A stretch of DNA of 64,000 nt from NCBI RefSeq assembly GCF_033100135.1, contig NZ_CP136920.1, forward strand, positions 1,984,001 through 2,048,000, read 5' to 3'. The DNA is from Rubellicoccus peritrichatus. Lineage in GTDB: Bacteria > Verrucomicrobiota > Verrucomicrobiia > Opitutales > Cerasicoccaceae. How positions within the stretch are numbered: position 1 is the first letter of the stretch; each line of letters begins with the position of its first letter. The notes beneath the pieces were generated by a model. That model was not told the DNA's origin and searched no databases. It saw nothing but the letters and a program-made list of their open reading frames with translations. The position numbers and the translations under genes are program-made. This document shows, piece after piece, positions 1 through 64,000 of this stretch.

Positions 1-1
1 G

Positions 2-214
2 CTGGATACAAGAATGGCACAGGAATACGAGGGTCGTGGTGTTGCTTACTTTAAGGAAAATATTGTCGATGCAATGGTGGCCATGGATTACACGGTCAGT
101 GATTTGTTGACGAAAAATCCTGAAGACATGAATCGCCGCGAACGTCTGCAACGCAGGCTTTTGGCAAGACTGGTGACTTCGGCGATTGATTCAAGCGACC
201 TTGAAAATCAATAG
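2..214 (+). CDS. C-terminal end of an unidentified protein (cut by window edge)
   Basis: An open frame runs from the window edge to a TAG at 212-214. The ATG at 14 is in frame with upstream sense codons, so this is most likely the last 70 or so residues of a longer protein rather than a small gene. The visible part is charged and helical, with an arginine-rich stretch (RRERLQRRLLARL). No family is recognised. It is convergent with the uvrA-like gene, with about 30 bases between the stops. Confidence 0.45.
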   Translation: MDTRMAQEYEGRGVAYFKENIVDAMVAMDYTVSDLLTKNPEDMNRRERLQRRLLARLVTSAIDSSDLENQ

Positions 215-246
215 TCCTCTTGTTGCGGTCGGAAGTTTGAATTTCA

Positions 247-3200
247 TCAGCCTCCTTTCAGTTTATCTTTAAGGAAAGGGGCAGACGGGCTGGCATTATT
301 TTTTAGAATGCCGATGGGCTCACCCTGGAAAAGGATATGGCCTCCGGCTTCGCCTCCCTCCGGGCCGACTTCAACCAGGTAATCTGCTTCGGCGATGACA
401 TCGAGATGATGTTCGATCACGACGACAGTGTGGCCCTGGTCAACGAGCCGATGAAGTAGTTCGATCAATCGGCGACAATCACTCAGGTGTAGCCCAATGG
501 TTGGCTCTTCAAGTAAATATAAATTATGGCGTAAGATTCCACGTGACTTCTCTTTGAAAGATGGCAGTCCCTTGGCCAATTCACTGACGAGTTTCAAGCG
601 TTGTGCTTCACCACCGGACAAAGTCGGGCTGCTTTGCCCCAAGGTTAAATAGCCCAGGCCGGTTTCGACCATGAGGCCAAGCATGTCCTTGAGGCGCGAA
701 TGAAAATCAAAGAATTCCGCCGCTTCCTCGAAGCTCATTTTGAGGACATCAGCGATGTTTTTTCCATTCCAGCGAATATCCGTCAACTCAGACCCATAAC
801 GACTGCCGCCGCAATCCTCACAGTCGGTGTAAGTATCCGGCAGGAAGTTCATTTCCAGTTTGATGCGGCCGGCGCCTTTGCAGGTTTCACAACGTCCACC
901 CTTCGTATTGAATGAAAAAGTACCAGGAGAGAAGCCACGCATTTTTGCTTCCGGCAAATTGGCAAAGACCTCCCGTATGATATCATAAGCACCGATATAA
1001 GTGGCAGGTGTCGATCGTGGTGTTTTCCCAATGGGCTCCTGGTCAACTTCCACGCACTGGCGAAAGACATTGCCGTTGCGAAGTTCGCCAAAGTGCTTGC
1101 CTGATCCACTTAGCTTCTCCTGCTTGCCTTTGATCGCATCGGTGACCGCAGGTTTTAGCATATCACGGATTAGGGTTGATTTACCCGCACCAGAAATACC
1201 ACAGACTACGTTCAGTCGCTTGAGTGGTAAGTGAAAATCGTCGCCTTTCAAATTGCGCAAAGCAGGCTTTTTCAAGACGAGCCAGTCTTTGGCTTTGCTT
1301 CGTGGTGTCCATTTGCTGGGGAGTGTTCTTCGTTCTCCCCGTAGTGGATGAGGCATGCCTTTAGACAAATATTCTCCGGTCAGTGAATCAGGATTCTTGC
1401 AAATGCTGTCCCAGGTGCCATTGGCCAGAACTTCTCCACCGTGAATGCCGGCGCCAGGTCCCAGGTCGACGATGCGGTCGGCTGCCATCATGGTTTCGTC
1501 GTCGTGTTCAACGATGAGCAGGGTGTTCGATTTGTCCCGCAAAGCTTTTAGTGATTCGATCAAGGCGGCGTTATCCCTTGCATGCAATCCGATGGATGGT
1601 TCATCGAGCACATAGAGGACGCCGGATAGATTCGAACCAAGCTGGGCGGCCAGACGAATGCGCTGTGCTTCGCCTCCGGAAAGTGTGGCCGAAGCCCGAT
1701 CAAGACTAAGATAACTCAGTCCGACTTGGCCGAGAAATTTTAAACGCTCTTCGACCTCGGGGATGATTTCGGCTGCGATCAGTTTTCCACGTTTGTCGAG
1801 TTTGAGTTGTGTCAGGGTTTTAAGGACTTCCGTTGGTGGGAGGGCAAGGAGCTGCGGCAGGGAAATGCCATTCACTTTCTTTGGCAAAGCTGCTTTCTTC
1901 CGCAAACTGGAAACTGCCTTCTCTGTCAGCGGCAATTGCACTGCCGAGCTTGTTGGGTTAAGCCGTGCGCCGTGACAATCCGGACAAGGGGCTCCATCTT
2001 CAATGTCTTCGAGGTGGGCAAAGTCTTCACGTTCTTCCATCCATTTGTAGAGTGTGCCATAGCCACGGCAGGTTGTGCACCAGCCTTTGGGAGAATTCCA
2101 GGAGAAGTGTTTGGGATCCAGCTCCGGCATTGACTCACCCGTATCGGGGTCCGCACGCGAGGTTGAAAACCAGGCGACGACCTTACCTTTGGTTGAGAGC
2201 AGCAGACAGCTGCCTTTGCCGATGCGTAATGCATTGGTAACTGCTTGTCGGAGCGCAGTGCGTTTGGCCTTACCCTTGGCCGGTTTTCCATGCAAGACGC
2301 TGTCGCCATCTTTCAATGTTGCGACAACGAGCTCGATGTCGTGTTCGCGGTAGCGGTCCAGTTTTTCGAAACTATCGAGTGCGATCAGTTCTCCGTCGAT
2401 GCGAAGCATGCTATAATCATGGTCGATGGCCCAGTCGGCCAAAGGCTGGTGATGTCCTTTACGGCTGCGCACTATTGGCGCACAAAGGTAGAGCTCAGTT
2501 CGCTTGTTGAGCCGCTCGGTGATGCTTTTTTCAATTTGTGCATCGGTCCGCGAAACCAAGGCGCGACCAGAGACCGGACTATGCGGAATGCCGATCTTGG
2601 CATAGAGCAAGCGGAGGTATTGCGCGACCTCGGTTACGGTCGCGACTGTTGATTTGCGACTGCCGCGGGTGACGCGCTGTTCAATTGCGACTGTTGGCGG
2701 AATGCCGTTGAGCTCATCGACGTCTGGTCTTGGCAATTGCTCGACAAACTGTCGCGCATAAGAGGACATCGATTCCATGAACCGTCGTTGCCCTTCGGCA
2801 AAAACAATATCGAAAGCGAGAGATGATTTTCCCGAGCCGGAAACTCCGGTTACAACGGAGATTTCGCGGTGCGGGATTTCAACCGATACGTTCCGCAGGT
2901 TATGCTCACGGGCACCGGTGACTTGTAGACTTGTGGCGGGAGATAAATGGGTGGATGCACGCTTCGATTTTGAGCGAAACGCAGCCGCGGGCTCCGCAGC
3001 GATTAACGCATCGTTTTGGAAATCGACTTCAATCAGTTTTGATTGGAAAGCAGCTTTCTCTTGCAAAGCTTCTTCTAGGTATGGAGAAGACTCCGCTTTT
3101 ATTTTAGCTAAATTCTCTGGTGTTCCTTCAAAAACCATGCGGCCACCTTTGGCGCCGGCTCCTGGTCCGAGTTCAATGATCCAGTCCGCACATTTCAGAA

Positions 3201-6135
3201 CATCAAGCTGATGCTCAATGACAATAAGACTATGGCCGAGGTCGGTGAGCCGCTGCAGCACGGCGATAAGCCGTTTGACGTCATCGCGGTGCAGGCCGGT
3301 TGTTGGTTCGTCGAGAAGAATCAATGCACCAGCGTCATCGTCATCGATACGTGCGAGATATTTGACGAGTTTCAGCCTTTGGGATTCACCTCCGGAAAGC
3401 GTGTTGAGTGGTTGTCCAAGAGGAAGGTAACCAAGGCCGACCTCCTGCAGGGTTTGTAACTTGTGTTTGATCTTTGCATTTTTTGAAAAGAAATCCACGG
3501 CGAGGGTGACGTCCATTGCGAGAATATCAGCGACGGATTTTCCATCATAGGTGATGGCCAGAATGTCATCCTTGAATCGTCGACCTTCGCAAACCGGGCA
3601 GGGGACATAGACATCGGAGAGGAATTGCATTTCCACGCGCTCGAAGCCGAGCCCGCCGCAATGGTCGCAGCGTCCATCGCCACTATTAAATGAGAAGTGT
3701 GATGCAGTCAGTCCGGCCGAACGGGCTTCATCGGTTTTGGCAAAGAGCGTTCGAATATCATCCCATGCCTCGCAATACAGTGCTGCGTTGGAACGCGGTG
3801 TTTTTGTTACCGGTCCCTGGTCGACTCGAACGATGTCCGAGAAATTCAGATCCGACTTGATCGACTTAATGGTCGCGGGCGACTCGACGGATCGGCCACG
3901 CTGCTGCAGTACGCCCTGATGGATAACGTTTTCCAGCAGGGTTGATTTGCCCGAACCGGATACACCACTGAGGCAAACCAGTTTTTCCAGAGGAATTTTG
4001 AGCGATAGCTTCTGGAGATTATTATGGGTTGCACTTTTGATGTGCAGATGTGGTGTCTTGTTCGTTGAACGTCTTTGTTTGGGTGTCGGGATGGAGTCGC
4101 GACCGGATAGGTAAGCGCCGGTTAGACTGGATTTTGCCTTGAGGATTTCATCGGTTTTGCCTTGAAAAACAATGTTTCCGCCAGCACGTCCGGGTTCCGG
4201 TCCGATTTCGATTAAGTAATCCGCAGCCTGCATGACGGACTCATCGTGCTCAACGACGACTACGGTGTTCCCCTGGCTGGTCAGTCGTTTGAGAAGCGCT
4301 ATGAGTCGCCCGATGTCCCGCGAGTGTAAGCCGATGGAAGGTTCGTCCAGGACGAACAAAGTGTCAGTCAATGACGTGCCGAGGCATGCGGTCAGGTTGA
4401 CGCGTTCGACTTCTCCGCCGGATAGGGTCCGGCTGGTCCGGTCAAGGGTCAGATAATCGAGCCCGACCTGGACGAGATAATCCAGCCGGGTGAGGATGGC
4501 TTTGGCGGCAAGATCGGACTGGTGATTGTTCGTCTTGGTGATGTTTTCCCGGAGCAGAGTGTAGAGATCACCAACCGGCATTTGATAAAGTTCGGGCAAA
4601 GTGCGGCCCTGCCATTTCCAGTTCAGTGCATCGGGCTGAAGACGCGCGCCCTTGCAATCCGGACATGTTCCATAGGAGCGAAACTTGGAAAGAAAAACAC
4701 GCACATGCATCTTGTAGGTGTTTGATTCCAGCCAGGCAAAAAAACGGCGAATGCCATACCATGCCTTGGGCCACTCCTTTCCTCCTTTGCCGTAGTTGGG
4801 CTCACCTTCGAGAACAAATCTTTTGTCTTTCTCAGGCATATCACGCCATGGCACGTCCAGTTTGATCTTATGGCGCTTTGCCGCCTTGACGAGGTCGCGA
4901 AGACTTTCGCTGTATACTTGCCCCTGGAACGGTTTGATGGCGCCATCTTTGACCGAGAGGGTTTCATCGGGGATGACCAATCGGTAATCAATTTCGATGA
5001 CGCGACCAAAGCCGCGGCATTTCGGACAAGCTCCTACAGGTGAGTTAAAAGAGAAGAGGGCGGGGGTGGCTGGTTTGAAGTGGCGACCACTTTTGGGGGA
5101 GTGTAATCCGCTGGAGTAGGCATCGACTTCAAATTTGGATTCACCTTTTTTAACTTTGTCTTTTTCAACAAGAACAGCCATCTCACCCTGGCCAAAGTGA
5201 AGGCATTGTGTGGCGGCCTCTTTGAAGCGCATACGATCGCCTTCGGCTATCTTTATCCGGTCTGCAACAACATAGAACTGTTTCGCCTTGATGTCCGGGA
5301 CGCTGATTTCACTCAGCCGGACGACTTCATCATCAATGAGAATGCGGTTATAACCCTGGGCCGAGATTGGGCTGAGCACCTGGCGCCAGGTCAGGTTATC
5401 TGGTTTGGTGATGGAAAAGCAAATGAGCCCGATTTGGTCCCTTCTGGATGTGAAGGCTTTTCTCCAGATGGTGTCCGGATTGTCGTCTTCCACCCGTTCG
5501 CCCGTTTCCGGATCAAACAATTCACTCTGATGGCCAAACCAGACTTTAAAGTAGTCGCAAAGCTCGGTCATCGTTCCCACGGTCGAACGTGAGGTTTTGA
5601 CCGTGTTGCTTTGTTGAATCGCAATCGATGGGCGGATGTTTTCGATGCTGTCCACCTTGGGCCGGTCCAGCATTTCCAGAAATTGCCGGGTGTAAGGGGA
5701 GAAGGTCTCAACATAGCGGCGTTGCCCTTCGGCATGCAGCGTTTCGAAAACAAGCGAGCTTTTGCCAGCACCACTCAGGCCAGTGACAACGATCAGCTGC
5801 CCCAGCGGGACGTCCAGATCGAAGCCTTTCAGGTTGTTCTGCCGCACACCGCGGAGCCGGATGGCTTCAGGTGGTTTGCCAGGCTTGGTTGATTTGCGTT
5901 TTGTGGACTTGGTTTGGCTGGAAAGTGGTGTTGGCATTGGGTGATCAGAAGAAGATTCGCTAAGCTCGCCGATAGGCAAGTCTCGTACGTTGTTTTTCTC
6001 TACTCGTGAATCTGACAGCACTGATGCCCGCGTCCGGACTGGAGTGAAGAAAGGGCACTCCAGCCCGGAATTCAGGCGATTTATATGGCTAGATTCCTCA
6101 TTGAGTAGATTGTTTGATGGCGTCAAAGAAATCAT
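247..6135 (-). CDS. uvrA: Double-length excinuclease ABC subunit A (tandem UvrA)
   Basis: DNA damage-recognition ATPase of nucleotide excision repair. Standard UvrA is about 940 residues with two ABC ATPase modules; this 1962-residue chain contains two complete UvrA units in tandem. Walker A motifs occur near residues 119 (GLSGAGKSS), 722 (GVSGSGKST), 1095 (GVSGSGKSS) and 1643 (GISGAGKST). The four ABC signatures LSGGE lie near 568, 910, 1481 and 1836, and each module keeps CxxC zinc-binding pairs (for example CPKC, CDHC, CTTC, CETC). The UvrA-specific segment EGQRRYVETFSPYTRQF and its second-half counterpart EGQRRFMESMSSYARQF are both intact. About 90 weakly conserved residues precede the first module; an alternative ATG at 5937 (residue 67) would remove most of them, but neither start has a good ribosome binding site. 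Long UvrA fusions occur in some bacteria, including PVC members, as far as I recall. Confidence 0.95.
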   Translation of the reverse strand: MISLTPSNNLLNEESSHINRLNSGLECPFFTPVRTRASVLSDSRVEKNNVRDLPIGELSESSSDHPMPTPLSSQTKSTKRKSTKPGKPPEAIRLRGVRQNNLKGFDLDVPLGQLIVVTGLSGAGKSSLVFETLHAEGQRRYVETFSPYTRQFLEMLDRPKVDSIENIRPSIAIQQSNTVKTSRSTVGTMTELCDYFKVWFGHQSELFDPETGERVEDDNPDTIWRKAFTSRRDQIGLICFSITKPDNLTWRQVLSPISAQGYNRILIDDEVVRLSEISVPDIKAKQFYVVADRIKIAEGDRMRFKEAATQCLHFGQGEMAVLVEKDKVKKGESKFEVDAYSSGLHSPKSGRHFKPATPALFSFNSPVGACPKCRGFGRVIEIDYRLVIPDETLSVKDGAIKPFQGQVYSESLRDLVKAAKRHKIKLDVPWRDMPEKDKRFVLEGEPNYGKGGKEWPKAWYGIRRFFAWLESNTYKMHVRVFLSKFRSYGTCPDCKGARLQPDALNWKWQGRTLPELYQMPVGDLYTLLRENITKTNNHQSDLAAKAILTRLDYLVQVGLDYLTLDRTSRTLSGGEVERVNLTACLGTSLTDTLFVLDEPSIGLHSRDIGRLIALLKRLTSQGNTVVVVEHDESVMQAADYLIEIGPEPGRAGGNIVFQGKTDEILKAKSSLTGAYLSGRDSIPTPKQRRSTNKTPHLHIKSATHNNLQKLSLKIPLEKLVCLSGVSGSGKSTLLENVIHQGVLQQRGRSVESPATIKSIKSDLNFSDIVRVDQGPVTKTPRSNAALYCEAWDDIRTLFAKTDEARSAGLTASHFSFNSGDGRCDHCGGLGFERVEMQFLSDVYVPCPVCEGRRFKDDILAITYDGKSVADILAMDVTLAVDFFSKNAKIKHKLQTLQEVGLGYLPLGQPLNTLSGGESQRLKLVKYLARIDDDDAGALILLDEPTTGLHRDDVKRLIAVLQRLTDLGHSLIVIEHQLDVLKCADWIIELGPGAGAKGGRMVFEGTPENLAKIKAESSPYLEEALQEKAAFQSKLIEVDFQNDALIAAEPAAAFRSKSKRASTHLSPATSLQVTGAREHNLRNVSVEIPHREISVVTGVSGSGKSSLAFDIVFAEGQRRFMESMSSYARQFVEQLPRPDVDELNGIPPTVAIEQRVTRGSRKSTVATVTEVAQYLRLLYAKIGIPHSPVSGRALVSRTDAQIEKSITERLNKRTELYLCAPIVRSRKGHHQPLADWAIDHDYSMLRIDGELIALDSFEKLDRYREHDIELVVATLKDGDSVLHGKPAKGKAKRTALRQAVTNALRIGKGSCLLLSTKGKVVAWFSTSRADPDTGESMPELDPKHFSWNSPKGWCTTCRGYGTLYKWMEEREDFAHLEDIEDGAPCPDCHGARLNPTSSAVQLPLTEKAVSSLRKKAALPKKVNGISLPQLLALPPTEVLKTLTQLKLDKRGKLIAAEIIPEVEERLKFLGQVGLSYLSLDRASATLSGGEAQRIRLAAQLGSNLSGVLYVLDEPSIGLHARDNAALIESLKALRDKSNTLLIVEHDDETMMAADRIVDLGPGAGIHGGEVLANGTWDSICKNPDSLTGEYLSKGMPHPLRGERRTLPSKWTPRSKAKDWLVLKKPALRNLKGDDFHLPLKRLNVVCGISGAGKSTLIRDMLKPAVTDAIKGKQEKLSGSGKHFGELRNGNVFRQCVEVDQEPIGKTPRSTPATYIGAYDIIREVFANLPEAKMRGFSPGTFSFNTKGGRCETCKGAGRIKLEMNFLPDTYTDCEDCGGSRYGSELTDIRWNGKNIADVLKMSFEEAAEFFDFHSRLKDMLGLMVETGLGYLTLGQSSPTLSGGEAQRLKLVSELAKGLPSFKEKSRGILRHNLYLLEEPTIGLHLSDCRRLIELLHRLVDQGHTVVVIEHHLDVIAEADYLVEVGPEGGEAGGHILFQGEPIGILKNNASPSAPFLKDKLKGG

Positions 6136-6137
6136 GT

Positions 6138-6159
6138 GTTCACTCTAGCATAGGTGAAC
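6138..6159. promoter_or_regulatory. Dyad GTTCAC-N10-GTGAAC at the uvrA start
   Basis: Perfect 6-bp half-sites (6138-6143 and 6154-6159) lie immediately upstream of the first ATG of uvrA. On the minus strand a -10-like TATGCT (6148-6153) lies inside the dyad, so a bound protein would block transcription and the message would have almost no leader. An SOS (LexA) role is possible for a repair gene but is not shown by the sequence. Confidence 0.45.
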
Positions 6160-6173
6160 GTGCGTGCAATAAT

Positions 6174-6197
6174 AAAAGTGAAGTAATGTTCACTTTT
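6174..6197. promoter_or_regulatory. Second dyad, AAAAGTGAA-N6-TTCACTTTT, upstream of uvrA
   Basis: Perfect 9-bp inverted repeat (6174-6182 and 6189-6197) with a 6-nt spacer. Its GTGAA/TTCAC core resembles the half-sites of the dyad 15 bases closer to uvrA, which suggests two operators for one regulator. The T-run on the plus side is short, and the nearest plus-strand gene is far upstream, so a terminator is less likely. Confidence 0.45.
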
Positions 6198-6233
6198 TTG
6201 AGGAATGAAAGGAAGGCTTGAATTGATGGGAGT

Positions 6234-6245
6234 TAGGGCGCCCTA
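6234..6245. repeat. Palindrome TAGGGCGCCCTA
   Basis: Perfect 12-bp palindrome in the gap between the uvrA upstream region and the stop of the glycerate kinase gene. Its GGTAGGGCGCC sequence matches the outer end of the long hairpin at 24746-24811, so it may be a remnant of the same intergenic repeat family. Confidence 0.35.
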
Positions 6246-6287
6246 CCAAATAGATCGTTTAGATTTCTAAAAGCTGCTTTAGTCTTC

Positions 6288-7445
6288 TTACCTCAGGAAA
6301 ACATCGACTACTTTTCTAGCCAGCAGCTTCTTACCTTCGGCAATGGAGCGTTCCTTGGTGTAGCCGATTGGCGCAATGACATCTGCCGTTGTTTTCGCTG
6401 GGAGGGGAAGGCCGTGTTCAACCAGTCCCGCCATAACTTTGGCGGGTTTCTTTTGTCGAACGGCCTCCTGAAGAATACTGCCCGGACCTTTGCCCTGCAT
6501 GGAACTGGCGTCGAATTTTCCTTCACCAGTCACAACGAGATCAGCCTCGGAAATCTTCTTTTTCAGATCAAGCCATGCTTCCACGAATTCGTAGCCGGGA
6601 ACGATGCTTGCATCACACGCCGCTGCCAGACCAAAGGGAATCCCCCCGGCAGCACCGGTTCCCGGCTGTGCCATGAGTGTTCGTTCCGAGTTGGTTGCGT
6701 CGCAAAGTTTTTTCGCCAATCCGCCGAGTAGTTTTTCATAGGAAGGCATTTGGTCGGGGAGCAGTCCCTTTTGCTTGCCGAATACGCGGACAGCCCCATT
6801 GGGACCAAGTAGTGGGTTGCGCACATCACATGCGATATAAATTGGAGGGATGTGTGGCCAGGTTTCCCCGCGCAAGCGCATAAGCCTTGGCCAGTCTTTG
6901 GGCATGGCTTTGGTCATTGTTCCGCCATCTTCGTCCACAAGTTCCAGGCCAATGGCTTCGAGGGCACCTAGCCCAAGATCGATTGTCGCACTGCCACCGA
7001 CTCCAAGGATAATTGCGGCTGCTCCTGAGTCTGCTGCATGGGCGATTAATTGTCCGGTGCCGTAGCTTGTTGCCGTCCAGGGGGAGCGTTGATTGACGGG
7101 AATCGATTGCAGGCCACTGGCTTCGGCCATTTCAATAATGGCCACCTGGCCCCAGCCGGGAAGTTTGAGCATGCTGCGGACGGGATCGGGCACATTGCTT
7201 ACATCAACAAAGCCAACTCGGCCTGTTTGTGGGACAAGTTGTGGACCGAAAACGGGGACTTGCTCAAAGTCGCCATACAAAGCTTTTGTCAGGATTTCAC
7301 AGAAACCTTCTCCGCCATCAGTCAGTGGTGCCGTACTAATTGTCCAGGTTGGATGCGCACGCAAAAGAGCCTCCTCCGCAATCAGGCAGGCCTCAGCAGC
7401 GGTCATCGAATCCTTGAATTTGTCAAATGCGACAAGGATATGCAT
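6288..7445 (-). CDS. Glycerate 2-kinase (GlxK/GarK family)
   Basis: Phosphorylates D-glycerate to 2-phosphoglycerate, feeding products of glyoxylate or sugar-acid catabolism into lower glycolysis. The N-terminus HILVAFDKFKDSMTAAEA matches the family hallmark (I/V)APDSFKGSLTA, and LTDGGEGF, the glycine-rich VGGSATIDLGLGALEA and GEGKFDASSMQGKGP are further conserved blocks. I chose ATG 7445 because it places the first beta strand at the start; the frame stays open to a TTG at 7481. The length, about 385 residues, is normal. A cytoplasmic enzyme, transcribed alone; it could serve the uronate pathway suggested by uxaE at 22371-23627. Confidence 0.9.
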   Translation of the reverse strand: MHILVAFDKFKDSMTAAEACLIAEEALLRAHPTWTISTAPLTDGGEGFCEILTKALYGDFEQVPVFGPQLVPQTGRVGFVDVSNVPDPVRSMLKLPGWGQVAIIEMAEASGLQSIPVNQRSPWTATSYGTGQLIAHAADSGAAAIILGVGGSATIDLGLGALEAIGLELVDEDGGTMTKAMPKDWPRLMRLRGETWPHIPPIYIACDVRNPLLGPNGAVRVFGKQKGLLPDQMPSYEKLLGGLAKKLCDATNSERTLMAQPGTGAAGGIPFGLAAACDASIVPGYEFVEAWLDLKKKISEADLVVTGEGKFDASSMQGKGPGSILQEAVRQKKPAKVMAGLVEHGLPLPAKTTADVIAPIGYTKERSIAEGKKLLARKVVDVFLR

Positions 7446-7626
7446 GGCGGGCGAGTATGATGGGCAATTCGCGGTGGGCAATGCTCAACCGTTAAGAAAT
7501 GCATTTTGAGTGAGAGGATTTAAAAAATAAAAGAGTGGTGAAGCAGTTAGGGGCAGTTTGAATTCTTGCACCAAAAGAGTTTTTCTCCTTCTCACTTCTG
7601 CCTTCTCCCGTCTCACTATACCAAGC

Positions 7627-8670
7627 GTGAGAAAGATCATCCACATTGATATGGACTGCTTCTATGCCGCGATTGAGATTCGTGAGCGTCCAGAGCTGGC
7701 GGACAAACCGGTGGCGGTTGGTGGTCAGAGTCGCAGAGGTGTTCTCACAACCTGCAATTATGTCGCACGGGAGTTTGGAGTGCGTTCGGCGATGCCTGTT
7801 TTTAAAGCACTCCAGCTATGTCCGCGCCTGGTTTGCCTTCCGATTCGATTTGATCTTTACCGTCGCGAGTCTGCCCGCATTCGGGAAATCTTTTCACGAT
7901 ATAGTAAGTTGGTTGAGCCATTGTCGCTTGATGAAGCTTACTTGGATCTTTCGGATTCGCCCGAGCCGGCGAGTGAATTGGCCAAACGCATTCGTGCTGA
8001 TATTAAACGTGAAACCGGCTTGACCGCGTCGGCTGGCATTTCTTCCAACAAGCTCGTTGCAAAAATCGCCAGTGATTGGAACAAGCCGGATGGACAGAAG
8101 GTGGTTCGCCCTGAGCGGATCGAGGCTTTTATGAGAGACTTGCCTGTGCGTCGCCTGTGGGGCGTTGGTCCGAAGGCGAGTGCGCGTTTTGCTGCGATTG
8201 GTATAAAGACGTGTGGTGATTTGCAAAAGCTGGAAGTGGATGAAATCAGGAGGCATTTTGGGAATTTTGGTTTGGAGTTGTATCAGCTTTGTCGTGGCAT
8301 TGATGATCGCCCGGTTTCTCCTGATCGGCAGCGGAAATCTATGAGCAATGAGCACACTTTCAGTGAAAATATCACGTCACCTGAAGCCTGCGAATGGCCG
8401 CTTAAGCGTCAGGTTGAAGAGTTGCTGGAGGACCTGGCGTCGAAACAATCGAACCGGGTAATCCATAAGGCTTTTATTAAATTGAAATTTGATGACTTTT
8501 CCAAAACGACAATGGAAACCATTTGTGAGAGGCCGACTTATGAAGTCTACCGTACCCTTCTCGAGTCAGCCTGGAAGCGCGGCACTGGTAAAGTGCGGCT
8601 GATTGGCGCGGGTGTTCGTTTTCGTGATGAGGTGGCCTGGGAGCAGATGGAGCTGGATTGGGAGGACTAA
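7627..8670 (+). CDS. dinB: DNA polymerase IV (Y-family, DinB)
   Basis: Error-prone translesion DNA polymerase. The catalytic acidic residues are visible in HIDMDCFYA at the N-terminus and in LSLDEAYLDLS near residue 103. KPVAVGG, the TASAGISSNKLVAKIASD block and the helix-hairpin-helix region (LWGVGPKASARF) follow, then the little-finger domain. The start is taken as GTG 7627, giving the usual short N-terminus and 347 residues; the frame is open to a TTG at 7558, but that adds 23 non-conserved residues. No sliding-clamp motif is obvious at the C-terminus (QMELDWED). Confidence 0.93.
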   Translation: MRKIIHIDMDCFYAAIEIRERPELADKPVAVGGQSRRGVLTTCNYVAREFGVRSAMPVFKALQLCPRLVCLPIRFDLYRRESARIREIFSRYSKLVEPLSLDEAYLDLSDSPEPASELAKRIRADIKRETGLTASAGISSNKLVAKIASDWNKPDGQKVVRPERIEAFMRDLPVRRLWGVGPKASARFAAIGIKTCGDLQKLEVDEIRRHFGNFGLELYQLCRGIDDRPVSPDRQRKSMSNEHTFSENITSPEACEWPLKRQVEELLEDLASKQSNRVIHKAFIKLKFDDFSKTTMETICERPTYEVYRTLLESAWKRGTGKVRLIGAGVRFRDEVAWEQMELDWED

Positions 8671-8727
8671 ATATGCAACCAGTGCTCGCCTTTCGTTTTG
8701 GTTTGTTGACCTTTCAGAAAGTATTCG

Positions 8728-9783
8728 ATGCCATCTGGCAGAATCACATTATTGAGTATTGATATGAGTATAGTGACAGAAGGAGTTGAGTTTTTTAATA
8801 CAACAGTTCTTGAGGATCGCAAGGAGTCGGCGGGGCGGCTATTGCCACGTGTGCCATCCGTGGTTCGCCATGCAATGAGCCCGCATGGGCGTCTTGTTGG
8901 CATGACAAGCGTTGGTGCAGAGATTCGCTTTGTGAGTGAGGCTCCAACCTTTAACCTCTATCTTTCAACTACTGGCCCGCATGCTCAAGTGACGGTCTAT
9001 CGCGGAGAGTATGAGCACTCGAATCATCCAATTGAGGCTGGGAAGGTTCAAGTCATTGAGTTGGGAACACCTCCGAATCTTGCGATGGTTGCAAAAGAGC
9101 GTCTGGATGGCGCCTATGATTCATCAGTATGGCGTATTTTTGTTGATCGTGGTGTGATATACTTTCACGGGTTGGATACCTTTGGTTGCCCGACTCGCCC
9201 TCCGGAGGCATCTGAACTCCCCAAGGTCAAGTGGCTGGCCTATGGTTCTTCGATTACCAATGCATGGGGCCGGGGCTATCCGCATCAGGCGGCGCGTGAA
9301 CTCGGGGTTCAGGTGATGAACAAGGGTTTTAGCGGTTCCTGCCACATTGAGCCTCAGTTGGTCGATTACCTTGCTTCACTTGACTGGGACTTTGCGACAT
9401 GTGAGCTGGGTGTGAATATGCGTGGTAGCTTCGAGCCGAATGAATTCAAAAAGCGTGCTACTTACTTGTTGGACAAATTTCGTTCTGCCAGGCCGGGCAA
9501 GCCGGTTGGGCTGATCACGGTTTACCCCAACGCCAATCATTTCCTTGTTGATAAGGAGGATGATATTGAAGCTTCTCGTCAGGCTGCTTTCAGTGATACT
9601 CTACGTGCATTGGCGGCCGAGAGGGCGGGGGATGGTGTTTTCCTGATCGAAGGGGACTCCATAATGGATCGCTTCGCGTGTCTGGGCACTGATTTGCTTC
9701 ATCCTTCCGATTATGGACACATTCGTATGGGGATGAATCTGGCTGGGATTTTACGCGAAAAGCTGTCCACCTTTTCGAAATGA
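8728..9783 (+). CDS. SGNH/GDSL-type hydrolase
   Basis: Predicted esterase or deacetylase with a jelly-roll-like N-terminal half (about residues 1-165) and a C-terminal SGNH hydrolase domain. Block I is WLAYGSSIT, with the nucleophile serine in GSS rather than GDS; block II glycine is in NKGFSGS; block III asparagine is in ELGVNMRG; the catalytic Asp/His are in LLHPSDYGH. No signal peptide is seen. Such enzymes often remove acetyl groups from polysaccharides, which would fit the secreted polysaccharide-active genes downstream, but the substrate is inferred. ATG 8764 (residue 13) is an equally plausible start. Confidence 0.8.
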   Translation: MPSGRITLLSIDMSIVTEGVEFFNTTVLEDRKESAGRLLPRVPSVVRHAMSPHGRLVGMTSVGAEIRFVSEAPTFNLYLSTTGPHAQVTVYRGEYEHSNHPIEAGKVQVIELGTPPNLAMVAKERLDGAYDSSVWRIFVDRGVIYFHGLDTFGCPTRPPEASELPKVKWLAYGSSITNAWGRGYPHQAARELGVQVMNKGFSGSCHIEPQLVDYLASLDWDFATCELGVNMRGSFEPNEFKKRATYLLDKFRSARPGKPVGLITVYPNANHFLVDKEDDIEASRQAAFSDTLRALAAERAGDGVFLIEGDSIMDRFACLGTDLLHPSDYGHIRMGMNLAGILREKLSTFSK

Positions 9784-9905
9784 CAGGAGCTGTAAGAGTC
9801 TCGATGGATAGGGATAGCTTTTGAATCTTATTGGCTAAGTCAAAGGAGTTTTTATTAGGTTTGGTTTGAGTTAATTCATTGGATATGCTCTTTTTGTGCA
9901 TATAA

Positions 9906-9935
9906 TTGAAAAGATAGTGCAACATTTGATAAAAT
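9906..9935 (+). promoter_or_regulatory. Candidate sigma70-type promoter for the beta-helix protein gene
   Basis: TTGAAA (9906-9911) and TAAAAT (9930-9935) are separated by 18 nt, 140 bases upstream of the ATG at 10075. The rest of the 290-base gap between the SGNH gene and this gene shows no ORF and no clear terminator. Confidence 0.3.
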
Positions 9936-10074
9936 CTTTTAATTGACATAGTCAGTAAGGGATTTTTAGCTGATTACCGATATGCCTCCCTTGAGCATGT
10001 CGATACAAAGCTAAAACATACCCAACCCTTCGGCGATTTACCCACTGAGTTTGCCGATTCAACCCCATCGAAAC

Positions 10075-13000
10075 ATGAAAGTACTCATGCGTTGCCAGTT
10101 TCTGGCGATTTTTTGCTTACCCTTCCTGGCTCCGTCAGTTTCTTGTGCTGCAGAAGTCTTAAATAATCCGGATTTCGAAGCCGGCTCTACCGACTGGCCG
10201 GGTCTTTCTGGTATCGAAACGAATAATGGCAATGTTTATGCGGGCAGCAATTCGGCCCGGATCAATCAGTCGTTTTACTGGAGGCAGGCTTCTCAGACAT
10301 TTCCCTGTGTGGCAGGTGAGCTCTTGTCCTTTGGCGGATATGTTAAAGTTTCGGCGATTGATCAGGGGTCGGCGGGTATCCGAGTGAGTTATTATGATGC
10401 CAGTGATACGAAAATTGGAAGCGATTCGGCTGGTTCAATTTCTGGGACACAGGGCTACACTTTAGTTAGTAATGATGCTGTAGCTCCTGTGAATACTACT
10501 TATGCGAAAATGGAACTGTTCGTGGGGAAATCAACGAACGGGTTATATGGGCTCGCTTACTTTGATGACCTCTTCGTTGATACTTTTTCCCATAAGTCGT
10601 TCCTGATCTTTGATTCAGATTTTGATTCTGGATTGGACGGATGGTCACATAAAGCACAGGCTCATCATGTTGACTACAACGGAGGCAAGGCTCTCAGGTT
10701 TACGCATGCTGGTCATTGGAAGAGTTCATATCATGAGTTTCCCTGTGTCGTCGGTCAGGAGTACGCGGTGAGTTTCGGCATCGCTACCGATGGCTCAACT
10801 AGTGGCAGTGGTGTCAGGATTCGCTTTTATGATTCAAGCAATAGTCAATTGTCAGATGAGTACCTCGCTGGTAACTCAGCAGGCACGAGTGCTTACACGC
10901 TCTATTCAATGGATGGGATCTTTCCTCCGGCCAATGCGGTAAAAATGCGGTTCATGGGCTATTCCGGAACGGGTGGTTCCGGTGGTTTTTCCTACCTGGA
11001 TGATGTCACTATTTCTACCGAGCAGGCAGGCGGTTTGCCGTCTCCTAATCTGATTCCTCAGCAACTAACTGAAGTGATGCCCGATCCGGGATTTGAAAAT
11101 GGTGTGGGAGACTGGACAAGTGGCTTGAGTGTTGAGACAACCAACGTCGCTGTTGGTTCTCAGTCGGCGAGGATACCTGCGTTTCATTTTTTTAAGGCAT
11201 ACAATCACGATTTAATCGCAGCTGGAGCGGGGGAATACTATTCGATGTCAATCAAGCTGGCATTCACTAATATTACGGATAGTCCCGGCATCGTTCTTCA
11301 GTTTATCGCTTCGGATGGCACCACTGTCCTGGGTAGCTCGGGTGGGCTCTTTGATGCGGAAGGGACTTTTGGTTATCGTGATTACCGTGTTGATAACGCC
11401 CGCACGCCCGCAGGAACGGCTTACATCCGGCCACGTATTTCAATGCCTGCAAATGATGAGCCCGGGTCGGATGCATTCATTGATGAGGTTCATGTCTATA
11501 AGGTGACGACATTGCCTGTGAGGGCTGTGCCCACTTATGAGTCGATCAGTGTTTATGTTGGTCGTGAATCGCAATCAACGGACGAGGTCGCACATGTTTA
11601 TTACCGGGAAGCAGGAACATCGACCTGGTTTGAAGCGCTGGAGCCTATCTTTGATTCTGTGGTCGGCGAGTATCGTGGCAGCATTATCGGATTGAATGAG
11701 GATACGGATTACGAAATTCAAGTGGTTCTGGAGGCAAATGGTACTGTGCTTGAAGAAGCTGGAACGACTGTTTCGACTTGGACTTCTACGCCGAATCATG
11801 GGGCTGTACAAAATTTCTCCAGCTATGTCTCTGGAGGCAAGGCAGTGATTGAGGACGTTCATGGTACGCCTGATAGCTGGGTAAAGATCGTTGGCACCGG
11901 TTCCAACGATTTGGATGCTGGTTATGCCAATGATGTAGCTGTTACGATTGAGAACTGCAGTTATGTCATACTGGAGAATGTCGATATCAAGGGCGGCCGG
12001 AGGCACTCCGTAAAAATTGAACATTCTGATAGCATACGCCTGATCAATTGTGAAATGTCTGGGTGGGCGCGTCAGCCAAACTATACAGACGGCACCTATT
12101 TTTATGAAAATGCAGGTGATGTTGGAAACTCCAATAAACGAATCAATAAGGATGCTGCGGTTTACATGGTTCTCACCTCGGCGGTTACAATCGAGCGCTG
12201 CTATATGCATGACCCAAGGCTTGGAGCTAACAACTGGGGGCCTTCTAATAATAAGCACCCTCTTGGTCCGAATGCCATATACGTCCAGAATATCCTGGGC
12301 ACTGCTAATTACAAATTAATGGGAAACAGCGTTGTGCGCTACAATGATATGATTGGTAGTGATGGGCTTCGGTGGAATGATGCCATTGAGGGAGAGAACA
12401 ATAGCTCCGACGGTGGGTCTTTTTACCGCGATAGTGATGTCTATGGAAACATGATTACCTTTGCCAACGATGACTCCACTGAGCTTGATGGAGGTCAAAA
12501 GAATGTTCGATTCTTCGGCAATCGTGTGGAGAACTGTTTCGTTGGATTGAGTCTGGCCCCGTGCCGTCTTGGCCCATCCTATGTCTATCGTAATATTATC
12601 ACCAACATGGGGGACGATCGGGGGATCAGTTATAATATGGTCAAGCTCGGGGGCGGCCCAACTCACTCCAAGGGTAAGTCTTTCTTTTTTAACAACACCT
12701 TCTATGCGATTGGTAATGGTCTGGGCGGCGTTGGTTTTGGGAGTGACTCAGGTGACTCACGCAGAATGTTTAAGCTGCAAAGTCGGAACAACATCATCTA
12801 CTCGCTGCAAAGCTTCCGTAATACCATCAACGATGTTTACCCGGATGTCGATGGATGGAGTAGCTTTGATTATGATAACCTGGCTTCGGCCGGGGCTTCA
12901 GTCGCCAAGGTGAACTATGCAGCGGGCAATGAAACCAATGGAATTCTCAATAACTATCCGACTTTCGTAAATGCGGCAGTCGGAGACTTTCGTCCGGCTG

Positions 13001-13434
13001 GTGGCTCCTCTGCGATTGATAGCGGACTGCCTATGTTTAATTTCGCTGATATTTGGAATGCTGTCGGACCGGATCAGGGCGCCTTGGAGGATGGCGACAG
13101 CTCGCTCATTCCGATTCGTCCGATCAACATGACTTCGGACAAATACTTGCTTACGTTGAGTGGCAGTGCCGGTGGGGCAAATCAAACGACCACCTTCAAG
13201 CTCACTTCCGGCTCACTTGGTGGATCATGGAGTTACGAGATTCTGAAAAATGACTCCGAAGACTGGCTTACCGTTACCTCTTCAGGCAGTAGTATTGGTT
13301 CAAACAGCACCAAGACATTTACGGTGACCTTGTTGAACAGCAGCAAACCGATTGGCACTTATAAGGCAACCATTCTGGTTAAATTTGCAAACGGGCATTC
13401 TGTCCCGGTCAGTATCGAAGGAACAGTGAATTAG
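10075..13434 (+). CDS. Large secreted protein: carbohydrate-binding-like modules plus parallel beta-helix
   Basis: About 1119 residues, exported. The signal peptide starts at the ATG at 10075 (MKVLMRCQFLAIFCLPFL, cleavage after SCA). Three repeats of a jelly-roll module follow, each opening with a (N/D)PDFE-type motif and a Trp: NNPDFEAGSTDWPG, DSDFDSGLDGWSH and DPGFENGVGDWTSG, resembling CBM4/9-like folds. A fibronectin-like segment comes next, then a beta-helix region with IENCSYVILENVDIKGG and similar rungs, as in pectate-lyase-like and alginate-lyase-like proteins. The last 100 residues form an Ig/BACON-like domain (EDWLTVTSSG). No PEP-CTERM or type 9 signal is present. Substrate unknown; the alginate-lyase family gene nearby suggests uronic-acid polysaccharides. 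Confidence 0.85.
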   Translation: MKVLMRCQFLAIFCLPFLAPSVSCAAEVLNNPDFEAGSTDWPGLSGIETNNGNVYAGSNSARINQSFYWRQASQTFPCVAGELLSFGGYVKVSAIDQGSAGIRVSYYDASDTKIGSDSAGSISGTQGYTLVSNDAVAPVNTTYAKMELFVGKSTNGLYGLAYFDDLFVDTFSHKSFLIFDSDFDSGLDGWSHKAQAHHVDYNGGKALRFTHAGHWKSSYHEFPCVVGQEYAVSFGIATDGSTSGSGVRIRFYDSSNSQLSDEYLAGNSAGTSAYTLYSMDGIFPPANAVKMRFMGYSGTGGSGGFSYLDDVTISTEQAGGLPSPNLIPQQLTEVMPDPGFENGVGDWTSGLSVETTNVAVGSQSARIPAFHFFKAYNHDLIAAGAGEYYSMSIKLAFTNITDSPGIVLQFIASDGTTVLGSSGGLFDAEGTFGYRDYRVDNARTPAGTAYIRPRISMPANDEPGSDAFIDEVHVYKVTTLPVRAVPTYESISVYVGRESQSTDEVAHVYYREAGTSTWFEALEPIFDSVVGEYRGSIIGLNEDTDYEIQVVLEANGTVLEEAGTTVSTWTSTPNHGAVQNFSSYVSGGKAVIEDVHGTPDSWVKIVGTGSNDLDAGYANDVAVTIENCSYVILENVDIKGGRRHSVKIEHSDSIRLINCEMSGWARQPNYTDGTYFYENAGDVGNSNKRINKDAAVYMVLTSAVTIERCYMHDPRLGANNWGPSNNKHPLGPNAIYVQNILGTANYKLMGNSVVRYNDMIGSDGLRWNDAIEGENNSSDGGSFYRDSDVYGNMITFANDDSTELDGGQKNVRFFGNRVENCFVGLSLAPCRLGPSYVYRNIITNMGDDRGISYNMVKLGGGPTHSKGKSFFFNNTFYAIGNGLGGVGFGSDSGDSRRMFKLQSRNNIIYSLQSFRNTINDVYPDVDGWSSFDYDNLASAGASVAKVNYAAGNETNGILNNYPTFVNAAVGDFRPAGGSSAIDSGLPMFNFADIWNAVGPDQGALEDGDSSLIPIRPINMTSDKYLLTLSGSAGGANQTTTFKLTSGSLGGSWSYEILKNDSEDWLTVTSSGSSIGSNSTKTFTVTLLNSSKPIGTYKATILVKFANGHSVPVSIEGTVN

Positions 13435-13473
13435 TAGAGACTGCACTCAGTCGCACATAACCAAAACAAGCAC

Positions 13474-13509
13474 AGCGCTCCGGTCGAATCCGACTGGGGC
13501 GCTTTCTTT
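13474..13509 (+). terminator. Intrinsic terminator after the beta-helix protein gene
   Basis: A 13-bp stem (13474-13486 with 13491-13503, two G-U pairs, AATC loop) is followed by TTCTTT. It lies between convergent genes, 40 bases after the stop codon of the plus-strand gene. Confidence 0.8.
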
Positions 13510-13513
13510 ATGT

Positions 13514-13975
13514 TCATTTCAATAGCCACTTCACATGCGTTTCCCTGGCACGGGCGCAGAGTGGGCCACCGTCGGATGCAGTCAGGTCAATTTCAACGAT
13601 GATTGGTTCATCGTTTTTCATCGCGAAGGCGATTGTGTCCCAGGTTAAATGATCGAGCATGATTTTCGTGCCGCGAAACCGCTGGGCGTTCAATGTGTCC
13701 GCACCGATGAACCAGCTGAGGCAGAGGAAACGCTCACCCACTTTGCCTTCGACATATGGACCAAGGAAATTTGGACTGCCATCCTTGGACTTGCCGACTT
13801 TCACTTCGGCTTCGAACTGCACTTCTTTCAGGTCAGCCGGATGGGGCTCAATCGTTTTCTTATTCTTCCGGATACCGACGTAGACGGGCTCCTTGACGTC
13901 ATGATCATGCAGATCCTCGAAGCGGATACCTGGCAGATTGTGACCGTGAATAATGATTTTTAGATATTCACTCAT
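13514..13975 (-). CDS. DUF5990 family protein
   Basis: A 153-residue cytoplasmic protein of unknown function that matches my memory of the DUF5990 pattern: IIHGHNLPGIRFED at the start, YVGIRKNKKTIEP, the central NFLGPYVEGKVGERFLCLSW and the C-terminal GGPLCARARETHVKW. It appears as a beta-rich single domain. It sits alone between convergent and divergent neighbours, so the context gives no function. Confidence 0.75.
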   Translation of the reverse strand: MSEYLKIIIHGHNLPGIRFEDLHDHDVKEPVYVGIRKNKKTIEPHPADLKEVQFEAEVKVGKSKDGSPNFLGPYVEGKVGERFLCLSWFIGADTLNAQRFRGTKIMLDHLTWDTIAFAMKNDEPIIVEIDLTASDGGPLCARARETHVKWLLK

Positions 13976-14050
13976 TCTCTCAATTTAGGTCATTCGCAAG
14001 TGTCGGCAGGGTAGGGACAAGCTGAGTGATATGAATTGCTACGGGTTCCC

Positions 14051-15178
14051 TCACTTTTGTGATTCCTTGGGGGGAGGAGTCGGTTGCAACAATGTTGGAA
14101 AATTCCAAGCGTAATGGTGTCCGTATACCATTATCGGACGGGCATCCTTGACCCAGTCGCCGTACGCCTCGTTGCCATATATGGCAAACATCGCCTCATA
14201 AAGATTGCCGGGGTACTTTCCTGGATCGGGGGGGATGGATTGGGGACCCTCTGTGTAGTGAGGCCAATCTTCGGGTTTGCGGCAGTACTGTATTAAATAA
14301 TCAAGTGCATCTTCTATTCCGGCACCATCTTCACCTTTGTAATTGAAAAGATCAACTCCGCGAGCATTTGCTGCAATCTGTGAGGTGGCTGTCATGGGCG
14401 TGAGTGCGAAATAAGTGTACCATATACCACGGCTGTCTCTTTGGGTTTCATGTGGCATTTCACCATTGGCTTCAATCGAGGCATTAATCCTCTGGCGAAC
14501 ACGTTCGATGTCGGCGTCCAAACCTTGTCCATCATCGAGGTAGTAATGGGCTGCAGCGCTCCCGAGCGTGCCCCAGTCGCCCCAGTTATTTTTGCTTTCA
14601 GCTATTTTTGTGCAAGCCGCCAGATAGACATTGATAAGCCAATCCTTGAACGCTTTCCGTTGTGCTTTGCTCCAGCCTTCGTAGTCTCTTATTAACTCGG
14701 CGGCAAAGACCAGACTAACGCCAGCATCGGCCATCGCCAGCTCTCCGTCATAGTTGCTTGTTTTTTTGTTAGTGGTCGCCCAGGCATCAATCACCTCGAC
14801 CGCTTTATTCGCGTATGCGTCTCTCTCTTCACCCGTCGTCAGCTGATACGCCACTGCATTGGAGTAGGCGAGCCATCCATCATTGCTCAGCCGTCCCATT
14901 GCTTCAATATGTCCCTCTTTATCGATATAACGGCCAGGTACGCTAAAGTCTTCGACCGGCTCTGGTGATTTTTCAAGGCCTTGCTCGACCTCCTCAATGA
15001 GCAACTCGTAAGCAGCCGCCCAAGGCTGGGAGCCTTCAGCTATCTCTGCCCGAGAAGTCTCTATCTGGCTTCGTGAATGAAGACCGCCAGGGTGCTCGAA
15101 AGGCTGGGCTGTGGCAATGTGGTTCGACATCAGTAGGATTACGATTGTTTCAAGGGTTCTCTTTTTTAACAGGTGCAT
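14051..15178 (-). CDS. Secreted alginate lyase family protein (PF05426-like)
   Basis: A 375-residue exported protein: signal peptide MHLLKKRTLETIVILLMSN ending near ATAQ, then an alpha/alpha-barrel lyase domain. Family blocks seen are HPGGLHSRSQIE, the NNWGDWG motif, NGEMPHETQRDSRGIWYTYFAL (where the catalytic His/Tyr region of PL5-like enzymes lies) and WPHYTEGPQ. Known family members cleave mannuronate- or uronate-rich polysaccharides by beta-elimination in the periplasm. The exact substrate cannot be read from the sequence. The proline-rich C-terminus PTPPPKESQK is unusual and may be a linker or tail. Confidence 0.85.
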   Translation of the reverse strand: MHLLKKRTLETIVILLMSNHIATAQPFEHPGGLHSRSQIETSRAEIAEGSQPWAAAYELLIEEVEQGLEKSPEPVEDFSVPGRYIDKEGHIEAMGRLSNDGWLAYSNAVAYQLTTGEERDAYANKAVEVIDAWATTNKKTSNYDGELAMADAGVSLVFAAELIRDYEGWSKAQRKAFKDWLINVYLAACTKIAESKNNWGDWGTLGSAAAHYYLDDGQGLDADIERVRQRINASIEANGEMPHETQRDSRGIWYTYFALTPMTATSQIAANARGVDLFNYKGEDGAGIEDALDYLIQYCRKPEDWPHYTEGPQSIPPDPGKYPGNLYEAMFAIYGNEAYGDWVKDARPIMVYGHHYAWNFPTLLQPTPPPKESQK

Positions 15179-15215
15179 TTTTCCACTTCTTCATAATGTT
15201 AAGCATAGTGGATAA

Positions 15216-15758
15216 CTACTCGGCGACACTTTTTATCGCTACTTGTTCGTCCTTGTTATGTATTGCATAGACTGTCGTTAAAATATCCCGGTTTCTTGGA
15301 TTTCGGTATTCTTTCTGGAGAGTCATGCCCGCTTTCTCCGCCGTCCTTTTGGATTGATGGTGATTCTTCGGCATGTAGCTGCAGAGTTTCTTCAGTCCTA
15401 GTTTTTTGAAACCATACTCTACCATCGCGCGCGCTGCCTCTGGCGCCAGGCCCCGGCCCCAATGTTCTTTGCGGATTCTGTATCCCACCTCGAACTCCTC
15501 CTCTCCATCGATGCTCTGGATTGTTATTCCGCAGTCCCCGACATATTCGCCGGAGTGCTTATCTGTCACCGCGAACAGACCATAGCCTGAGGCTTCGAAT
15601 GTCCGGATGTTCTTTGCAATGATTTCGGCGACCTCTTCCCTGGTGTATGCTCTCGGGTAAAAGGACATCGTGTCAGGATCACCCAGGATGCTGAATTCAT
15701 CGTCGAGATCCTCCTCGCGAAATGGACGCAGAATCAGTCTTTCGGTTTCAATTTCCAT
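15216..15758 (-). CDS. GNAT N-acetyltransferase (RimJ/RimL-like)
   Basis: A 180-residue acetyltransferase. The N-terminus IETERLILRPFREEDLDD is the RimJ/RimL-type opening, EVGYRIRKEHWGRGLAPEAARAMV contains the acetyl-CoA pyrophosphate-binding loop, and SKRTAEKAGM is the usual C-terminal motif. The acceptor (protein N-terminus, antibiotic or metabolite) is not evident. It is the left-most small minus-strand gene of the cassette-like array. The flanking attC signal is poor here, so its membership is uncertain. Confidence 0.85.
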   Translation of the reverse strand: MEIETERLILRPFREEDLDDEFSILGDPDTMSFYPRAYTREEVAEIIAKNIRTFEASGYGLFAVTDKHSGEYVGDCGITIQSIDGEEEFEVGYRIRKEHWGRGLAPEAARAMVEYGFKKLGLKKLCSYMPKNHHQSKRTAEKAGMTLQKEYRNPRNRDILTTVYAIHNKDEQVAIKSVAE

Positions 15759-16012
15759 GATCTGGACGAATGTCGAAGTCAGGTGCGCTGTTAAGCGTTA
15801 CTTGGCTTCGTGCTCTTCGTGGCTTTTGTATTCTGTGAGGCAACGGATTTATTTTCTAGCAGAGACGCAAAGGTGCAAAAAGTTTAAGGTAATTCAAGCT
15901 TGGGGTCTTGGCGTCTTGAGCGAAGCGGGCGTGAGATTATTATTTTTCTTATCTAATGATTAGAGTGTGGCTCCCTGCGAAGTGCAGTAGGTTTTTTGCC
16001 AAATGACTTGTT
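15759..16012. other. Non-coding gap in the cassette array
   Basis: About 250 bases without a convincing gene. On the minus strand AAC-AAGTC-ATTTGGC follows the stop of the DUF6958 gene like the left half of an attC site, but no matching right half with GTT is seen. Nearer the GNAT gene TAACGCTTAACAGCGC also recalls cassette ends. I read it as one or two decayed recombination sites. Confidence 0.3.
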
Positions 16013-16315
16013 TTACCGAGTCGCATACCATCGAAGTGGCTTTGAGTCTGAATCGCGGACAATTAGTTTCTTTGCTTCGAGGTCCAGTTGAACCGTTTTT
16101 TGCCACCATCCAATCTTTTCACCATTTGGCCATAATGCTTGCGGAGCCAGTGGCTTCATTTTTTCGACCATCTCTTTTGCGGTTAGCCCTGGTGCCGTAG
16201 TCGGAGTGATTGATAAAATCAGTTTTCTCATGGCATCGTATTTAACGCTATCGACCCGGGAGGTTCTTCCCGGAGTGTTTATGTTTTCTATTTCCGTTTT
16301 AGCTGGCTTGCTCAT
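16013..16315 (-). CDS. DUF6958 family protein
   Basis: A 100-residue cytoplasmic protein of unknown function. It matches the DUF6958 pattern as I know it: IENINTPGRTSRVDSVKYDA, LTAKEMVEKMKP, LWPNGEKIGWWQKTVQLDLEAK and the C-terminal KPLRWYATR. Members are common as solitary small genes and in integron cassettes. A degenerate attC-like site separates it from the VOC gene upstream. Confidence 0.8.
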   Translation of the reverse strand: MSKPAKTEIENINTPGRTSRVDSVKYDAMRKLILSITPTTAPGLTAKEMVEKMKPLAPQALWPNGEKIGWWQKTVQLDLEAKKLIVRDSDSKPLRWYATR

Positions 16316-16327
16316 AAGGTTTTGTAG

Positions 16328-16376
16328 AAGGCCTAAAGTGCTGCGTAACGTTAGCCGCAGCCAGCACTGCCTTGTT
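16328..16376 (-). repeat. Degenerate attC-like site between VOC and DUF6958 genes
   Basis: On the minus strand AAC-AAGGC-AGTGCTG pairs with CAGCACT-TTAGG. The outer GTT box is replaced by CCT/CTT and no extrahelical base is present, so it would be a weak or dead site. It begins about 13 nt after the VOC stop codon. Confidence 0.4.
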
Positions 16377-16386
16377 CGGCTCGTCC

Positions 16387-16815
16387 TTAAAATTCAATGT
16401 TTCCTTTTTCGTCGAATATCGCATTGGGTGCCCAGGCGACTTCCCAATAATAACCGTCTGGATCAGAGAAGTAGCCGCTATGCCCGCCCCAGAATACATC
16501 TTGTGCTTGCTTCACAATTATGCCTCCAGACTTTTCTGCCAGGCTTAGCACTTCTGAAACCTTTTCTTTGCTTTGAACGTTGTGAGCTATAGTGATTCCG
16601 CAAAAGCCTGAAGTCTGAGGCTGAATCTCCGGTCCGATGTCCTCCGCTAATTTATCCAGCGGGTAGAGCGCCAGAGCGGTTCCGTTCAGGCCGAAGAAGG
16701 CGATATCGTCTCCTTCTTTAGCTTTGCTTTCAAAGCCAAGGCCATCGCGATAAAACCGTATTGACCGGCTCAAGTCTCGGACGCCAAGAGTTATAATATT
16801 GATTCTGGATTCCAT
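16387..16815 (-). CDS. VOC superfamily (glyoxalase/dioxygenase fold) protein
   Basis: A 142-residue metal-binding-fold protein made of two beta-alpha-beta-beta-beta units. NIITLGVRDLSRSIRFYRDGLGFE opens the first unit and FWGGHSGYFSDPDGYYWEVAW closes the second, where a family Glu ligand lies. Members include glyoxalase I, fosfomycin and bleomycin resistance proteins and dioxygenases; no feature picks one. One of two unrelated VOC genes in the array (the other is at 19061). Confidence 0.85.
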   Translation of the reverse strand: MESRINIITLGVRDLSRSIRFYRDGLGFESKAKEGDDIAFFGLNGTALALYPLDKLAEDIGPEIQPQTSGFCGITIAHNVQSKEKVSEVLSLAEKSGGIIVKQAQDVFWGGHSGYFSDPDGYYWEVAWAPNAIFDEKGNIEF

Positions 16816-16853
16816 CGTTTTTCGTTGAGTGTAAAGAGCAGCCTGAGTGCTGG

Positions 16854-17522
16854 CTATTTCGACTGGTTCGATCTGTTTAAGCCAATGAGCGCAATGATGC
16901 TTAGAGACAGTAGGAGGGTATAGTTGTTTGATTCTGGAATCGGTGTCGTCGAGAATAGAATGTTATCTAAGACTACCGCTGAACCGCTCCATTCTGGTCC
17001 ACTTTCCATTATTTTCAGTTCTCCTGTTGAGCCTTGATATGGAGTTAGGTCTCCGATCCTGAGATCGGCAGATCCTTCTGACATCAAAATTTCATTCCCA
17101 TCAAAGAACACTTGAAACTCTCCTTGTGCCAGGAGGCTTAGGCTTCGGGTTCCGACTGGAATCGTTCCTTCCTGGGCGATAAAGGCATGTCCGTAGACGA
17201 TTGGATCGGCAAAGAGATCAAAGTCTCCGCTGCGAAATGTTATCGAGTAATTTCCTTCTAGCGGAGCATCGGTAAAGTGCTGTGGGTTCGCAGTGTCTAA
17301 CAAGCTGTATGCTTGAGTGGTTCCGAGGTGTGATGAACCATAGTAAACTACAGAGGTGTCGTTTCCTTTGCTATGATTCCATCCGGGCACAGCGAGAGAC
17401 CAATCGAGAAAACCAAATGTTGGGTCGTTCGATACGACTGCAGCACTCTCGAAGTCCAGATTAGTGAATGCACTTGCTGTGCTTGCTAGTGCTATAGAAG
17501 CGAGTACGATTTCTTTTTTCAT
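16854..17522 (-). CDS. PEP-CTERM-type exported surface protein
   Basis: A 222-residue secreted protein. The N-terminal signal peptide is MKKEIVLASIALASTASA. A beta-rich domain starts at TNLDFESAAV and contains the PGWNHSKGNDTSV region. The C-terminus is a sorting signal of PEP-CTERM type: PIPESNNYTLLLSLSIIALI, then the basic tail NRSNQSK. Such tails are cleaved by an exosortase, which must be encoded elsewhere. The presence of this gene inside a cassette array is unusual. Ligand or role unknown. Confidence 0.85.
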   Translation of the reverse strand: MKKEIVLASIALASTASAFTNLDFESAAVVSNDPTFGFLDWSLAVPGWNHSKGNDTSVVYYGSSHLGTTQAYSLLDTANPQHFTDAPLEGNYSITFRSGDFDLFADPIVYGHAFIAQEGTIPVGTRSLSLLAQGEFQVFFDGNEILMSEGSADLRIGDLTPYQGSTGELKIMESGPEWSGSAVVLDNILFSTTPIPESNNYTLLLSLSIIALIGLNRSNQSK

Positions 17523-17533
17523 TTTTTGAGGCG

Positions 17534-17618
17534 AACTCCGTGCCGAGGCGCGAGGGTTTAGGATTTAGCAAACTTGTTTGCGTAGTGACAATCCCGAAGT
17601 AGCCTCAAGCAACTTGTT
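17534..17618 (-). repeat. attC-like recombination site
   Basis: Minus strand: AAC-AAGTT-GCT(T)GAGGC pairs with GCCTCGGC-ACGGA-GTT. There is one extrahelical T, one G-U pair and a tip hairpin GCAAAC/GTTTGC. It is strongly similar to the site at 18595-18672. A separate small stem GGCGC-TTC-GCGCC follows at 17622-17634. Confidence 0.65.
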
Positions 17619-17673
17619 GGGAGGCGCTTCGCGCCGAACCGAGCCCGTCCTAACGTAAAAGTGTGGCGCAGCT

Positions 17674-18585
17674 TTAGCTGTTGCCACCACTGCCTTCTTC
17701 ACTTTCTCGGTCTTGACGCACTATGTTTAAAATTTCTTCTGCACTCATTACATTTACAGTACAGGATTCATATTCTCCTTTATAATCAAAATGAACACGT
17801 GTGATAATGCCACAGAAATGGCCATCAATAGTTGCTACCGGACCGCCACTCATTCCAGATCTGGCAATCATGTTCGTCTTGAGTAAGTTTCGCCCATTCT
17901 CTCTTCTCTGAATAGAAATGAGCTTCCCTACGGCAAAATAATCTCCATTGCCCACACGATCTTCAAAACTCTGTCCGCTCCTTGTCCATGTAAGGCCACC
18001 AGCTGAGCTGCTAATAAGTAATGCTCCGTCGTCGGGTGCATCGACAATATCCTTGAAAAAGTCAGTTCTTGAGCGATCAAATTTCACAATAGAGAGATCA
18101 TTCTTCGGATCAAACCAAACGATCCTTCCTTCCAAATACGTATACTTATTGTCGAACTGCTTTTGCTCTTCTTGGTTAAGAATCAAATAACCCTTCTCTC
18201 TGATTGCAGCCTGAACTAACTTTGTGTATCGAGGGTCTTCTTCGTATACTTCTATGTAAAAAGGCGATTCATCCACAACATGGTACGCCGTAAGGTAATA
18301 CCCGTCCGAAGAAATAGCAGCGACTCGACCAATAGGATTTTGATTACTATTAGATATTTCTTTTTCCCCATCGCGAGGGGCATAAACCACATCTACCTTG
18401 GAATTTAGTATTTTGACTAATGCTTTCCTTTGGTCGGGATCAGGTATGAGTTCTTCGGCCTGGGACTTTTGAAGCTCTCTAATCTTGGCGTTTTCCGATA
18501 GATACAATTTGTGTGAATCCCTATCAGTGCTACATCCGGCAAAGAGTAACAAGCCAAGCAAATACACTATCAAGACTAACCTCAT
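17674..18585 (-). CDS. Trypsin-like serine protease, lipoprotein
   Basis: A 303-residue lipoprotein with a chymotrypsin-fold protease domain. The signal peptide ends in the lipobox LLFAGC, so the mature protein is lipid-anchored. The catalytic triad can be read: His in YYLTAYHVVDE, Asp in DPKNDLSIVKFD and Ser in ARSGMSGGPV. The spacing and the Asp motif resemble DegP/HtrA-type peptidases, but no PDZ domain is present and a charged insertion (about residues 115-155) separates His from Asp. The C-terminus is acidic and Ser/Gly rich. It may degrade or process envelope proteins; the target is unknown. Confidence 0.85.
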   Translation of the reverse strand: MRLVLIVYLLGLLLFAGCSTDRDSHKLYLSENAKIRELQKSQAEELIPDPDQRKALVKILNSKVDVVYAPRDGEKEISNSNQNPIGRVAAISSDGYYLTAYHVVDESPFYIEVYEEDPRYTKLVQAAIREKGYLILNQEEQKQFDNKYTYLEGRIVWFDPKNDLSIVKFDRSRTDFFKDIVDAPDDGALLISSSAGGLTWTRSGQSFEDRVGNGDYFAVGKLISIQRRENGRNLLKTNMIARSGMSGGPVATIDGHFCGIITRVHFDYKGEYESCTVNVMSAEEILNIVRQDRESEEGSGGNS

Positions 18586-18594
18586 ATTCTAGCG

Positions 18595-18672
18595 AACTCC
18601 GCGCTGAGGTATTGGAATGTAGCAAACTTGTTTGCGAAGTGACAATCCCGAAGTCGCCTCAAGCAACTTGTT
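18595..18672 (-). repeat. attC-like recombination site
   Basis: Minus strand: AAC-AAGTT-GCT(T)GAGG pairs with CCTCAGC-GCGGA-GTT. The seven L-box pairs are perfect with one extrahelical T after the third position, the layout that sets strand choice in known attC sites. The tip is GCAAAC/GTTTGC. It starts 25 nt after the TfoX-like stop codon. Confidence 0.7.
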
Positions 18673-18697
18673 GGGAGACGCTCCTTTAGCCGTTGAC

Positions 18698-18985
18698 TCA
18701 TTCGCTTGCTTTCTTTTTCAAGGCTTCTTTTTCCAAGTTGGAAAGGTCATCCCAATGAATGTCGCGTAGTGCTGCTTCAAATGAATACAGGTAGTAGCAG
18801 ACTGAAAGCGTCTTGTCTGGATAGTTATCCTTGATCCTTCGGTGAGCTTCGACGGCGCCCATGCTTCTTAAATCTTCTTCAGTATCGACGCCAATTTCAT
18901 GAAGGCGGCTTGCGATCAATGTCCCAATGTTTCTCAACTCAGAAACCCTCCGTGGCCGATTCATTGATTTTCCCTTTGTATTCAT
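18698..18985 (-). CDS. TfoX C-terminal domain protein
   Basis: A small protein consisting only of the helix-hairpin-helix-like C-terminal domain of TfoX/Sxy (PF04994 type): VSELRNIGTLIASRLHEIGV, EEDLRSMGAVEAHRRIKD, LYSFEAALRDIHWDDL. The competence-regulator N-terminal domain is absent, as in many stand-alone members. ATG 18964 (MNRPRRVSEL) is an alternative start that removes seven residues. Function unknown; helix-hairpin-helix domains often bind DNA or proteins. It is a cassette gene flanked by attC-like sites. Confidence 0.85.
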   Translation of the reverse strand: MNTKGKSMNRPRRVSELRNIGTLIASRLHEIGVDTEEDLRSMGAVEAHRRIKDNYPDKTLSVCYYLYSFEAALRDIHWDDLSNLEKEALKKKASE

Positions 18986-19001
18986 GGTTTGGGTTATCGT
19001 G

Positions 19002-19043
19002 AACGATAAGCTGAGGCAAAGAAGTAGGCGCAGCCAAGGTGTT
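19002..19043 (-). repeat. attC-like recombination site (short)
   Basis: Minus strand: AAC-ACCTT-G(G)CTGCGCC pairs with GCCTCAGC-TTATC-GTT, with two mismatches in the L box and a very short tip. Copies of GGTTATCG flank it at 18992 and 19043, so the true outer boxes could be slightly different. Confidence 0.5.
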
Positions 19044-19060
19044 GGTTATCGACCGGTTAG

Positions 19061-19498
19061 CTATTTATCAATAGGCCCATTTCCACAATTGGGTTCCCAC
19101 TGTTGAAACAAAATAACCATATTGTTTTCGTCTCTTACTCCAAATTCCCAAGCACCCCAAGGTCTAAGGTTTGGACCATCTTTAAATCTCGGATGAATAT
19201 GCTTTCCCTCTGTATCCCTGGCCATCATCTCTTCCCAAATACTTTTTATGTCATTTGTTTCTATTCTTACGATAGGGGCCGTCATTTCAAAACCATCCAC
19301 ATCGATTCCAACCCCATCGTTTTGTTCTAGATGAATTCTTATCGAATCCCTCTCCACGACAGCTAGAGTCGATTCCTCGTGAACAACTTTAAAGTTCAGC
19401 AAACCAGTAAAGAATTGTTTTGGAGCATCGAGTTTAGAGAATGGAATCGTGAAAACCGCTCTTATTAATGCATTTTCTCTCATAATTCTATTTTTCAA
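19061..19498 (-). CDS. VOC superfamily protein
   Basis: A 145-residue protein of the glyoxalase/dioxygenase fold. AVFTIPFSKLDAPKQFFTGLLNFKVV opens the first unit and GAWEFGVRDENNMVILFQQWE the second, where the last Glu-type ligand position lies in the strand. No catalytic set typical of glyoxalase I is complete, so it may be a non-enzymatic binder. It is unrelated to the VOC gene at 16387 beyond the fold. The ATG at 19480 (MRENAL) is an alternative start. Cassette gene. Confidence 0.75.
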   Translation of the reverse strand: MKNRIMRENALIRAVFTIPFSKLDAPKQFFTGLLNFKVVHEESTLAVVERDSIRIHLEQNDGVGIDVDGFEMTAPIVRIETNDIKSIWEEMMARDTEGKHIHPRFKDGPNLRPWGAWEFGVRDENNMVILFQQWEPNCGNGPIDK

Positions 19499-19537
19499 AT
19501 TTTTGCTAACATTGATTCCATCGTTTGGTTCTGCCTG

Positions 19538-19927
19538 TTAGTTTCCTTCAGGCAATTTGTCTTGGATGTATTTTTCGAATAGTGAATCGATGAATGGATC
19601 GGCTAACCCCAGTGCTATATTTTTTGCGATCAGGTCGAAATCGTCTGAGACGTAAGATGCGATTTCGTGCTGCTCTGTGGCTCTACTCGTAGCTAGAAAT
19701 GATTCTTTCCTGATCTCTTCTATTTTTTCTTTAGTTTCTTCGGAGAGGTTGGAGTCGGAAAATTTAGCTTCGATTCTCTTGTGGGAATCTATCCATTCTT
19801 TTTCAAAGCCTTCGTCTTCTCGGCGGTCTAGGATTCCGTCCAGATCTTTTGAGGCAAAACAATAGTCACTCAAGTAAGTCCTCTTAAGGATCGATTCTAG
19901 TATTGTATCAAGTTGTTTTATTTTCAT
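19538..19927 (-). CDS. Hypothetical small acidic helical protein (cassette gene)
   Basis: A 129-residue, highly charged, predicted helical protein with no signal peptide or membrane segment. It opens MKIKQLDTILESILKRTYL and carries a Glu/Lys-rich middle (SEETKEKIEEIRKESF). No family is recognised. Its ATG overlaps the stop of the gene upstream (ATGA), because the upstream frame reads through the attC-like site. The sequence after its own stop shows TAACAGGCAGAACC but no convincing attC. Confidence 0.6.
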   Translation of the reverse strand: MKIKQLDTILESILKRTYLSDYCFASKDLDGILDRREDEGFEKEWIDSHKRIEAKFSDSNLSEETKEKIEEIRKESFLATSRATEQHEIASYVSDDFDLIAKNIALGLADPFIDSLFEKYIQDKLPEGN

Positions 19928-20601
19928 TCTCGGAACGATGAGTGCTGGGACGGCGTTAGCCGTTCCTGGTCACGACTGGTTCTGATTTTGTTTTCATTAC
20001 GAATACCCTCGATACATCGGGTATACCATTCACCTTTATCTTCATTTAAAGCATCTTCGGAACGGAACCAATGCTCATACATTACATCACACTTGCAAGG
20101 AAGCCTTTCGTAATCCCAAGCACTATCCCAACTATGAATAATCCCATCGGTTAATTCAGCAGTAGCCGCAGCAAGAAACCCATAGGAAAGATTTATTATG
20201 GCAGGTTGGCCAGCAGAACGTCGAAAATCCCAATAGTGCCCAATCTCAAAACTCTTTTGTAGTTCTGGAAGCCTTTCTTTTATTCTTTCGTTTTCTTCGG
20301 ACTCCTCGGTCCAGCATTCAATGTCTGATTCTTCTATTGATTCACAGTAAGCATCAGTTCCCCCACAAATATCTTCATAGAAAAACCACACATAGCCTTC
20401 CCCTTTCCAATCAAAGAGGGCATCGCGGGCCAATTCCAATGACTTATGTTCAGAAGTCCTTACATCAAACACCATTTTTTCCGAAAAATTAATATCAAAC
20501 TCTTTAAGAAAAGAAACAATTCGAGGATACGCCAAATCTATCACTTCCCCAAAGGTTGGGATTCTTGGTGATGTCGGGTAAATCTCAAATTCAGTACTCA
20601 T
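19924..20601 (-). CDS. Hypothetical cassette protein
   Basis: About 225 residues from the ATG at 20601 (MSTEFEIYPTSPRIPTFG). The frame stays open up to 20673, but that extension only translates an attC-like site, so I reject it. The last 20 or so residues (SRDQERLTPSQHSSFRE) are likewise encoded by the next attC-like site. The core contains YVWFFYEDICGGTDAYC, a CWTEESEENERIKERLPEL charged segment and GQPAIINLSYGFLAAATAELTDG. No family is recognised. Soluble, acidic. Confidence 0.65.
   Translation of the reverse strand: MSTEFEIYPTSPRIPTFGEVIDLAYPRIVSFLKEFDINFSEKMVFDVRTSEHKSLELARDALFDWKGEGYVWFFYEDICGGTDAYCESIEESDIECWTEESEENERIKERLPELQKSFEIGHYWDFRRSAGQPAIINLSYGFLAAATAELTDGIIHSWDSAWDYERLPCKCDVMYEHWFRSEDALNEDKGEWYTRCIEGIRNENKIRTSRDQERLTPSQHSSFRE
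19934..19981 (-). repeat. attC-like recombination site
   Basis: Minus strand: AAC-CAGTC-GTG(A)CCAGGA pairs with TCCCAGCAC-TCATC-GTT; one extrahelical A, two mismatches, tip ACGGCTAACGCCGT. It uses the same spacers as the site at 20611-20668 and lies inside the 3' end of the upstream cassette frame. Confidence 0.65.
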
Positions 20602-20610
20602 TTTTTTCAG

Positions 20611-20668
20611 AACGATGAAGTGAGAGGGCCGAGGGCGTATGCCCGAAGGTTCTCTCAACTGACTGGTT
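20611..20668 (-). repeat. attC-like recombination site
   Basis: Minus strand: AAC-CAGTC-AGT(T)GAGAG pairs with CTCTCACT-TCATC-GTT, all L-box pairs perfect apart from the single extrahelical T. The tip carries GGGC-ATAC-GCCC. It begins within 10 nt of the stop of the small lipoprotein gene. Confidence 0.7.
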
Positions 20669-20672
20669 TTCA

Positions 20673-20981
20673 TTATTCAAGTTTTCTTAATTTGTAACTA
20701 AACCCTTTGTTTTTCAATATTTCTCTGACTCGCTCTACTTGGGTCCTTTTCCGTTCTCCTTCAACGAATATAATTACTTTTAATTCATTTGAGAGATCTT
20801 CAAGCTGATTCTCTAGAGTAAAACGTTTTTCATCCAGGTGATAGCCTTCCAATAAAATTCTGTCATCTTTCAGCACGAAAATATCAATTTTTTCATCTCC
20901 GTAAAAACCCTCTAAAGACTCATCTTCACGACATCCTAATTGAAAAAGAAGTATGAGAAAAATTACTATTTTAAGTTTCAT
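20673..20981 (-). CDS. Small putative lipoprotein (first cassette)
   Basis: A 102-residue protein with a signal peptide and lipobox (MKLKIVIFLILLFQLGC). The mature part is charged, with the segments KIDIFVLKDDRILLEG and VIIFVEGERKRTQVERVREI. The strand-helix pattern around an ILLEG motif is faintly like periplasmic ExbD/TolR domains, but I would not assign it. It is the gene nearest to the presumed promoter of the array (21018-21045). Confidence 0.6.
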   Translation of the reverse strand: MKLKIVIFLILLFQLGCREDESLEGFYGDEKIDIFVLKDDRILLEGYHLDEKRFTLENQLEDLSNELKVIIFVEGERKRTQVERVREILKNKGFSYKLRKLE

Positions 20982-21017
20982 TACTTTTTAGAGAACAAGT
21001 TATTAGTTCATTTCCGG

Positions 21018-21045
21018 ATAATATTCCAGTGTATCGGTAAGTAAA
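21018..21045 (-). promoter_or_regulatory. Candidate promoter driving the cassette array
   Basis: Minus strand -35 TTTACT (21040-21045), 16-nt spacer, -10 TATTAT (21018-21023), about 37 bases upstream of the first cassette gene. The -10 lies in one of two CGGATAATATTCCA repeats. Confidence 0.4.
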
Positions 21046-21223
21046 CAGGAAATTTCCTGATAAAGGGTGAGGCTTCTATGCGGATAATATTCCAATTGGA
21101 ATGATATCTGACTTTCCGGATATCATGACTCGGTTGTGCAGCGTTAATAGGTATTGACTGAATGAATGCTCATTCAAACTGATTATGTGACGAATGTTTG
21201 TTTGGTTATAAACCGCTTAATGG

Positions 21224-21288
21224 CGCTGAATTTTCGCTTAGAAAGAGTCACAGACTACATTTGCCTACCTTTAAGCGCAAATTCAGCG
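21224..21288. repeat. 17-bp inverted repeat with 31-nt loop
   Basis: Arms 21224-21240 and 21272-21288 (CGCTGAATTTTCGCTTA against its complement, one mismatch). There is no T-run after either arm, so it is not a typical terminator. It could be a decayed attC-like site or a small palindromic repeat. Confidence 0.5.
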
Positions 21289-21509
21289 GTGAAAAAAACT
21301 CAGTAAGATTAGCTCCCGGAGCGCGGCTCTCAATCCACATGCACAGTAGTATTGCAGTGTATCAGCTCAGTGCCCTCTGTGCCTCCTCCGTGAGCTCTGT
21401 GTCCAATCCATGATGTGTTAGGTATCGGCTCACGAGAAATTCCTTTTAATTCCGTGAATTCTGTCTGAAAATAGCAACACGTTCCGCTTTTCGGAATCCC
21501 TGTTACAAT

Positions 21510-22220
21510 ATGTCTGACACCGCACCATCCGACCCTAAGTCCCATGAATATTTTGATGTCTGGGATTTGTATGAGAAAATCATTTTGGAGAATTCGATGC
21601 GTCATCGGGAGGTGATTGATACGATTGGTCAATGGTCTCCCTATAAGCGTGCCGGGAAAACCCGCATACTCGATCTGGGGTGTGGCGACAGTTATGTCGT
21701 CAGTTGTGTGCATGACGGCGGTGATGATGTCGAATATACGGGTGTGGATTTATCGGAAGATGCCCTGGCCTTTGCGTGCAAGCGGTTGGAGAAAACCAAT
21801 TGGAAGCTCAACTTTATTCAGGCTGATATCTTGAAAGCCCTCGATGGATTCAAGGGGACCTTTGATTTGGTCATCGCCGGTTACGCGCTTCATCATTTGC
21901 TGGATGCCGAAAAAGAAATCGCGTTGAAAGGTATTCGGAAGTTGGTGGCCGAGGACGGCGCTTTCCTGATTTATGATATGATGCCGCGTGATGGCGAAGC
22001 ACGTGATCCTTATATCCGGCGTTTCGTTCACGATGTGGAAAATGTTTGGGGAGCGTTAGATGATCAACAGCGTCGTGAGACTCGGAAACACATCGAGGAA
22101 AATGATTTTCCCATCAGCCCCGGACAATGGATTGACTTGGCAAAAGATTGCAAATTCGACCGCCATGAATTACTTTATCGTGATGAAAATGCATTTTATG
22201 CTTTGATCGTTTTTGCGTAG
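21510..22220 (+). CDS. Class I SAM-dependent methyltransferase
   Basis: A 236-residue Rossmann-fold methyltransferase. The SAM-binding motif I is TRILDLGCGDSYV, the acidic end of strand 2 is YTGVDLSEDAL, and motifs II and III are TFDLVIAGYALHHL and LVAEDGAFLIYDM. The substrate cannot be inferred; the C-terminal part (DFPISPGQWIDLAKDCKF) resembles small-molecule or quinone-type methyltransferases. Divergent from the cassette array and not in an operon. Confidence 0.85.
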   Translation: MSDTAPSDPKSHEYFDVWDLYEKIILENSMRHREVIDTIGQWSPYKRAGKTRILDLGCGDSYVVSCVHDGGDDVEYTGVDLSEDALAFACKRLEKTNWKLNFIQADILKALDGFKGTFDLVIAGYALHHLLDAEKEIALKGIRKLVAEDGAFLIYDMMPRDGEARDPYIRRFVHDVENVWGALDDQQRRETRKHIEENDFPISPGQWIDLAKDCKFDRHELLYRDENAFYALIVFA

Positions 22221-22370
22221 TCTGTATCTGACTTTAGACGCGCACGAAATAGGGTCGACTACGCTGGAAATGAGAAAAACTAAGCCGTACGGAGTAACCC
22301 GCACGGCTGTAGTGTTAAAACGTATGCCAGTAGCCGTGAAAGAAACGCAGCTACTTTATTTAAATCTTCC

Positions 22371-23627
22371 TTAACCCTGTTCGAGCAAGCTCAAGTGCTT
22401 GCCGAGGTGCTTCTCCAGAACTTCGGCGTGGAGGTCGGCGTTGGCTTCAAGGTTTTCCATGATGGCTTCTTTGAAGAGCTGTCCGCTTGCTGCCTTACCC
22501 ATGGTCAGGACGGAGCCGAAGGTGACATGGAGCAACTGACGACCATGATCTTCGTCGAGGAAGACCTTTTCGTAATCGCTTGGTGGGTTGGCCACGAAGC
22601 CTTCGACGTCGGCGTCGGTCACGGATATGTGATAGCTGACCTTGTCTGTGGTGAAACGGCCGGCCGAGTAAGCCACGATTTCCTTGAAGAGGTCGGGATT
22701 GGTACGGGTCACGACACGCAGGGCTTCCAGGTAGCTGGTGCCCGCGGTTTTGACGTGAAGGAGGTCGCCACAGATACGACCAATCGCAGGATAAATCGAA
22801 AACTTATCCGAGCCACTGTGCACACTGATCTTGTATGGGCCCATAGCCTTGGCGATGGCAACGTGCTTTTCAAGTGATGCATCAAAGGCCTCAAGGTCGC
22901 CCTTGTAGTCGATGCCTTTTTCAAACTCACCAATGAAGCGGGGAGCGAGACTGACGACGGTGACGCCACGGCGCTTCAGCTCAAGGGCGAAGAAAAGGTG
23001 CTCAAGGTGGGAAGTTGGCGAGTCGGTTTCGTCGACGGAGACTTCGATTTCGAAAGGACGATCCGCCGAATGCTTGGCGATGTAGCCGGACATTTCTTCG
23101 CAATGGGCGATGGCGCGGGCGTATTTTACCGCCGCACGGTATAGGCTTTCCTTGTCGAAGGTGAGGGCGAAGCCGTCGTTGATTTCGATTTCCTTGCCGA
23201 GGTAGCGCTCTTCCCAATCCGGGCCATCAAAGACACCGCCGTTGACGAGGGCAGCGACGCCTTCGTTCAGCGCGGGCTCGTCCACGCTGTCGGCTTCGTT
23301 GACGACGAATTCGCTCGGGTCGATGGTGAAAAAGCAGAAACCTGCATCGGCCGTGTATTTGACATCTTCTTCGGTTTTCAGGTGATCGGCGTCGGCTCCC
23401 CACGGCTGATCGTACTTGCAGGCCTCGATCGCGGTGCGAGCTGCATTCATGACCTCGTCAGGCGTGCGTTGCGTCCGCGCCATTTCACGGATCGATTGCT
23501 GGGAGATGATTCCGGCGAAGCTGCTTTTCTTCAAGGCAGCGATGTGGCCAGGGCCGGCGAGACCAAGACGGTCACCGAAGCCGAAAGACTTTTTAAGTCC
23601 AAGGATTGTAGGGTTTGAAAACGACAT
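22371..23627 (-). CDS. uxaE: Tagaturonate epimerase (UxaE)
   Basis: Epimerises D-tagaturonate to D-fructuronate, bridging the galacturonate and glucuronate branches of uronate catabolism. The protein begins at ATG 23627 (SFSNPTILGLKKSFGFGDRLGLAGPGHIAAL); the upstream open frame to 23720 is not conserved and overlaps the divergent regulator. Blocks typical of the family are FGFGDRLGLAG, QPWGADADHLKT, YKISVHSGSDKFSIYPAIGR and HVKTAGTSYLEALR. A TACACGTGTA operator and a LacI-type regulator lie immediately upstream, so repression by that protein is likely. It fits the alginate or pectin theme of the window. Confidence 0.88.
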   Translation of the reverse strand: MSFSNPTILGLKKSFGFGDRLGLAGPGHIAALKKSSFAGIISQQSIREMARTQRTPDEVMNAARTAIEACKYDQPWGADADHLKTEEDVKYTADAGFCFFTIDPSEFVVNEADSVDEPALNEGVAALVNGGVFDGPDWEERYLGKEIEINDGFALTFDKESLYRAAVKYARAIAHCEEMSGYIAKHSADRPFEIEVSVDETDSPTSHLEHLFFALELKRRGVTVVSLAPRFIGEFEKGIDYKGDLEAFDASLEKHVAIAKAMGPYKISVHSGSDKFSIYPAIGRICGDLLHVKTAGTSYLEALRVVTRTNPDLFKEIVAYSAGRFTTDKVSYHISVTDADVEGFVANPPSDYEKVFLDEDHGRQLLHVTFGSVLTMGKAASGQLFKEAIMENLEANADLHAEVLEKHLGKHLSLLEQG

Positions 23628-23650
23628 ATTGACAGATTGATTAAAAACCC

Positions 23651-23660
23651 TACACGTGTA
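23651..23660. promoter_or_regulatory. LacI-type operator TACACGTGTA
   Basis: Perfect 10-bp palindrome centred on a CG step, as in LacI/PurR-family operators. It lies 24 bases upstream of uxaE and 15 bases upstream of the divergent regulator, positioned to control both. Confidence 0.7.
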
Positions 23661-23667
23661 AGGAAGT
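23661..23667 (+). promoter_or_regulatory. Ribosome binding site AAGGAAG fixing the TTG start of the regulator
   Basis: The sequence AAGGAAG lies 7 nt before TTG 23675. No ATG or GTG precedes the helix-turn-helix in this frame, so this site supports the TTG start. Confidence 0.65.
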
Positions 23668-23674
23668 TCTCGTT

Positions 23675-24724
23675 TTGTCAAAGAAAAAGCATTCAACCTC
23701 CGATGTCGCCGGAACCACATCTGCTCTTGCCGAGCGTTTGGGGCTTTCCCGCTGGACGGTTTCCCGCGTGATTAACGGGCATTCGGGTGTCCGGGCGGAA
23801 ACGGTGGCGCGGGTCCGGCAGGCGATGGAGGAACTGGGTTACGAGCCCAATGCGTTTGCCCGTGGCCTGCGCGGTGGTAAGACTGGCATTGTTGGCATTT
23901 GCTTTCAGGAGCTGGATAATCCGATCCTCACACGTAAAGCCGGTTTGCTCCAGGCGGCTTTTCGGGAGCGCGGTTATCGCGCCATGATCGAGCTGACCAA
24001 TGGCGATCGCGAACGCGAGACCGAGGCGATTCGGATTTTTATGGGGCTACGGGTCGAGGGCATTGTGCTGCTCGGGTCCAGCCTGTCGGATGAAGACTCA
24101 CAACCGCTGGCCCAGGTGCCGCTGGTGTGGGTTGATCCGGAAAAAAAGGTTTCCGGTGAACAAATCTCCGTCGATCGCGCCTATTCCATGAAGCTGGTTC
24201 TCGAGCATCTGCATGGACTCGGGCATCGTCGTTTTGCTGTGCTCGGGATTGATCCGGAGAATCCTTACGGGGCCTTTCGCTGGCCTGCTTTCCTGCAATA
24301 CGCCAAAGAGCTCAATATCTATTTGGCTAAAGACGTGACCATCCTTTACCAGTCCGGTCGGATGGACCATACTTATGATTATGGACGTGAGATGGCGGAT
24401 CAGTTGCTTGCTGAGTCCTCCACCATGCCAACCGCTGTTGTGGCACTTAATGATCGTGTGGCCATTGGTGCAATTAATCGCTTTCGCGAAGCGGGACTTC
24501 GTGTGCCGGACGACATTTCAATCGCGGGTTATGATAACCTTGATATTTCCGGGCATTTTCGTCCCACCCTGACGACGGTCGATCAACATGAGAGCGATTT
24601 GATGCAGATGGCTTGTGATGCCCTGATTGATCGAATCGAGGGTGGTAAAGAAGTGACGCAACCGCGCCTGGTTCGTCCGTTGCTCGTGACGCGTAACTCA
24701 ACCGGACCGGTTCCGAAGCGTTGA
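23675..24724 (+). CDS. LacI family transcriptional regulator of uronate metabolism
   Basis: A 349-residue regulator. The N-terminal helix-turn-helix is TSALAERLGLSRWTVSRVINGHSGVRAETVARVRQ, followed by the hinge helix PNAFARGLRGGKTGIVG and a periplasmic-binding-protein-like effector domain (VEGIVLLGSSL, PTAVVALNDRVAIGAI, DDISIAGYDNLD). The TTG start is supported by the AAGGAAG upstream. It is divergent from uxaE across a shared operator, so it probably represses uxaE and itself and is relieved by a uronate. The effector is inferred from context only. Confidence 0.9.
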   Translation: MSKKKHSTSDVAGTTSALAERLGLSRWTVSRVINGHSGVRAETVARVRQAMEELGYEPNAFARGLRGGKTGIVGICFQELDNPILTRKAGLLQAAFRERGYRAMIELTNGDRERETEAIRIFMGLRVEGIVLLGSSLSDEDSQPLAQVPLVWVDPEKKVSGEQISVDRAYSMKLVLEHLHGLGHRRFAVLGIDPENPYGAFRWPAFLQYAKELNIYLAKDVTILYQSGRMDHTYDYGREMADQLLAESSTMPTAVVALNDRVAIGAINRFREAGLRVPDDISIAGYDNLDISGHFRPTLTTVDQHESDLMQMACDALIDRIEGGKEVTQPRLVRPLLVTRNSTGPVPKR

Positions 24725-24745
24725 GTGGATTGAGATATTTGGGGG

Positions 24746-24811
24746 GTAGGGCGCCGTCTCCAGACAAGCCGAGCGTTGTGGTGGTGGCTTGTCTGGAGAC
24801 GGCGCCCTGCC
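24746..24811. repeat. Long intergenic hairpin after the lacI-type gene
   Basis: Arms 24749-24770 and 24786-24807 form 22 perfect base pairs, extendable by GGTA/TGCC with one wobble. It ends GGTAGGGCGCC like the palindrome at 6234. It lies between convergent genes and could stop transcription in both directions; AATAAATATTATTATT follows it. Confidence 0.7.
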
Positions 24812-24822
24812 AATAAATATTA

Positions 24823-25617
24823 TTATTCGTCGATCAGTGATTCGGCGAAAAAGACACGCTTGGGTTTCTTGGAATCGTAAAACAAATAGACATTCTGTTC
24901 CGCCTGCTGTCGTTTGGTTGCGAGGCTGATCAGGTGGTCATGGTGCGTTCTTAGTTTGGCCTCATGGCTGCGGCCATCCCATCCCTGGAATGCAAAGGTG
25001 ATTTTGAAAACCTGTTTGTAGTTGATCCTTGTTTTGGTTCCAAACACATCGATGACTTGAGCCTCTGCCAGAAGGCCGTTTTTGAGCAGATGGCGTTTAC
25101 GCCTCCGTGTGTGGACGTGGACAAAAATGATTCCAAAACCAACGAGCGGGAAAATGATGACAAAAGCACCGAACTTGCCTGCTTCGTCCAGTGATGTTCC
25201 ACTGATTCTGGCGACACTCGGATTGCTCTCAAGATATTCGATGGTGCGCGTTTCTTGAGCTGCCCATGGGCTTCCCGTGCGAAAGCATATGCCGGTGTGT
25301 GCTGTTTCCGTTGCATCTTCGAAAGAGAATTCGTAACGCCAGACGGTACTCTCATTGACGGTCATGTTAGTTTCCTCAACCACGGTAATCCGGCCGTCAG
25401 TGGTTGCCGGATTACCCAGGTCCAGAGAAAGCTCCTGAATGATAGACCAGGGGAAAAATATCTTTGTGAAAAGCAAACCCATGCCGCCAAAAAAGATCCC
25501 GAAGAGCACAAGCCCAACCATACCGCTGCCCTTTACCGCCCGTTTCCATACTATAGCTGGAATTTGCCTCGGTGGATTGGAGGCAAGAAAGGTTGCGATG
25601 TCTGGCTCTTGGTTCAT
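24823..25617 (-). CDS. DUF3592 membrane protein
   Basis: A 264-residue membrane protein with two helices (GMVGLVLFGIFFGGMGLLF near residue 35 and AFVIIFPLVGFGIIFVHVH near residue 150) flanking an extracytoplasmic domain with GRITVVEETNMTVN and VWRYEFSFEDA, the strands usual in DUF3592. The cytoplasmic C-terminus repeats a small beta domain (GLLAEAQVIDVFGT, VYLFYDSKKPKRVFF). Starts at ATG 25617; the codon before it is TTG. Role unknown. Confidence 0.75.
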   Translation of the reverse strand: MNQEPDIATFLASNPPRQIPAIVWKRAVKGSGMVGLVLFGIFFGGMGLLFTKIFFPWSIIQELSLDLGNPATTDGRITVVEETNMTVNESTVWRYEFSFEDATETAHTGICFRTGSPWAAQETRTIEYLESNPSVARISGTSLDEAGKFGAFVIIFPLVGFGIIFVHVHTRRRKRHLLKNGLLAEAQVIDVFGTKTRINYKQVFKITFAFQGWDGRSHEAKLRTHHDHLISLATKRQQAEQNVYLFYDSKKPKRVFFAESLIDE

Positions 25618-25742
25618 CAAGGGTGAATGGCTGTTCGTCTATCTAAGCAATCAGTAGGGAGGGGATGCGAATACTTTTGTTGTGAAAATAATAATAACCT
25701 TTTGCTATTTGTGGTGTTCGCAAATTAGACAACTCCTCTTCC

Positions 25743-26159
25743 ATGAAATATCGAATCAGCTTCTCGCTTATCGCTTTTGCGATCCTCTTAACGCAGTCTG
25801 CCGGTGCCATGGAGCCCGGAAAGGCCCTGACTTTCGATCGAATTGTTATCGATCCGGAAGAACTGTTTTTTCCGGAAGACACCAAGATCCGGCCAGATAA
25901 GAGCTTTCTTAATCTGAGGAATTTTCGCCCAATGAGCAATGTACATGGTGAGCGTTATGCCATGGTGACGGTTCAAAACCAGCTGAATAGCAAGCAGAGT
26001 CTTGATCCGGAAGAGTTTGTCGGGGTTTTTGCTGATGGCACTCACCGTTATCCGAGGGAATTCAAAGTCAGCATTGACCCGGCACGAACCCTGACCTTTG
26101 CACTGGACTTTGGAACCAGTCGATTTCCGCTTGTTAAAGTTATCATCAACAACGGGTGA
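25743..26159 (+). CDS. Secreted hypothetical protein
   Basis: A 138-residue exported protein with signal peptide KYRISFSLIAFAILLTQSAGA. The mature part is beta-rich: KALTFDRIVIDPEELFF, RYAMVTVQNQLN, EFVGVFADGTHRYPREFKV. The alternation of strands and the final VKVIINNG suggest a small Ig-like or immunoglobulin-fold domain. No family recognised. No operon partner. Confidence 0.65.
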   Translation: MKYRISFSLIAFAILLTQSAGAMEPGKALTFDRIVIDPEELFFPEDTKIRPDKSFLNLRNFRPMSNVHGERYAMVTVQNQLNSKQSLDPEEFVGVFADGTHRYPREFKVSIDPARTLTFALDFGTSRFPLVKVIINNG

Positions 26160-26249
26160 TTGAGACATTGCAGAGAGCTTTTTCTCTAAAGAGGCCGTTG
26201 GGTAAAATTTCGAGAATTCTTAAATAATCTTCGTGCCCTTGGTGGGCAG

Positions 26250-27440
26250 ATGCGCTTACTTCGAAGCCGTATGCAAACGAGCGGATTAAAACGCGAGGTT
26301 GGTGTCTTTGGCGCGGTGCTGCTTGGACTCGGATCGATTCTGGGGACGGGCGTTTTCGTTGTCGTAGGTTTGGGCGCTGGTCTTGCAGGCTGGGGTGTGG
26401 TTCCGGCAATAGTGCTGGCCGGGCTTCTGGCAGTTTGCAACGGGCTGAACAGTGCGCAACTAGCAGCGGCTCATCCTGTGTCTGGAGGAACTTATGAGTA
26501 CGGGTATCGTCTTTTGACGCCGGGCTTGGGCTTTACGGCGGGATGGTTGTTCCTGCTGGCCAAAAGTGCATCCGCGGCGACGGCTGCACTGGCGATCGGG
26601 CATTACTTTTTTCCGAGATTCGAAGTCATTATTGCTTTGTTGATTATCGCCGGAATGACCGCGCTTGTGCTAAATGGAGTGCGGAGAAGCAACTTGCTCA
26701 ATGCGGTTATTGTCGGCCTGACTGTTCTGGCGATTGTCATTTACAGTCTGTTTGGTTTATTCGGAAATTCGGGCACATGGGATGGTGGTTTTTCCGCTTT
26801 GGGAACTCTTGAGGCCGCGGCTTTGTTATTCGTCGGATACACCGGTTACGGTCGAATTGCGACGATGGGAGAGGAGATATCCAATCCACGACGGAATATT
26901 CCACGTGCCATGTTTTGGACCCTTGGGGTATCAGCACTTTTGTATGTCGGAGTTGGCATCGCCAGTGCCCGTTCGGTGCCGACCCCGATCTTTTGGAAGG
27001 TTGCTGGAATTGTCGCCATGCTTGGTGTTCTCCTGAATCTGATCCTTGGTTTATCGCGGGTGCTTCTGGCGATGGGACGACGCGGTGATATGCCAACACT
27101 TTTTGCCAAAGTGGATGCGTCTGACCAGCCGCGTGCTGCCGTCATAGGGATCACTGTGATCATCGTTGTGCTCAGTCTTATGGGTAGCATTCAGCTGGCA
27201 TGGTCGTTCAGTGCATTTACCGTCCTTTGTTATTACGCCTTGACCAATCTTGCTTCGTTGAAACTCGGCTCAAAGCAGCGCTTGTATCCGAAGTGGATTG
27301 CCTGGTGTGGTTTGGCGGGATGTCTGTTTCTGGCCCTTTGGGTGCCAATACCGGTTATGTTAAGCGGGCTTTTCTTAATTTTTATCGGCTTGGTCTGGCA
27401 GTACTTTTTCAAGCGGATAGCCACGAAGTCGTCTTTTTAA
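26250..27440 (+). CDS. APC superfamily amino acid permease
   Basis: A 396-residue integral membrane transporter with 11-12 helices. The first helix GLGSILGTGVFVVVGLGAGL contains the unwound GTG substrate-binding motif of the APC (LeuT-like) fold. PVSGGTYEYGYRLLTPGLGFTAGW and MGEEISNPRRNIPRAMF are family blocks between later helices. It is probably a proton-coupled amino acid or amine importer. ATG 26271 (MQTSGLKREVG) is an alternative start. It precedes the MFS gene by 3 bases, so the two are probably co-transcribed. Confidence 0.88.
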   Translation: MRLLRSRMQTSGLKREVGVFGAVLLGLGSILGTGVFVVVGLGAGLAGWGVVPAIVLAGLLAVCNGLNSAQLAAAHPVSGGTYEYGYRLLTPGLGFTAGWLFLLAKSASAATAALAIGHYFFPRFEVIIALLIIAGMTALVLNGVRRSNLLNAVIVGLTVLAIVIYSLFGLFGNSGTWDGGFSALGTLEAAALLFVGYTGYGRIATMGEEISNPRRNIPRAMFWTLGVSALLYVGVGIASARSVPTPIFWKVAGIVAMLGVLLNLILGLSRVLLAMGRRGDMPTLFAKVDASDQPRAAVIGITVIIVVLSLMGSIQLAWSFSAFTVLCYYALTNLASLKLGSKQRLYPKWIAWCGLAGCLFLALWVPIPVMLSGLFLIFIGLVWQYFFKRIATKSSF

Positions 27441-27443
27441 GTA

Positions 27444-28649
27444 ATGTCAAAAAACGAAGGAAAATCCTCTTTTCAATTACTTGATAGTGCATCGGCGGTT
27501 GGTTTTTTAGCTTACTCTGCAAGTGTGACCGTAACGCCGATTTCGTTGGTCATTCTGGCCAACGAGTTGAATTTCTCTCTGACTGCTGGAGGAGCACTCG
27601 AAGTGGCGCGGAGTGTCCCACTCTTTGCCATGCTGCTAACCGCTGCCGTGGTTGCTGGTCGTTGGGGCAAGGTGCGGGCATTGGCTTTCAGTTGCTTTGC
27701 TCTGGCTGCGGGTATGTGGATGTACAGCTTTGCCCATAACTATACTTTTGTATTAATCGCCCTGGCTCTTTTGGGAGCGGGTGGTGGGCTGCTGGAGGCG
27801 CTGATCAATCCGTTGACCCAGGACTTGCATCCGAAGGACTCCGGGCGCTACTTGAATATCATCAATGGATTCTGGTCGATCGGTGTGCTGTTAACCGTTT
27901 TGATTGGTGGTGAACTGCTGACGCGCGACGTATCCTGGCGCTTTCTTGTGGCAGGGCTTGGTGTATTGAGTGCGCTTGCTGGTTTTTTCTATATCGTTGC
28001 GAGACATCAACAGCCGGAGGGTCCGCGTCATCGAGCAAGCGATGTGCTGGGTCATAAGATGGAGATACTTCGCTTGAAGCATTTCTGGACCATCGTGCCT
28101 ATGATGTTTTTTGGTGGAGCAGTGGAGGGCGCCTATTTGTTCTGGTCAGCCAGTTACATTCAGATTGATTTTGAAGCGAGTCCCCGCGCAGCTGGTATTG
28201 GAACGGCGCTTTTTGCGATGGGCATGATCATCGGTCGCTTTGCTATTGGGTGGCTTTTGAAGCAGGAGTCGCTTTGGCGCTTGATTGTTGGTTCTGTGAT
28301 ACTGGGTTTTGTTGTGAGTTTGGCTGTGCCTTTCACTGATAGTTTGTGGCTGCTCTATGGATTGTTGTTTTTAGCCGGTTTGAGTGTTGCGAGTTTCTGG
28401 CCTTCGATTCAATCCTACGCAGCTGATCGTCTGCCGGTAGAAACGACATCGCTTTTCATTCTGCTTTCCTGCGCCGGCCTTCCAGGCTTCGCCTTTGCCT
28501 CATGGCTCTTGGGTTATATCGGTGAACATGCGGGGCTAACATGGAGTTTTGGCACGGTGCCGATTCTCTTTCTATTGCTTGGTATTTTCTCTCTGGTTGA
28601 GCGAGAGATGGACTCGCATTCTAGACAGTCTCAAAAAACGAAAGCCTAA
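27444..28649 (+). CDS. Major facilitator superfamily transporter
   Basis: A 401-residue permease with 12 predicted helices. The first half contains the helix PISLVILANELNFSLTAGGALEV and the loop 2-3 motif AGRWGKVRALAFSC, a variant of the MFS motif. The second half begins HFWTIVPMMFFGGAVEGAYLFW after a short central loop. It resembles the sugar or nucleoside-type MFS seen in Bacteroidota and Verrucomicrobiota, but the substrate is not determinable. It follows the APC permease in one operon. Confidence 0.85.
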   Translation: MSKNEGKSSFQLLDSASAVGFLAYSASVTVTPISLVILANELNFSLTAGGALEVARSVPLFAMLLTAAVVAGRWGKVRALAFSCFALAAGMWMYSFAHNYTFVLIALALLGAGGGLLEALINPLTQDLHPKDSGRYLNIINGFWSIGVLLTVLIGGELLTRDVSWRFLVAGLGVLSALAGFFYIVARHQQPEGPRHRASDVLGHKMEILRLKHFWTIVPMMFFGGAVEGAYLFWSASYIQIDFEASPRAAGIGTALFAMGMIIGRFAIGWLLKQESLWRLIVGSVILGFVVSLAVPFTDSLWLLYGLLFLAGLSVASFWPSIQSYAADRLPVETTSLFILLSCAGLPGFAFASWLLGYIGEHAGLTWSFGTVPILFLLLGIFSLVEREMDSHSRQSQKTKA

Positions 28650-28650
28650 G

Positions 28651-28726
28651 GGTAGCGTCCAGCGTCCTCGCTGGACACATTTGTTGAGAGGCAAAGTCAT
28701 ATCCGGCGAGGACGCCGGACGCTACC
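28651..28726. repeat. Long intergenic hairpin after the MFS gene
   Basis: Arms 28651-28675 and 28702-28726 pair over 25 bp with two G-U wobbles (GGTAGCGTCC outer end, CTCG core). It is placed between convergent genes like the hairpin at 24746-24811 and opens with the same GGTAG. Confidence 0.7.
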
Positions 28727-28751
28727 TATTCCTGCCTCAATGAGAATCGCT

Positions 28752-30116
28752 CTAGGCCGTCTCCGAAAGATGAGTATTGAGCCAGGCCAATGCTCCTTCT
28801 ATGTCCTGAAAAGCTCCGTCAAGTTGAGCTTCGTAAGCGGTTTTGAGGATTTCGCCGAAATGTGTTCCAGGCTTCAGGCCGTGATCAATTAAATGACGAC
28901 CTAGGATAATCGGTTCTGGGGCGGCATCTTTGACTGCCAGGTCTTCAGCTCGCTTTTTAAGCCAGGTCCCTGCTTCAGAATCAGCAGAAAGAGGAGGGCG
29001 GCCACCCATGTCAGCATCAACAACCCGAAGCAGGCGATCAATACGCTTCACCAGTCGGGCCAGGCGTCTTATAGCGGCATCGCCAGCATCGGTTTTGTAA
29101 AGCGCGTTCGGGCGCATGTGCGCCTCAACCAGTGGCAGAACTTCTTCGATGATGGCTTTTTCGTCAGTTAGACGCCGGAGGAAGCTTTCTGCTGGGCGTA
29201 AACCTACGGTTTCATGTTTGGGTGAGCGGATGCGTCCATCTTCATCGACAATGGTGGTCATTGGTTTGCCAAAGTCGTGACAAAGGACGGCTAAACCAAC
29301 AATGAGATCCTCCCAGTCGTCATTGATTCGGTTACGGGCGAATGTATCAAGGCAGTGCGAAGTGTGGGTCCACACGTCACCTTCGGGATGCCATTTTGGG
29401 TCCTGTTTGCAATCGATTAGCGCCTCAAGCTCTGGGAAATACTTTACCCAGCCCACGTCTTTAAGGAAGTTGAGACCAGCAGTCATGTCGACTCCACGTA
29501 GGAAAAGTTTCTTCCATTCCTCGAACAGCCGTTCCTTGGGTAAGCCTTCTGGCTCAATGTTTTGGCATAGGGTTATTGTTTCGGGAGCCGGAGTTAATCC
29601 GAAGCGTGCGACAAATTGCATGCCGCGAAGTACCCTTAATGGGTCTTCGGAAAACTTATCCGAGACATGCCTTAATTGGCGTTTTTCGAGGTCTTTCTGA
29701 CCGTCATAGGGATCGATGATTTCATTGGAAAGTGGGTCCCACATGACTGCATTCAAGGTGAAGTCACGCCTTGAAGCGGCTTCCTTGAAGGACATTTGCG
29801 GATCGCCTTCGACCGTGAAACCTTTGTGGCCGGTGCCGGTCTTGGACTCGCGTCGCGGCAGGCTGACGTCGATGGGCAAGCCTTTGAGTTTGTAAACTGC
29901 GAAAGCCTTGCCGACCCGATCGGCTCGAAAGTGTTGATTCAGAAGTGTTTCCAGCGCTTCTGATGAGAGTCCGTAGACTTCGATATCGATGTCCTTAGAT
30001 GCGATCCCGAGCAAGGCATCGCGCACCCAGCCACCAACAAACAATGCCCGGCCACCTGCCTGGCGGACGGTCTCGGCGATTTTTAGTGTTTCTTCCTGAG
30101 GCGTGAGTTGGATCAC
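28752..30116 (-). CDS. CCA tRNA nucleotidyltransferase / poly(A) polymerase family with HD domain
   Basis: Adds or repairs the 3' CCA of tRNA. The class II nucleotidyltransferase head has [26 protein letters not shown] (metal-binding DxD), followed by [14 protein letters not shown] and [17 protein letters not shown]. The C-terminal half carries an HD phosphohydrolase-type domain ([20 protein letters not shown]), as in the E. coli-type Cca. I chose GTG 30116; TTG 30122 is two codons upstream. It may act as a CCA-adding or only A-adding enzyme, which motifs alone do not settle. Confidence 0.88.
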
Positions 30117-30144
30117 GCTCAAGGTTTAAGCACAGACAGGGCGG

Positions 30145-30399
30145 TTAGAACCAGCCCTTTTTGCCATTAACGTAAGTCGCGACGAATTCCTCATCGGTTT
30201 TCGTCAAATACATGATCCCTTCGATCAGCCCGATGATGCCCATGATCCATGCGAGCATACCAAAGCTGATGATGGAAACGAGGAGCATAATGACTCCCTC
30301 TTTGGTATATCCGAGGATGAACTTATGGACGCCTAAGGCGCCGAGGAGAATGCCGCATATTCCGGCTGGTAGTTTACTGCTAGCTGCTGGATCTGCCAT
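30145..30399 (-). CDS. TM2 domain membrane protein
   Basis: An 84-residue protein with the TM2 layout: PAGICGILLGALGVHKFILGY (helix 1 with the GxxGxHKFYLG-type turn), a short polar turn and IISFGMLAWIMGIIGLIEGIMYL (helix 2). The N-terminus is short and polar. Function unknown, widespread in bacteria. It is 23 bases upstream of the CCA-adding enzyme gene and may share a transcript. Confidence 0.88.
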   Translation of the reverse strand: MADPAASSKLPAGICGILLGALGVHKFILGYTKEGVIMLLVSIISFGMLAWIMGIIGLIEGIMYLTKTDEEFVATYVNGKKGWF

Positions 30400-30549
30400 A
30401 GTTTTAGGTAGTTAGTATGTGTTCAGATGAACTCCAATTATCCCTGCTATTTCTTTTGAGGCCAAGATAAAAAATTTGTGATTTAGTAATCTTGAGTTCG
30501 TGACCTAATTTAGTAAGGATTTGACATTTGACCCGACTGAATCTCTACT

Positions 30550-31269
30550 ATGGAAACTTTGACCGTGGATTTACCAGTAGAAAACCAACATCTTGAATCG
30601 ACCACTGCCTCACAGCGAGTGCGCTGGGCGTTGGATGAGTTTGGGGATGAACTGGCGATGAGCACCAGCTTTGGCGTCCAGTCAGCGGCAACTTTACATC
30701 TGGTGACATCGATCATTCCGGATATTCCAGTGATTTTCATCGATACCGGTTATCTTTTCCCCGAGACCTATCGTTTTGCTGATGAGCTCACCGAGCGCCT
30801 TAAGCTCAATCTCAAGGTTTATACTCCCAAAGTGACGGCTGCCCGTCAGGAAGCGCTCTGGGGTAAGCGTTGGGAAAAGGGTGTGGCTGAATTGGAGGCT
30901 TACAATCTGGATAACAAGGTAGAGCCGATGAATCGTGCCTTTGCCGAACTGGGTGCGGTTGGCTGGATTTCGGGCCTGCGTCGTGCCCAATCGACTACAC
31001 GGCAACACCTGCGCGTGGCGGAACGCCAGAACAAGACCTTTAAGATTCATCCGATCATCGATTGGAACGATCGGGACGTCTATCAGTATCTAACTGAGAA
31101 CGGGTTGCCTTATCATCCACTTTGGGATGAGGGTTACGTCTCTGTCGGTGATGTTCACAGTACGTCAAAACTGGGTGAAGGTATGAGTGCCGAGGAGACT
31201 CGTTTCAACGGTATGAAGCGCGAATGCGGTCTTCACGAGCTCAGTAATCGTGTAGATTTCCAGATCTAG
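30550..31269 (+). CDS. cysH: Phosphoadenylyl-sulfate reductase (CysH)
   Basis: Reduces PAPS to sulfite in assimilatory sulfate reduction. The adenylyl-binding loop is [16 protein letters not shown], followed by [20 protein letters not shown], the arginine-rich [11 protein letters not shown] and [15 protein letters not shown]. The catalytic cysteine is in the C-terminal ECGLHE. The paired cysteines of the iron-sulfur APS-reductase type are absent, so a thioredoxin-dependent PAPS reductase is favoured. Of 239 residues, typical. No other cys genes are adjacent. Confidence 0.92.
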
Positions 31270-31278
31270 GGTACCGCG

Positions 31279-31965
31279 TTACTGGCGAAAGATCCACTGA
31301 CCTGTGCTTTGGACGTAGAACCCACGGGTCTTGTCTTGATAAACGAAATAAACCCAGGAATTCTGCTCAGTAGAAAACATCCACGGATATTGGAAGGCTT
31401 CGTAATAGAGCCATCCAATGTCAGCCAAGGGTGAGTATAGCCAGGCTGAGATGGCCGTTGCATCATCACTGGGCGCAATCCAGCCCAGGCCTTGATCTTG
31501 ATAAAGCCAGGGAGTGGCACCAGCGTAGATCAATCCAAGCGTGCTATTTTGGAAATAGCTGTTCCCCAGATTTTCTGCGGTATTAAGGAGCCCCGAAACC
31601 ATGGTGACCCGAAAGAGATTCGACTCCACTGAATTGGTGGAATTTGATGCCCTCAGACGATACTGATGTGTTGTGCCGGCAGCGGCCTTGGGGAGGATGT
31701 AGCCCCATTTATAGGTTCGCATCCCGTTGATATTACGCGTCTCAGTGCTTCCTGAACTCACATCAAAATCATCAAACGGGCTTCCGCTTACGAATTCCAC
31801 AGTTGGCGTTTCTGTCGAATTGATGGAAAATTCAATCGTGAATGACGATGTCTCCCGTGGTGCGTAGATATCGGTTGGTTGTGCCGTAAATGATATTGCC
31901 GAGTCCTGCGCAAAAACAGGTGTGGCTAAAATTAGAGAGTAAGTAAGGAGAGTTGCAGGTTTCAT
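31279..31965 (-). CDS. Secreted protein with C-terminal Trp/Tyr-rich repeats
   Basis: A 228-residue exported protein with signal peptide KPATLLTYSLILATPVFAQ. An Ig-like domain (TSFTIEFSINSTETPTVEFV) is followed by short repeats rich in GW(L/I)-Y: GLIYAGATPWLYQDQGLGWI, LADIGWLYYEAFQYPWMF and NSWVYFVYQDKTRGFYV. Such repeats recur at the C-termini of secreted proteins of Opitutae, as I recall, and may bind carbohydrate or anchor proteins. It is convergent with cysH, 10 bases apart. Confidence 0.7.
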   Translation of the reverse strand: MKPATLLTYSLILATPVFAQDSAISFTAQPTDIYAPRETSSFTIEFSINSTETPTVEFVSGSPFDDFDVSSGSTETRNINGMRTYKWGYILPKAAAGTTHQYRLRASNSTNSVESNLFRVTMVSGLLNTAENLGNSYFQNSTLGLIYAGATPWLYQDQGLGWIAPSDDATAISAWLYSPLADIGWLYYEAFQYPWMFSTEQNSWVYFVYQDKTRGFYVQSTGQWIFRQ

Positions 31966-32122
31966 GATTAATCGAGAGTTCCATTAAAGCGGCTTTATTC
32001 CATCTTGTTTGCAGTCTGTCGTCTATGGAATCTTTTTCTTGGCCAATGAAGCACACTTTTCTCTTGCCCTTGAGGTGACTGGTCGGCATTTTGCTCGGCT
32101 TTTCAATTTAACAGAAGACCTC

Positions 32123-32293
32123 ATGCCAAGAGAAACCGTAATCCTAGAATGTTCGGAAGCCCGCAAAGAAAACAAGCCGGTCTCCCGTTACATGACCACA
32201 CGTAACAAAAAGCTCCAGCAGGAAAAGGTGGAGAAGATGAAGTACAATCCAAATCTTCGCCGTCATACGCTCCACAAGGAGATCAAGGGCTAA
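32123..32293 (+). CDS. rpmG: 50S ribosomal protein L33 (bL33)
   Basis: A 56-residue ribosomal protein: [37 protein letters not shown] and [15 protein letters not shown] match bL33. ATG 32123 has the purine-rich GAAGACC 3 nt upstream; the longer open frame from 32009 is not conserved. Zinc-binding CxxC pairs are absent, so this is the zinc-independent (C-minus) type. Followed by an intrinsic terminator. Confidence 0.93.
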
Positions 32294-32335
32294 GCCTGCT
32301 GAATTTCAGTGACCCGTTTGGAACGGGCAAAAATG

Positions 32336-32363
32336 AAGCCGGGTTACTTATCCCGGCTTTTTT
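32336..32363 (+). terminator. Intrinsic terminator of rpmG
   Basis: Stem AAGCCGGG/CCCGGCTT (32336-32343 with 32352-32359) and a T-run to 32363. A second hairpin CCCGTT-TGG-AACGGG (32312-32326) lies just before it. Confidence 0.85.
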
Positions 32364-32628
32364 AGTTGGCTGCTGTCTTCAGTGGAAATGGTTTTTGCGT
32401 GTCGTTGCGTCTGGATTGGCGCCATTCATCGCGATGTTTGCGAATCCAATCAAGGAGCGCTCGCTCAAATCCTACATCATAACCTGCTTTTTCGCTTTCG
32501 ATCCACTTATGACGCAAAATTTCCTCACGCTCAGCGAGGAATTCTTGATAAAGATTAGAACGGCGCACGAAATCTCGTGATCCACTCTGCTCTTTGCGCT
32601 TTTTGGCTTTCATGATTAGCGATAGCAT
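32362..32628 (-). CDS. Hypothetical basic helical protein
   Basis: An 83-88 residue highly charged protein. ATG 32613 (MKAKKRKEQSGSRDF) is a likely start, ATG 32628 the longer one. NLYQEFLAEREEILRHKWIESEKAG and the motif DVGFERALLDWIRKHRDEWRQSR indicate two or three helices. This ending is reminiscent of small uncharacterised proteins that precede metabolic genes in diverse bacteria, but I do not recognise the family with confidence. Convergent with rpmG. Confidence 0.6.
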   Translation of the reverse strand: MLSLIMKAKKRKEQSGSRDFVRRSNLYQEFLAEREEILRHKWIESEKAGYDVGFERALLDWIRKHRDEWRQSRRNDTQKPFPLKTAAN

Positions 32629-32760
32629 GCCTTTGGAGTTTGTTCCACAGGCAAAGCATTCAGGTTAAATATAGGTGTAATACCCTCTGTTCTGGATGTA
32701 AAGCTTTTCTACATTATAGTGCTTCAAACTTTTTCACAAGGTTGTGAACAACTTTTTGGG

Positions 32761-33831
32761 CTATTTTAACTTCGCCATGACCGATTCAGCCATTTTTGTG
32801 AAAGATTGGGCCACATTCCCTTCCGGATAGCTAATCATCGCCGGGATTCCACGGTCTCCACCTTCGCGAATAACGGGATCCAGTGGGATTTGTCCGAGAA
32901 AACTGGTTTCCAGTGCTTCAGCGGTGTGTTCTCCGCCGCCTTGGCCAAAGATATACTGCTGTTCACCATCCTTACCGAGGAGATAACTCATGTTTTCAGC
33001 AACACCGAGTAGGGGGACGTTGACTTTTTCAAACATAGTGGCTCCGCGTCGGGCAACACTGACGGCGACCAGTTGGGGCGTTGTAACGATAACGGCTCCG
33101 TCCAGAGGAAGCGTTTGGACGAGGGAAAGTTGAGCGTCTCCAGTCCCGGGTGGAAGATCGACGACCAGAACATCCAGATCTCCCCAGGCGACGTTGGCAG
33201 CAAACTGCTGAATCGTCTTCATCACCATTGGCCCACGCCAGACAACAGGAGTCGATTCGTCGATTAACAGCCCCATGGACATCATTTTGATGCCAAAGTT
33301 TTCTACTGGAACCAGAGACTCCCCGTTGACTTCGGGTCTGCTCGATACGCCCATCATCATAGGGACGGAAGGGCCGTAGATGTCGCAATCCATAATTCCG
33401 ACGCGAGCGTCACCAGATTCGGAGCGCAAAAGTTTTTCGAATGCACAGGCGAGGTTTACCGCAAATGTAGACTTTCCGACGCCACCTTTGCCACTGGCAA
33501 CCGCAATGATATGTTTGACGCCCTTCATTGCCTGCTGGGCCGGGCCAGTAACATTTCCGCTGCTTGGGCTACCGCCTGGCGGTGTTTTTGGAGTACTTAC
33601 CGTGACGCGAACCTCGGTATTATCGACGCCATCCAAAGCTAACAGTGTGTTTTCGACATCCGCCTTCAACTGAGTTGGTACGCGAGGATCGGCTGTGGTT
33701 ATCGCCATGGAAACCGTGGCGACACCATCGGCAAAGTCTACTCCCTTAATCAGTCCGAAGGAGACAATATCCCGGCTGAAGCCAGGATATTTGATGGATT
33801 TTAATGCTTCGTTGATTGTGTCAGTATTCAT
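32761..33831 (-). CDS. Mrp/ApbC family P-loop ATPase (iron-sulfur carrier)
   Basis: Scaffold/carrier ATPase for iron-sulfur cluster delivery. The N-terminal DUF59 domain (residues 1-80) precedes a ParA/MinD-type P-loop: IAVASGKGGVGKSTFAVNLA. Walker B is DVLVVDLPPGTGDAQL, and ENMSY and the FGQGGGE motif are present. ATG 33831 with AGGAAAG 8 nt upstream is the start; the frame is open to 33924. Unusually, the CxxC normally between ENMSY and FG(H/Q)GGG, which binds the cluster, is missing (LLGKDGEQQY occupies the site). Confidence 0.9.
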   Translation of the reverse strand: MNTDTINEALKSIKYPGFSRDIVSFGLIKGVDFADGVATVSMAITTADPRVPTQLKADVENTLLALDGVDNTEVRVTVSTPKTPPGGSPSSGNVTGPAQQAMKGVKHIIAVASGKGGVGKSTFAVNLACAFEKLLRSESGDARVGIMDCDIYGPSVPMMMGVSSRPEVNGESLVPVENFGIKMMSMGLLIDESTPVVWRGPMVMKTIQQFAANVAWGDLDVLVVDLPPGTGDAQLSLVQTLPLDGAVIVTTPQLVAVSVARRGATMFEKVNVPLLGVAENMSYLLGKDGEQQYIFGQGGGEHTAEALETSFLGQIPLDPVIREGGDRGIPAMISYPEGNVAQSFTKMAESVMAKLK

Positions 33832-33959
33832 CAAGTACTTTCCTAAAGGCGAAAAGGTTGTGCGGACCGCTGGAGGTTGCAACGTCGCATCTTCGTTTTT
33901 TTTGAGAAGCCTCCAAAACACCATTGCCTGGCTTTCGGACTCGGTTCTAGGTTTATGGC

Positions 33960-35165
33960 ATGTCTTTCAAGCGCTTTCCGATTCTTTTTCTAATTGCCCT
34001 GTCTTTCAGCTTTTCCGGTCTGTCTTCTGCTCAGAATTATATCCAAGGTGATGACATTACCCATCAGCTTTCCAGGAAGGAGAAGGCTATTTCGATCAAA
34101 AGTAGTAATCCTTCATGGGCGGCATTGGCGCAAAAAGCTTTTTCGACGCACGGTGCCTTTCGTTTGGCCAAAGGAGAGAATCCTAATTTCACACTTACTT
34201 TTAATCCAGCTGGTCCTAATACTTGCCAGCTGGTGATTTCATCCGGTCGACCAGCCAAGGTGTTGTTTGAGAAAAACGTGACTGGTCCATCAGAGAGTCA
34301 GGCGTTGCTCATGGCCTGTGATCTCGCTGTTCAAAAAACCATTGGTATCCCAGGTTACTTTGCAGGCAAGATCGCTTTTGTTGGCGACAGAAGCGGGAAC
34401 CGTGAGATTTGGACGACTGATCTTTTCTTTAAAAATGCACGTCAGGTGACTTCGGATGCCTCCAAGTCTGTGAGTCCTCACTGGTCTCCCGACGGTAAAA
34501 AAATTCTTTACACGGGATACTACAAGACAGGCTTTCCTGATTTATATTTGATCAATCTGGCCTCAGGTCAGCGTACTGTTTTTGCCAGTTTCAAGGGAAC
34601 CAACACAGGTGGTGTTTTCAGTCCCAACGGAAGCAAAGTGGCGATGATTCTTTCGGCCAAGGGATATCCTGAACTGTATGTTGCCGGAGCGAATGGCAAA
34701 AAGCCGAAGGCCTTGACCAAAGGTAAAGCAGTTGAGGCAAGCCCTGCCTGGTCTCCCGATGGAAAACAAATTGTCTACACAAGCGATCAGATGGGAGGTC
34801 CACAGCTTTTCCTTATTAATGCGCAGGGCGGAAGACCAAAGCATTTGTCGACTCGTCTGAGTGGTTATGTTGATGAGCCGGATTGGAATCCACGTGATCG
34901 CAACAAAATTCTTTTCACTGCTTCAACTCGTCTGGGGTATCAGATTGGGCAACTTGACTTAGGGTCCGGCAGAGCAAACTGGATAACGAACGCAGGCGAT
35001 AATAGCGAGGCTGTTTGGCTCAATGATGGTCGGCATATTGTTTATGTTCAACGCCAGGGCAAGTGGAGTGGCATGCGAATACATGATACAGTTACCGGAA
35101 AAGATCGTGCATTGCATTCCGCTTCTTTCGGCAATGCTTATCAGCCGGCTTTTGTTTATCCGTGA
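33960..35165 (+). CDS. tolB: TolB-like beta-propeller protein
   Basis: A 401-residue periplasmic protein with signal peptide MSFKRFPILFLIALSFSF...SSAQ. The N-terminal alpha/beta domain (residues 25-125) is followed by repeats GKIAFVGDRSGNREIWTTD, SPHWSPDGKKILYTGYY, SPAWSPDGKQIVYTSDQ and AVWLNDGRHIVYVQRQ, which form a WD-like propeller. TolB links Pal to the Tol system during envelope constriction. No tolQRA or pal genes are adjacent, so the assignment is to the family and a Tol role is inferred. Confidence 0.85.
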   Translation: MSFKRFPILFLIALSFSFSGLSSAQNYIQGDDITHQLSRKEKAISIKSSNPSWAALAQKAFSTHGAFRLAKGENPNFTLTFNPAGPNTCQLVISSGRPAKVLFEKNVTGPSESQALLMACDLAVQKTIGIPGYFAGKIAFVGDRSGNREIWTTDLFFKNARQVTSDASKSVSPHWSPDGKKILYTGYYKTGFPDLYLINLASGQRTVFASFKGTNTGGVFSPNGSKVAMILSAKGYPELYVAGANGKKPKALTKGKAVEASPAWSPDGKQIVYTSDQMGGPQLFLINAQGGRPKHLSTRLSGYVDEPDWNPRDRNKILFTASTRLGYQIGQLDLGSGRANWITNAGDNSEAVWLNDGRHIVYVQRQGKWSGMRIHDTVTGKDRALHSASFGNAYQPAFVYP

Positions 35166-35194
35166 TTGGAATTGGTATCTTGGTCTGAAATTCG

Positions 35195-35542
35195 TCAGGC
35201 GAAAGTATCGCCATTCCAACCCCACATGGATCTTTGGGCGTCGTTGAATTTGACGTAAACGCGATCACCCGGGATGTCCAGTTCGTCAGAAACGAACTGG
35301 CAGAATTCTTTGGCGAAGATCTTGGTCTTGTCAGCTTGCAGACCAATTGACTTTAGTTCGAGGTAGGCGAGGGGAGCAGAGCTACCAGCAAAAAGCATAG
35401 GCACTTCATCCTTGAGTGCGACCATAACGTATTCTTCTGGTTTGCCGAGGACACTGGCAACAAGTGCAGAGGACTTCTGCAAAATAATGGTTTGCTGCTC
35501 TGCGTCTAGCTTCCGGTTTGTTTGAATATTTAGATAAGGCAT
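35195..35542 (-). CDS. MIF/tautomerase superfamily protein
   Basis: A 115-residue protein of the macrophage migration inhibitory factor family, with phenylpyruvate tautomerase-like activity expected. The start ATG 35542 puts Pro in position 2, where the mature enzymes need an N-terminal catalytic proline (MPYLNIQTN). YVMVALKDEVPMLFAGSSAPLAYLELKSIG and DRVYVKFNDAQRSMWGWNG are conserved MIF blocks. It is encoded 30 bases after the histidine kinase gene in the same direction and could be co-transcribed; the link is unexplained. Confidence 0.85.
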   Translation of the reverse strand: MPYLNIQTNRKLDAEQQTIILQKSSALVASVLGKPEEYVMVALKDEVPMLFAGSSAPLAYLELKSIGLQADKTKIFAKEFCQFVSDELDIPGDRVYVKFNDAQRSMWGWNGDTFA

Positions 35543-35574
35543 ATCAGGATTGTAGACATCATCATATGAAGTCG

Positions 35575-38427
35575 TCAATCCTTGGGCATACTCTGCTTTT
35601 GCTTAATGAAAGCCTGTTTTAGGACCCCAATGAGAGATTTTGTCAAAAGGGGTTTTCCCAAGTGTTCATCCATTCCGGAGTCCAGGCACTTTTGACGATC
35701 ATCTCCATCCGTATAGGCTGTGATTGCACAAATAAAAACGCCTTTATGGTGTGCGCCAGCCTGGCCTGCACGTATCAATTGCGTGGTTTCGATTCCGTCC
35801 AGCTCGGGCATGGTGACATCCATAAAAATGACGTCAAAGGAGCTGTTTTGTAGCTGTTCGATACAGTCCAGTCCGTTGTTGGCAGTTTGATACTCATAGC
35901 CCATCTCTTCGAGAATGTCTCCGAGTAGTCGACAGGTTTCTGTTTCATCGTCTGCGACGAGAACCCGTGCTGGATATGTGCTGGCATACTCTGACAGATT
36001 GGCCGGATCAAGGGGAAGTTGCATGGGCAGAGCAGCTTGTTCTTTTTCGGGAACCGCTTCGCAGCTAATCTCTACATAAAATGCGGACCCTTTGCCTGGG
36101 ATGCTTTCGGCCCAGACCTTTCCACCCAGGAGCTCGCATATGCGGCGGCATATTGCCAAGCCCAGACCGGTCCCACCAAAGCGGCGAGTTGAGGAGGAAT
36201 CGACCTGGTTGAATGAGCCGAAGATTTTTTCCATCTCATTTGGTGAAATGCCAATGCCTGTGTCATTGACCGAGAATAACAATTTCCATTGTTCCTCGTT
36301 GCCATCGGTTTCGATAAGATGTCCGGAGGCGTTAATCACTACCTCGCCCTGATTGGTGAATTTGATGGCGTTCCCTACCAGGCTCAAAAGGACCTGTCTC
36401 AGTTCCAGATATCCTGTGCTCACATAGCGGGGAAGGTTACCTGAACACTCTGTGCTCAGCTTCAAATTTTTCTGACTGGCTTCTGCAGCCATTGCTTCCT
36501 GAACTTCAAAAATCAGTGCGGACAGATCGAGTTCACGCTTTTGTAACTCCACTTTTCCGGAATCAAGACGGCTGAAATTGAGGACGTTATTAATTAGCTC
36601 AAGCAGATTGTATGCGTTGGCTTTAATAATCTCCAGATTGTCGCGTTGTCCGTCATCTACCTCGGTTTCCAGAAGCAAATCGGCAAAACCAATGATTGAG
36701 TTCATTGGCGTTCTGATTTCATGACTCATCACGCCAAGAAATTCATCTTTGCTGCGGTTTGCTCTGGCTGCCTCTTGCTGAGATTCACGCAATTTGCGCT
36801 CATTGTGAGTCCGTTCGGTGATGTCATCGACCAATGAGGCGAAGCCAATGACTTCTCCTTCTTCGTTCAAGATTCGAGTATTGTACCATTCGCAGATGAT
36901 GCTGCGACCTTCCTTGGTTACATTTGTGTTTGTGCTGCGTTCACCGCCTGCTCCTTTTCGCAGGTTTTCGAATATGTCGCGACAGTACTGTTCAACGCCA
37001 GGCTCCAAAAGAACATGGAAGGGCATTCCTATGGCTTCTTTTTCAGTGTGGCCGAATATCCTTTCTGCGGCGTCATTCCAGCTCGCAATATTGGCATCCG
37101 AGTCCCATTCGATGCACGCCAGTGGTGTCCGTTTTACATGGAATGCAAGGCGTTGCTGGGCTTCACGTTTTTGGCGTTCAGCTTGCCGACGCTCTGAAAT
37201 ATCTCTGCAAACGGCAATGATCCCGGTCAAAATTCCATGTGCATTTTTTTCGAGGGAGAAAGATATCTGAGCGTCGAAACAGGAACCATCCCTACGCTTC
37301 ATTTCGGTTTCTTTATTCAGCTTTCCATTAATTAGAAGCGGCTCGATAATCTTTGTTTTGAGATACTCTGTGCTTCGGTCAGGAAGAATTCTCTCAATCG
37401 ATGCACCAAGGATCTCTTTTTTGGTATATCCCAGCAGTTCTTCTGCGTATTTATTCCAGCTCTTGATGTGGCCATCGGTTTCAATACAGAAAATGGCCTG
37501 CCCGATCTGGTCCAGGGTTCGAGCCTGGATTTCCAGCGCTTCCTGGGTTCGCATGCGTTCCATTTCCAGCTCTGCCCTGGCCGCAAAAACCTTCAGCGTT
37601 GCGATGACGAACTCAGGCTTCTGCAGAGGCTCCTTATCCAGGACTGATAGAATGCCACGGACCTCATTTTTGCCATTTCTGAGAGGGACTCCAGCGTAAC
37701 TCACTAAATCTCTCTCGGCGATGCATTTATCCTCAGGAAAACGTTCTTTGAGGCCCTCTTGTATGATGCAAGGCGAGCCCTCCGCTATTTCAGCACTTGG
37801 TCTGTCGGTGGTGGCATACTCGTAGTTGGCGACAGACTTTCCTGAGTCAAATACGGAGAGTGTTCTAACTCGCGGTATCCGTCCAAATCGCAACTCCCCG
37901 ACAAGTGAGTAATTTACATTCAGGCTCTCTGCCAAACGCTTGGTGAGTTGCCGGAAAAATGTCTCACCTGTCAGGCCATTCAAGCCTTCAGCAACGGAGC
38001 TCAGTGCAAATTCGGCTTTATTCCGGGCTTCGCTTTCACGATGGTACTCGATGATCCGGCTCAGGGTGTGCGGGATGTGATTGAGGTAATGATCGTCGAC
38101 ATCCTTTTCGATGAACTCATCAACCCCGGCTTCCAGGATTGAAATGACCTTCTCGCGGGGGGCGGAGTCAGTCAGGAGTAATGTTGCTATTCCACTTTTG
38201 GAGAGAACGTCCCGGATGAACTTGAAATGATCCAATGCCTGGGTGTCGGCCTCAAAAATACAGGCATCAAACGGGACTCGAGCTTTTTCAATCGTCGCTT
38301 GCGCGTCTTCCAGGGAACCAAAAGTCGTTATCTCGAATTTTGCATTTGCGGCCTCAAGAGCGGTCAAAAGCTTACCGATAGATTCACCTGAAGTGGATAT
38401 GATCGAGATTCTAAACTCAGTAGACAT
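35575..38427 (-). CDS. Hybrid sensor histidine kinase with receiver domains, GAF and two PAS
   Basis: A 950-residue soluble two-component sensor. Order: an N-terminal receiver-like domain (1-120), GAF-like domain (140-290), PAS1 (300-425, GHIKSWNKYAEELLGYTKKEILG), PAS2 (430-550, NIASWNDAAERIFGHTEKEAIG), HisKA with phosphorylatable His569 in FLGVMSHEIRTPMNSIIGF, HATPase with the N, G1 and G2 boxes (LVGNAIKFT, VNDTGIGI, GGTGLGLAI) and a C-terminal receiver with phosphoacceptor Asp870 in VIFMDVTMPELDG. No transmembrane segment is seen, so the signal is cytoplasmic. No output domain or adjacent response regulator is present; the final receiver may pass phosphate on to an unlinked HPt protein. Confidence 0.93.
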   Translation of the reverse strand: MSTEFRISIISTSGESIGKLLTALEAANAKFEITTFGSLEDAQATIEKARVPFDACIFEADTQALDHFKFIRDVLSKSGIATLLLTDSAPREKVISILEAGVDEFIEKDVDDHYLNHIPHTLSRIIEYHRESEARNKAEFALSSVAEGLNGLTGETFFRQLTKRLAESLNVNYSLVGELRFGRIPRVRTLSVFDSGKSVANYEYATTDRPSAEIAEGSPCIIQEGLKERFPEDKCIAERDLVSYAGVPLRNGKNEVRGILSVLDKEPLQKPEFVIATLKVFAARAELEMERMRTQEALEIQARTLDQIGQAIFCIETDGHIKSWNKYAEELLGYTKKEILGASIERILPDRSTEYLKTKIIEPLLINGKLNKETEMKRRDGSCFDAQISFSLEKNAHGILTGIIAVCRDISERRQAERQKREAQQRLAFHVKRTPLACIEWDSDANIASWNDAAERIFGHTEKEAIGMPFHVLLEPGVEQYCRDIFENLRKGAGGERSTNTNVTKEGRSIICEWYNTRILNEEGEVIGFASLVDDITERTHNERKLRESQQEAARANRSKDEFLGVMSHEIRTPMNSIIGFADLLLETEVDDGQRDNLEIIKANAYNLLELINNVLNFSRLDSGKVELQKRELDLSALIFEVQEAMAAEASQKNLKLSTECSGNLPRYVSTGYLELRQVLLSLVGNAIKFTNQGEVVINASGHLIETDGNEEQWKLLFSVNDTGIGISPNEMEKIFGSFNQVDSSSTRRFGGTGLGLAICRRICELLGGKVWAESIPGKGSAFYVEISCEAVPEKEQAALPMQLPLDPANLSEYASTYPARVLVADDETETCRLLGDILEEMGYEYQTANNGLDCIEQLQNSSFDVIFMDVTMPELDGIETTQLIRAGQAGAHHKGVFICAITAYTDGDDRQKCLDSGMDEHLGKPLLTKSLIGVLKQAFIKQKQSMPKD

Positions 38428-38596
38428 ATTAGGTCACCGCTGGGAATAAGCGAAACAGAATAGGGTTGGGTGATTAGCGATAGGCTCGAAATCGTGGGAT
38501 TGTTTAGTGTTATACTGCCCATTATCGGCTAGTTTGGCAAAGACATTATATGAACTTTAATATTCTTACTTTTAGAAAGTTTTTCACTAGCACGGC

Positions 38597-38672
38597 TAGG
38601 CCGTGTTTTCAAATGAATGGTCAGTAAGTAGAATAGCTCCTTCGTCGCTTCTTATTTTGAAGACACGGCCTA
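38597..38672. repeat. Inverted repeat around a dispersed repeat unit
   Basis: Arms TAGGCCGTGTTTTCAAA (38597-38613) and its complement (38656-38672), one mismatch. The loop contains ATAGCTCCTTCGTCGCTTCTTATT, which recurs with small changes at 51029-51059. The right arm overlaps the 3' end of the glycosyltransferase gene, whose last codons are inside it. Confidence 0.6.
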
Positions 38673-39932
38673 TGTTGGATCCGGGCCTGAGCCAACGTAT
38701 TGCTCAAGCAGAGCAACCGCATTCTGCTGACCATTTTCTTGGTTTAGGATGGATTGGCATTCCTTTGCCCGGCGCTGAAAGGCCTCTTCACTGGAGACTT
38801 TTTGAAGAAAACGTGGTGCTTGTTGGGGCCATCCTCGCGGACTTGCTTTAAGGCCGACTCCGAGTCGAACAACTTGATTGGCCCAAAATCCCTGATCGGC
38901 GATCTGCGGGGCAATCACTTGTGGGACTCCGGAGTGCAGGACTGACGCCGTTGTGCCGGCTCCACCATGGTGCAAAACAGCTGAGGCGTGGCGTAACACC
39001 TGATCGTGGGAAGCTTTGCCGATGATTAGAATATTTTCGTGATTTTCGCCTTCATCGAATTGAGCCCATCCGGCTTGAAGGATCAGCTTTTTATTCTTTG
39101 GCCAATTGGCAATAAACTCACGCATTTCCGCGCGGGCACTGTCAAAAGTTACGCTGCCGAATGTCACCAAAGGAACACGTTCGCCCTGGCAGAAATGGTT
39201 CAGAATGGTTTCTGTTTTGGAGTCGTCAGGAGTTTGATAACGCAGATATCCGGTGAAATTGAAGCGAGAATCAATGCCGGTAAGACCCGCTTTCATAACT
39301 CCTGGAGAAACTGCGACGAGGACGAGATTTGCTGGTTTCAGGCAGAATCCGGATGTTGGTTCCAAACGTGCATCACTTAGCACCCGCTTGAGTTCATTGT
39401 TGATCGTTGCGTCGATCACTCCGCTGCTGATCTTCCACCAGAGCCTCACCCAAAGCTTATGCAATGGCTCGGGCAGCATGGAAAGCCCTGGCACCACATC
39501 GGGTGGCAAGGTATCATTCGGGACAACATTGTGGCAGAAGCATACAAGTGCAAAAGGAACATTTTTTCGTTCAGCAATGGCCTTAAAGTTTGGAAAAAGG
39601 TAAGATCCGACAAACAGGTCTTTCCCTTGTAACTCATTTTCCAGGATTTCGACAGTTTCAGTCAGGAACTCACTGGCTTGCCTGTAAATCATGCGGAGCT
39701 GGCGCAGTGGAGATTTGGCCCTGTGAAGGGTCTTCATTGATTCGGCAAACTGGCTGCCATCCCAATCTGGTGGAACCCGGACGAAGCGTATTCCAGCTGC
39801 TTTGACATCTTCGCGGAAAAAGGGTGTTGTCGCAAAAGACACCTTGTGCCCGCCAGCTATCAATGCTCGCCCAAGGGAGATCATCGGATAGATGTCACCG
39901 GTCGATCCGTGGCTGGTCAGTAAGACGTTCAC
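38670..39932 (-). CDS. UDP-glycosyltransferase family (GT1/GT28-like) enzyme
   Basis: A 420-residue GT-B fold glycosyltransferase. The N-terminal half begins NVLLTSHGSTGDIYPMISLGRAL, the glycine-rich acceptor-side motif. The C-terminal nucleotide-sugar-binding half has LVTFGSVTFDSAR and the signature ASAVLHHGGAGTTASVLHSGVPQVIAPQIADQGFWANQV, as in macrolide, sterol and zeaxanthin glycosyltransferases. No signal or membrane helix. It is a single gene, so the acceptor (carotenoid, sterol-like lipid or antibiotic) is not known. Confidence 0.88.
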   Translation of the reverse strand: MNVLLTSHGSTGDIYPMISLGRALIAGGHKVSFATTPFFREDVKAAGIRFVRVPPDWDGSQFAESMKTLHRAKSPLRQLRMIYRQASEFLTETVEILENELQGKDLFVGSYLFPNFKAIAERKNVPFALVCFCHNVVPNDTLPPDVVPGLSMLPEPLHKLWVRLWWKISSGVIDATINNELKRVLSDARLEPTSGFCLKPANLVLVAVSPGVMKAGLTGIDSRFNFTGYLRYQTPDDSKTETILNHFCQGERVPLVTFGSVTFDSARAEMREFIANWPKNKKLILQAGWAQFDEGENHENILIIGKASHDQVLRHASAVLHHGGAGTTASVLHSGVPQVIAPQIADQGFWANQVVRLGVGLKASPRGWPQQAPRFLQKVSSEEAFQRRAKECQSILNQENGQQNAVALLEQYVGSGPDPT

Positions 39933-39960
39933 TGCGTAAAGAAAGAGGATCTTTACTGGG

Positions 39961-40332
39961 TCACGCCATTTTCAGCTTCATGCCGCGAGAGCTCTTACCT
40001 TGCCCGGCTTTGACGGATTTGTTGGCATCTTTCAAGATGCTTTCAAGTGCACCAAGGTAGGCGAGAAAACGCTTTTTTCCAGATGCTGTCAGCGTGACAA
40101 CGGTTCTGGCCCTCCCTTCAGCCAGAATCTTTTTCAACTTAATGATCTTTTCATCCTCCAGCATGCGGAGGTGGCGGTTCAGGTTGCCGTCAGTCAGGTC
40201 GCCCAGTTCCTTTAATTCGCCAAAGGTCAGGCCACTTTTACTACCGGCAACTGACGAAATGATTGCAAGGCGTTTGGGTTCATGAAGCACGCGGTGAAGC
40301 TCATCAAAGGGATTATCGTTCTTTTTGCTCAT
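39961..40332 (-). CDS. Winged-helix transcriptional regulator
   Basis: A 123-residue wHTH protein of the PF13601/ArsR-like type: HEPKRLAIISSVAGS, LTFGELKELGDLTDGNLNRHLRMLEDEKIIKLKKILAEGRARTVV (helix-turn-helix and wing), then a C-terminal helix and a basic tail. It overlaps the membrane protein gene upstream by 20 bases, a common arrangement in which a membrane protein is paired with a regulator that controls the operon. The ligand is unknown. Confidence 0.85.
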   Translation of the reverse strand: MSKKNDNPFDELHRVLHEPKRLAIISSVAGSKSGLTFGELKELGDLTDGNLNRHLRMLEDEKIIKLKKILAEGRARTVVTLTASGKKRFLAYLGALESILKDANKSVKAGQGKSSRGMKLKMA

Positions 40333-40969
40333 CGGAATTTAAGAGATTTGGTAGGCCGAGGAAGGCCCAGACAGTGTTTTCAGGATGTTCGTCGTAGTGA
40401 AGGATCAAACCTGCCACCCATTCTCCAATAAAAAACACTGCGCCTGCGGCAAGTGGCGCCGTAAAAGCGGTTGTTGGGAAAATGAGGAAGTAGGATCCGG
40501 CGAGCACGTAATACCAGCCAGCCCAGCGAATTCCGTCGGGCAGGACGGCTCGCGAAGCAAAATTTGCCAGTCCGTAAATCAGCATCCAAACACCATAGAG
40601 CAACTCGAAGGCACCTCGTTCGACTAATGTCACGGTGAGGATGAATCCAACCACCAGACTTGGCAATACGGCGACGAGAGGACGAACCCGACGCCAGTCG
40701 CGCTCTACTTCCGGGTCGCTTAAAAACCAATAGACCAAGGCGCCAAAGTTGATCGAGGCTGCAAAAGCAAACACTGCTCCCCACGCATACAAGACCCGCA
40801 TGCTGTCTATCGGCTGGCTTGTTAAGCTGACCAGCATTGCCGCCATCAGGGCAAAGCAGCCTCCCAGGGCGCGGGCCCGCCCGGAATAACCTTTAAAGCG
40901 CTGCTTATCGAGCATCCGATTCTGGATGTCTTTGACTTGGCGCAGGGCTTCTTCAATCGGGTCTCGCAC
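40313..40969 (-). CDS. Membrane protein, co-encoded with a wHTH regulator
   Basis: About 218 residues with six or so hydrophobic segments (LGGCFALMAAMLVSL, YAWGAVFAFAASINFGALVYWFL, AVLPSLVVGFILTVTLV and others). The start is taken as GTG 40969 (VRDPIEEALRQVKDI); the longer frame uses TTG 41008. No family assigned, but membrane proteins of this shape with a downstream wHTH_27-type regulator are a recurrent pair in bacteria. An imperfect palindrome overlaps the start (40961-40980). Confidence 0.7.
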   Translation of the reverse strand: MRDPIEEALRQVKDIQNRMLDKQRFKGYSGRARALGGCFALMAAMLVSLTSQPIDSMRVLYAWGAVFAFAASINFGALVYWFLSDPEVERDWRRVRPLVAVLPSLVVGFILTVTLVERGAFELLYGVWMLIYGLANFASRAVLPDGIRWAGWYYVLAGSYFLIFPTTAFTAPLAAGAVFFIGEWVAGLILHYDEHPENTVWAFLGLPNLLNSDEQKER

Positions 40970-40980
40970 GAGTGTGAGAC
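40961..40980. promoter_or_regulatory. Imperfect palindrome at the start of the membrane protein/wHTH operon
   Basis: GTCTCGCACGAGTGTGAGAC reads nearly the same on both strands (GTCTC-N10-GAGAC plus CAC/GTG inside). It spans the presumed start codon and is a candidate operator for the regulator encoded downstream. Confidence 0.4.
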
Positions 40981-41000
40981 TGACTTTGCATGAGAAAGTT

Positions 41001-41435
41001 TCAAGCAAATTTGCTCGGTGGCTTCAGGGCTCGATAACGGAAGCGATGCAAAATCCGGTTTTCAAGATCGAGCACATCGAAGGTTGCTGCCAGGAGTCGT
41101 CCCGCCGTCCATCGCGCCTGCCGCAAGCGGTAATAGATATGGTCTCCCAGATAGCGGCGACTCCCCTTGTAAAGCAGTGCCTGCATGCTGGTCCGATTCC
41201 AAAGATCCAGTGCGTCGAGTGCTTCTGCGGCTTCCCCAAAATATGGATATCCACTAGACCAGTCGTCCGACTGATTTGTTTCGGAGGGAACAGCAGTCGA
41301 TACCACGCGCAAGAAGCCCGTCTCCGAGCGTCTCATACGCATCTTGCGCCTTCTCACATGGAGAAAGCCCTGATGCGGTCTGTTGGATTTTCTTTGCTTC
41401 ATGGTTTCGTGTTGCAGGTAGACTTTGCAATGCAA
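41001..41435 (-). CDS. Hypothetical protein, uncertain
   Basis: An open frame of up to 144 residues directly upstream of the membrane-protein operon. A shorter form could start at MRMRRSETGFLRVV (41342). The C-terminal half, TSMQALLYKGSRRYLGDHIYYRLRQARWTAGRLLAATFDVLD, looks like real amphipathic protein sequence. The opposite strand also has a 208-residue open frame, which looks less protein-like. No family is recognised, so the coding status is uncertain. Confidence 0.4.
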   Translation of the reverse strand: MHCKVYLQHETMKQRKSNRPHQGFLHVRRRKMRMRRSETGFLRVVSTAVPSETNQSDDWSSGYPYFGEAAEALDALDLWNRTSMQALLYKGSRRYLGDHIYYRLRQARWTAGRLLAATFDVLDLENRILHRFRYRALKPPSKFA

Positions 41436-41542
41436 AGCTTTGTTCCATCTTTTATTAAGGAACCCATGTTTGCGCTTTTTTCAAGTGGAGAGGGCAAATT
41501 CCTCCATCCCAGCCAATGTGGCTGGTTTTGGATTACGCTATT

Positions 41543-42097
41543 CTACTCTTGAGGGATATCTGTTTTCAGCAGAGACATTCCTTTTGCATTCAACTTGGTA
41601 AACTCAGATTGCCATGAGTTTAGTTGCTTTTGGATGGCTGAATTACTCGTCTCTTTGGCCATTGCATAGCTGAGGTCTGCGCAGTAGCCCAGTGCTTTGA
41701 GTTGTGCAACAATCAGGTCGACGCGAAGGTCGATACCGTTGCTGAGAAGTAAATCACCTCTGGTTCTCGAGGTCGCACGTGCACGCGCTTCCACCTCGGT
41801 TGGAGGTAGCCCCATATCCTTGAGGTTCTGAATCGTGCCATCTTCATGCCATGTCTCCAGTTGGTCGTTCACTTTCGCGCTTAATGAAGCGATGTCATTC
41901 ACCCAGGTTTCTACAGGTTTTCCGGGGTTTTTGATCCAAAGAAGTTTATCGACATTCTTATTCTGGCTGACGACACCATAAAGTAGAGCGTAACCATAAG
42001 AATCCGAGCTGGACGTATTGTTTTGATCAGCAAAGGAAACAGTCGATTGCAGCATGGCTGCGACGACGAAGTAAAGGACGTGCTTGCATGAGATCAT
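41543..42097 (-). CDS. Secreted hypothetical protein
   Basis: A 184-residue exported protein with signal peptide CKHVLYFVVAAMLQSTVSFA. The mature part is helical: SYGYALLYGVVSQNKNVDKLLWIKNPGKPVETWV, LGLPP-like motif MGLPPTEVEARARATSRTRGDLLLS, and SELTKLNAKGMSLL-type end. No domain family is recognised. Monocistronic; divergent from the Hsp33-like gene. Confidence 0.65.
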   Translation of the reverse strand: MISCKHVLYFVVAAMLQSTVSFADQNNTSSSDSYGYALLYGVVSQNKNVDKLLWIKNPGKPVETWVNDIASLSAKVNDQLETWHEDGTIQNLKDMGLPPTEVEARARATSRTRGDLLLSNGIDLRVDLIVAQLKALGYCADLSYAMAKETSNSAIQKQLNSWQSEFTKLNAKGMSLLKTDIPQE

Positions 42098-42212
42098 AGC
42101 GGTATTCTATGGGATTTCGGCCAAAGGTAAAGACTGGAGGATAGCCTAACTTTGCGTTCCCCTGAATTCGGCCTTCTCACGGCTCCATAAATATTCTTAG
42201 TGTAGTGTAAAG

Positions 42213-43040
42213 ATGGATTCAGAGCATACTCAATTACACCCGGCGGAAGCAGTATTCACCTCCAATTTTATTCGTGAGCGTAATTTGCTCTTAACCAGTG
42301 GATCGATGAAGGCAATTTTCGATAGTTACGAGGCGCATTGGAGTACGAATGATATTGCTCCTGCTGATGAGGTTGCAGCCCTTTTTCGTAGTGCCTTGGC
42401 GGCGTTTACGCTGCACACGGCATCCCGCCCACGTCGTCAGGTCCTGGCCTGGACGCTCAATTTTCAGGATCCTCTCTGTAATCTCTTTCTTTGTGGGGAC
42501 ACGGATGATGAAGTGGTTGCCGGACGATTTTTCGATGAGGGTATCGCCCAGGCCGAAAGGAATAGTTTCTACCAGGAGGTGAGTGACCGGGGGAAACCGG
42601 TTTACCGCAGTTTTGTTGATTTCTCAGGATCGGATCCACTCCTGGCCGCCGAGGAGTATTACGCCCGCAGTGAGCAGCGTCCGGCGCGGTTCTTTCAATT
42701 GTCCGAATACGACTTTGCGATCCTCACGGCTCATCCTGACTGGGACAGGCAGTGGTTCCGCAGTGTTCAGCAGGACGAAATTGCTCATATCGAAGATAAT
42801 GCCGAGCTTGGCTTTATTGAGAAGCGTGCGCTGAGCTGGCATTGCGGCTGTGATCAAAAGAAGGTCCTGGGTGCGCTTGAGTCTGTCTTTCATGCTCAGG
42901 CAGATGAACTGTTTGCCGGGGATGATTCGATTACAGTCAACTGCCCGCGTTGCAGTTCGCGTTACATCATTACCCGCGAGGCCCTTGAGGCCTATGTTGC
43001 TGAACAGGCAGAGTCTGAACAATCGACTGGTGAACAATAA
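42213..43040 (+). CDS. Divergent Hsp33 family redox chaperone
   Basis: A 275-residue protein whose C-terminus has the Hsp33 zinc switch: HCGCDQKKVLGALESVF (CxC) and, 36 residues later, NCPRCSSRYII (CxxC). In Hsp33 these four cysteines bind zinc when reduced and form disulfides under oxidative stress, which activates the holdase. The N-terminal domain is only weakly like the family (FTLHTASRPRRQVLAWTLNFQDPLCNLFLCGDTDDEVVAG). Assignment is firm for the redox module and moderate for the rest. It is followed 14 bases later by a hypothetical gene. Confidence 0.75.
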   Translation: MDSEHTQLHPAEAVFTSNFIRERNLLLTSGSMKAIFDSYEAHWSTNDIAPADEVAALFRSALAAFTLHTASRPRRQVLAWTLNFQDPLCNLFLCGDTDDEVVAGRFFDEGIAQAERNSFYQEVSDRGKPVYRSFVDFSGSDPLLAAEEYYARSEQRPARFFQLSEYDFAILTAHPDWDRQWFRSVQQDEIAHIEDNAELGFIEKRALSWHCGCDQKKVLGALESVFHAQADELFAGDDSITVNCPRCSSRYIITREALEAYVAEQAESEQSTGEQ

Positions 43041-43054
43041 TCGTCTTTAAGAAC

Positions 43055-43519
43055 ATGCCTGATATTGAAGTAATAGCGGCACTGCGTGCCAAGGAAACCG
43101 AACAGCCTTACATGGGATGGTTGGATGCCTTGTCCGAAGGGACGAGTTTAATGAAGAAAGCCAGGCTGGAGGAGCAGGCTTTCAATGCACTGGTTGCCGC
43201 CTGTCAAAAACCAAAGCAGTTTTCGCTCATGGTTGAAGCATTTGATGAATACAGTAAGGAGCATCCCAGCCGTCAGGATGGTTTCCAACTCCTTGCTGAA
43301 TTTGTCGATGACTCAACCTATGGATTGAGCGAATGGATTGAGGCGCTCGAGTATTTTTACGACTGGCTTGCTCAGAATGAGCGCGAAACACCGAGCCTCC
43401 TGCAGTTGCTGGAATATCTGTCCTGTTGCAAAGAGGCTGGCTCAAGTGCTCCGGTTGGGTTTCCCCTTCAGGGACTCCTGGAGGAAATGCTCGATCGTTA
43501 CGGCTACGATGGAGCTTAA
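43055..43519 (+). CDS. Hypothetical helical protein downstream of the Hsp33-like gene
   Basis: A 154-residue acidic, all-helical protein without cysteine pairs or signal peptide. EEQAFNALVAACQKPKQFSLMVEAFDEY and LSEWIEALEYFYDWLAQNERETPSLLQLLEYL suggest TPR- or HEAT-like helical pairs. No family is recognised. The spacing (14 bases) suggests co-transcription with the Hsp33-like gene, so a role with it under oxidative stress is conceivable but unproven. Confidence 0.6.
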   Translation: MPDIEVIAALRAKETEQPYMGWLDALSEGTSLMKKARLEEQAFNALVAACQKPKQFSLMVEAFDEYSKEHPSRQDGFQLLAEFVDDSTYGLSEWIEALEYFYDWLAQNERETPSLLQLLEYLSCCKEAGSSAPVGFPLQGLLEEMLDRYGYDGA

Positions 43520-43552
43520 AGATTCCGAAAAGCTCCAATCGCTCCTTGGATT

Positions 43553-44089
43553 TTAAACTCCCACTTGCTCGGCAGAGCGTGACTTGACCCAGTCGATGAC
43601 CTTCTGATCATCACCATCGGCTTCAGCAACTTTACGGAGGAATTCAGCGCCGTGAATGTCATTTGTCTTCAGGAATCGACGGTCTCCGCCACAGCCAAAC
43701 ATCGTGTCATTGTGAAGCGCTCCGGCCAGTTTGTCCTTTGCCTTTTCTATGATGCGGGGCAGCCAGACAATGCCATCAATTTCTGAGTCTTTAGGCGGAT
43801 AGGTGGATGGATCACGTTTCTCTGTCGCAGACTTTCCACCGAGCTTGTCGAGGAAGTATGAGCGACGCACATCGGTGATCATCGCGAAGGTTGCGTAATC
43901 CGGTTCACCACCAGAGACATAGTCTTCGGCAAAGTCATAAATCTCCTGTGGCGTGACGCCATTGCTGGCCAGCCATCCTGTTTCCTCTTCCGTGAAGTAG
44001 GTGTCGGAGCCTCGCTGGCCAGCCTTGTATTGCTCAACCGCTTTGCTCCAGAGTTCGTGAAGACGTTTTTGATAATCGTAGTGTTTCAT
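43553..44089 (-). CDS. DUF5069 family protein
   Basis: A 178-residue protein. The C-terminal half carries DUF5069 marks as I recall them: VWLPRIIEKAKDKLAGALHNDTMFGCGGDRRFLKTNDIHGAEFLRKVAEADGDDQKVIDWV. The N-terminal part (YDYQKRLHELWSKAVEQYKAG, EETGWLASNGVTPQEIYDFAEDYVSGGEPDY) is an extra helical domain also found in some members. Function unknown. Downstream of rnr, 89 bases, same direction. Confidence 0.8.
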   Translation of the reverse strand: MKHYDYQKRLHELWSKAVEQYKAGQRGSDTYFTEEETGWLASNGVTPQEIYDFAEDYVSGGEPDYATFAMITDVRRSYFLDKLGGKSATEKRDPSTYPPKDSEIDGIVWLPRIIEKAKDKLAGALHNDTMFGCGGDRRFLKTNDIHGAEFLRKVAEADGDDQKVIDWVKSRSAEQVGV

Positions 44090-44177
44090 AATTAGAATGT
44101 TTTTAAACTTCGGGTGTTAAATGGTTACAGGTTTATCAAGCATGCATAGCTCAATCGTCACGAGCCCTTCTGCCTTT

Positions 44178-46679
44178 TCACTTCTTTCTTCTTCTCTTAG
44201 ACGGATTGCCGGACTTTCCCTTACGGTGGGTTTTCTTGGGAGGCTTGGCTCGTAGTCGTTCCAGTTCGGCTTGGGCTTTTTTCCTTTTTGACTGGCGTTT
44301 GTATTGGGTTTTCTGAACAGCACCAGCAAAGCTTCGTTCTTCTTTTGGTGGAGTTTTGTCACCGATGATCCTGAAATCAATCTGTCGCTTAAAGCGGTCA
44401 ACCCTTTCGGTCACCACTTGAACCGTTTGTCCAAGGTAGTAACGTTTCCTTTGGCGGCGGCCTACCAGTGATGTTCCATCATCGGAGATGCGATAGAGGT
44501 CATCCTGCAAAGTCGAGATATGGACCAGACCGAAGGCCATGGATTCGGTCAACTCAACAAAGAGACCATGATTTTTAACATCGAGAATGACGGCATCAAA
44601 GATTGATTTTTTCTCCTTCTTCACTTCGCGGTCGAAGAATTCCAGCAGTTTGATTTTGACGGATTCGCGCTCCGCTTCCTGGGAATTGCGCTCTGTGATG
44701 GAGAGGTGCTGACCGATGCCTTCAAGGTCACCTGGTGTGTAGGGCTTGGGTGAACGCCGCGGTGCCGTCTTCAACTTTTTCTTGCAGGCATACCAGTCGA
44801 ACTGTCGATGTACCACGAGGTCGGAGTAGCGGCGAATCGGCGATGTGTAATGAAGATAAAACTGTTTGGCCAACCCGTAGTGACCGTCATAAGCCGGGCG
44901 ATAGCAGGCCTGCTTCATCGAGCGGAGGAAAGAAAGCTTGAGTGTGTAGGCCTGCGGATGCGGTTTAATCTTTTTCAGCATACGCATGACTTCCTTCCGG
45001 TTGGTCAGGTCGCCAATCGCGATACCTGCGAGCGTCATTTGATCGCGGAGCTCAAGCAGCTTCTCCGGGTCCGGCTCATCGTGGACACGGGAGAGGGTGG
45101 GCATGCCTTGTTCAAAATAGGCGCGGGCGACAGCCTCATTGGCCGCCAGCATGAACTCTTCAATTAGTTGATGGCTTTCATCGTGCTCGGTTGTCTCCAT
45201 CCGGTCGGCATAACCCTTCTCATCGACATAGATTTTCACTTCGGGCATATCGAGCTCAAGACTGCCAGCCTTGTAGCGCTTCTTACGCAGCAGCGATGCG
45301 ATTTTCCAGAAGTGTTTGATGGTGTCGCGGATCTTTGTCAGCTCCTTATCATCAACCTGGGAAAGCGGGCGTCCGGTGGAACCTGTCTGATGCGAAGGCG
45401 GCATGGGCGTTCCGCGAATCGCATCAAGGTCGTCCTTGGTCATACAGGCAAATGCCTGTTTGTAGGTCAGTCGCTTGTTTGAGCATATGACGGTGTTTGC
45501 GAAATGCGTGTCGATGTGATGTTGTTCTGAATCGAAATCCAGAAACACGGTTTTAGTCAGCCGACCCTCGGCTTCGACCAGCGAGCAAATGCCGTTGGAC
45601 AAGGCATGGGGCAGCATCGGAATGACGCAGCCAACAAGGTAAGTGGAATTGCCGCGATTACGGGCTTCACGGTCCAGCTCGGTTCCGCTTTTTACGTAGT
45701 GTGAAACATCTGCGATGTGAACGCCGACCCGCGTGCCGCCATTGGGTAAGGATTCGATCGAGAGTGCGTCGTCGAAATCTTTTGCATCATCGGGATCAAT
45801 CGTGAGCGTGAAAATGTCGCGCATGTCACGCCGGTTGCCGATGTCCTTATTGGTGACCTTGTCGCCGATGCTTTCGACTTCCCGCATGACGGCATCCGGG
45901 AAATCGGTGTCGAGGTGAAATTTATGGAGCAGGGCCTTGAACTCGGCAAAGGGCTCGTGGGCTTTTCCCAGAATCTCTGAGATCTCGCCCTCGGGATTCA
46001 TATGCCTTTGCTTCCACTCGTGGAGCCGAACAACCACCTTGTCTTCAACCGCAGGTTTTGGCGTCAGTTCGCAATCTTCCGGTGGTGGGACCAGGATATC
46101 CTGATTGATCCGCGGATCATCCGGGATCACAAAATGAAAGAGCCGCGAGCGCTTCAACGTCCCGATAACTGTGGTGTTCTTGCGCTTCAGAATTCGCAGG
46201 ACTCTCGCCATGGGCTCCTTGGCCTGGCCACGGCGTTCGCGTTTTCGCATACGCCATTTCGGTTCTTCCTGCAGGCGAACCAGCACCTTGTCTCCATGCA
46301 GGGCGACTCCCGTATCTTCAGCTAGAATTTGCAGGGTTTCGCCATCCGGCTGGTCAGGCACCAGCACAGCTGAGCCGCTTTGCCGGAATCGTATTTCGCC
46401 ACTGACCAGATCGGCATCCTTTGGCAGGACGAACTTGTCCCGTTTCACTTTGGCGATGATGCCTTCGTCGAGCAGTTTGTGGAGCATTCGTTTGTAACTG
46501 CGCCGTTCGGCCTTGGTCAGCTCCAGCGCCTTATCCAGCTCTTCAGCCGTTTGGGGGACGTAGTCGGGGTGGCGTAAGTGTTCGAGGATGCGTTGGTCTA
46601 ATGGCACGGCTGACAGCAAACAGCAATTTCGACCAAGTGCAAAGCGGATTCGCAGAAGATTTTGTCCCAGGTGTGACAA
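44178..46679 (-). CDS. rnr: Ribonuclease R
   Basis: Processive 3'-5' exoribonuclease. A winged-helix N-terminus (residues 25-95) precedes cold-shock domains, then the RNB catalytic domain with DIFTLTIDPDDAKDFDDALSI (metal-binding aspartates), GVHIADVSHYVKSGTELDREARNRGNSTYL and LPHALSNGICSLVEAEGRLT. An S1 domain (FDAVILDVKNHGLFVELTES) and a lysine/arginine-rich tail follow. 833 residues, normal. The listed start is a TTG; GTG 46607 (VPLDQRILEH) is a plausible start. RNase R works with tmRNA in clearing stalled mRNAs; ssrA lies elsewhere in the window. Confidence 0.93.
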   Translation of the reverse strand: MSHLGQNLLRIRFALGRNCCLLSAVPLDQRILEHLRHPDYVPQTAEELDKALELTKAERRSYKRMLHKLLDEGIIAKVKRDKFVLPKDADLVSGEIRFRQSGSAVLVPDQPDGETLQILAEDTGVALHGDKVLVRLQEEPKWRMRKRERRGQAKEPMARVLRILKRKNTTVIGTLKRSRLFHFVIPDDPRINQDILVPPPEDCELTPKPAVEDKVVVRLHEWKQRHMNPEGEISEILGKAHEPFAEFKALLHKFHLDTDFPDAVMREVESIGDKVTNKDIGNRRDMRDIFTLTIDPDDAKDFDDALSIESLPNGGTRVGVHIADVSHYVKSGTELDREARNRGNSTYLVGCVIPMLPHALSNGICSLVEAEGRLTKTVFLDFDSEQHHIDTHFANTVICSNKRLTYKQAFACMTKDDLDAIRGTPMPPSHQTGSTGRPLSQVDDKELTKIRDTIKHFWKIASLLRKKRYKAGSLELDMPEVKIYVDEKGYADRMETTEHDESHQLIEEFMLAANEAVARAYFEQGMPTLSRVHDEPDPEKLLELRDQMTLAGIAIGDLTNRKEVMRMLKKIKPHPQAYTLKLSFLRSMKQACYRPAYDGHYGLAKQFYLHYTSPIRRYSDLVVHRQFDWYACKKKLKTAPRRSPKPYTPGDLEGIGQHLSITERNSQEAERESVKIKLLEFFDREVKKEKKSIFDAVILDVKNHGLFVELTESMAFGLVHISTLQDDLYRISDDGTSLVGRRQRKRYYLGQTVQVVTERVDRFKRQIDFRIIGDKTPPKEERSFAGAVQKTQYKRQSKRKKAQAELERLRAKPPKKTHRKGKSGNPSKRRRKK

Positions 46680-46689
46680 ATTGTCTGCA

Positions 46690-46712
46690 GGCTTACTCTG
46701 ACAGAGTAAGCC
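46690..46712. repeat. Hairpin GGCTTACTCT/AGAGTAAGCC
   Basis: A perfect 10-bp stem with 3-nt loop GAC (46690-46699 and 46703-46712), just upstream of rnr. AGAGTAAGCC occurs again at 46793-46802, so alternative pairings are possible. Confidence 0.55.
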
Positions 46713-46804
46713 GCTTAGTGTGGCTCTGCAAGCAGGCTTGATGCGACGCAGTAAGCTCCTTGCTCTGTCTCTACAAGCCCCTTACTTCGTTAGAGTAAGC
46801 CGCT

Positions 46805-47106
46805 AGGGCCAACGGACATTCAAGATTTGTGCTCTCGTTCTGAATTGGGAGGCCCGAAGGGCTGGTGCAAACTAGCCCAGGATGAAGCGTAGCGTAGCCC
46901 CGGGGCACGTGAACCTGGAAACTTAGAGGCCTGAAAGGCTGACTTACGAACGCAGGTATGTCTTCGATTGCATCACCCCTTCAGGGCTCCTTCTTTTTAT
47001 GGTAAACGTTACCCAGGGCTTCATTCGTGCCTCATTCCACCCTGGGCTAGTTTGCCATGGCCCTTCAGGCCATTAAAACAAAGGTTTCTGAATGTCCGTT
47101 AGCCCT
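46805..47106. repeat. Nested inverted-repeat element of about 300 bp
   Basis: Two nested pairs of arms: 46805-46822 with 47089-47106 (AGGGC and AACGGACATTCA, one mismatch) and 46851-46881 with 47041-47071 (31 nt, five mismatches). Shorter complementary pieces (GCCCGAAGGGC, GGCCTGAAAGGC, CCCTTCAGGGC) fill the centre. No ORF crosses it. Transcribed, it would fold into a long branched hairpin. It lies between the divergent-spaced genes rnr and gcvP, both on the minus strand. Confidence 0.75.
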
Positions 47107-47142
47107 CAAGGCTGACTCTTGATAATTATAAAAACGTTTGGA

Positions 47143-50085
47143 CTAAACGGCGCAGGCCTGTCCGATGCGTTCGGTTATTTCCTCAAGAGGCATTCGAGCG
47201 AGTTCGACGGGGGAAATGCGGTTCGGGTTGATCTCCGGTAACTTCTCCAGGCTTTCGTGAAGTTGCAGGGAGCGGTTGGCCGATACTTCGTCCACACGAT
47301 CAACGGGTGTGAAATACGGTGCGCCGTTCAGCACTCCGGGATTCTCACGAATGGTTTTTCCGATTTGTGTTACGGCCTCGGCGAAGCGATCCAGTTCGGC
47401 CATGGTGTAGCTTTCGGTCGGCTCGATCATCAGCCCAAAAGTTTCCGGCCAAGCGACAGTTGGCGCATGAAATCCATAGTCGAGGAAGAGTTTGCCGACG
47501 CGGGTAATGGCCAGTGCTCGGGGGACACCTGCTTCTTCAATGCGCTTAAAGTCGTCTTCGGTCAGGGTCAGGATGAACTCGTGCATGCGCGGTGCATCAT
47601 CAGAACCGGCAGGCAGGGTCGGGTAGGCTGTCTTGAGTTTGCTGAAGAGATAACGCGAAGCCAAAACCGCAACCGCTGACATGCGTGGAATGCCTTCTTT
47701 ACCAAGTCGGAGCAGATAGGCGTAACAACGCACCTTGTGTGCGAAGTTGCCCCAGTGGCGATGGAAAGAGCCGATGCTCTTTGGGGTGCGAATGGTGGAG
47801 AAAGTTCCGTCGACTGCCTTGACGACTTGTCGGCCTGGGAGGAAGTCGACCAGCTTTTCACTGACGGCAACAATGGCATCGCCGGGACCGCCGCCGCCAT
47901 GTGGGATGGTCCAGGTTTTGTGGAGATTGTTATGGACGGCATCCACGCCCAGCTTATCGAGGTTGAGCCAGCCGGCGACGGCGTTCATATTTGCGCCGTC
48001 CATGTAGACGAGTCCACCAGCAGCGTGAACCTTGTCTGCGATTTCCTTGAAACGGGTTTCGAAAAGTCCACAGGTGTTAGGATTTGTGATCATCACGCCG
48101 CAGAGACGTGGCCCGTATTCGTCCAGCTTTGCTTCAAAGTCGGCAATGTCGATCTCGCCAATGGAGTTGGATTCAAGCAGGACGATGCCGTGTTTTTTGC
48201 CATCGATTGTGCGACTTGCCATGCCCGCCATGGTTGCAGTGGCGAAGTTAGTCCCGTGGGAGCTTTTGGGGATGAATATCACGTCGCGATGAGCTTCGCC
48301 GCGATCACGATGATAAGCCTGGAAGAGCTTGATCCCAACCAGTTCTCCCTGGGCTCCGGCTACAGGCTGGGTTGTCAGGCCGGGCAGGCCCGTGATGGCT
48401 TTAAACCATTCCTGTGTTTCGTAAAGTATTTCCAGTGAACCTTGAACTGCACTTTCCGGCGCTTGCGGATGGGCTCCGGTGAATCCTGCCAGACCGGCCG
48501 CCCAATCATTCAGGTACGGATTGTACTTCATGGTGCAGGAGCCCAGCGGATAGCAACCATCATCGGGACTGACATTCAATTCGCCGAGTTGTTCGTAGTA
48601 GCGCTTCACCTCGGCCAGGCCGAATTCAGGGAGTCCGGCTGGTTCCGCTCTCAAGAGAGTTGGCGGAATGGATTCGACTACAGATGATTCGCCATCGAAA
48701 AGCGCAGTCAGCTTTTTAACGTCATCAGAAGATTGCTTGTCGTTGAAAGAAACTTTGAGAAGCTTGCGTCCGCCCACCAGTCTATCGCTGACGTCGATTC
48801 CGGCCAGAATACCCTTTTTCTCCGCATCGGCCAGCAGCGCTGCAGGATCATCCACTTCAAGTAAGACTTCATTATAGAAGTGAGCTTGAGGGAAAGCCAG
48901 TTTGGCGCCACAGGCTTTGGCAAATTCCAGAGCATTATTACGTGCGGTTTGCAGACTGTGAGCCATGCCGCTTTCGCCCTTGGCCAGCAAGGCAGCACCG
49001 GCAAGGGTTGCAAGGAAAGCCTGGTTGGAGCAAATATTCGACGTGGCCTTGTCTTTGCGTATGTGTTGTTCTCGCGTTGAAAGAACCATTACACGACACT
49101 CACGCCCGGATTCATCCTTGGCCAGACCGACAAAGCGCCCTGGAGTTGCGCGGACGTGGTTTTTGGTTTTGTCGTTGTGACGTACACCAAAGACTCCCAG
49201 TCCCGGACCACCAAAGTTGGCTTCGATTGCGAGGTGTTGGCCTTCGCCGACGATGAGATCGGCACCGTTCTGACCATAATCAACCGGACGTTTCAAACCA
49301 CCCGTGGCCAGAAGCATCGGATCGATCACCGCAATGCTCAGGGCTCCACTTTCGGAGATGGCATCAGTCAACGCATCGACTTCCTCCAGAATGCCGAGTG
49401 AGTTGACTTGCGGGAAGGCAATCGCTGCAAGGCGATCTCCCATTTCCGCTGCTTTGGATTTTAGTGCAGTCAGATCAGTCTGGCCAGTGGCTGGATCGAG
49501 TGGAACCCACTCCAACTGAATGTCGGTATCGGCAACCAGGGTTTCCAGAACTTCGCGGTCGCCGGGGTAAATGCCTTCTGAGATGAGAGCCGAGTCGGCT
49601 TTTTTCTTTAGGCGGATTGCGGTGCAGATCGCTTCGAAGAGTGCAGTCGAGCGCTCGTAAAGTGATGAATTGATCGCCTCAAAGCCGGTCAATTTCGACA
49701 TCAGGCATTGATATATCCAGTGCGTGAGGAGTGTGCCCTGACTACGCTCGGGCTGGTAAGGCGTATAGGCAGTGGTCAGGTTGCGGATGTTGGCAACGTG
49801 CTCAACGATCTCATGCTGGGCAAAGTCCGGTAGTCCGTCTCCAATAAAGGAGAGAGCCGAGTCATTCTTTTTCGATAATGCCTCGAGATGCTTCATCGCC
49901 GCATCGTAATCCAGCTCCTCCGGAACGTCTGGCAGGTCGCCAAAAAAGGCGTCTTCCGGGATATGTGAGAAAAGGTCTTTCAGCGAAGAGGCACCAATTG
50001 CCCCAAGCATTTCGTTGATATCGCTTTCGGAAGCAGGGATGTAGTGGCGAGCGGACTCGCGGTGATTGTCGTTCAGGAAAGGCAT
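47143..50085 (-). CDS. gcvP: Glycine dehydrogenase (decarboxylating), P-protein of the glycine cleavage system
   Basis: PLP enzyme that decarboxylates glycine and transfers the methylamine to lipoyl-GcvH. About 980 residues in one chain, the fused (non-split) form. The second half contains the PLP lysine motif VHNNLHKTWTIPHGGGGPGD; LGSCTMKYNPYLND and QGELVGIKLFQAYH are hallmarks. The start is taken as ATG 50085 (MPFLNDNHRESARHYIPASE, matching family N-termini); the frame is open to a TTG at 50124. gcvT and gcvH are not adjacent. The divergent GntR gene may regulate it. Confidence 0.95.
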   Translation of the reverse strand: MPFLNDNHRESARHYIPASESDINEMLGAIGASSLKDLFSHIPEDAFFGDLPDVPEELDYDAAMKHLEALSKKNDSALSFIGDGLPDFAQHEIVEHVANIRNLTTAYTPYQPERSQGTLLTHWIYQCLMSKLTGFEAINSSLYERSTALFEAICTAIRLKKKADSALISEGIYPGDREVLETLVADTDIQLEWVPLDPATGQTDLTALKSKAAEMGDRLAAIAFPQVNSLGILEEVDALTDAISESGALSIAVIDPMLLATGGLKRPVDYGQNGADLIVGEGQHLAIEANFGGPGLGVFGVRHNDKTKNHVRATPGRFVGLAKDESGRECRVMVLSTREQHIRKDKATSNICSNQAFLATLAGAALLAKGESGMAHSLQTARNNALEFAKACGAKLAFPQAHFYNEVLLEVDDPAALLADAEKKGILAGIDVSDRLVGGRKLLKVSFNDKQSSDDVKKLTALFDGESSVVESIPPTLLRAEPAGLPEFGLAEVKRYYEQLGELNVSPDDGCYPLGSCTMKYNPYLNDWAAGLAGFTGAHPQAPESAVQGSLEILYETQEWFKAITGLPGLTTQPVAGAQGELVGIKLFQAYHRDRGEAHRDVIFIPKSSHGTNFATATMAGMASRTIDGKKHGIVLLESNSIGEIDIADFEAKLDEYGPRLCGVMITNPNTCGLFETRFKEIADKVHAAGGLVYMDGANMNAVAGWLNLDKLGVDAVHNNLHKTWTIPHGGGGPGDAIVAVSEKLVDFLPGRQVVKAVDGTFSTIRTPKSIGSFHRHWGNFAHKVRCYAYLLRLGKEGIPRMSAVAVLASRYLFSKLKTAYPTLPAGSDDAPRMHEFILTLTEDDFKRIEEAGVPRALAITRVGKLFLDYGFHAPTVAWPETFGLMIEPTESYTMAELDRFAEAVTQIGKTIRENPGVLNGAPYFTPVDRVDEVSANRSLQLHESLEKLPEINPNRISPVELARMPLEEITERIGQACAV

Positions 50086-50294
50086 TTTGACAGATGTTGC
50101 TAGTGATTTCAAATTGTCTGACAATCATAGGAAATTGACCTTGGCAAATGAGCAAGTCATTTGAGTGGAAATCATCAAAAAATTTCTAAGCACTTTCTTA
50201 TTTTGCTTTATTGGACGGATGATTTAGACCGGTAATCTAATTTTCTAAATTCTGTTAATTCTGTCAAAAACCTGCTGTGGGTATCAGTTTTTCT

Positions 50295-50975
50295 ATGACG
50301 ACTCTATCGAAGCCCAAATCCGTAACTCTGGCTGACCAGATTTATGCCGAACTCAAACGTCGAATGCTGACTTGCGAGCTGGCTCCGGGAGCGAGGTTGA
50401 TCGAGAAGCATCTGTGCGAGGAGCTCGGTGTTTCACGGGCATCACTTCGGGAGGGGCTGAATCGCTTGATGCAGGAACGCCTCGTGACGCTCAAGCCGAA
50501 CTGCGGGTTCAGCGTCACACCGATTACCCTGGAGAGTTTTGCCAATGTCTGCGAGATGCGTCGGGTGGTGGAAAGTGCTGTGGCTGCGCTTGCGGCCGAG
50601 CGGGCCAGCGAGGCGGATATTGCAGAAATGCGTCGGGCCGCGGTCGTTGATTGTGCTTTTAATGCTGAGAATGCCCACATCGTTTACTGCGAAAGCAACC
50701 GGGCTTTTCATTCTGCGATCGCTCAAAGTATTGATAATTTGTTACTCGAAGACACCGTCCTTGCTGCCTTGGATAAGGACCAGCAGCCTCTCTATTATGG
50801 AATCGATATTGAAACCTGCACGAACCCGGTCGAGGTATCCAACGAGCATAACGAGATTGTTGATGCGATCGAAGCTCGTTTGCCAGAAGAAGCGCGCAAA
50901 CTCATGTCCGATCACATTGGCAAAAAAGAGGACCGTATTATCGATGCGCTTCGCGGCATGGGTTTGAGCGACTAG
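50295..50975 (+). CDS. GntR family transcriptional regulator (FadR-type, FCD domain)
   Basis: A 226-residue regulator from ATG 50295 (a GTG at 50277 would add six residues). The N-terminal winged helix is VTLADQIYAELKRRMLTCELAPGARLIEKHLCEELGVSRASLREGLNRLMQERLV; the C-terminal helical FCD effector domain follows with VCEMRRVVESAVAALAAE, NRAFHSAIAQ and SNEHNEIVDAI. FadR-type members usually sense organic acids. Divergent from gcvP with a 210-base gap; regulation of gcvP is plausible, not shown. Confidence 0.9.
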   Translation: MTTLSKPKSVTLADQIYAELKRRMLTCELAPGARLIEKHLCEELGVSRASLREGLNRLMQERLVTLKPNCGFSVTPITLESFANVCEMRRVVESAVAALAAERASEADIAEMRRAAVVDCAFNAENAHIVYCESNRAFHSAIAQSIDNLLLEDTVLAALDKDQQPLYYGIDIETCTNPVEVSNEHNEIVDAIEARLPEEARKLMSDHIGKKEDRIIDALRGMGLSD

Positions 50976-51028
50976 CCGTTGCGATTCTCGCCTTGCTAGG
51001 CTGTGTTCTTAGGTTAAAGAGTATGAAA

Positions 51029-51059
51029 GAAAATAGGCTCCTTCGGCGCTGCTTATTCT
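51029..51059. repeat. Second copy of a dispersed repeat unit
   Basis: AATAGGCTCCTTCGGCGCTGCTTATT matches the loop of the inverted repeat at 38597-38672 (ATAG.CTCCTTCG.CGCT.CTTATT). It lies between the GntR gene and rsmD, which are convergent. Confidence 0.5.
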
Positions 51060-51071
51060 AAAAACAAGTTG

Positions 51072-51644
51072 CTACAAACTAAAGACCAGTGCCGAAGGCT
51101 GGTTACGTCCTTTACCGAGACGCTTTAACAAATTCAGGGACGGCTGGATCTCTTCAATGTTGCCAGTGGGTTCCCATCCTCCAGGGGCTTCAAGAATCAG
51201 TCGTGAGTTTTCTGAAGTGGTTAGGAGTGGCGCTGCCTGTTTCAGCATGGCGAGACCATGCTCATTCAGGAGTGGGTAGGGCGGATCGATGAAAATAATA
51301 TCGTACTTCTGCGAACCCGCCTGCCACTTCATCGCATCCATGCGGACGGACTGGTAGTTCATTTTTTCACCGATTGATTTTGCAACTGCAGAAGCATTCG
51401 ACTCAAGGAACGATAATGTCCTGCGGTCTTTTTCAACGAAGCAACAGGATGCAGCTCCTCGGCTCAATGCCTCCAATCCGTATGCACCTGAGCCTGCAAA
51501 AAGATCGAGGACTTTCGCCTCGTTTATTCTCAAGCCAAGACTCGAAAAAATAGCCTCCCGCATGGCGTCCATTGCCGGGCGCACTTGATTGCCGGGTGGT
51601 GCTTTTAGTGGAATTCCGCGAGCCTGACCTCCTGTGATGCGCAT
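51072..51644 (-). CDS. rsmD: 16S rRNA (guanine(966)-N2)-methyltransferase RsmD
   Basis: A 190-residue SAM enzyme that methylates G966 of 16S rRNA. MRITGGQARGIPLKAPPGNQVRPAMDAMREAIFSSL is the family N-terminus, VLDLFAGSGAYGLEALSRGA the SAM motif and YDIIFIDPPYPLL the catalytic (D/N)PPY motif. Length normal. It is separated by 12 bases from the UPF0173 gene upstream in the same direction, so likely in one operon. Confidence 0.93.
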   Translation of the reverse strand: MRITGGQARGIPLKAPPGNQVRPAMDAMREAIFSSLGLRINEAKVLDLFAGSGAYGLEALSRGAASCCFVEKDRRTLSFLESNASAVAKSIGEKMNYQSVRMDAMKWQAGSQKYDIIFIDPPYPLLNEHGLAMLKQAAPLLTTSENSRLILEAPGGWEPTGNIEEIQPSLNLLKRLGKGRNQPSALVFSL

Positions 51645-51656
51645 TTGGTTCTTTTT

Positions 51657-52343
51657 CTAAACGTCGATCTGGTCACCGCATTTTAATAGATGTCCTGCGA
51701 CACCTTTGACTGCCGCGCCTTCGATGAATGCGGTTGGGTCCACTTCAATGTAGGGAAAGGTATTGAAGTGAATGGGGACAACAGCCTTCGGCTTGATCAT
51801 GTCAATGGCATCAAGGGCGTCGTGGACTCCCATGGTAAAGTTATCTCCAATGGGCAGGAGGGCGAGGTCGATGTCATGTCTGCGTCCTAACAATTCCATC
51901 TCTAAAGTGAGCGCTGTATCACCTGCATGATACAGCTTCTTACCGTCAGATTCGATTAGTAATCCACCTGGCATTCCCATGTAAATGGGTAAGCCGTTTT
52001 CATCCGGATAGCTCGATCCATGGAAGGCAATCGTCAGCTGCGCCCGACCGAATGGAAATTCTGCACCACCTCCGATGTGGAGTGGATGTGTCTTCAACCC
52101 CTTTGCCTCAAGAAAACTGGAAAGCTCGTAGTTGGCAATCACGGTGGCGTCATTGGCTTTGGCGATAGACTCGGTATCGCCGACATGATCCGCGTGACCA
52201 TGTGTCAGTAGGATGTAGTCGCACTTCACATCTGCCGGATCGATATCACAGAGCGGATTATCTTTCAGGAAAGGATCAATTAAAAGGCGGTGCTCCGCCG
52301 TTTCGATCATGCATGCGGCATGGCCTAGGAATGTCAGTTTCAT
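51657..52343 (-). CDS. UPF0173 metal-dependent hydrolase (metallo-beta-lactamase fold)
   Basis: A 228-residue cytoplasmic metallohydrolase. KLTFLGHAACMIE begins the fold; LLTHGHADHVGD is the HxHxDH zinc motif, LYHAGDTAL supplies the next ligand Asp/His and VPIHFNTFP the last His. Members of this family (YtkL-like) have no assigned physiological substrate. Upstream partner of rsmD. Confidence 0.9.
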   Translation of the reverse strand: MKLTFLGHAACMIETAEHRLLIDPFLKDNPLCDIDPADVKCDYILLTHGHADHVGDTESIAKANDATVIANYELSSFLEAKGLKTHPLHIGGGAEFPFGRAQLTIAFHGSSYPDENGLPIYMGMPGGLLIESDGKKLYHAGDTALTLEMELLGRRHDIDLALLPIGDNFTMGVHDALDAIDMIKPKAVVPIHFNTFPYIEVDPTAFIEGAAVKGVAGHLLKCGDQIDV

Positions 52344-52421
52344 GTTTGGGCCTGGGTTCGGTGTTTAGGGCTGATGACTTAGCCTGTTTTGCGTTAATCT
52401 TCGAGAAAATTTCTGCCTGCC

Positions 52422-52976
52422 TTGCATTATTGGACTATCGGCATAAATCTTTGCATCGTGTGGCACTACATTAGAACAGAAGTCGATCTGCCTTTACCCA
52501 TAAATGAGGTTTTTAGCTTTTTCTCCAAGGCAGAGAATTTGGAGCGGATTACACCGAAGAGCCTTGGCTTTAAAATCATGACACCTCTCCCCATTCATAT
52601 GGAGCAGGATACCGTCATCGACTATCAGGTGAAGCTGAATGGATTGCCAATGGGCTGGCGTACCTTAATCGCTGTTTGGAATCCGCCATACGAGTTTGTT
52701 GATGAACAGATCAAAGGGCCATATCGGACCTGGATCCATCGCCATAGTTTCAAGTCGCTGGATGGAGGCGGGACGCGAATCACTGATTATGTCCGCTACG
52801 AGCTGCCTTTTACGCCATTGGGTGACTTGGTTCATCCGCTGATCAAGATGCAGCTGACGGGAATATTTCACCATCGTAACTGGACGATTCCAGCATTGCT
52901 GTTAGGAGATCGAGCTGATGAAGCCAGGGAAGTCTCTTTTGAAATGGGGTCAGGTATTTGGACTGGGAAATCTTGA
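52422..52976 (+). CDS. SRPBCC (START/Bet v1-like) family protein
   Basis: A ligand-binding fold protein of about 170 residues. TEVDLPLPINEVFSFFSKAENLERITPKSLGFKI begins the fold, WRTLIAVWNPPYEFVDEQIKGPYRTWIHRHSFKSLDGGGTRITDYVRYELPF completes the sheet and a helical C-terminus follows. This is the pattern of uncharacterised SRPBCC proteins often next to epimerases. GTG 52458 (VWHYIRTEVDL) is the more likely start than the TTG at 52422. Confidence 0.85.
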   Translation: MHYWTIGINLCIVWHYIRTEVDLPLPINEVFSFFSKAENLERITPKSLGFKIMTPLPIHMEQDTVIDYQVKLNGLPMGWRTLIAVWNPPYEFVDEQIKGPYRTWIHRHSFKSLDGGGTRITDYVRYELPFTPLGDLVHPLIKMQLTGIFHHRNWTIPALLLGDRADEAREVSFEMGSGIWTGKS

Positions 52977-52986
52977 TTTATCAATT

Positions 52987-53214
52987 CTACTGAATTGAGT
53001 TTTCCTCTTCGAGTTGCCTCAACCTCTTGCTGAGAAGGTCCAGTGCATTGGTGCGTTCCTGGATTCCTTCCAGCTGCTTCTTTGTTTTAAGGTCCCGGCA
53101 TGAGTTCCGGGCAAGCTCGACATGGCCTCTTATCAGGAAGATCTCGCCATTTAAATCATGAACGATCTTGCGCATTGTATCTAACTCGCCAGTAGCCGAA
53201 TCCTCTCCACTCAT
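52987..53214 (-). CDS. Stand-alone histidine-kinase DHp-like helical protein
   Basis: A 75-residue protein. MRKIVHDLNGEIFLIRGHVELARNSC resembles the H-box helix of sensor kinases (xxxHDLNxxLxxI), followed by a second helix (RTNALDLLSKRLRQLEEE) as in a DHp hairpin. No ATPase domain is present, so it is not itself a kinase. It might be a phosphotransfer or dimerisation partner; function unknown. Convergent with the SRPBCC gene, 11 bases apart. Confidence 0.65.
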   Translation of the reverse strand: MSGEDSATGELDTMRKIVHDLNGEIFLIRGHVELARNSCRDLKTKKQLEGIQERTNALDLLSKRLRQLEEENSIQ

Positions 53215-53414
53215 ACTTTAAAATCAGCATAGGTTATGCCATATGGCTTACAAGCCGAAAGCAGCGATTCTCCTTGATTTTCCCCTGAAAATAGCGGATG
53301 TTAAATGATTCGTTCTTTTCAAGATTCCCTATGGGAAGTCCGCATGGATGTATAAATCGTGTTTATTCTTATGTATTCCGTACTTATCATCCTGCATTCT
53401 GCAATTTTTCAATT

Positions 53415-53787
53415 GGGGGTGTTACGGATTCGACCCGGAGACGTAGGGCATGGTTGCAGGCCGGAGATGATGGTTGGCTCCGTTATCAATTCCATCACAC
53501 CTATAAATGGCGAAAATAAAATCGTCGAGTTCGCCCCACAAGGCGAACTTATGGCAGCTTAAGTCTGTCTCGTCTTGGCCTCCACACCTGCTAAAGGTTC
53601 AAGGCGTAAGCTAGCAGGCATAGCACTGGTCGGGTTAGCGGGCCAGTTGCCGTATCAAACAGGTAACTAGGGAGTGAGAAGCGTGTTTGTTCGCGCCTCA
53701 CCCCCGAAATCAAATAACAAACTATGTCTGTAGACGCTATGTTTAAAACCTCCGGACACGCGGGTTCGACTCCCGCCACCTCCACCA
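53415..53787 (+). ncRNA. ssrA: tmRNA (transfer-messenger RNA)
   Basis: Rescues stalled ribosomes by tagging unfinished proteins. The acceptor stem pairs GGGGGTG at the 5' end with CACCTCC before A-CCA at the 3' end, and the T-arm GGTTCGACTCC precedes it. The tag reading frame, 53509-53562, encodes (from the Gly resume codon) GENKIVEFAPQGELMAA and stop. The encoded CCA and intact 3' end show that the tmRNA gene is whole. It is the integration site for the island that follows. Confidence 0.95.
53509..53562 (+). other. tmRNA proteolysis-tag frame
   Basis: The codons GGC GAA AAT ... GCA GCT TAA encode a 17-residue tag ending in LMAA. The C-terminal AA is the usual determinant for ClpXP-type degradation. 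Resume codon GGC is inferred from the frame. Confidence 0.85.
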
Positions 53788-53794
53788 ATTTGAT

Positions 53795-53818
53795 GCCCAC
53801 GCTTGAGTGGGCTTTTTT
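53795..53818 (+). terminator. Intrinsic terminator after ssrA
   Basis: Stem GCCCAC/GTGGGC (53795-53800 with 53807-53812) with loop GCTTGA and a T6 tail, starting 8 bases after the CCA end. As part of the crossover region it may belong to the island. Confidence 0.85.
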
Positions 53819-53912
53819 ATTGGTTTTCCTCTTGGGTAAAGGCCTGTATGCTGATTTGGTTAATTAGTCTAAATTCCGCTAATTGTCGAAAATAGCCTTT
53901 ATTGACGGTTGC

Positions 53913-53979
53913 CAACTGCCATTGAACTGCCAATATCGACAGGTATGAGCAAGTCTCGTCAACTGCCATTGAACCGCCA
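53913..53979 (+). repeat. Direct repeat around the integrase start
   Basis: Copies of CAACTGCCATTGAACYGCCA at 53913-53932 and 53960-53979 are identical over 19 of 20 bases and lie 47 bp apart, one before and one after ATG 53945. They may be arm-type sites bound by the recombinase or a local duplication. Confidence 0.6.
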
Positions 53980-55156
53980 CGGGAAGGTGCCTATCACCCC
54001 CCATGGTGAAGGCTATATGTTGTCATACTTTGCTGACGGTAAGCGCAAGCGCCCGACCTTTAAGACCAAGAAGGCTGCAGAGGATGAATGGATCCGATTA
54101 AACAAAGCGCAGAAGCAACATGGCGTAGAGGGCTTAAAGTTTGATAAAGCTCTGTATGATGAAGCACGTGAGGCGAAGCGCATTGCCCCTGATGTTGACT
54201 TACGAGATATGGCTTACTTTTGGCGTGAAGCGCATACAGGCTATGTGACTGCTCCAAGGTTGGGTGATGCGGTTGAGACTTTTCTGACAGACAAGAATCA
54301 AATTAAACGTTCAAAGAGTCATGTTAAGACACTGAAGACGCACTTGCGCTCTTTCAAAGTGGATCGTGAGGAACGCGAGCTCAGTTCGTTTTCAGATGTT
54401 GAGATTCTTAATTGGACAAGAGACCTTGAATTACATCCTCGGACGCAAGCTAACTATCTGGATTCATTCTCCAATTTCTTCAATTGGTGCGTGCGTCGTA
54501 AATGGCTCAAAATTGCTCCTACGGTCTCAATTGATGAATCTGATCTGCCTACTATACCGTCATCACCCAAAGGCACACTCAGTATTGCGCAATGTGCTGC
54601 GATGATGCACTGGCTGGAAGAACATCGACCTTACTTTGTGCCTTGGCATGCTCTGCAATTATTTGCAGGGATCAGACGTGCAGAGGCTGACCGTTTTCTT
54701 TGGGAGTGGATAGATTTTAAACGCAAGGTAATCACCATTCCTGGCTGGGTGTTTGATGAAGAGGGCAATGCCACTCAAGGAACCAAGACTCAGGATGATT
54801 GGGCCTTACATGGTCTCCCTGATAATGTTTGGCCGTGGTTGAAAAAGTATAAGGATGCAGCAAACAATGATGGTAAGGTGAGAAAGCCATCTTCCAAGGC
54901 TATCGAAAGGTTGCATGGCACAAAGGACAAGCCAGGGCATTTTGCTAAGTTGGAACCCTCTATTGATCCTTGGCCATCAAATGCGATGCGTCATACATTT
55001 TGCACGATATTAATGTCCATACATGAGAGCGCTGACAAGGTCGCAACATGGTCGAGGCACAAGAGTGCCAAGCAGCTTTGGAATAGTTATGTTGCTATGC
55101 TGATAGCTCCTAAAGAGGCGAAGAAATTCACTAAAATACTTCCAAAAGCGGCTTAG
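53945..55156 (+). CDS. Tyrosine recombinase (island integrase)
   Basis: A site-specific recombinase of about 403 residues. After an N-terminal DNA-binding part and a SAM-like core-binding domain (AVETFLTDKNQIKRSKSHVKTL), the catalytic domain shows Arg in LQLFAGIRRAEADRF, the second Arg in SNAMRHTFCTILM, a His in TWSRHKSAK and the nucleophile Tyr in NSYVAML. The first half of the HxxR box is Asn, which is tolerated in some members. ATG 53945 is favoured over TTG 53909. Its gene abuts ssrA in the same direction, the standard layout for tmRNA-integrating islands. Confidence 0.9.
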   Translation: MSKSRQLPLNRHGKVPITPHGEGYMLSYFADGKRKRPTFKTKKAAEDEWIRLNKAQKQHGVEGLKFDKALYDEAREAKRIAPDVDLRDMAYFWREAHTGYVTAPRLGDAVETFLTDKNQIKRSKSHVKTLKTHLRSFKVDREERELSSFSDVEILNWTRDLELHPRTQANYLDSFSNFFNWCVRRKWLKIAPTVSIDESDLPTIPSSPKGTLSIAQCAAMMHWLEEHRPYFVPWHALQLFAGIRRAEADRFLWEWIDFKRKVITIPGWVFDEEGNATQGTKTQDDWALHGLPDNVWPWLKKYKDAANNDGKVRKPSSKAIERLHGTKDKPGHFAKLEPSIDPWPSNAMRHTFCTILMSIHESADKVATWSRHKSAKQLWNSYVAMLIAPKEAKKFTKILPKAA

Positions 55157-55416
55157 CAAAGTGGCCTGTTTTGTAAGTTATTGGTCTTTGGGTAGAAGTG
55201 CAATTCCGCAAAATTTATTCACTTTTTTCTCAATTTTTAGTAGACAGACACCCTCAAATCACTAGGATATTTCTCAAGTGTTTTAGATTCCCTCTCTTGA
55301 TTCCGATCCGAGATGTATATGCTAAAACGAGGGTTTAAGCCCCTCCGGGCGCCTTTCAGGTAGGCGTTTAATTTACCGCCGTAATTGATCGGATTTCATC
55401 AAAATCATGAAATCCA
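55157..55416. other. Intergenic region after the integrase
   Basis: About 260 bases. It contains two small hairpins, GAGGG-N7-CCCTC (55329-55345) and CGCCT-N7-AGGCG (55350-55366) followed by TTTAATTT, which together may terminate the integrase transcript. A perfect dyad at 55391-55415 abuts the next start. Confidence 0.5.
55391..55415. promoter_or_regulatory. Dyad abutting the RHH-like gene start
   Basis: GGATTTCAT (55391-55399) and ATGAAATCC (55407-55415) are a perfect 9-bp inverted repeat with a 7-nt spacer, ending one base before ATG 55417. That is where an autoregulating RHH antitoxin-like protein would bind. Confidence 0.6.
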
Positions 55417-55593
55417 ATGCAAAACACTGTATGTATAGAAGTGCCCGCGATGGTCGCTGATGCGGCTGATCGCTATGTTAAAGAGACGGGGGAAGATCTT
55501 GAGCAACTGGCTCAGAGGCTTCTCATTGTATTCCTGAATAAGAGAGCTGTTGGAGAAGCAGTTTTAGCGATGGAAGGAGGGGACAATGTCTGA
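55417..55593 (+). CDS. Small putative ribbon-helix-helix protein (antitoxin-like)
   Basis: A 58-residue protein: a short strand (NTVCIEVPAMV) and two helices (ADAADRYVKETGEDLEQLAQ and LLIVFLNKRAVGEAVL), the outline of a ribbon-helix-helix DNA-binding protein. The C-terminus AMEGGDNV is disordered and acidic. It overlaps the next gene by 8 bases (ATGTCTGA), implying translational coupling, and follows a perfect dyad. It resembles an antitoxin gene in arrangement; no family match is claimed. Confidence 0.6.
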   Translation: MQNTVCIEVPAMVADAADRYVKETGEDLEQLAQRLLIVFLNKRAVGEAVLAMEGGDNV

Positions 55594-55999
55594 GTCATTT
55601 GATAATCAGATATTTTACCGTCCTCGGTGCTATTACTTCCGAATGGTCTTTCACCGTGAGCCGAGTGCTGAGACGGTCCGTATGCAAGGCTTGGTGCTTT
55701 GCGAGGACAGTATGAGAGTAATCGTGTTTGCGCGTAACATTGGCCTGGAGGTCTCCAATGAAGTGGTGGAGGCGTTGATGGATGCCAGATTTGGCTTCAT
55801 TAATCGTGATGTTGAAATGGGTAAAGTCAGATGGAGGGGCCTTGAGCTCTGCAATTTGATTGAGCCCCTGCATCGAGCGATCCGGAACTATGGGCGAGAA
55901 ATGGGCGTAGAGCTCTATCCGCCAAAGTTCTACATGCCTCCAGACGAAGTGATTGATGCGCTCATTGCCAAGAGCAATGACGAATCACTTGCGGGGTGA
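55586..55999 (+). CDS. Hypothetical protein coupled to the RHH-like gene
   Basis: A 137-residue protein overlapping the RHH-like gene by 8 bases. IFYRPRCYYFRMVFHREPSAETVRMQGLVLCEDSMRVIVFA looks like an N-terminal alpha/beta unit and LIEPLHRAIRNYGREMGVELYPPKFYMPPDEVIDALI is C-terminal. No signal, membrane segment or nuclease motif is visible. If the upstream protein is an antitoxin this would be the toxin, but the sequence itself gives no activity. Confidence 0.65.
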   Translation: MSESFDNQIFYRPRCYYFRMVFHREPSAETVRMQGLVLCEDSMRVIVFARNIGLEVSNEVVEALMDARFGFINRDVEMGKVRWRGLELCNLIEPLHRAIRNYGREMGVELYPPKFYMPPDEVIDALIAKSNDESLAG

Positions 56000-56073
56000 A
56001 GTCATAGATTTCGTCCTTTCTGAAAACATCCACATCTTAAAACACAAATATTAAAAAGTAATATCTTATTCCT

Positions 56074-57489
56074 ATGAAAACAACATACCTTGAACTCTCT
56101 GAAGACAACGGCGCCGCTCACAAATTCTACGAAGTTTGTGTAGAGGCAATGAACCTGATTATTAAATATGGCCGTATTGGCACGAATGGAACTGTCTCGC
56201 AGAAAACCTTTGCGACTCCAGCAGCTGCTCAAAAGGAAGCTGAGAAGAAGATTCGCCAAAAGAAATCCAAGGGATACGCACCAGCAAAGAAAGGTGTTCG
56301 CAAGAAGCGCCCAATCACACGCCGTCACATTGAAAGTTATGCATCGACATCGAAGAAATCTCCATTGCTTTGGAAATTCGATTCAGGTGCAGCTGCTTTT
56401 GGAATCTTCGTTGATGACAATCATTGCTGGGTTGGTAATCAGCGCGGATCCATCTATTGCCTGAACCATGACGCTGAGGTGGTGAATCAATACCGCTTGC
56501 CAAATGGTGTTAAGAGCCTGGTTTCTGATGGTCTCTGGTTGTATGCCGGTTGTGATGATGGAAATGTCTATGATCTGACTGGAAAGATTCCACGCCAAGC
56601 TTATGAAGTGCAAGAGGGAGTAGACATCTTCTGGATGGATATCTCTGATGCAACGCTTGGTGTTTCAGATGCAAATGGAACTGTCTTCCTGGCTGACCAT
56701 GAAAATGAAGAGCTGTGGCGTAATCAGAGTGCTGGTTCACAGGCTTGGATGGTTCGTTGTGATGGTAACAATGTCTTTCACGGCCACACAAATGGTGTGA
56801 CTGCATACAGTGGCTTGAAGAAGGCTAAGATCAAGTGGACTTACCGGACTGGATCCGTTCTCTTTGGCTGGCAGGAAGAACACGCTGTTTATGCTGGCTG
56901 TGCAGACAATCGTATTGTGGCCTTGAAGAAATCTGGAGAGCTGCTCCAGGAATACAAAACGGATCGATCTGTTTTCTCATGTGCGACTGCTCCAGGTGGA
57001 GAATATGTCTTTGCTGGCGATAACGCTTCTTCGATCTATTGCTTCAATAAGGAAGGCAAGCGCTTGTGGAAATTGGCAACTGGTTGTGGTTCTGCTTATT
57101 CGATGCAGTATCACAACGAGAAAGTCTACATCGTAACTACGAGCGGTCATCTTGCTTGTATCGATGCAAGTGAAGAAGCTATCAAGCAGGCTGAAGCCGG
57201 TAATCTTCCACAGACTAAAGACCTGAAGGCTCCGAAGCCGGTTGATGTGGCTGATTCAGCAGCACTTGAATCTGTTCGTGCAGCCAATGGAGGTGTTGTG
57301 CTTCATTGCGTCAAGCAGGCTGGTAAGCTCCGTTTGAAAGTCGTTTCAGATGGTTATCACAAGAATTGGAATGTTCAGTTTCCAAAGAACTTGCGTGAAG
57401 CTGGTGCTCGTTATGTTGTCGATTCCATCAAGGAAGCAGCTCAAGGTGGTTTCTATCGTGTGGCAGGTGACATTCGTAAATTGGTCTAG
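56074..57489 (+). CDS. WGR domain plus beta-propeller protein
   Basis: A 471-residue cytoplasmic protein. The N-terminal WGR-type domain (1-75) has FYEVCVEAMNLIIKYGRIGTNGTVSQKTF, with Tyr in place of the usual Trp. A basic linker (KKGVRKKRPITRR) leads to a seven- or eight-blade PQQ/WD-like propeller (residues 95-370), whose repeats include HCWVGNQRGSIYCLNHD, LWLYAGCDDGNVYDLTG and YVFAGDNASSIYCFNKEG. A final domain (VRAANGGVVLHCVKQAGKLRLKVVSDGYHKNWNVQFPKNL) is small and beta-rich. WGR domains bind nucleic acid ends in PARP-type proteins and occur in predicted conflict systems. A -10-like TAATAT lies 10 bases before ATG, so the mRNA may have almost no leader. Confidence 0.8.
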   Translation: MKTTYLELSEDNGAAHKFYEVCVEAMNLIIKYGRIGTNGTVSQKTFATPAAAQKEAEKKIRQKKSKGYAPAKKGVRKKRPITRRHIESYASTSKKSPLLWKFDSGAAAFGIFVDDNHCWVGNQRGSIYCLNHDAEVVNQYRLPNGVKSLVSDGLWLYAGCDDGNVYDLTGKIPRQAYEVQEGVDIFWMDISDATLGVSDANGTVFLADHENEELWRNQSAGSQAWMVRCDGNNVFHGHTNGVTAYSGLKKAKIKWTYRTGSVLFGWQEEHAVYAGCADNRIVALKKSGELLQEYKTDRSVFSCATAPGGEYVFAGDNASSIYCFNKEGKRLWKLATGCGSAYSMQYHNEKVYIVTTSGHLACIDASEEAIKQAEAGNLPQTKDLKAPKPVDVADSAALESVRAANGGVVLHCVKQAGKLRLKVVSDGYHKNWNVQFPKNLREAGARYVVDSIKEAAQGGFYRVAGDIRKLV

Positions 57490-57498
57490 TAATTGTTA

Positions 57499-57939
57499 AT
57501 GAAAAAATTCTTCTTAGAAGACGTTAGCATCGATGTTGCTTGGGATGATCGCCAAGGGTGTGATTTCCAAGCAATGTGGATGGGGCGTAAAGTTGGTCAT
57601 GCTCTTTGTATTATAGATGGTGATCGAATTAAGCTCTGTGACATCGTTGTTTTTGATGGTGTTAAATTTAAACGAGCTTTTGGTTTGTTGCCATATCGGC
57701 ATGTCAACTTTAGGAATCGAGGAATCGGTTCACTTTTGATGAAGGCAGTTATCAGTGAAATACGAAAACATCAGATCAGCAAAATCTATGGCTTTATTGT
57801 TTCTAAAGACCTTAAAAGAAATCCCAATCTGCTTAATTGGTATGTTGGTTGGGGCTTTGCAGAGGTTGATAGAGATGAGTTTCAAGATGTTTATCTTCGA
57901 GATGAAGACATCGTGATTACTAAAAATCTGACTTACTGA
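57499..57939 (+). CDS. GNAT family acetyltransferase
   Basis: A 146-residue acetyltransferase from ATG 57499 (a TTG two codons earlier is also open). HVNFRNRGIGSLLMKAVISEIRKH holds the acetyl-CoA pyrophosphate loop (RxxGxG/A), and LNWYVGWGFAEVDRD is the C-terminal motif. The acceptor is unknown. It is 9 bases after the WGR-propeller gene and probably co-transcribed, so the two may act together. Confidence 0.8.
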   Translation: MKKFFLEDVSIDVAWDDRQGCDFQAMWMGRKVGHALCIIDGDRIKLCDIVVFDGVKFKRAFGLLPYRHVNFRNRGIGSLLMKAVISEIRKHQISKIYGFIVSKDLKRNPNLLNWYVGWGFAEVDRDEFQDVYLRDEDIVITKNLTY

Positions 57940-58501
57940 ATTGGTCTAATTCCAGAGTTATCACTTGAATAACTTTTTGTTGCCAATGGATACAATTATT
58001 CGGAGAGTGATTCCACCTTGCAAGTAGCTAGGTCTTTTAGAAATCACTTTCAGATAAATCTCTGAAGACCTAGTCTCTCTTCCCTCCGGTTACTTGCAAG
58101 GTGCCGGGGGGATTTTTTTGACCGCTTCCTCTCTGGCGGTGACAGGCCCAATAGGAAATGCAATCAGGGAAATCCCAGGCGACGATCTTCACCATGAGAA
58201 AGGCACCCTGGTCAGCGGAGACCAGCCTTGATTACACAATACCCAGCCGGTCTTAATTCTTACTTGGACGCGAGTCCATGAGGGTCGTTTCTACACTTTG
58301 AAATGGGAGTATGCCGCGAGTGAAACGATTGAAACAAACCGCTCAACCGCCGATGCACTGAGTTCAGTCTTTGGAAGGAGCGCCTCACACCGTAATGGGT
58401 GAGGTGTGTCCACGCTAAGCCACCTCAGTCTAATTTCAGTAGCAAAGGAAAGATAAACAAACTAGAAGTAGTACTAAAAAGATATAGGAAGGGGATTAAA
58501 A
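57940..58501 (+). ncRNA. Structured, ORF-free region with a competing terminator/anti-terminator
   Basis: About 560 bases without a credible gene. The first part (58014-58119) holds a switch-like element described separately. Beyond it are hairpins CTGGTC-AGCGGA-GACCAG (58210-58227), TGGAC-GCGA-GTCCA with a GNRA tetraloop, GGG-AAAT-CCC, and CCTCAC/GTGAGG overlapping CACACC/GGTGTG (58386-58412). The density of stems suggests a transcribed structured RNA or the leader of the RNase HI gene. No known ncRNA class is recognised; RNase P, 6S and group II domain V motifs are absent. Confidence 0.45.
58014..58119 (+). promoter_or_regulatory. Attenuator-like element: terminator whose loop pairs with an upstream 13-mer
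   Basis: A terminator stem TCCCTCCGG/CCGGGGGGA (58081-58089 with 58104-58112) is followed by T7. Its loop holds TACTTGCAAGGTG (58091-58103), perfectly complementary to CACCTTGCAAGTA at 58014-58026. Between them CTAGGTCTT/AAGACCTAG (58028-58036 with 58065-58073) forms a nested 9-bp stem. The long upstream helix and the terminator cannot both form fully without a pseudoknot, which is the logic of an attenuator. It starts 75 bases after the GNAT stop codon, so plain termination is the simpler alternative. Confidence 0.6.
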
Positions 58502-59008
58502 ATGTTTTTGGACCTTGGAATAGAGCAGATACCTGAAACTTATCAGCCGCCAGAAGGCGAGTTGAAGAAAGTTATTGCATCAACTGATGGTGGTTGTGAT
58601 CCAAATCCAGGTCCAGGAGGCTGGGGAGTGGTTTTGAGAAATGGTCAGCACTGCAAAACACTTTATGGTAGTGAATTGGAGACTACGAATAATAGGATGG
58701 AGCTTCAGGCAGTGCTTGAGGCTTTGAGAGCATTAAAAGAGCCGTGTGAGATTCTGATCCGTAGCGATTCCAAGTATGTAATTGATTCTCTGAGTGACTG
58801 GATGTGGAAATGGGCCTCGAAAGGCTGGCGAATTTCCAAAAATCGTGTTCCTGAGAATTTGGATTTGCTTAAAGAGTATGCAAAAGAGGTTCAAAGACAC
58901 CGTGTTAGCTTTGAATGGGTGAAGGGGCACGCTGGGGATCCGGATAATGAGTTGGCTGACTCTTTGGCAGCAAAGGGTGTTTCTGAGGCAGGATCTAGTG
59001 GTCGATGA
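58502..59008 (+). CDS. rnhA: Ribonuclease HI
   Basis: Cleaves RNA in RNA-DNA hybrids. The catalytic acids are visible: Asp in IASTDGGCDPNPGPGGWG, Glu in TTNNRMELQAVLEAL, Asp in LIRSDSKYVIDSL and Asp in GHAGDPDNELADSLA, and WKWASKGWR is the basic substrate handle region. 168 residues with a 20-residue N-terminal extension. A clear Shine-Dalgarno AAGGGGA lies 9 nt before ATG 58502. It is an extra, island-borne copy or a captured gene; a housekeeping rnhA elsewhere cannot be seen. Confidence 0.93.
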   Translation: MFLDLGIEQIPETYQPPEGELKKVIASTDGGCDPNPGPGGWGVVLRNGQHCKTLYGSELETTNNRMELQAVLEALRALKEPCEILIRSDSKYVIDSLSDWMWKWASKGWRISKNRVPENLDLLKEYAKEVQRHRVSFEWVKGHAGDPDNELADSLAAKGVSEAGSSGR

Positions 59009-59060
59009 TTTTTGAATTTGCCCTAAATTCGTGATCTCGCTGTCTTAGTGGCTATAGCCA

Positions 59061-59549
59061 ATGTCAGTAGTTAGCATACTTCGATACTTAGGAATACTCT
59101 GTTTATTGTTTCTTTTGACTTTCACCATTACCAAAGTTGTAAAGATGGCAAAAATACGGGGTTGGATATCAGGTCTTGAACCCGTTTCTAAGGTCGTTAC
59201 AGACCGTGCAATTCTTGATGGCCGCTACACAGATGCATATTGGATTGCATGGGATGATGCGGATATTGAAATACCTAGCCGTAATCGGATAAGTCTGCCC
59301 AAAGATGTTTGGGATAAACATTTCATTGGGGATTATATCGAAGTATTCTACTTGCCTAGGGACAAATGGCCTTTTCATCGAGATGGCATATATGCTTCAA
59401 ATGGAAATTTCGCCTATGATGGTCTTCTGATCTGTATATGGGTAAGCGGGATTGGTATTCTTAGCTTCTTTGAGATTAAATCTCGCAGGCAAAAGAAGTC
59501 TAAATTACCACCGCCATTAAAAAAGAGTATTAGGGTCAAAAATGGGTAG
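59061..59549 (+). CDS. Hypothetical membrane protein
   Basis: A 162-residue protein with an N-terminal helix (SILRYLGILCLLFLLTFTITKVV) and a second helix (GLLICIWVSGIGILSFF) around an extracytoplasmic domain of 90 residues (YTDAYWIAWDDADIEIPSRNRISLP, DYIEVFYLPRDKWPFHRDG). This two-helix, beta-rich-loop outline recalls DUF3592-type proteins, but I would not assign it. The next gene overlaps its end by 8 bases. Confidence 0.6.
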   Translation: MSVVSILRYLGILCLLFLLTFTITKVVKMAKIRGWISGLEPVSKVVTDRAILDGRYTDAYWIAWDDADIEIPSRNRISLPKDVWDKHFIGDYIEVFYLPRDKWPFHRDGIYASNGNFAYDGLLICIWVSGIGILSFFEIKSRRQKKSKLPPPLKKSIRVKNG

Positions 59550-59892
59550 AGAGGTTACATGTGATGGAGAGTTTATTTGGAGATATATCTATGGTGAGCA
59601 GCCATCAGAGCTATATCGTGTTTCAGAAGAACTGAGGCTTGGCCAGCACCACTACATTATTATCACAGACCCATTCTGTGATTTCTATGATCAAGAGTTC
59701 TGGAAAAAGGCAAATCCTATGAAGGAGCGCTTTGATGTAGATGTGCTCATTCTCAAGCAATCTCACATCACTCACCTGGAAAGATTCTCGAATATCCATC
59801 CGGACGAAAACTTCAAAGCCATGCTAAAAGCCATGGTAGAATATATGAAGAGCCGGAAAGAAGAGGCTTTTCAGTTTATGGGTGAATTTTAG
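59542..59892 (+). CDS. Hypothetical protein overlapping the membrane protein gene
   Basis: A 116-residue soluble protein starting MGREVTCDGEFIWRYIYGEQPSELYRV. Acidic and aromatic residues are frequent; a helix LERFSNIHPDENFKAMLKAMVEYMKSRKEEAFQF ends it. The ATG overlaps the membrane protein gene by 8 bases, so the pair is translationally coupled. No family recognised; effector-immunity proteins often have this size and composition, which is only a hint. Confidence 0.55.
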   Translation: MGREVTCDGEFIWRYIYGEQPSELYRVSEELRLGQHHYIIITDPFCDFYDQEFWKKANPMKERFDVDVLILKQSHITHLERFSNIHPDENFKAMLKAMVEYMKSRKEEAFQFMGEF

Positions 59893-59896
59893 TGCT

Positions 59897-60457
59897 TCAA
59901 CCATCAAGCACAATTTCAGTCAGCTCGCCATTCTGAAAGGTGACTGAGTAGCCATGCTCTACGTCAAATGTTGTCGCGCAGCTGTAACGGATTTCAGGTG
60001 GCTCTGGTTCAATGACGCCCTCAATTCCAGGCGTTTGGTTAATATGAATACTAATATTTTTAAGAAGGTCCCACATTTGATTTGGCTCTTCGATTGCCGG
60101 AAAGTCTTCAGCCTTGGGTGGGTGATCTCCCCAAGCAGGATTATCAACCGATTTCAGGTAATATGGACGTTTAAATTCCATATAATGATCTGCGATGATC
60201 TTGGCTACGCTCTCAAAATACTCTTCTGATCCATTATAGATTTCCTCTGCGCAGGAAAGCATCTCTTCCGGAATGGACGTGGACCATGCATCAATAAATT
60301 CCTCCTCCTCATCGTCCCAGTCTTCTGGCTCCTCCAGCTCAAAGACAAAGACGGCTTTTCGTTTCAGATTTGGAATTAGGATGGGATCTGTTTCCCATTG
60401 ACAGGCAGCGTCTCCAAGAACACCAGATGCTAGTTCACCAAATATAGGATGATTCAT
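59897..60457 (-). CDS. Hypothetical acidic protein
   Basis: A 186-residue, strongly acidic, cytoplasmic protein. FGELASGVLGDAACQWETDPIL, an Asp/Glu run (EEPEDWDDEEEEFID) and a C-terminal beta segment (YSCATTFDVEHGYSVTFQNGELTEIVLDG) are visible. The layout resembles immunity-type proteins such as DUF6985 or SMI1/SUKH-like groups, but I cannot place it. It is convergent with the 116-residue hypothetical gene, 4 bases apart. Confidence 0.6.
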   Translation of the reverse strand: MNHPIFGELASGVLGDAACQWETDPILIPNLKRKAVFVFELEEPEDWDDEEEEFIDAWSTSIPEEMLSCAEEIYNGSEEYFESVAKIIADHYMEFKRPYYLKSVDNPAWGDHPPKAEDFPAIEEPNQMWDLLKNISIHINQTPGIEGVIEPEPPEIRYSCATTFDVEHGYSVTFQNGELTEIVLDG

Positions 60458-60563
60458 GCCTAGTTAATGCCCTGACATTCTGAAGACTTCAAGGTTCATT
60501 AGGGGTGCCATGTATGATTAGTAAAGGTTGAGGAGGTCAATTTATTTGTTTTCTGATTCACTC

Positions 60564-60592
60564 TTGACAAGCGAAAATAATGCCATGATAAT
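60564..60592 (+). promoter_or_regulatory. Strong promoter of the winged-helix gene
   Basis: TTGACA (60564-60569), 17-nt spacer, GATAAT (60587-60592): nearly consensus. The ATG at 60602 is only 10 bases after the -10 box, so transcription would start within a few bases of the start codon, giving a leaderless or nearly leaderless message. Confidence 0.75.
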
Positions 60593-60601
60593 ATCGCTCC
60601 T

Positions 60602-60904
60602 ATGTTAAGCGAACTTCAATACAAAGTTATAGGCCTAATTGGTGTGGAAGCCGTTGTGGGTCGAGAATTGAGGAAGATGCTCGCTGCTGATGGTGTTAAG
60701 AAGTCTGGGCCAGCATTTTACCAGCTTACAGCTCGTATGGAGGAAGCTGGATTAATAGAGTCCTCATTGTCTGCTAAGCTGATAGATGGTATTCCGCTTA
60801 AGGAGAAGACGTATTGGGTGACTGGCGAGGGGGCGAAGCAGTTTAAGGAAACACGTTCAGATTATAAAAGTAAGTTTATTTTTGGAAAGGGGGTATTTGC
60901 GTGA
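60602..60904 (+). CDS. Winged-helix (PadR-like) protein
   Basis: A 100-residue protein with LSELQYKVIGLIGVEAVVGRELRKMLAADG, KKSGPAFYQLTARMEEAGLIES and a wing ending in PLKEKTYWVTGEGAKQF, the helices of a PadR/MarR-like DNA-binding domain. The motif sits like a recognition helix around residues 36-52. It overlaps the next gene by four bases (GTGA) and could regulate the downstream operon. Strong promoter upstream. Confidence 0.7.
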   Translation: MLSELQYKVIGLIGVEAVVGRELRKMLAADGVKKSGPAFYQLTARMEEAGLIESSLSAKLIDGIPLKEKTYWVTGEGAKQFKETRSDYKSKFIFGKGVFA

Positions 60905-61500
60905 ATAATTTTCGGATTGATGAACTCTATGATCAAAGTCGGTATAGTGACATCCAGGCACTATATCGATTAACTAATACATCTTCCGATGTTGATTTAG
61001 TGGGGAAATATGTTAGGAAAAGAGACTTAATATTGGCTAGGATAGGAGCCTTTGTGACATTGGGTTATGACTATGGTAAGCGCTTGCGATCAAGCCTAGT
61101 TTATAGACCAAGGGCTGTGACGAGTGCTAAGAGACCAGTTTCTAAGAATACCGTTAAGTACAAGCAGAAGTCTTCGGAGACTTTTCAACCCTCAATTGGT
61201 TCACGCCAAGATGACGAACTTTTCGATTTAAATTCATTTGTCACTTATTCGAAATATTTGTTTTCAAGAAAGTACCGTGAAAACAATTATGAAGTTGAGA
61301 TTAGTGATTGGGTTGCTGATTGGAAGGAGACACGTCCTCTTGCTAAATCTGAAATTTCAAGACGCTGCTACAACAGTACTTTGATGTTCCGGCTTGCACT
61401 CCTACTTCTGGAGCATATCTATTTTTGCTACATTTCTAGCCCCATTGTTAAGGCCATTGAGTTTTTAATCAAAATTTTGTCGGATAATTTCAAAGAATAA
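60901..61500 (+). CDS. Hypothetical protein coupled to the winged-helix gene
   Basis: A 199-residue protein starting at GTG 60901, overlapping the previous stop (GTGA). The N-terminal half is basic and polar (YRPRAVTSAKRPVSKNTVKYKQK); the C-terminal segment LMFRLALLLLEHIYFCYISSPIVKAIEFLI is hydrophobic and may be membrane-inserted or buried. Residues YSKYLFSRKYRENNYEVEISDWV lie between. No family recognised. Its stop is 160 bases before the DprA-like gene. Confidence 0.6.
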   Translation: MNNFRIDELYDQSRYSDIQALYRLTNTSSDVDLVGKYVRKRDLILARIGAFVTLGYDYGKRLRSSLVYRPRAVTSAKRPVSKNTVKYKQKSSETFQPSIGSRQDDELFDLNSFVTYSKYLFSRKYRENNYEVEISDWVADWKETRPLAKSEISRRCYNSTLMFRLALLLLEHIYFCYISSPIVKAIEFLIKILSDNFKE

Positions 61501-61636
61501 GCAGATTGATACTGTCGAGGGCTGGTTGTTTTCTTATTGCCTCATAATTGGCAGTTGAGTGCCGTTTTATCTTAGGATTGAATAAATGGCTTTTCGTTTT
61601 CTAATATAGGTTTTATTCTTGTAAATTATTGGTTTA

Positions 61637-61650
61637 GTGAACATATTCAC
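61637..61650. promoter_or_regulatory. Dyad GTGAA-CATA-TTCAC before the DprA-like gene
   Basis: A perfect 5-bp inverted repeat with 4-nt spacer, 10 bases before ATG 61660. A -10-like CATATT (61642-61647) sits in its centre with TTGTAA 17 nt before, so binding would block transcription. The half-site resembles that of the uvrA dyads. Confidence 0.4.
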
Positions 61651-61659
61651 ACGCAAGAG

Positions 61660-62577
61660 ATGATTCTAGGGCAGGCAACTATTTCTCCACGCAATGAAGC
61701 AATTGCGTACGAAGCGCTATCTTCGATCCGAGAGAATACTCTCAAAAAACTGGCTCCTAGGCTAATGAATGGAAGACGCCTTCCCTCAGAGTTACTTTCA
61801 GAGGAGCAGATTATTGATGATCTGACACAAAAAGCAAAAGAGGTTCTTGAAAGCGTTAGTGTGGACTTTTCGATTTCCATGTTTGGCGATCTTAAGTATC
61901 CTCATACTCTTCGCGATGTTAAGCACCCACTCCCCTTGTTTTACTTCAGGGGTGATCTTGCCCTTCTTGAAAAGAGGTGTATTTCAGTTGTCGGTGCCAG
62001 GGAGGTCTCACCCGAGGGAATCGCACGGGCAGAACGTCTTGCTCGATTGTTGGCAGAGAAGGATTTCGTAGTTGTATCAGGGCTTGCTCGTGGTGTCGAT
62101 ACTGCTGCAATGACTTCAGCAATTCGGTCTGGAGGAAACGTTGTTGGAGTCATTGGCACACCTATCGATTCTTTCTATCCTAAGGAGAATAAGAAACTTC
62201 AGGAATATGTGGCTACGCACAATTTATTGATATCTCAGGTCCCATTTCTTAGGTATTCGATGCAAGATTATCGAATAAATAGATTTTATTTCCCTGAGCG
62301 CAATGAGACGATGAGCGCTCTTTCTGAGGCGACAATTATTGTTGAGGCCTCAGACAAATCAGGAACATTAACTCAGGCGAGAGCGGCTCTTAAGCAGGGG
62401 CGAAAGTTATTTATACTTAATAGTTGCTTTGAGAATCCTCGTATTACTTGGCCCGCAAAATATGAAAAGCGTGGAGCAATAAGAGTCAAAAGTGTTGATG
62501 AAATTGTTGAGCGTTTAGCTGAGGATGATTCAGAACCATTTAGTTTAGAAAGTGAGTGGACGGTGGACCAGGATTGA
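61660..62577 (+). CDS. DprA/Smf-like Rossmann-fold protein
   Basis: A 305-residue protein with the DprA core: SVVGAREVSPEGIARAERLARLLAEKDFVVVSGLARGVDTAAM, VVGVIGTPIDSFYPKENKKLQEY, FPERNETMSALSEATIIVEASDKSGTLTQARAALKQGRKLFIL. DprA binds single-stranded DNA and loads RecA during transformation; LOG-like relatives are nucleotide-processing. Here the N-terminal SAM-type domain is replaced by an unrelated 80-residue segment and the C-terminal winged helix is missing, which sets it apart from housekeeping DprA. The stop overlaps the PRTase gene by 26 bases, so the two make a coupled pair. Confidence 0.88.
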   Translation: MILGQATISPRNEAIAYEALSSIRENTLKKLAPRLMNGRRLPSELLSEEQIIDDLTQKAKEVLESVSVDFSISMFGDLKYPHTLRDVKHPLPLFYFRGDLALLEKRCISVVGAREVSPEGIARAERLARLLAEKDFVVVSGLARGVDTAAMTSAIRSGGNVVGVIGTPIDSFYPKENKKLQEYVATHNLLISQVPFLRYSMQDYRINRFYFPERNETMSALSEATIIVEASDKSGTLTQARAALKQGRKLFILNSCFENPRITWPAKYEKRGAIRVKSVDEIVERLAEDDSEPFSLESEWTVDQD

Positions 62578-63190
62578 GCGTGGTGTCACGCAGGCTTTTC
62601 CAAATGCTTTATCTGATGAGGATGTTTGTTGGTATGCTCGTGAGTATGTAAAGTCTGGTGGGTATTCTGCATCAGATGGAAATCAGCTGATTGCTAATTT
62701 CAAAATGAGTCCGAATTCTGCGAATTACGCGTCGCGTCAGTTTTACAAAGACAGAGCGTGCAGTCACTTTGCTAAAGAAGTCGCAAACGCTCTTTTGGAT
62801 AATGTGTCGTTGTGTGTAATACCAACTTCAAAGAAGCCTGATTCACCAGAATTCGATCCTAGGTGGATGATGTTTATTCGAGAGTTAAGAAGAATTCGTT
62901 CTGATTTAATAATTGAAAGCCCATTTGAGATAATAGAAAGCCACCAATGCGCACATCATGGTGGAGACAGGGGAACAAATGTATTTTATAATAAGCTTCG
63001 TTGGTTGGGGCTTACCCAGATGTCAGATTCTATAGTTGTTATAGATGATGTCATCACATCAGGAAATCACTTCGTGGATTGCAAGCGGATGCTGCTAGAA
63101 AATTCAACGGTTCGGAGTGTGTATGGCCTTTTTTGGGCACTTGCAATAGATCCACCTGATGACGATCAATTGGAACTTCTCGAGTTCTAA
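62552..63190 (+). CDS. Phosphoribosyltransferase-like protein, coupled to the DprA-like gene
   Basis: A 212-residue protein with a PRTase-type PRPP loop: SDSIVVIDDVITSGNHFVDC (hydrophobic strand, two acids, TSG). N-terminal residues 1-75 (EDVCWYAREYVKSGGYSASDGNQL) are an extra helical part. Start GTG 62552 lies inside the 3' end of the DprA-like gene in another frame. It lacks the zinc ribbon of ComF. With the DprA-like partner it recalls predicted nucleotide- or DNA-processing modules of conflict systems; the substrate base is unknown. Confidence 0.75.
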   Translation: MSGRWTRIERGVTQAFPNALSDEDVCWYAREYVKSGGYSASDGNQLIANFKMSPNSANYASRQFYKDRACSHFAKEVANALLDNVSLCVIPTSKKPDSPEFDPRWMMFIRELRRIRSDLIIESPFEIIESHQCAHHGGDRGTNVFYNKLRWLGLTQMSDSIVVIDDVITSGNHFVDCKRMLLENSTVRSVYGLFWALAIDPPDDDQLELLEF

Positions 63191-63270
63191 TTACTGACTT
63201 AGGCCTTAAGGAGCCTGCCGATCTCTAAGGCTTTTCAATTATGGGTTAGAGAAGGTTTCGGTGAGGGATT

Positions 63271-63834
63271 CTAGTAAGCCTGATATGCAAAAACCTTAAT
63301 GGGCAGATCATAGTTTTTGATAATGCTGTTCACGCGGATGAAATACTTAAGGTCACTTTCGCTTTTTAGAATAAGGTAAATGGCCGGAGTCTTATTGGAC
63401 TGAAAACCATAGTTTAGACTTTGTCCGATAGCCTCTCCCCATTTATTGCCCCAATCAACCTCGATTGCCATATCGTCAGTAACAATGTCACAATAGGTTC
63501 CATCGTCCATTTTGACTTCTGTTTGCCCGCCCAATTCTTTTGCAATTAGATCTCTGTAGTAAGCTTCGTTTTTGACAACAGGTGTTGTAGCTTGATGTGT
63601 TGTTGTTGCTGGTGGCTTGTAGGAGGATGCTGGAGGTGTGTAAGTTGTAGTGCTCTGGCGAGAGTAGCCACTAGAGTAACTGGAAGATGAGGAAGATGAT
63701 CCTGAGTTGTGATAGTGGTATTCGCCCGTCTTCCTGTTTGTGTGCCCGCCGCTGGAGTCTGTCCGGCCTGGATGAGCATGAACAAGTAGGGGCAGGATGC
63801 AGAGGGCGATTGTCAGATACTTTAGATTGAGCAT
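63271..63834 (-). CDS. Secreted YHYH protein with nuclease-like C-terminus
   Basis: A 187-residue exported protein: signal peptide MLNLKYLTIALCILPLLVHA, then HPGRTDSSGGHTNRKTGEYHYHN, the YHYH domain of unknown function. A low-complexity Ser/Thr/Pro linker (residues 48-85) leads to DGTYCDIVTDDMAIEVDWGNKWGEAIGQSLNYGF, whose spaced acids, ExD and following Lys resemble the PD-(D/E)XK nuclease core. The end IYLILKSESDLKYFIRVNSIIKN is a further strand and helix. Whether it cuts DNA is unproven. Convergent with the PRTase gene. Confidence 0.7.
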   Translation of the reverse strand: MLNLKYLTIALCILPLLVHAHPGRTDSSGGHTNRKTGEYHYHNSGSSSSSSSYSSGYSRQSTTTYTPPASSYKPPATTTHQATTPVVKNEAYYRDLIAKELGGQTEVKMDDGTYCDIVTDDMAIEVDWGNKWGEAIGQSLNYGFQSNKTPAIYLILKSESDLKYFIRVNSIIKNYDLPIKVFAYQAY

Positions 63835-64000
63835 ATTGTTTTAGAAGCTCACAGAGTAGTAATTGCAATCCTCATTGCCCCCAAATTTTAGGGGTAACTT
63901 CGGTTTTCTGGCTAAAAAAAGAACTTTCGCGAAATACGAGCATTGTTCGCTGACTTTGATTTCTTCCATGAATTACCTGATGACCATGAAAACAGGCTTG

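Follow-up and report, generated by a model that had tools for sequence, protein, structure and literature searches.

CALINs are clusters of attC sites that lack an integron-integrase (IntI), and an unpaired attC spacer is held to be essential for efficient recombination. Both CALINs and the integrons of Verrucomicrobiota have already been described. IntegronFinder 2.0, as reported in PMC9024848, found a mean of almost 6 attC sites per CALIN and by default calls a CALIN from at least two attC sites, and Verrucomicrobiota are listed among the phyla with integrons in PMC8618304. CALINs of Xanthomonas are reported at scattered loci, most strains having a truncated intI or none (PMC12444791), and gene-less (promoter) cassettes are reported from Vibrio and Treponema (PMC11014356, PMC6557892).

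The region 16013-20981 of the window (the whole stretch of 64,000 nucleotides from Rubellicoccus peritrichatus analysed here) is very probably (about 0.93) a CALIN of some ten cassettes, nine with an ORF and one without, which IntI would once have inserted at attC sites before being lost. Compared with the CALINs reported in PMC9024848, the present genome has at least six clusters, IntI was not found, many sites were decayed, and the attC sites were called by our own covariance models. The locus shares integrase-less attC clusters with the Xanthomonas CALINs, which, as reported in PMC12444791, lie away from the platform, belong to a distant phylum and were studied by strain comparison. Its attC sites resemble those of Verrucomicrobiota integrons in being of the type AAC-[AC]AG[GT]C.., in which the extra base mostly follows the third L pair, as beside IntI in the family and order; unlike in those integrons, no IntI was found here and no attI or intI remnant was recognised.

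Sequence analysis showed that the region is tiled, on the minus strand, by nine unrelated small ORFs in tandem and that almost all of their junctions carry an attC site or relic, in agreement with the earlier note, which had described unrelated small genes on one strand with attC-like sites between them. ORF 1 (20673-20981, 102 aa, lipoprotein-like by eye), ORF 2 (19924-20601, 225 aa), which runs through its own attC, and ORF 3 (19538-19927, 129 aa) were without a family match. ORF 4 (19061-19480) weakly resembled glyoxalase/bleomycin-resistance proteins, with 20.5 bits against a cut-off of 20.6 when scanned as 19061-19498 and 20.1 bits, far under the cut-off, in a second family scan. ORF 5 (18698-18985) contained a TfoX C-terminal domain (PF04994, 7.3e-20), ORF 6 (17674-18585) was a trypsin-like peptidase (PF13365, 1.3e-9), ORF 7 (16854-17522, 222 aa) was PEP-CTERM-like by eye without a family match, ORF 8 (16387-16815) belonged to the glyoxalase family (PF00903, 1.4e-15), and ORF 9 (16013-16315) to DUF6958 (PF22278, 2e-32). 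Overlapping, shorter ORFs are also present on the plus strand of the region. None of the three loci examined with DUF6958 relatives elsewhere had attC nearby at E <= 1, and one gene flanking the array had no homologue at E <= 1e-20 among nine other family genomes.

The attC sites were scored with covariance models, of which R1 and R2 were built from attC sites beside IntI in other genomes of the order and contained no window sequence. R3 was trained on 19 sites, including 14 from the other clusters of the same genome and three poor ones, and its scores for these training sites are not independent; the window sites were in no training set of any model. The first model comprised 11 sites picked by eye among descriptor matches for spacers of 5 or 6 bases, and L037:4777-4844, shifted by MAFFT, was removed from its sites. 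The descriptor requires paired arms and the extra base, so that pairing counts on alignment A3 are partly circular, and alignment A7 was fitted to the structure of the model. When the attC covariance check proposed in the earlier note was run with R1-R3, the best window matches fell in the region: the top four of 34 R2 matches lay inside it on the minus strand (binomial P 2e-6), and the top five of 16 R3 matches also lay inside it (binomial P 9e-8). With a strict descriptor, AAC-5-3bp-[extra base]-stem-GTT, four matches were obtained on both strands of the 64 kb, two of them in the region (P 0.009). The attC left-half motif AAC[AC]AG[GT]C had 13 occurrences in the window when both strands were counted; five of them, all on the minus strand, were in the region or one base beside it, and none of the five was more than 60 nt from an ORF stop. 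With Rfam gathering cut-offs, tmRNA was the only match in the window.

The individual sites, all on the minus strand, differed in preservation, and only two in the window had clear stand-alone scores. The site at 20607-20672 (TGAAAAC / CAGTC / AGT[T]GAGAG .. CTCTCACT / TCATC / GTTCTGA) scored 29.1 bits with R1 (E 3.7e-5), 28.5 bits with R2 (E 2.5e-5; E 0.0023 in the whole-genome R2 search) and 31.4 bits with R3 (E 4.8e-6 in the window); its fold (z -1.65) showed the L stem and extra base in the centroid only and lacked the R stem. The best-scoring site, overlooked in the earlier note, was 17648-17703 (AAGGC / AGTG[G]TGGC .. GCCACACT / TTTAC / GTTAGGA, the left box decayed to AAG), with 34.9 bits for R3 (E 5.6e-7) and 18.8 bits for R2. 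It is a 77% repeat of 16335-16377, and its minimum-energy fold (z -1.84) contained the L stem and extra base without the R stem. The site at 19930-19985 (TCAGAAC / CAGTC / GTG[A].. CAC / TCATC / GTTCCGA; R2 16.4 bits, rank 3 of 34 window matches) has the R boxes AAC/GTT, the L boxes, the spacer and the extra-helical base of an attC site, and the minimum-energy fold of its bottom strand (z -2.34) contained a 7-bp R stem, a 5+5 unpaired spacer, a 3-bp L stem and one extra-helical base. Its R'' was the exact complement (7/7) of the start of its own cassette, GTTCTGA at 20613-20607. The four box sets quoted in the earlier note are all present in the sequence; the unpaired spacer, extra base and both boxes appeared in the minimum-energy fold for the GTG[A] set only. 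Among the remaining pieces, 16342-16380 is an attC relic with its centre deleted (GCCGAAC AAGGC AGTG .. AAC GTTACGC; left-half motif at 16376; R3 13.4 bits, E 0.35, rank 4 of 16). A left half (TCGAAC CAGTC) at 16824-16872, with the motif at 16868, overlaps the end of ORF 7, and its right half is unrecognisable; its R3 score of 8.8 bits was at background level. Another left half (AACAAGTC) lies at 16000-16012 after the last ORF, at the end of the array, with the motif at 16012. Taken singly, 18591, 16342 and 16824 were at background.

The claim that no IntI-like gene lies nearby could be extended to the whole genome, since the 5.8-Mb genome, a single contig (97.5% complete), gave no IntI over the TIGR02249 cut-off. 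The best TIGR02249 stretch reached 82.7 bits against a cut-off of 265; the best IntI-profile match, taken as a whole protein, scored 354.9 as XerD and 146.8 as IntI. The two best genome matches were XerD and a XerC-like protein, both without the IntI-specific insert, and a search with a family IntI protein as the query found no IntI in the genome either. No attI or intI remnant was recognised in the window or the genome, and the arrangement of a complete integron, intI next to attI, was not found. Two short tyrosine-recombinase fragments (1469720 and 4092035) resembled IntI about as much as Xer, so either could still be an IntI relic. In the tyrosine-recombinase comparison and alignment, the L038 row is a wrong ORF, and no result rests on it. 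With 20607-20672, 17648-17703 (by R3) and 19930-19985 (by its fold), the locus has more than the two attC sites of the IntegronFinder 2 default and no IntI nearby, and the earlier reading of a CALIN is backed by models from IntI-linked arrays of other genomes as well as by R3.

Relatives of the organism have IntI, which was not found in this genome. IntI was present at E <= 1e-30 in 41 of 177 genomes of the order and at 1e-25 in four of ten family genomes, where it was found in one genus and where one of the four genes (in G069) has an in-frame TGA. In relatives of the family and order, IntI adjoins attC arrays of the same type. attC matches at E <= 0.1 were found in at least seven of ten family genomes among the candidates scored (up to 150 per genome in the whole-genome covariance searches), spread over several contigs per genome, including at least three in G039 and at least one in G117, both without IntI. 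These counts support the earlier statement of past or present integron activity in this lineage. In the same genome, at least five further attC clusters were found, giving at least six in total (the clusters are those listed by R3); R1 and R2 gave at least five sites at E < 0.01 and at least eight at E < 0.05, each set including 20607 of the window. The rule that R'' complements the start of its own cassette held at all four variable positions in every one of the 18 cassettes scored from two IntI-bearing relatives, and in the other clusters of the own genome the mean was 1.9 of 4 over eight scored pairs, with 1.0 when the next start was used for comparison; of 38 neighbouring site pairs, 26 were scored in all, and the 12 others were dropped for want of an exact AAC or GTT box or for a gap above 1.8 kb.

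A reading of the hairpins as ordinary terminators, or as palindromes that stand between unrelated genes by chance, is highly improbable. Several sites are singly at background score, and a terminator-like scan of 15800-21510 gave 9 matches versus 6.3 expected, as such a view would suggest; it is contradicted by the clustered top ranks from models without window sequence, by the textbook attC fold of 19930-19985 and by the occurrence in relatives of such sites next to IntI. Within the CALIN reading, two origins may be considered. IntI elsewhere in the cell, resident or transient, may have seeded small clusters in trans at secondary sites, with never a local platform; the six or more clusters in one genome, and the family attC sites on several contigs even in the IntI-less G039 and G117, bring this origin close to an even chance, although a single old array, once rearranged, would give the same picture. 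The locus may instead be left over from a chromosomal integron that was resident here and lost its intI by deletion in place, an origin that we hold only tentatively, at rather less than even odds: one genus of the family has IntI, and the G069 copy already carries its in-frame TGA, but the clusters are dispersed and an intI remnant was recognised in neither window nor genome.

The two GCT[T] stretches, presented in the earlier note as attC sites, are better seen as parts of a repeated ORF-less element, named element X; their bottom strands lack the attC fold. One, at 17530-17622 (AAC-AAGTT-GCT[T]GAGG..CCTCGGC-ACGGA-GTT; R2 15.4 bits, rank 4 of 34; z -0.97), is contained in a 5'-shortened copy of X on the minus strand at 17530-17654, which extends from GTTAGGACGG to GGAGTTCGCC. 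The other, at 18591-18676 (AAC-AAGTT-GCT[T]GAGG..CCTCAGC-GCGGA-GTT; R2 11.4 bits, rank 6 of 34; z -0.37), is contained in a second 5'-shortened minus-strand copy at 18591-18682, directly after the TfoX_C gene. Element X is a 171-bp repeat with at least 12 copies in the genome, 10 of 12 lying no more than 1 kb from an attC match. The four full-length copies all begin with GTT, in three of them directly after a modelled attC, and they end with GTT/GTC before different ORFs, so that attC crossovers bound it on both sides. A relative of X is present in another family of the order; exact-pattern scans in genome-contig and viral-contig collections, from which the own genome is possibly excluded, gave no match. 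Like the gene-less cassettes of Vibrio and Treponema, as these are reported, X is an ORF-less unit in arrays upstream of other cassettes; it differs from them in being one 171-bp family, with at least 12 copies in one genome, whose arms leave no unpaired central spacer.

The most probable reading of element X is a gene-less cassette present in multiple copies. In its fuller form, at just under even odds, this reading makes X a gene-less cassette that is almost all attC, with near-perfect palindromic arms and no unpaired spacer, multiplied by IntI to at least 12 copies as a selfish integron rider or as a portable leader of whatever gene follows it, and now stranded since IntI was lost. It is less likely, though it deserves mention, that X is a small inverted-repeat element which targets attC sites. 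The 14-bp arms AACTCCGCGCTGAG/CTCAGCGCGGAGTT paired continuously in the folds, with no unpaired central spacer, and full spacer pairing in a Vibrio site is reported to lower bottom-strand recombination 27-fold (PMC2727003), which counts against X as a cassette. Against the inverted-repeat element, the left edge of X is the GTT of an attC crossover, and its internal GTCCCAAC is the exact complement of its own start GTTGGGAC, as in a cassette. Covariation of the arms was not significant (118 of 500 shuffles). A promoter function was also considered for X, as a 40-bp core seemed more conserved over 12 copies (0.94 vs 0.72 and 0.79); this appearance was due to truncated left edges, and in the four full-length copies 7 of 40 core columns varied versus 33 of 171 overall, i.e. 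the core is no more conserved. A promoter-like scan of the array gave 9 matches versus 8.5 expected, one of them inside X at 18645-18616, and none was found on the X strand of a full-length copy; these sequence comparisons lend no support to a promoter role.

In the history proposed for the CALIN, the tyrosine recombinase IntI would have inserted the cassettes at attC as folded single strands and would then, most likely, have been lost from the genome, as the failure to find its gene in the genome search suggests. Without an enzyme for cassette exchange, the cassettes would now be immobile and the attC sites would decay. The present sites may represent stages of such decay, in that two look intact (20607 and 19930), the left box of 17648 appears mutated, two seem to be pieces of the gene-less repeat, and the others seem to be half-sites or relics. 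In a Verrucomicrobiota-like lineage, the locus documents integrase-less arrays and how they decay; since a sister genus retains IntI, the loss can be traced. Should X prove to be a true cassette, integrons would be able to carry a repeated non-coding passenger without an unpaired attC spacer.

The array at 16013-20981 is a real, decaying CALIN, a cluster of attC sites without an integron integrase (IntI), and is ordinary in kind. The minus strand from 20981 to 16013 was tiled by nine ORFs, encoding in order a 102-aa protein without a family (lipoprotein-like by eye), proteins of 225 aa and 129 aa with no family for either, a weak glyoxalase, a TfoX_C protein, a trypsin-like peptidase, a PEP-CTERM-like protein (by eye), a glyoxalase, and a DUF6958 protein. 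An ORF on the plus strand at 21510, which looks methyltransferase-like by eye, borders the array on one side, and a GNAT gene at 15216-15758 borders it on the other. Just upstream of the array, 21015-21108 contained a palindrome and direct repeats (CGGATAATATTCCA twice, spaced 66 nt), a possible operator or array boundary. The window, which spans 1984001-2048000 of the genome, also carried a tmRNA gene at 53415-53787 with the tag GENKIVEFAPQGELMAA.

The attC-like boxes quoted in the earlier note were all found in their places in the sequence, and a strict attC descriptor gave four matches on both strands of the 64 kb, two of them inside the array. Covariance models were trained on attC sites that adjoin IntI genes elsewhere in the order, with the window sequence excluded; R1 contained 11 sites and R2 68, while R3 contained 19, five from the same family and 14 from clusters of the own genome outside the window. 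The named helices were paired in 93.9% and 83.5% of the cells of the training alignments A3 and A7, whose covariation score was reached by none of 500 shuffles. Such counts are partly circular because the A3 sites were chosen by a pairing-demanding descriptor and the alignment A7 had itself been fitted to the model. Over the full window without filters, R1 gave 16 matches to E 10 (array ranks 1, 2, 4, and 7), R2 34 (array ranks 1-4, 6, 8, and 28), and R3 16 (array ranks 1-5, 9, and 11), with every array match on the minus strand. This search, named as a check in the earlier note, placed the top four R2 matches and the top five R3 matches in the array (binomial P of 2e-6 and 9e-8), and the lowest-ranked array match of both models (16810/16824-16872) was at background level. 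The top R3 score belonged to 17648-17703, a site absent from the earlier list. In addition, the half-site motif AAC[AC]AG[GT]C was present at the ORF ends 20668, 19981, 16868, 16376, and 16012, and looser motifs at 19539 (AACAGGCA) and 19058 (AACCGGTC); therefore, the remaining junctions look like decayed attC.

The bottom strand of 19930-19985 formed the full attC fold (z -2.34), with R and L stems of 7 and 3 bp, an unpaired 5+5 spacer, a terminal stem, and a single extra-helical base. The minimum-energy fold of 20607-20672 contained the inner stem only (z -1.65); in the centroid, the extra base also appeared, together with two pairs of the L stem. Neither GCT[T] site (17530-17622, z -0.97; 18591-18676, z -0.37) formed an attC fold. 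The minimum-energy fold of 17648-17703 had the L stem and extra base and lacked the R stem (z -1.84). The R'' of 19930-19985, TCAGAAC, was the exact complement of GTTCTGA, the start of its own cassette at 20613. Such own-start matching held at all four variable positions in 18 of 18 scored cassettes of two IntI-bearing relatives. Scoring was possible for 26 of 38 pairs, over which own-start matching exceeded all 10,000 shuffles; the eight scored pairs of the own genome averaged only 1.9 of 4, and 1.0 for the next start.

No IntI gene was found in the whole genome (5.8 Mb, one contig, 97.5% complete), where the IntI profile TIGR02249 had no match over its cut-off and none at 1e-25. Its two best places were XerD (354.9 bits for TIGR02225, cut-off 329.6; 146.8 for IntI) and a XerC-like protein, which at 294.2 bits did not reach the XerC cut-off of 335.15 and scored 119.4 for IntI. 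When aligned, both proteins lacked the IntI-specific insert. Besides these two, a sister-genus IntI protein recovered a recombinase of 361 aa and short C-terminal pieces, two of which resembled IntI about as much as Xer. IntI was present at E ≤ 1e-30 in 41 of 177 genomes of the order (38 over cut-off) and at 1e-25 in four of ten genomes of the family, all of one genus (three over cut-off). The IntI of G069 in the sister genus (L021) had a single in-frame TGA; G083 carried two complementary IntI pieces close to contig ends (L024, L061), probably reflecting a split in the assembly rather than a broken gene; and G035, in the order, had three separate IntI genes over cut-off (L028-L030).

At E ≤ 10, R1 found at least seven attC places in the own genome and R2 at least 12, the window site at 20607 being common to both; R3 found at least 18, a set that includes many of its training sites. 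Clusters lay at 4456577-4461266, 1030191-1031269, 5424952-5429617, 293522-295948, and 3478222-3478840, as well as in the window array. R2 matches at E ≤ 0.1 occurred in at least seven of ten family genomes, including the IntI-less own genome, G039 (at least three attC matches), and G117 (at least one).

Both GCT[T] sites shared a 77-nt stretch (90% identity) belonging to element X, an ORF-less 171-bp repeat. A DNA search at E ≤ 0.01 found 12 copies in the own genome, including those at window 17530-17654 and 18591-18682 and at loci L053, L048, and L073, and none in the nine other family genomes. For ten of the 12, an attC match was no more than 1 kb away; for the copies at 291451 and 5422030 it was within 3 kb. 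The window copies were left-shortened, with one arm missing. The four full-length copies (170-171 bp) started with GTTGGGACGG, contained GTCCCAAC, which complements their own start, and ended GCGCG(G/A)AGT(T/C), followed by differing sequence with an ORF start. Three of them (4459852, 5427649, 5429374) stood directly behind a modelled attC; the sequence preceding 5428839 was called by no model. Against reading X as a normal cassette, its arms pair continuously, spacer included, and spacer pairing in a Vibrio attC site lowered recombination 27-fold (PMC2727003). Covariation of the X arms was not significant. Among the best two candidates from each of 372 sampled order genomes, relatives at E ≤ 0.001 occurred in at least five genomes including the own, three of the four others aligning over 25-57 bp only. 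In G205, an IntI-bearing genome of another family, an attC match lies at L077:1424-1496, and the relative (L077:1491-1662), 83% identical over 129 bp, begins 10 bp beyond the GTT of that site.

PMC8618304 lists Verrucomicrobiota among integron phyla and gives three routes to CALINs: off-target insertion, loss of intI, and rearrangement. Among the titles listed by literature searches on integrons in Verrucomicrobiota and Opitutales, on ORF-less or gene-less cassettes, and on attC with miniature inverted repeats, none concerned CALINs of this lineage or a multi-copy gene-less cassette like X. Element X is the part of the array that merits bench testing.
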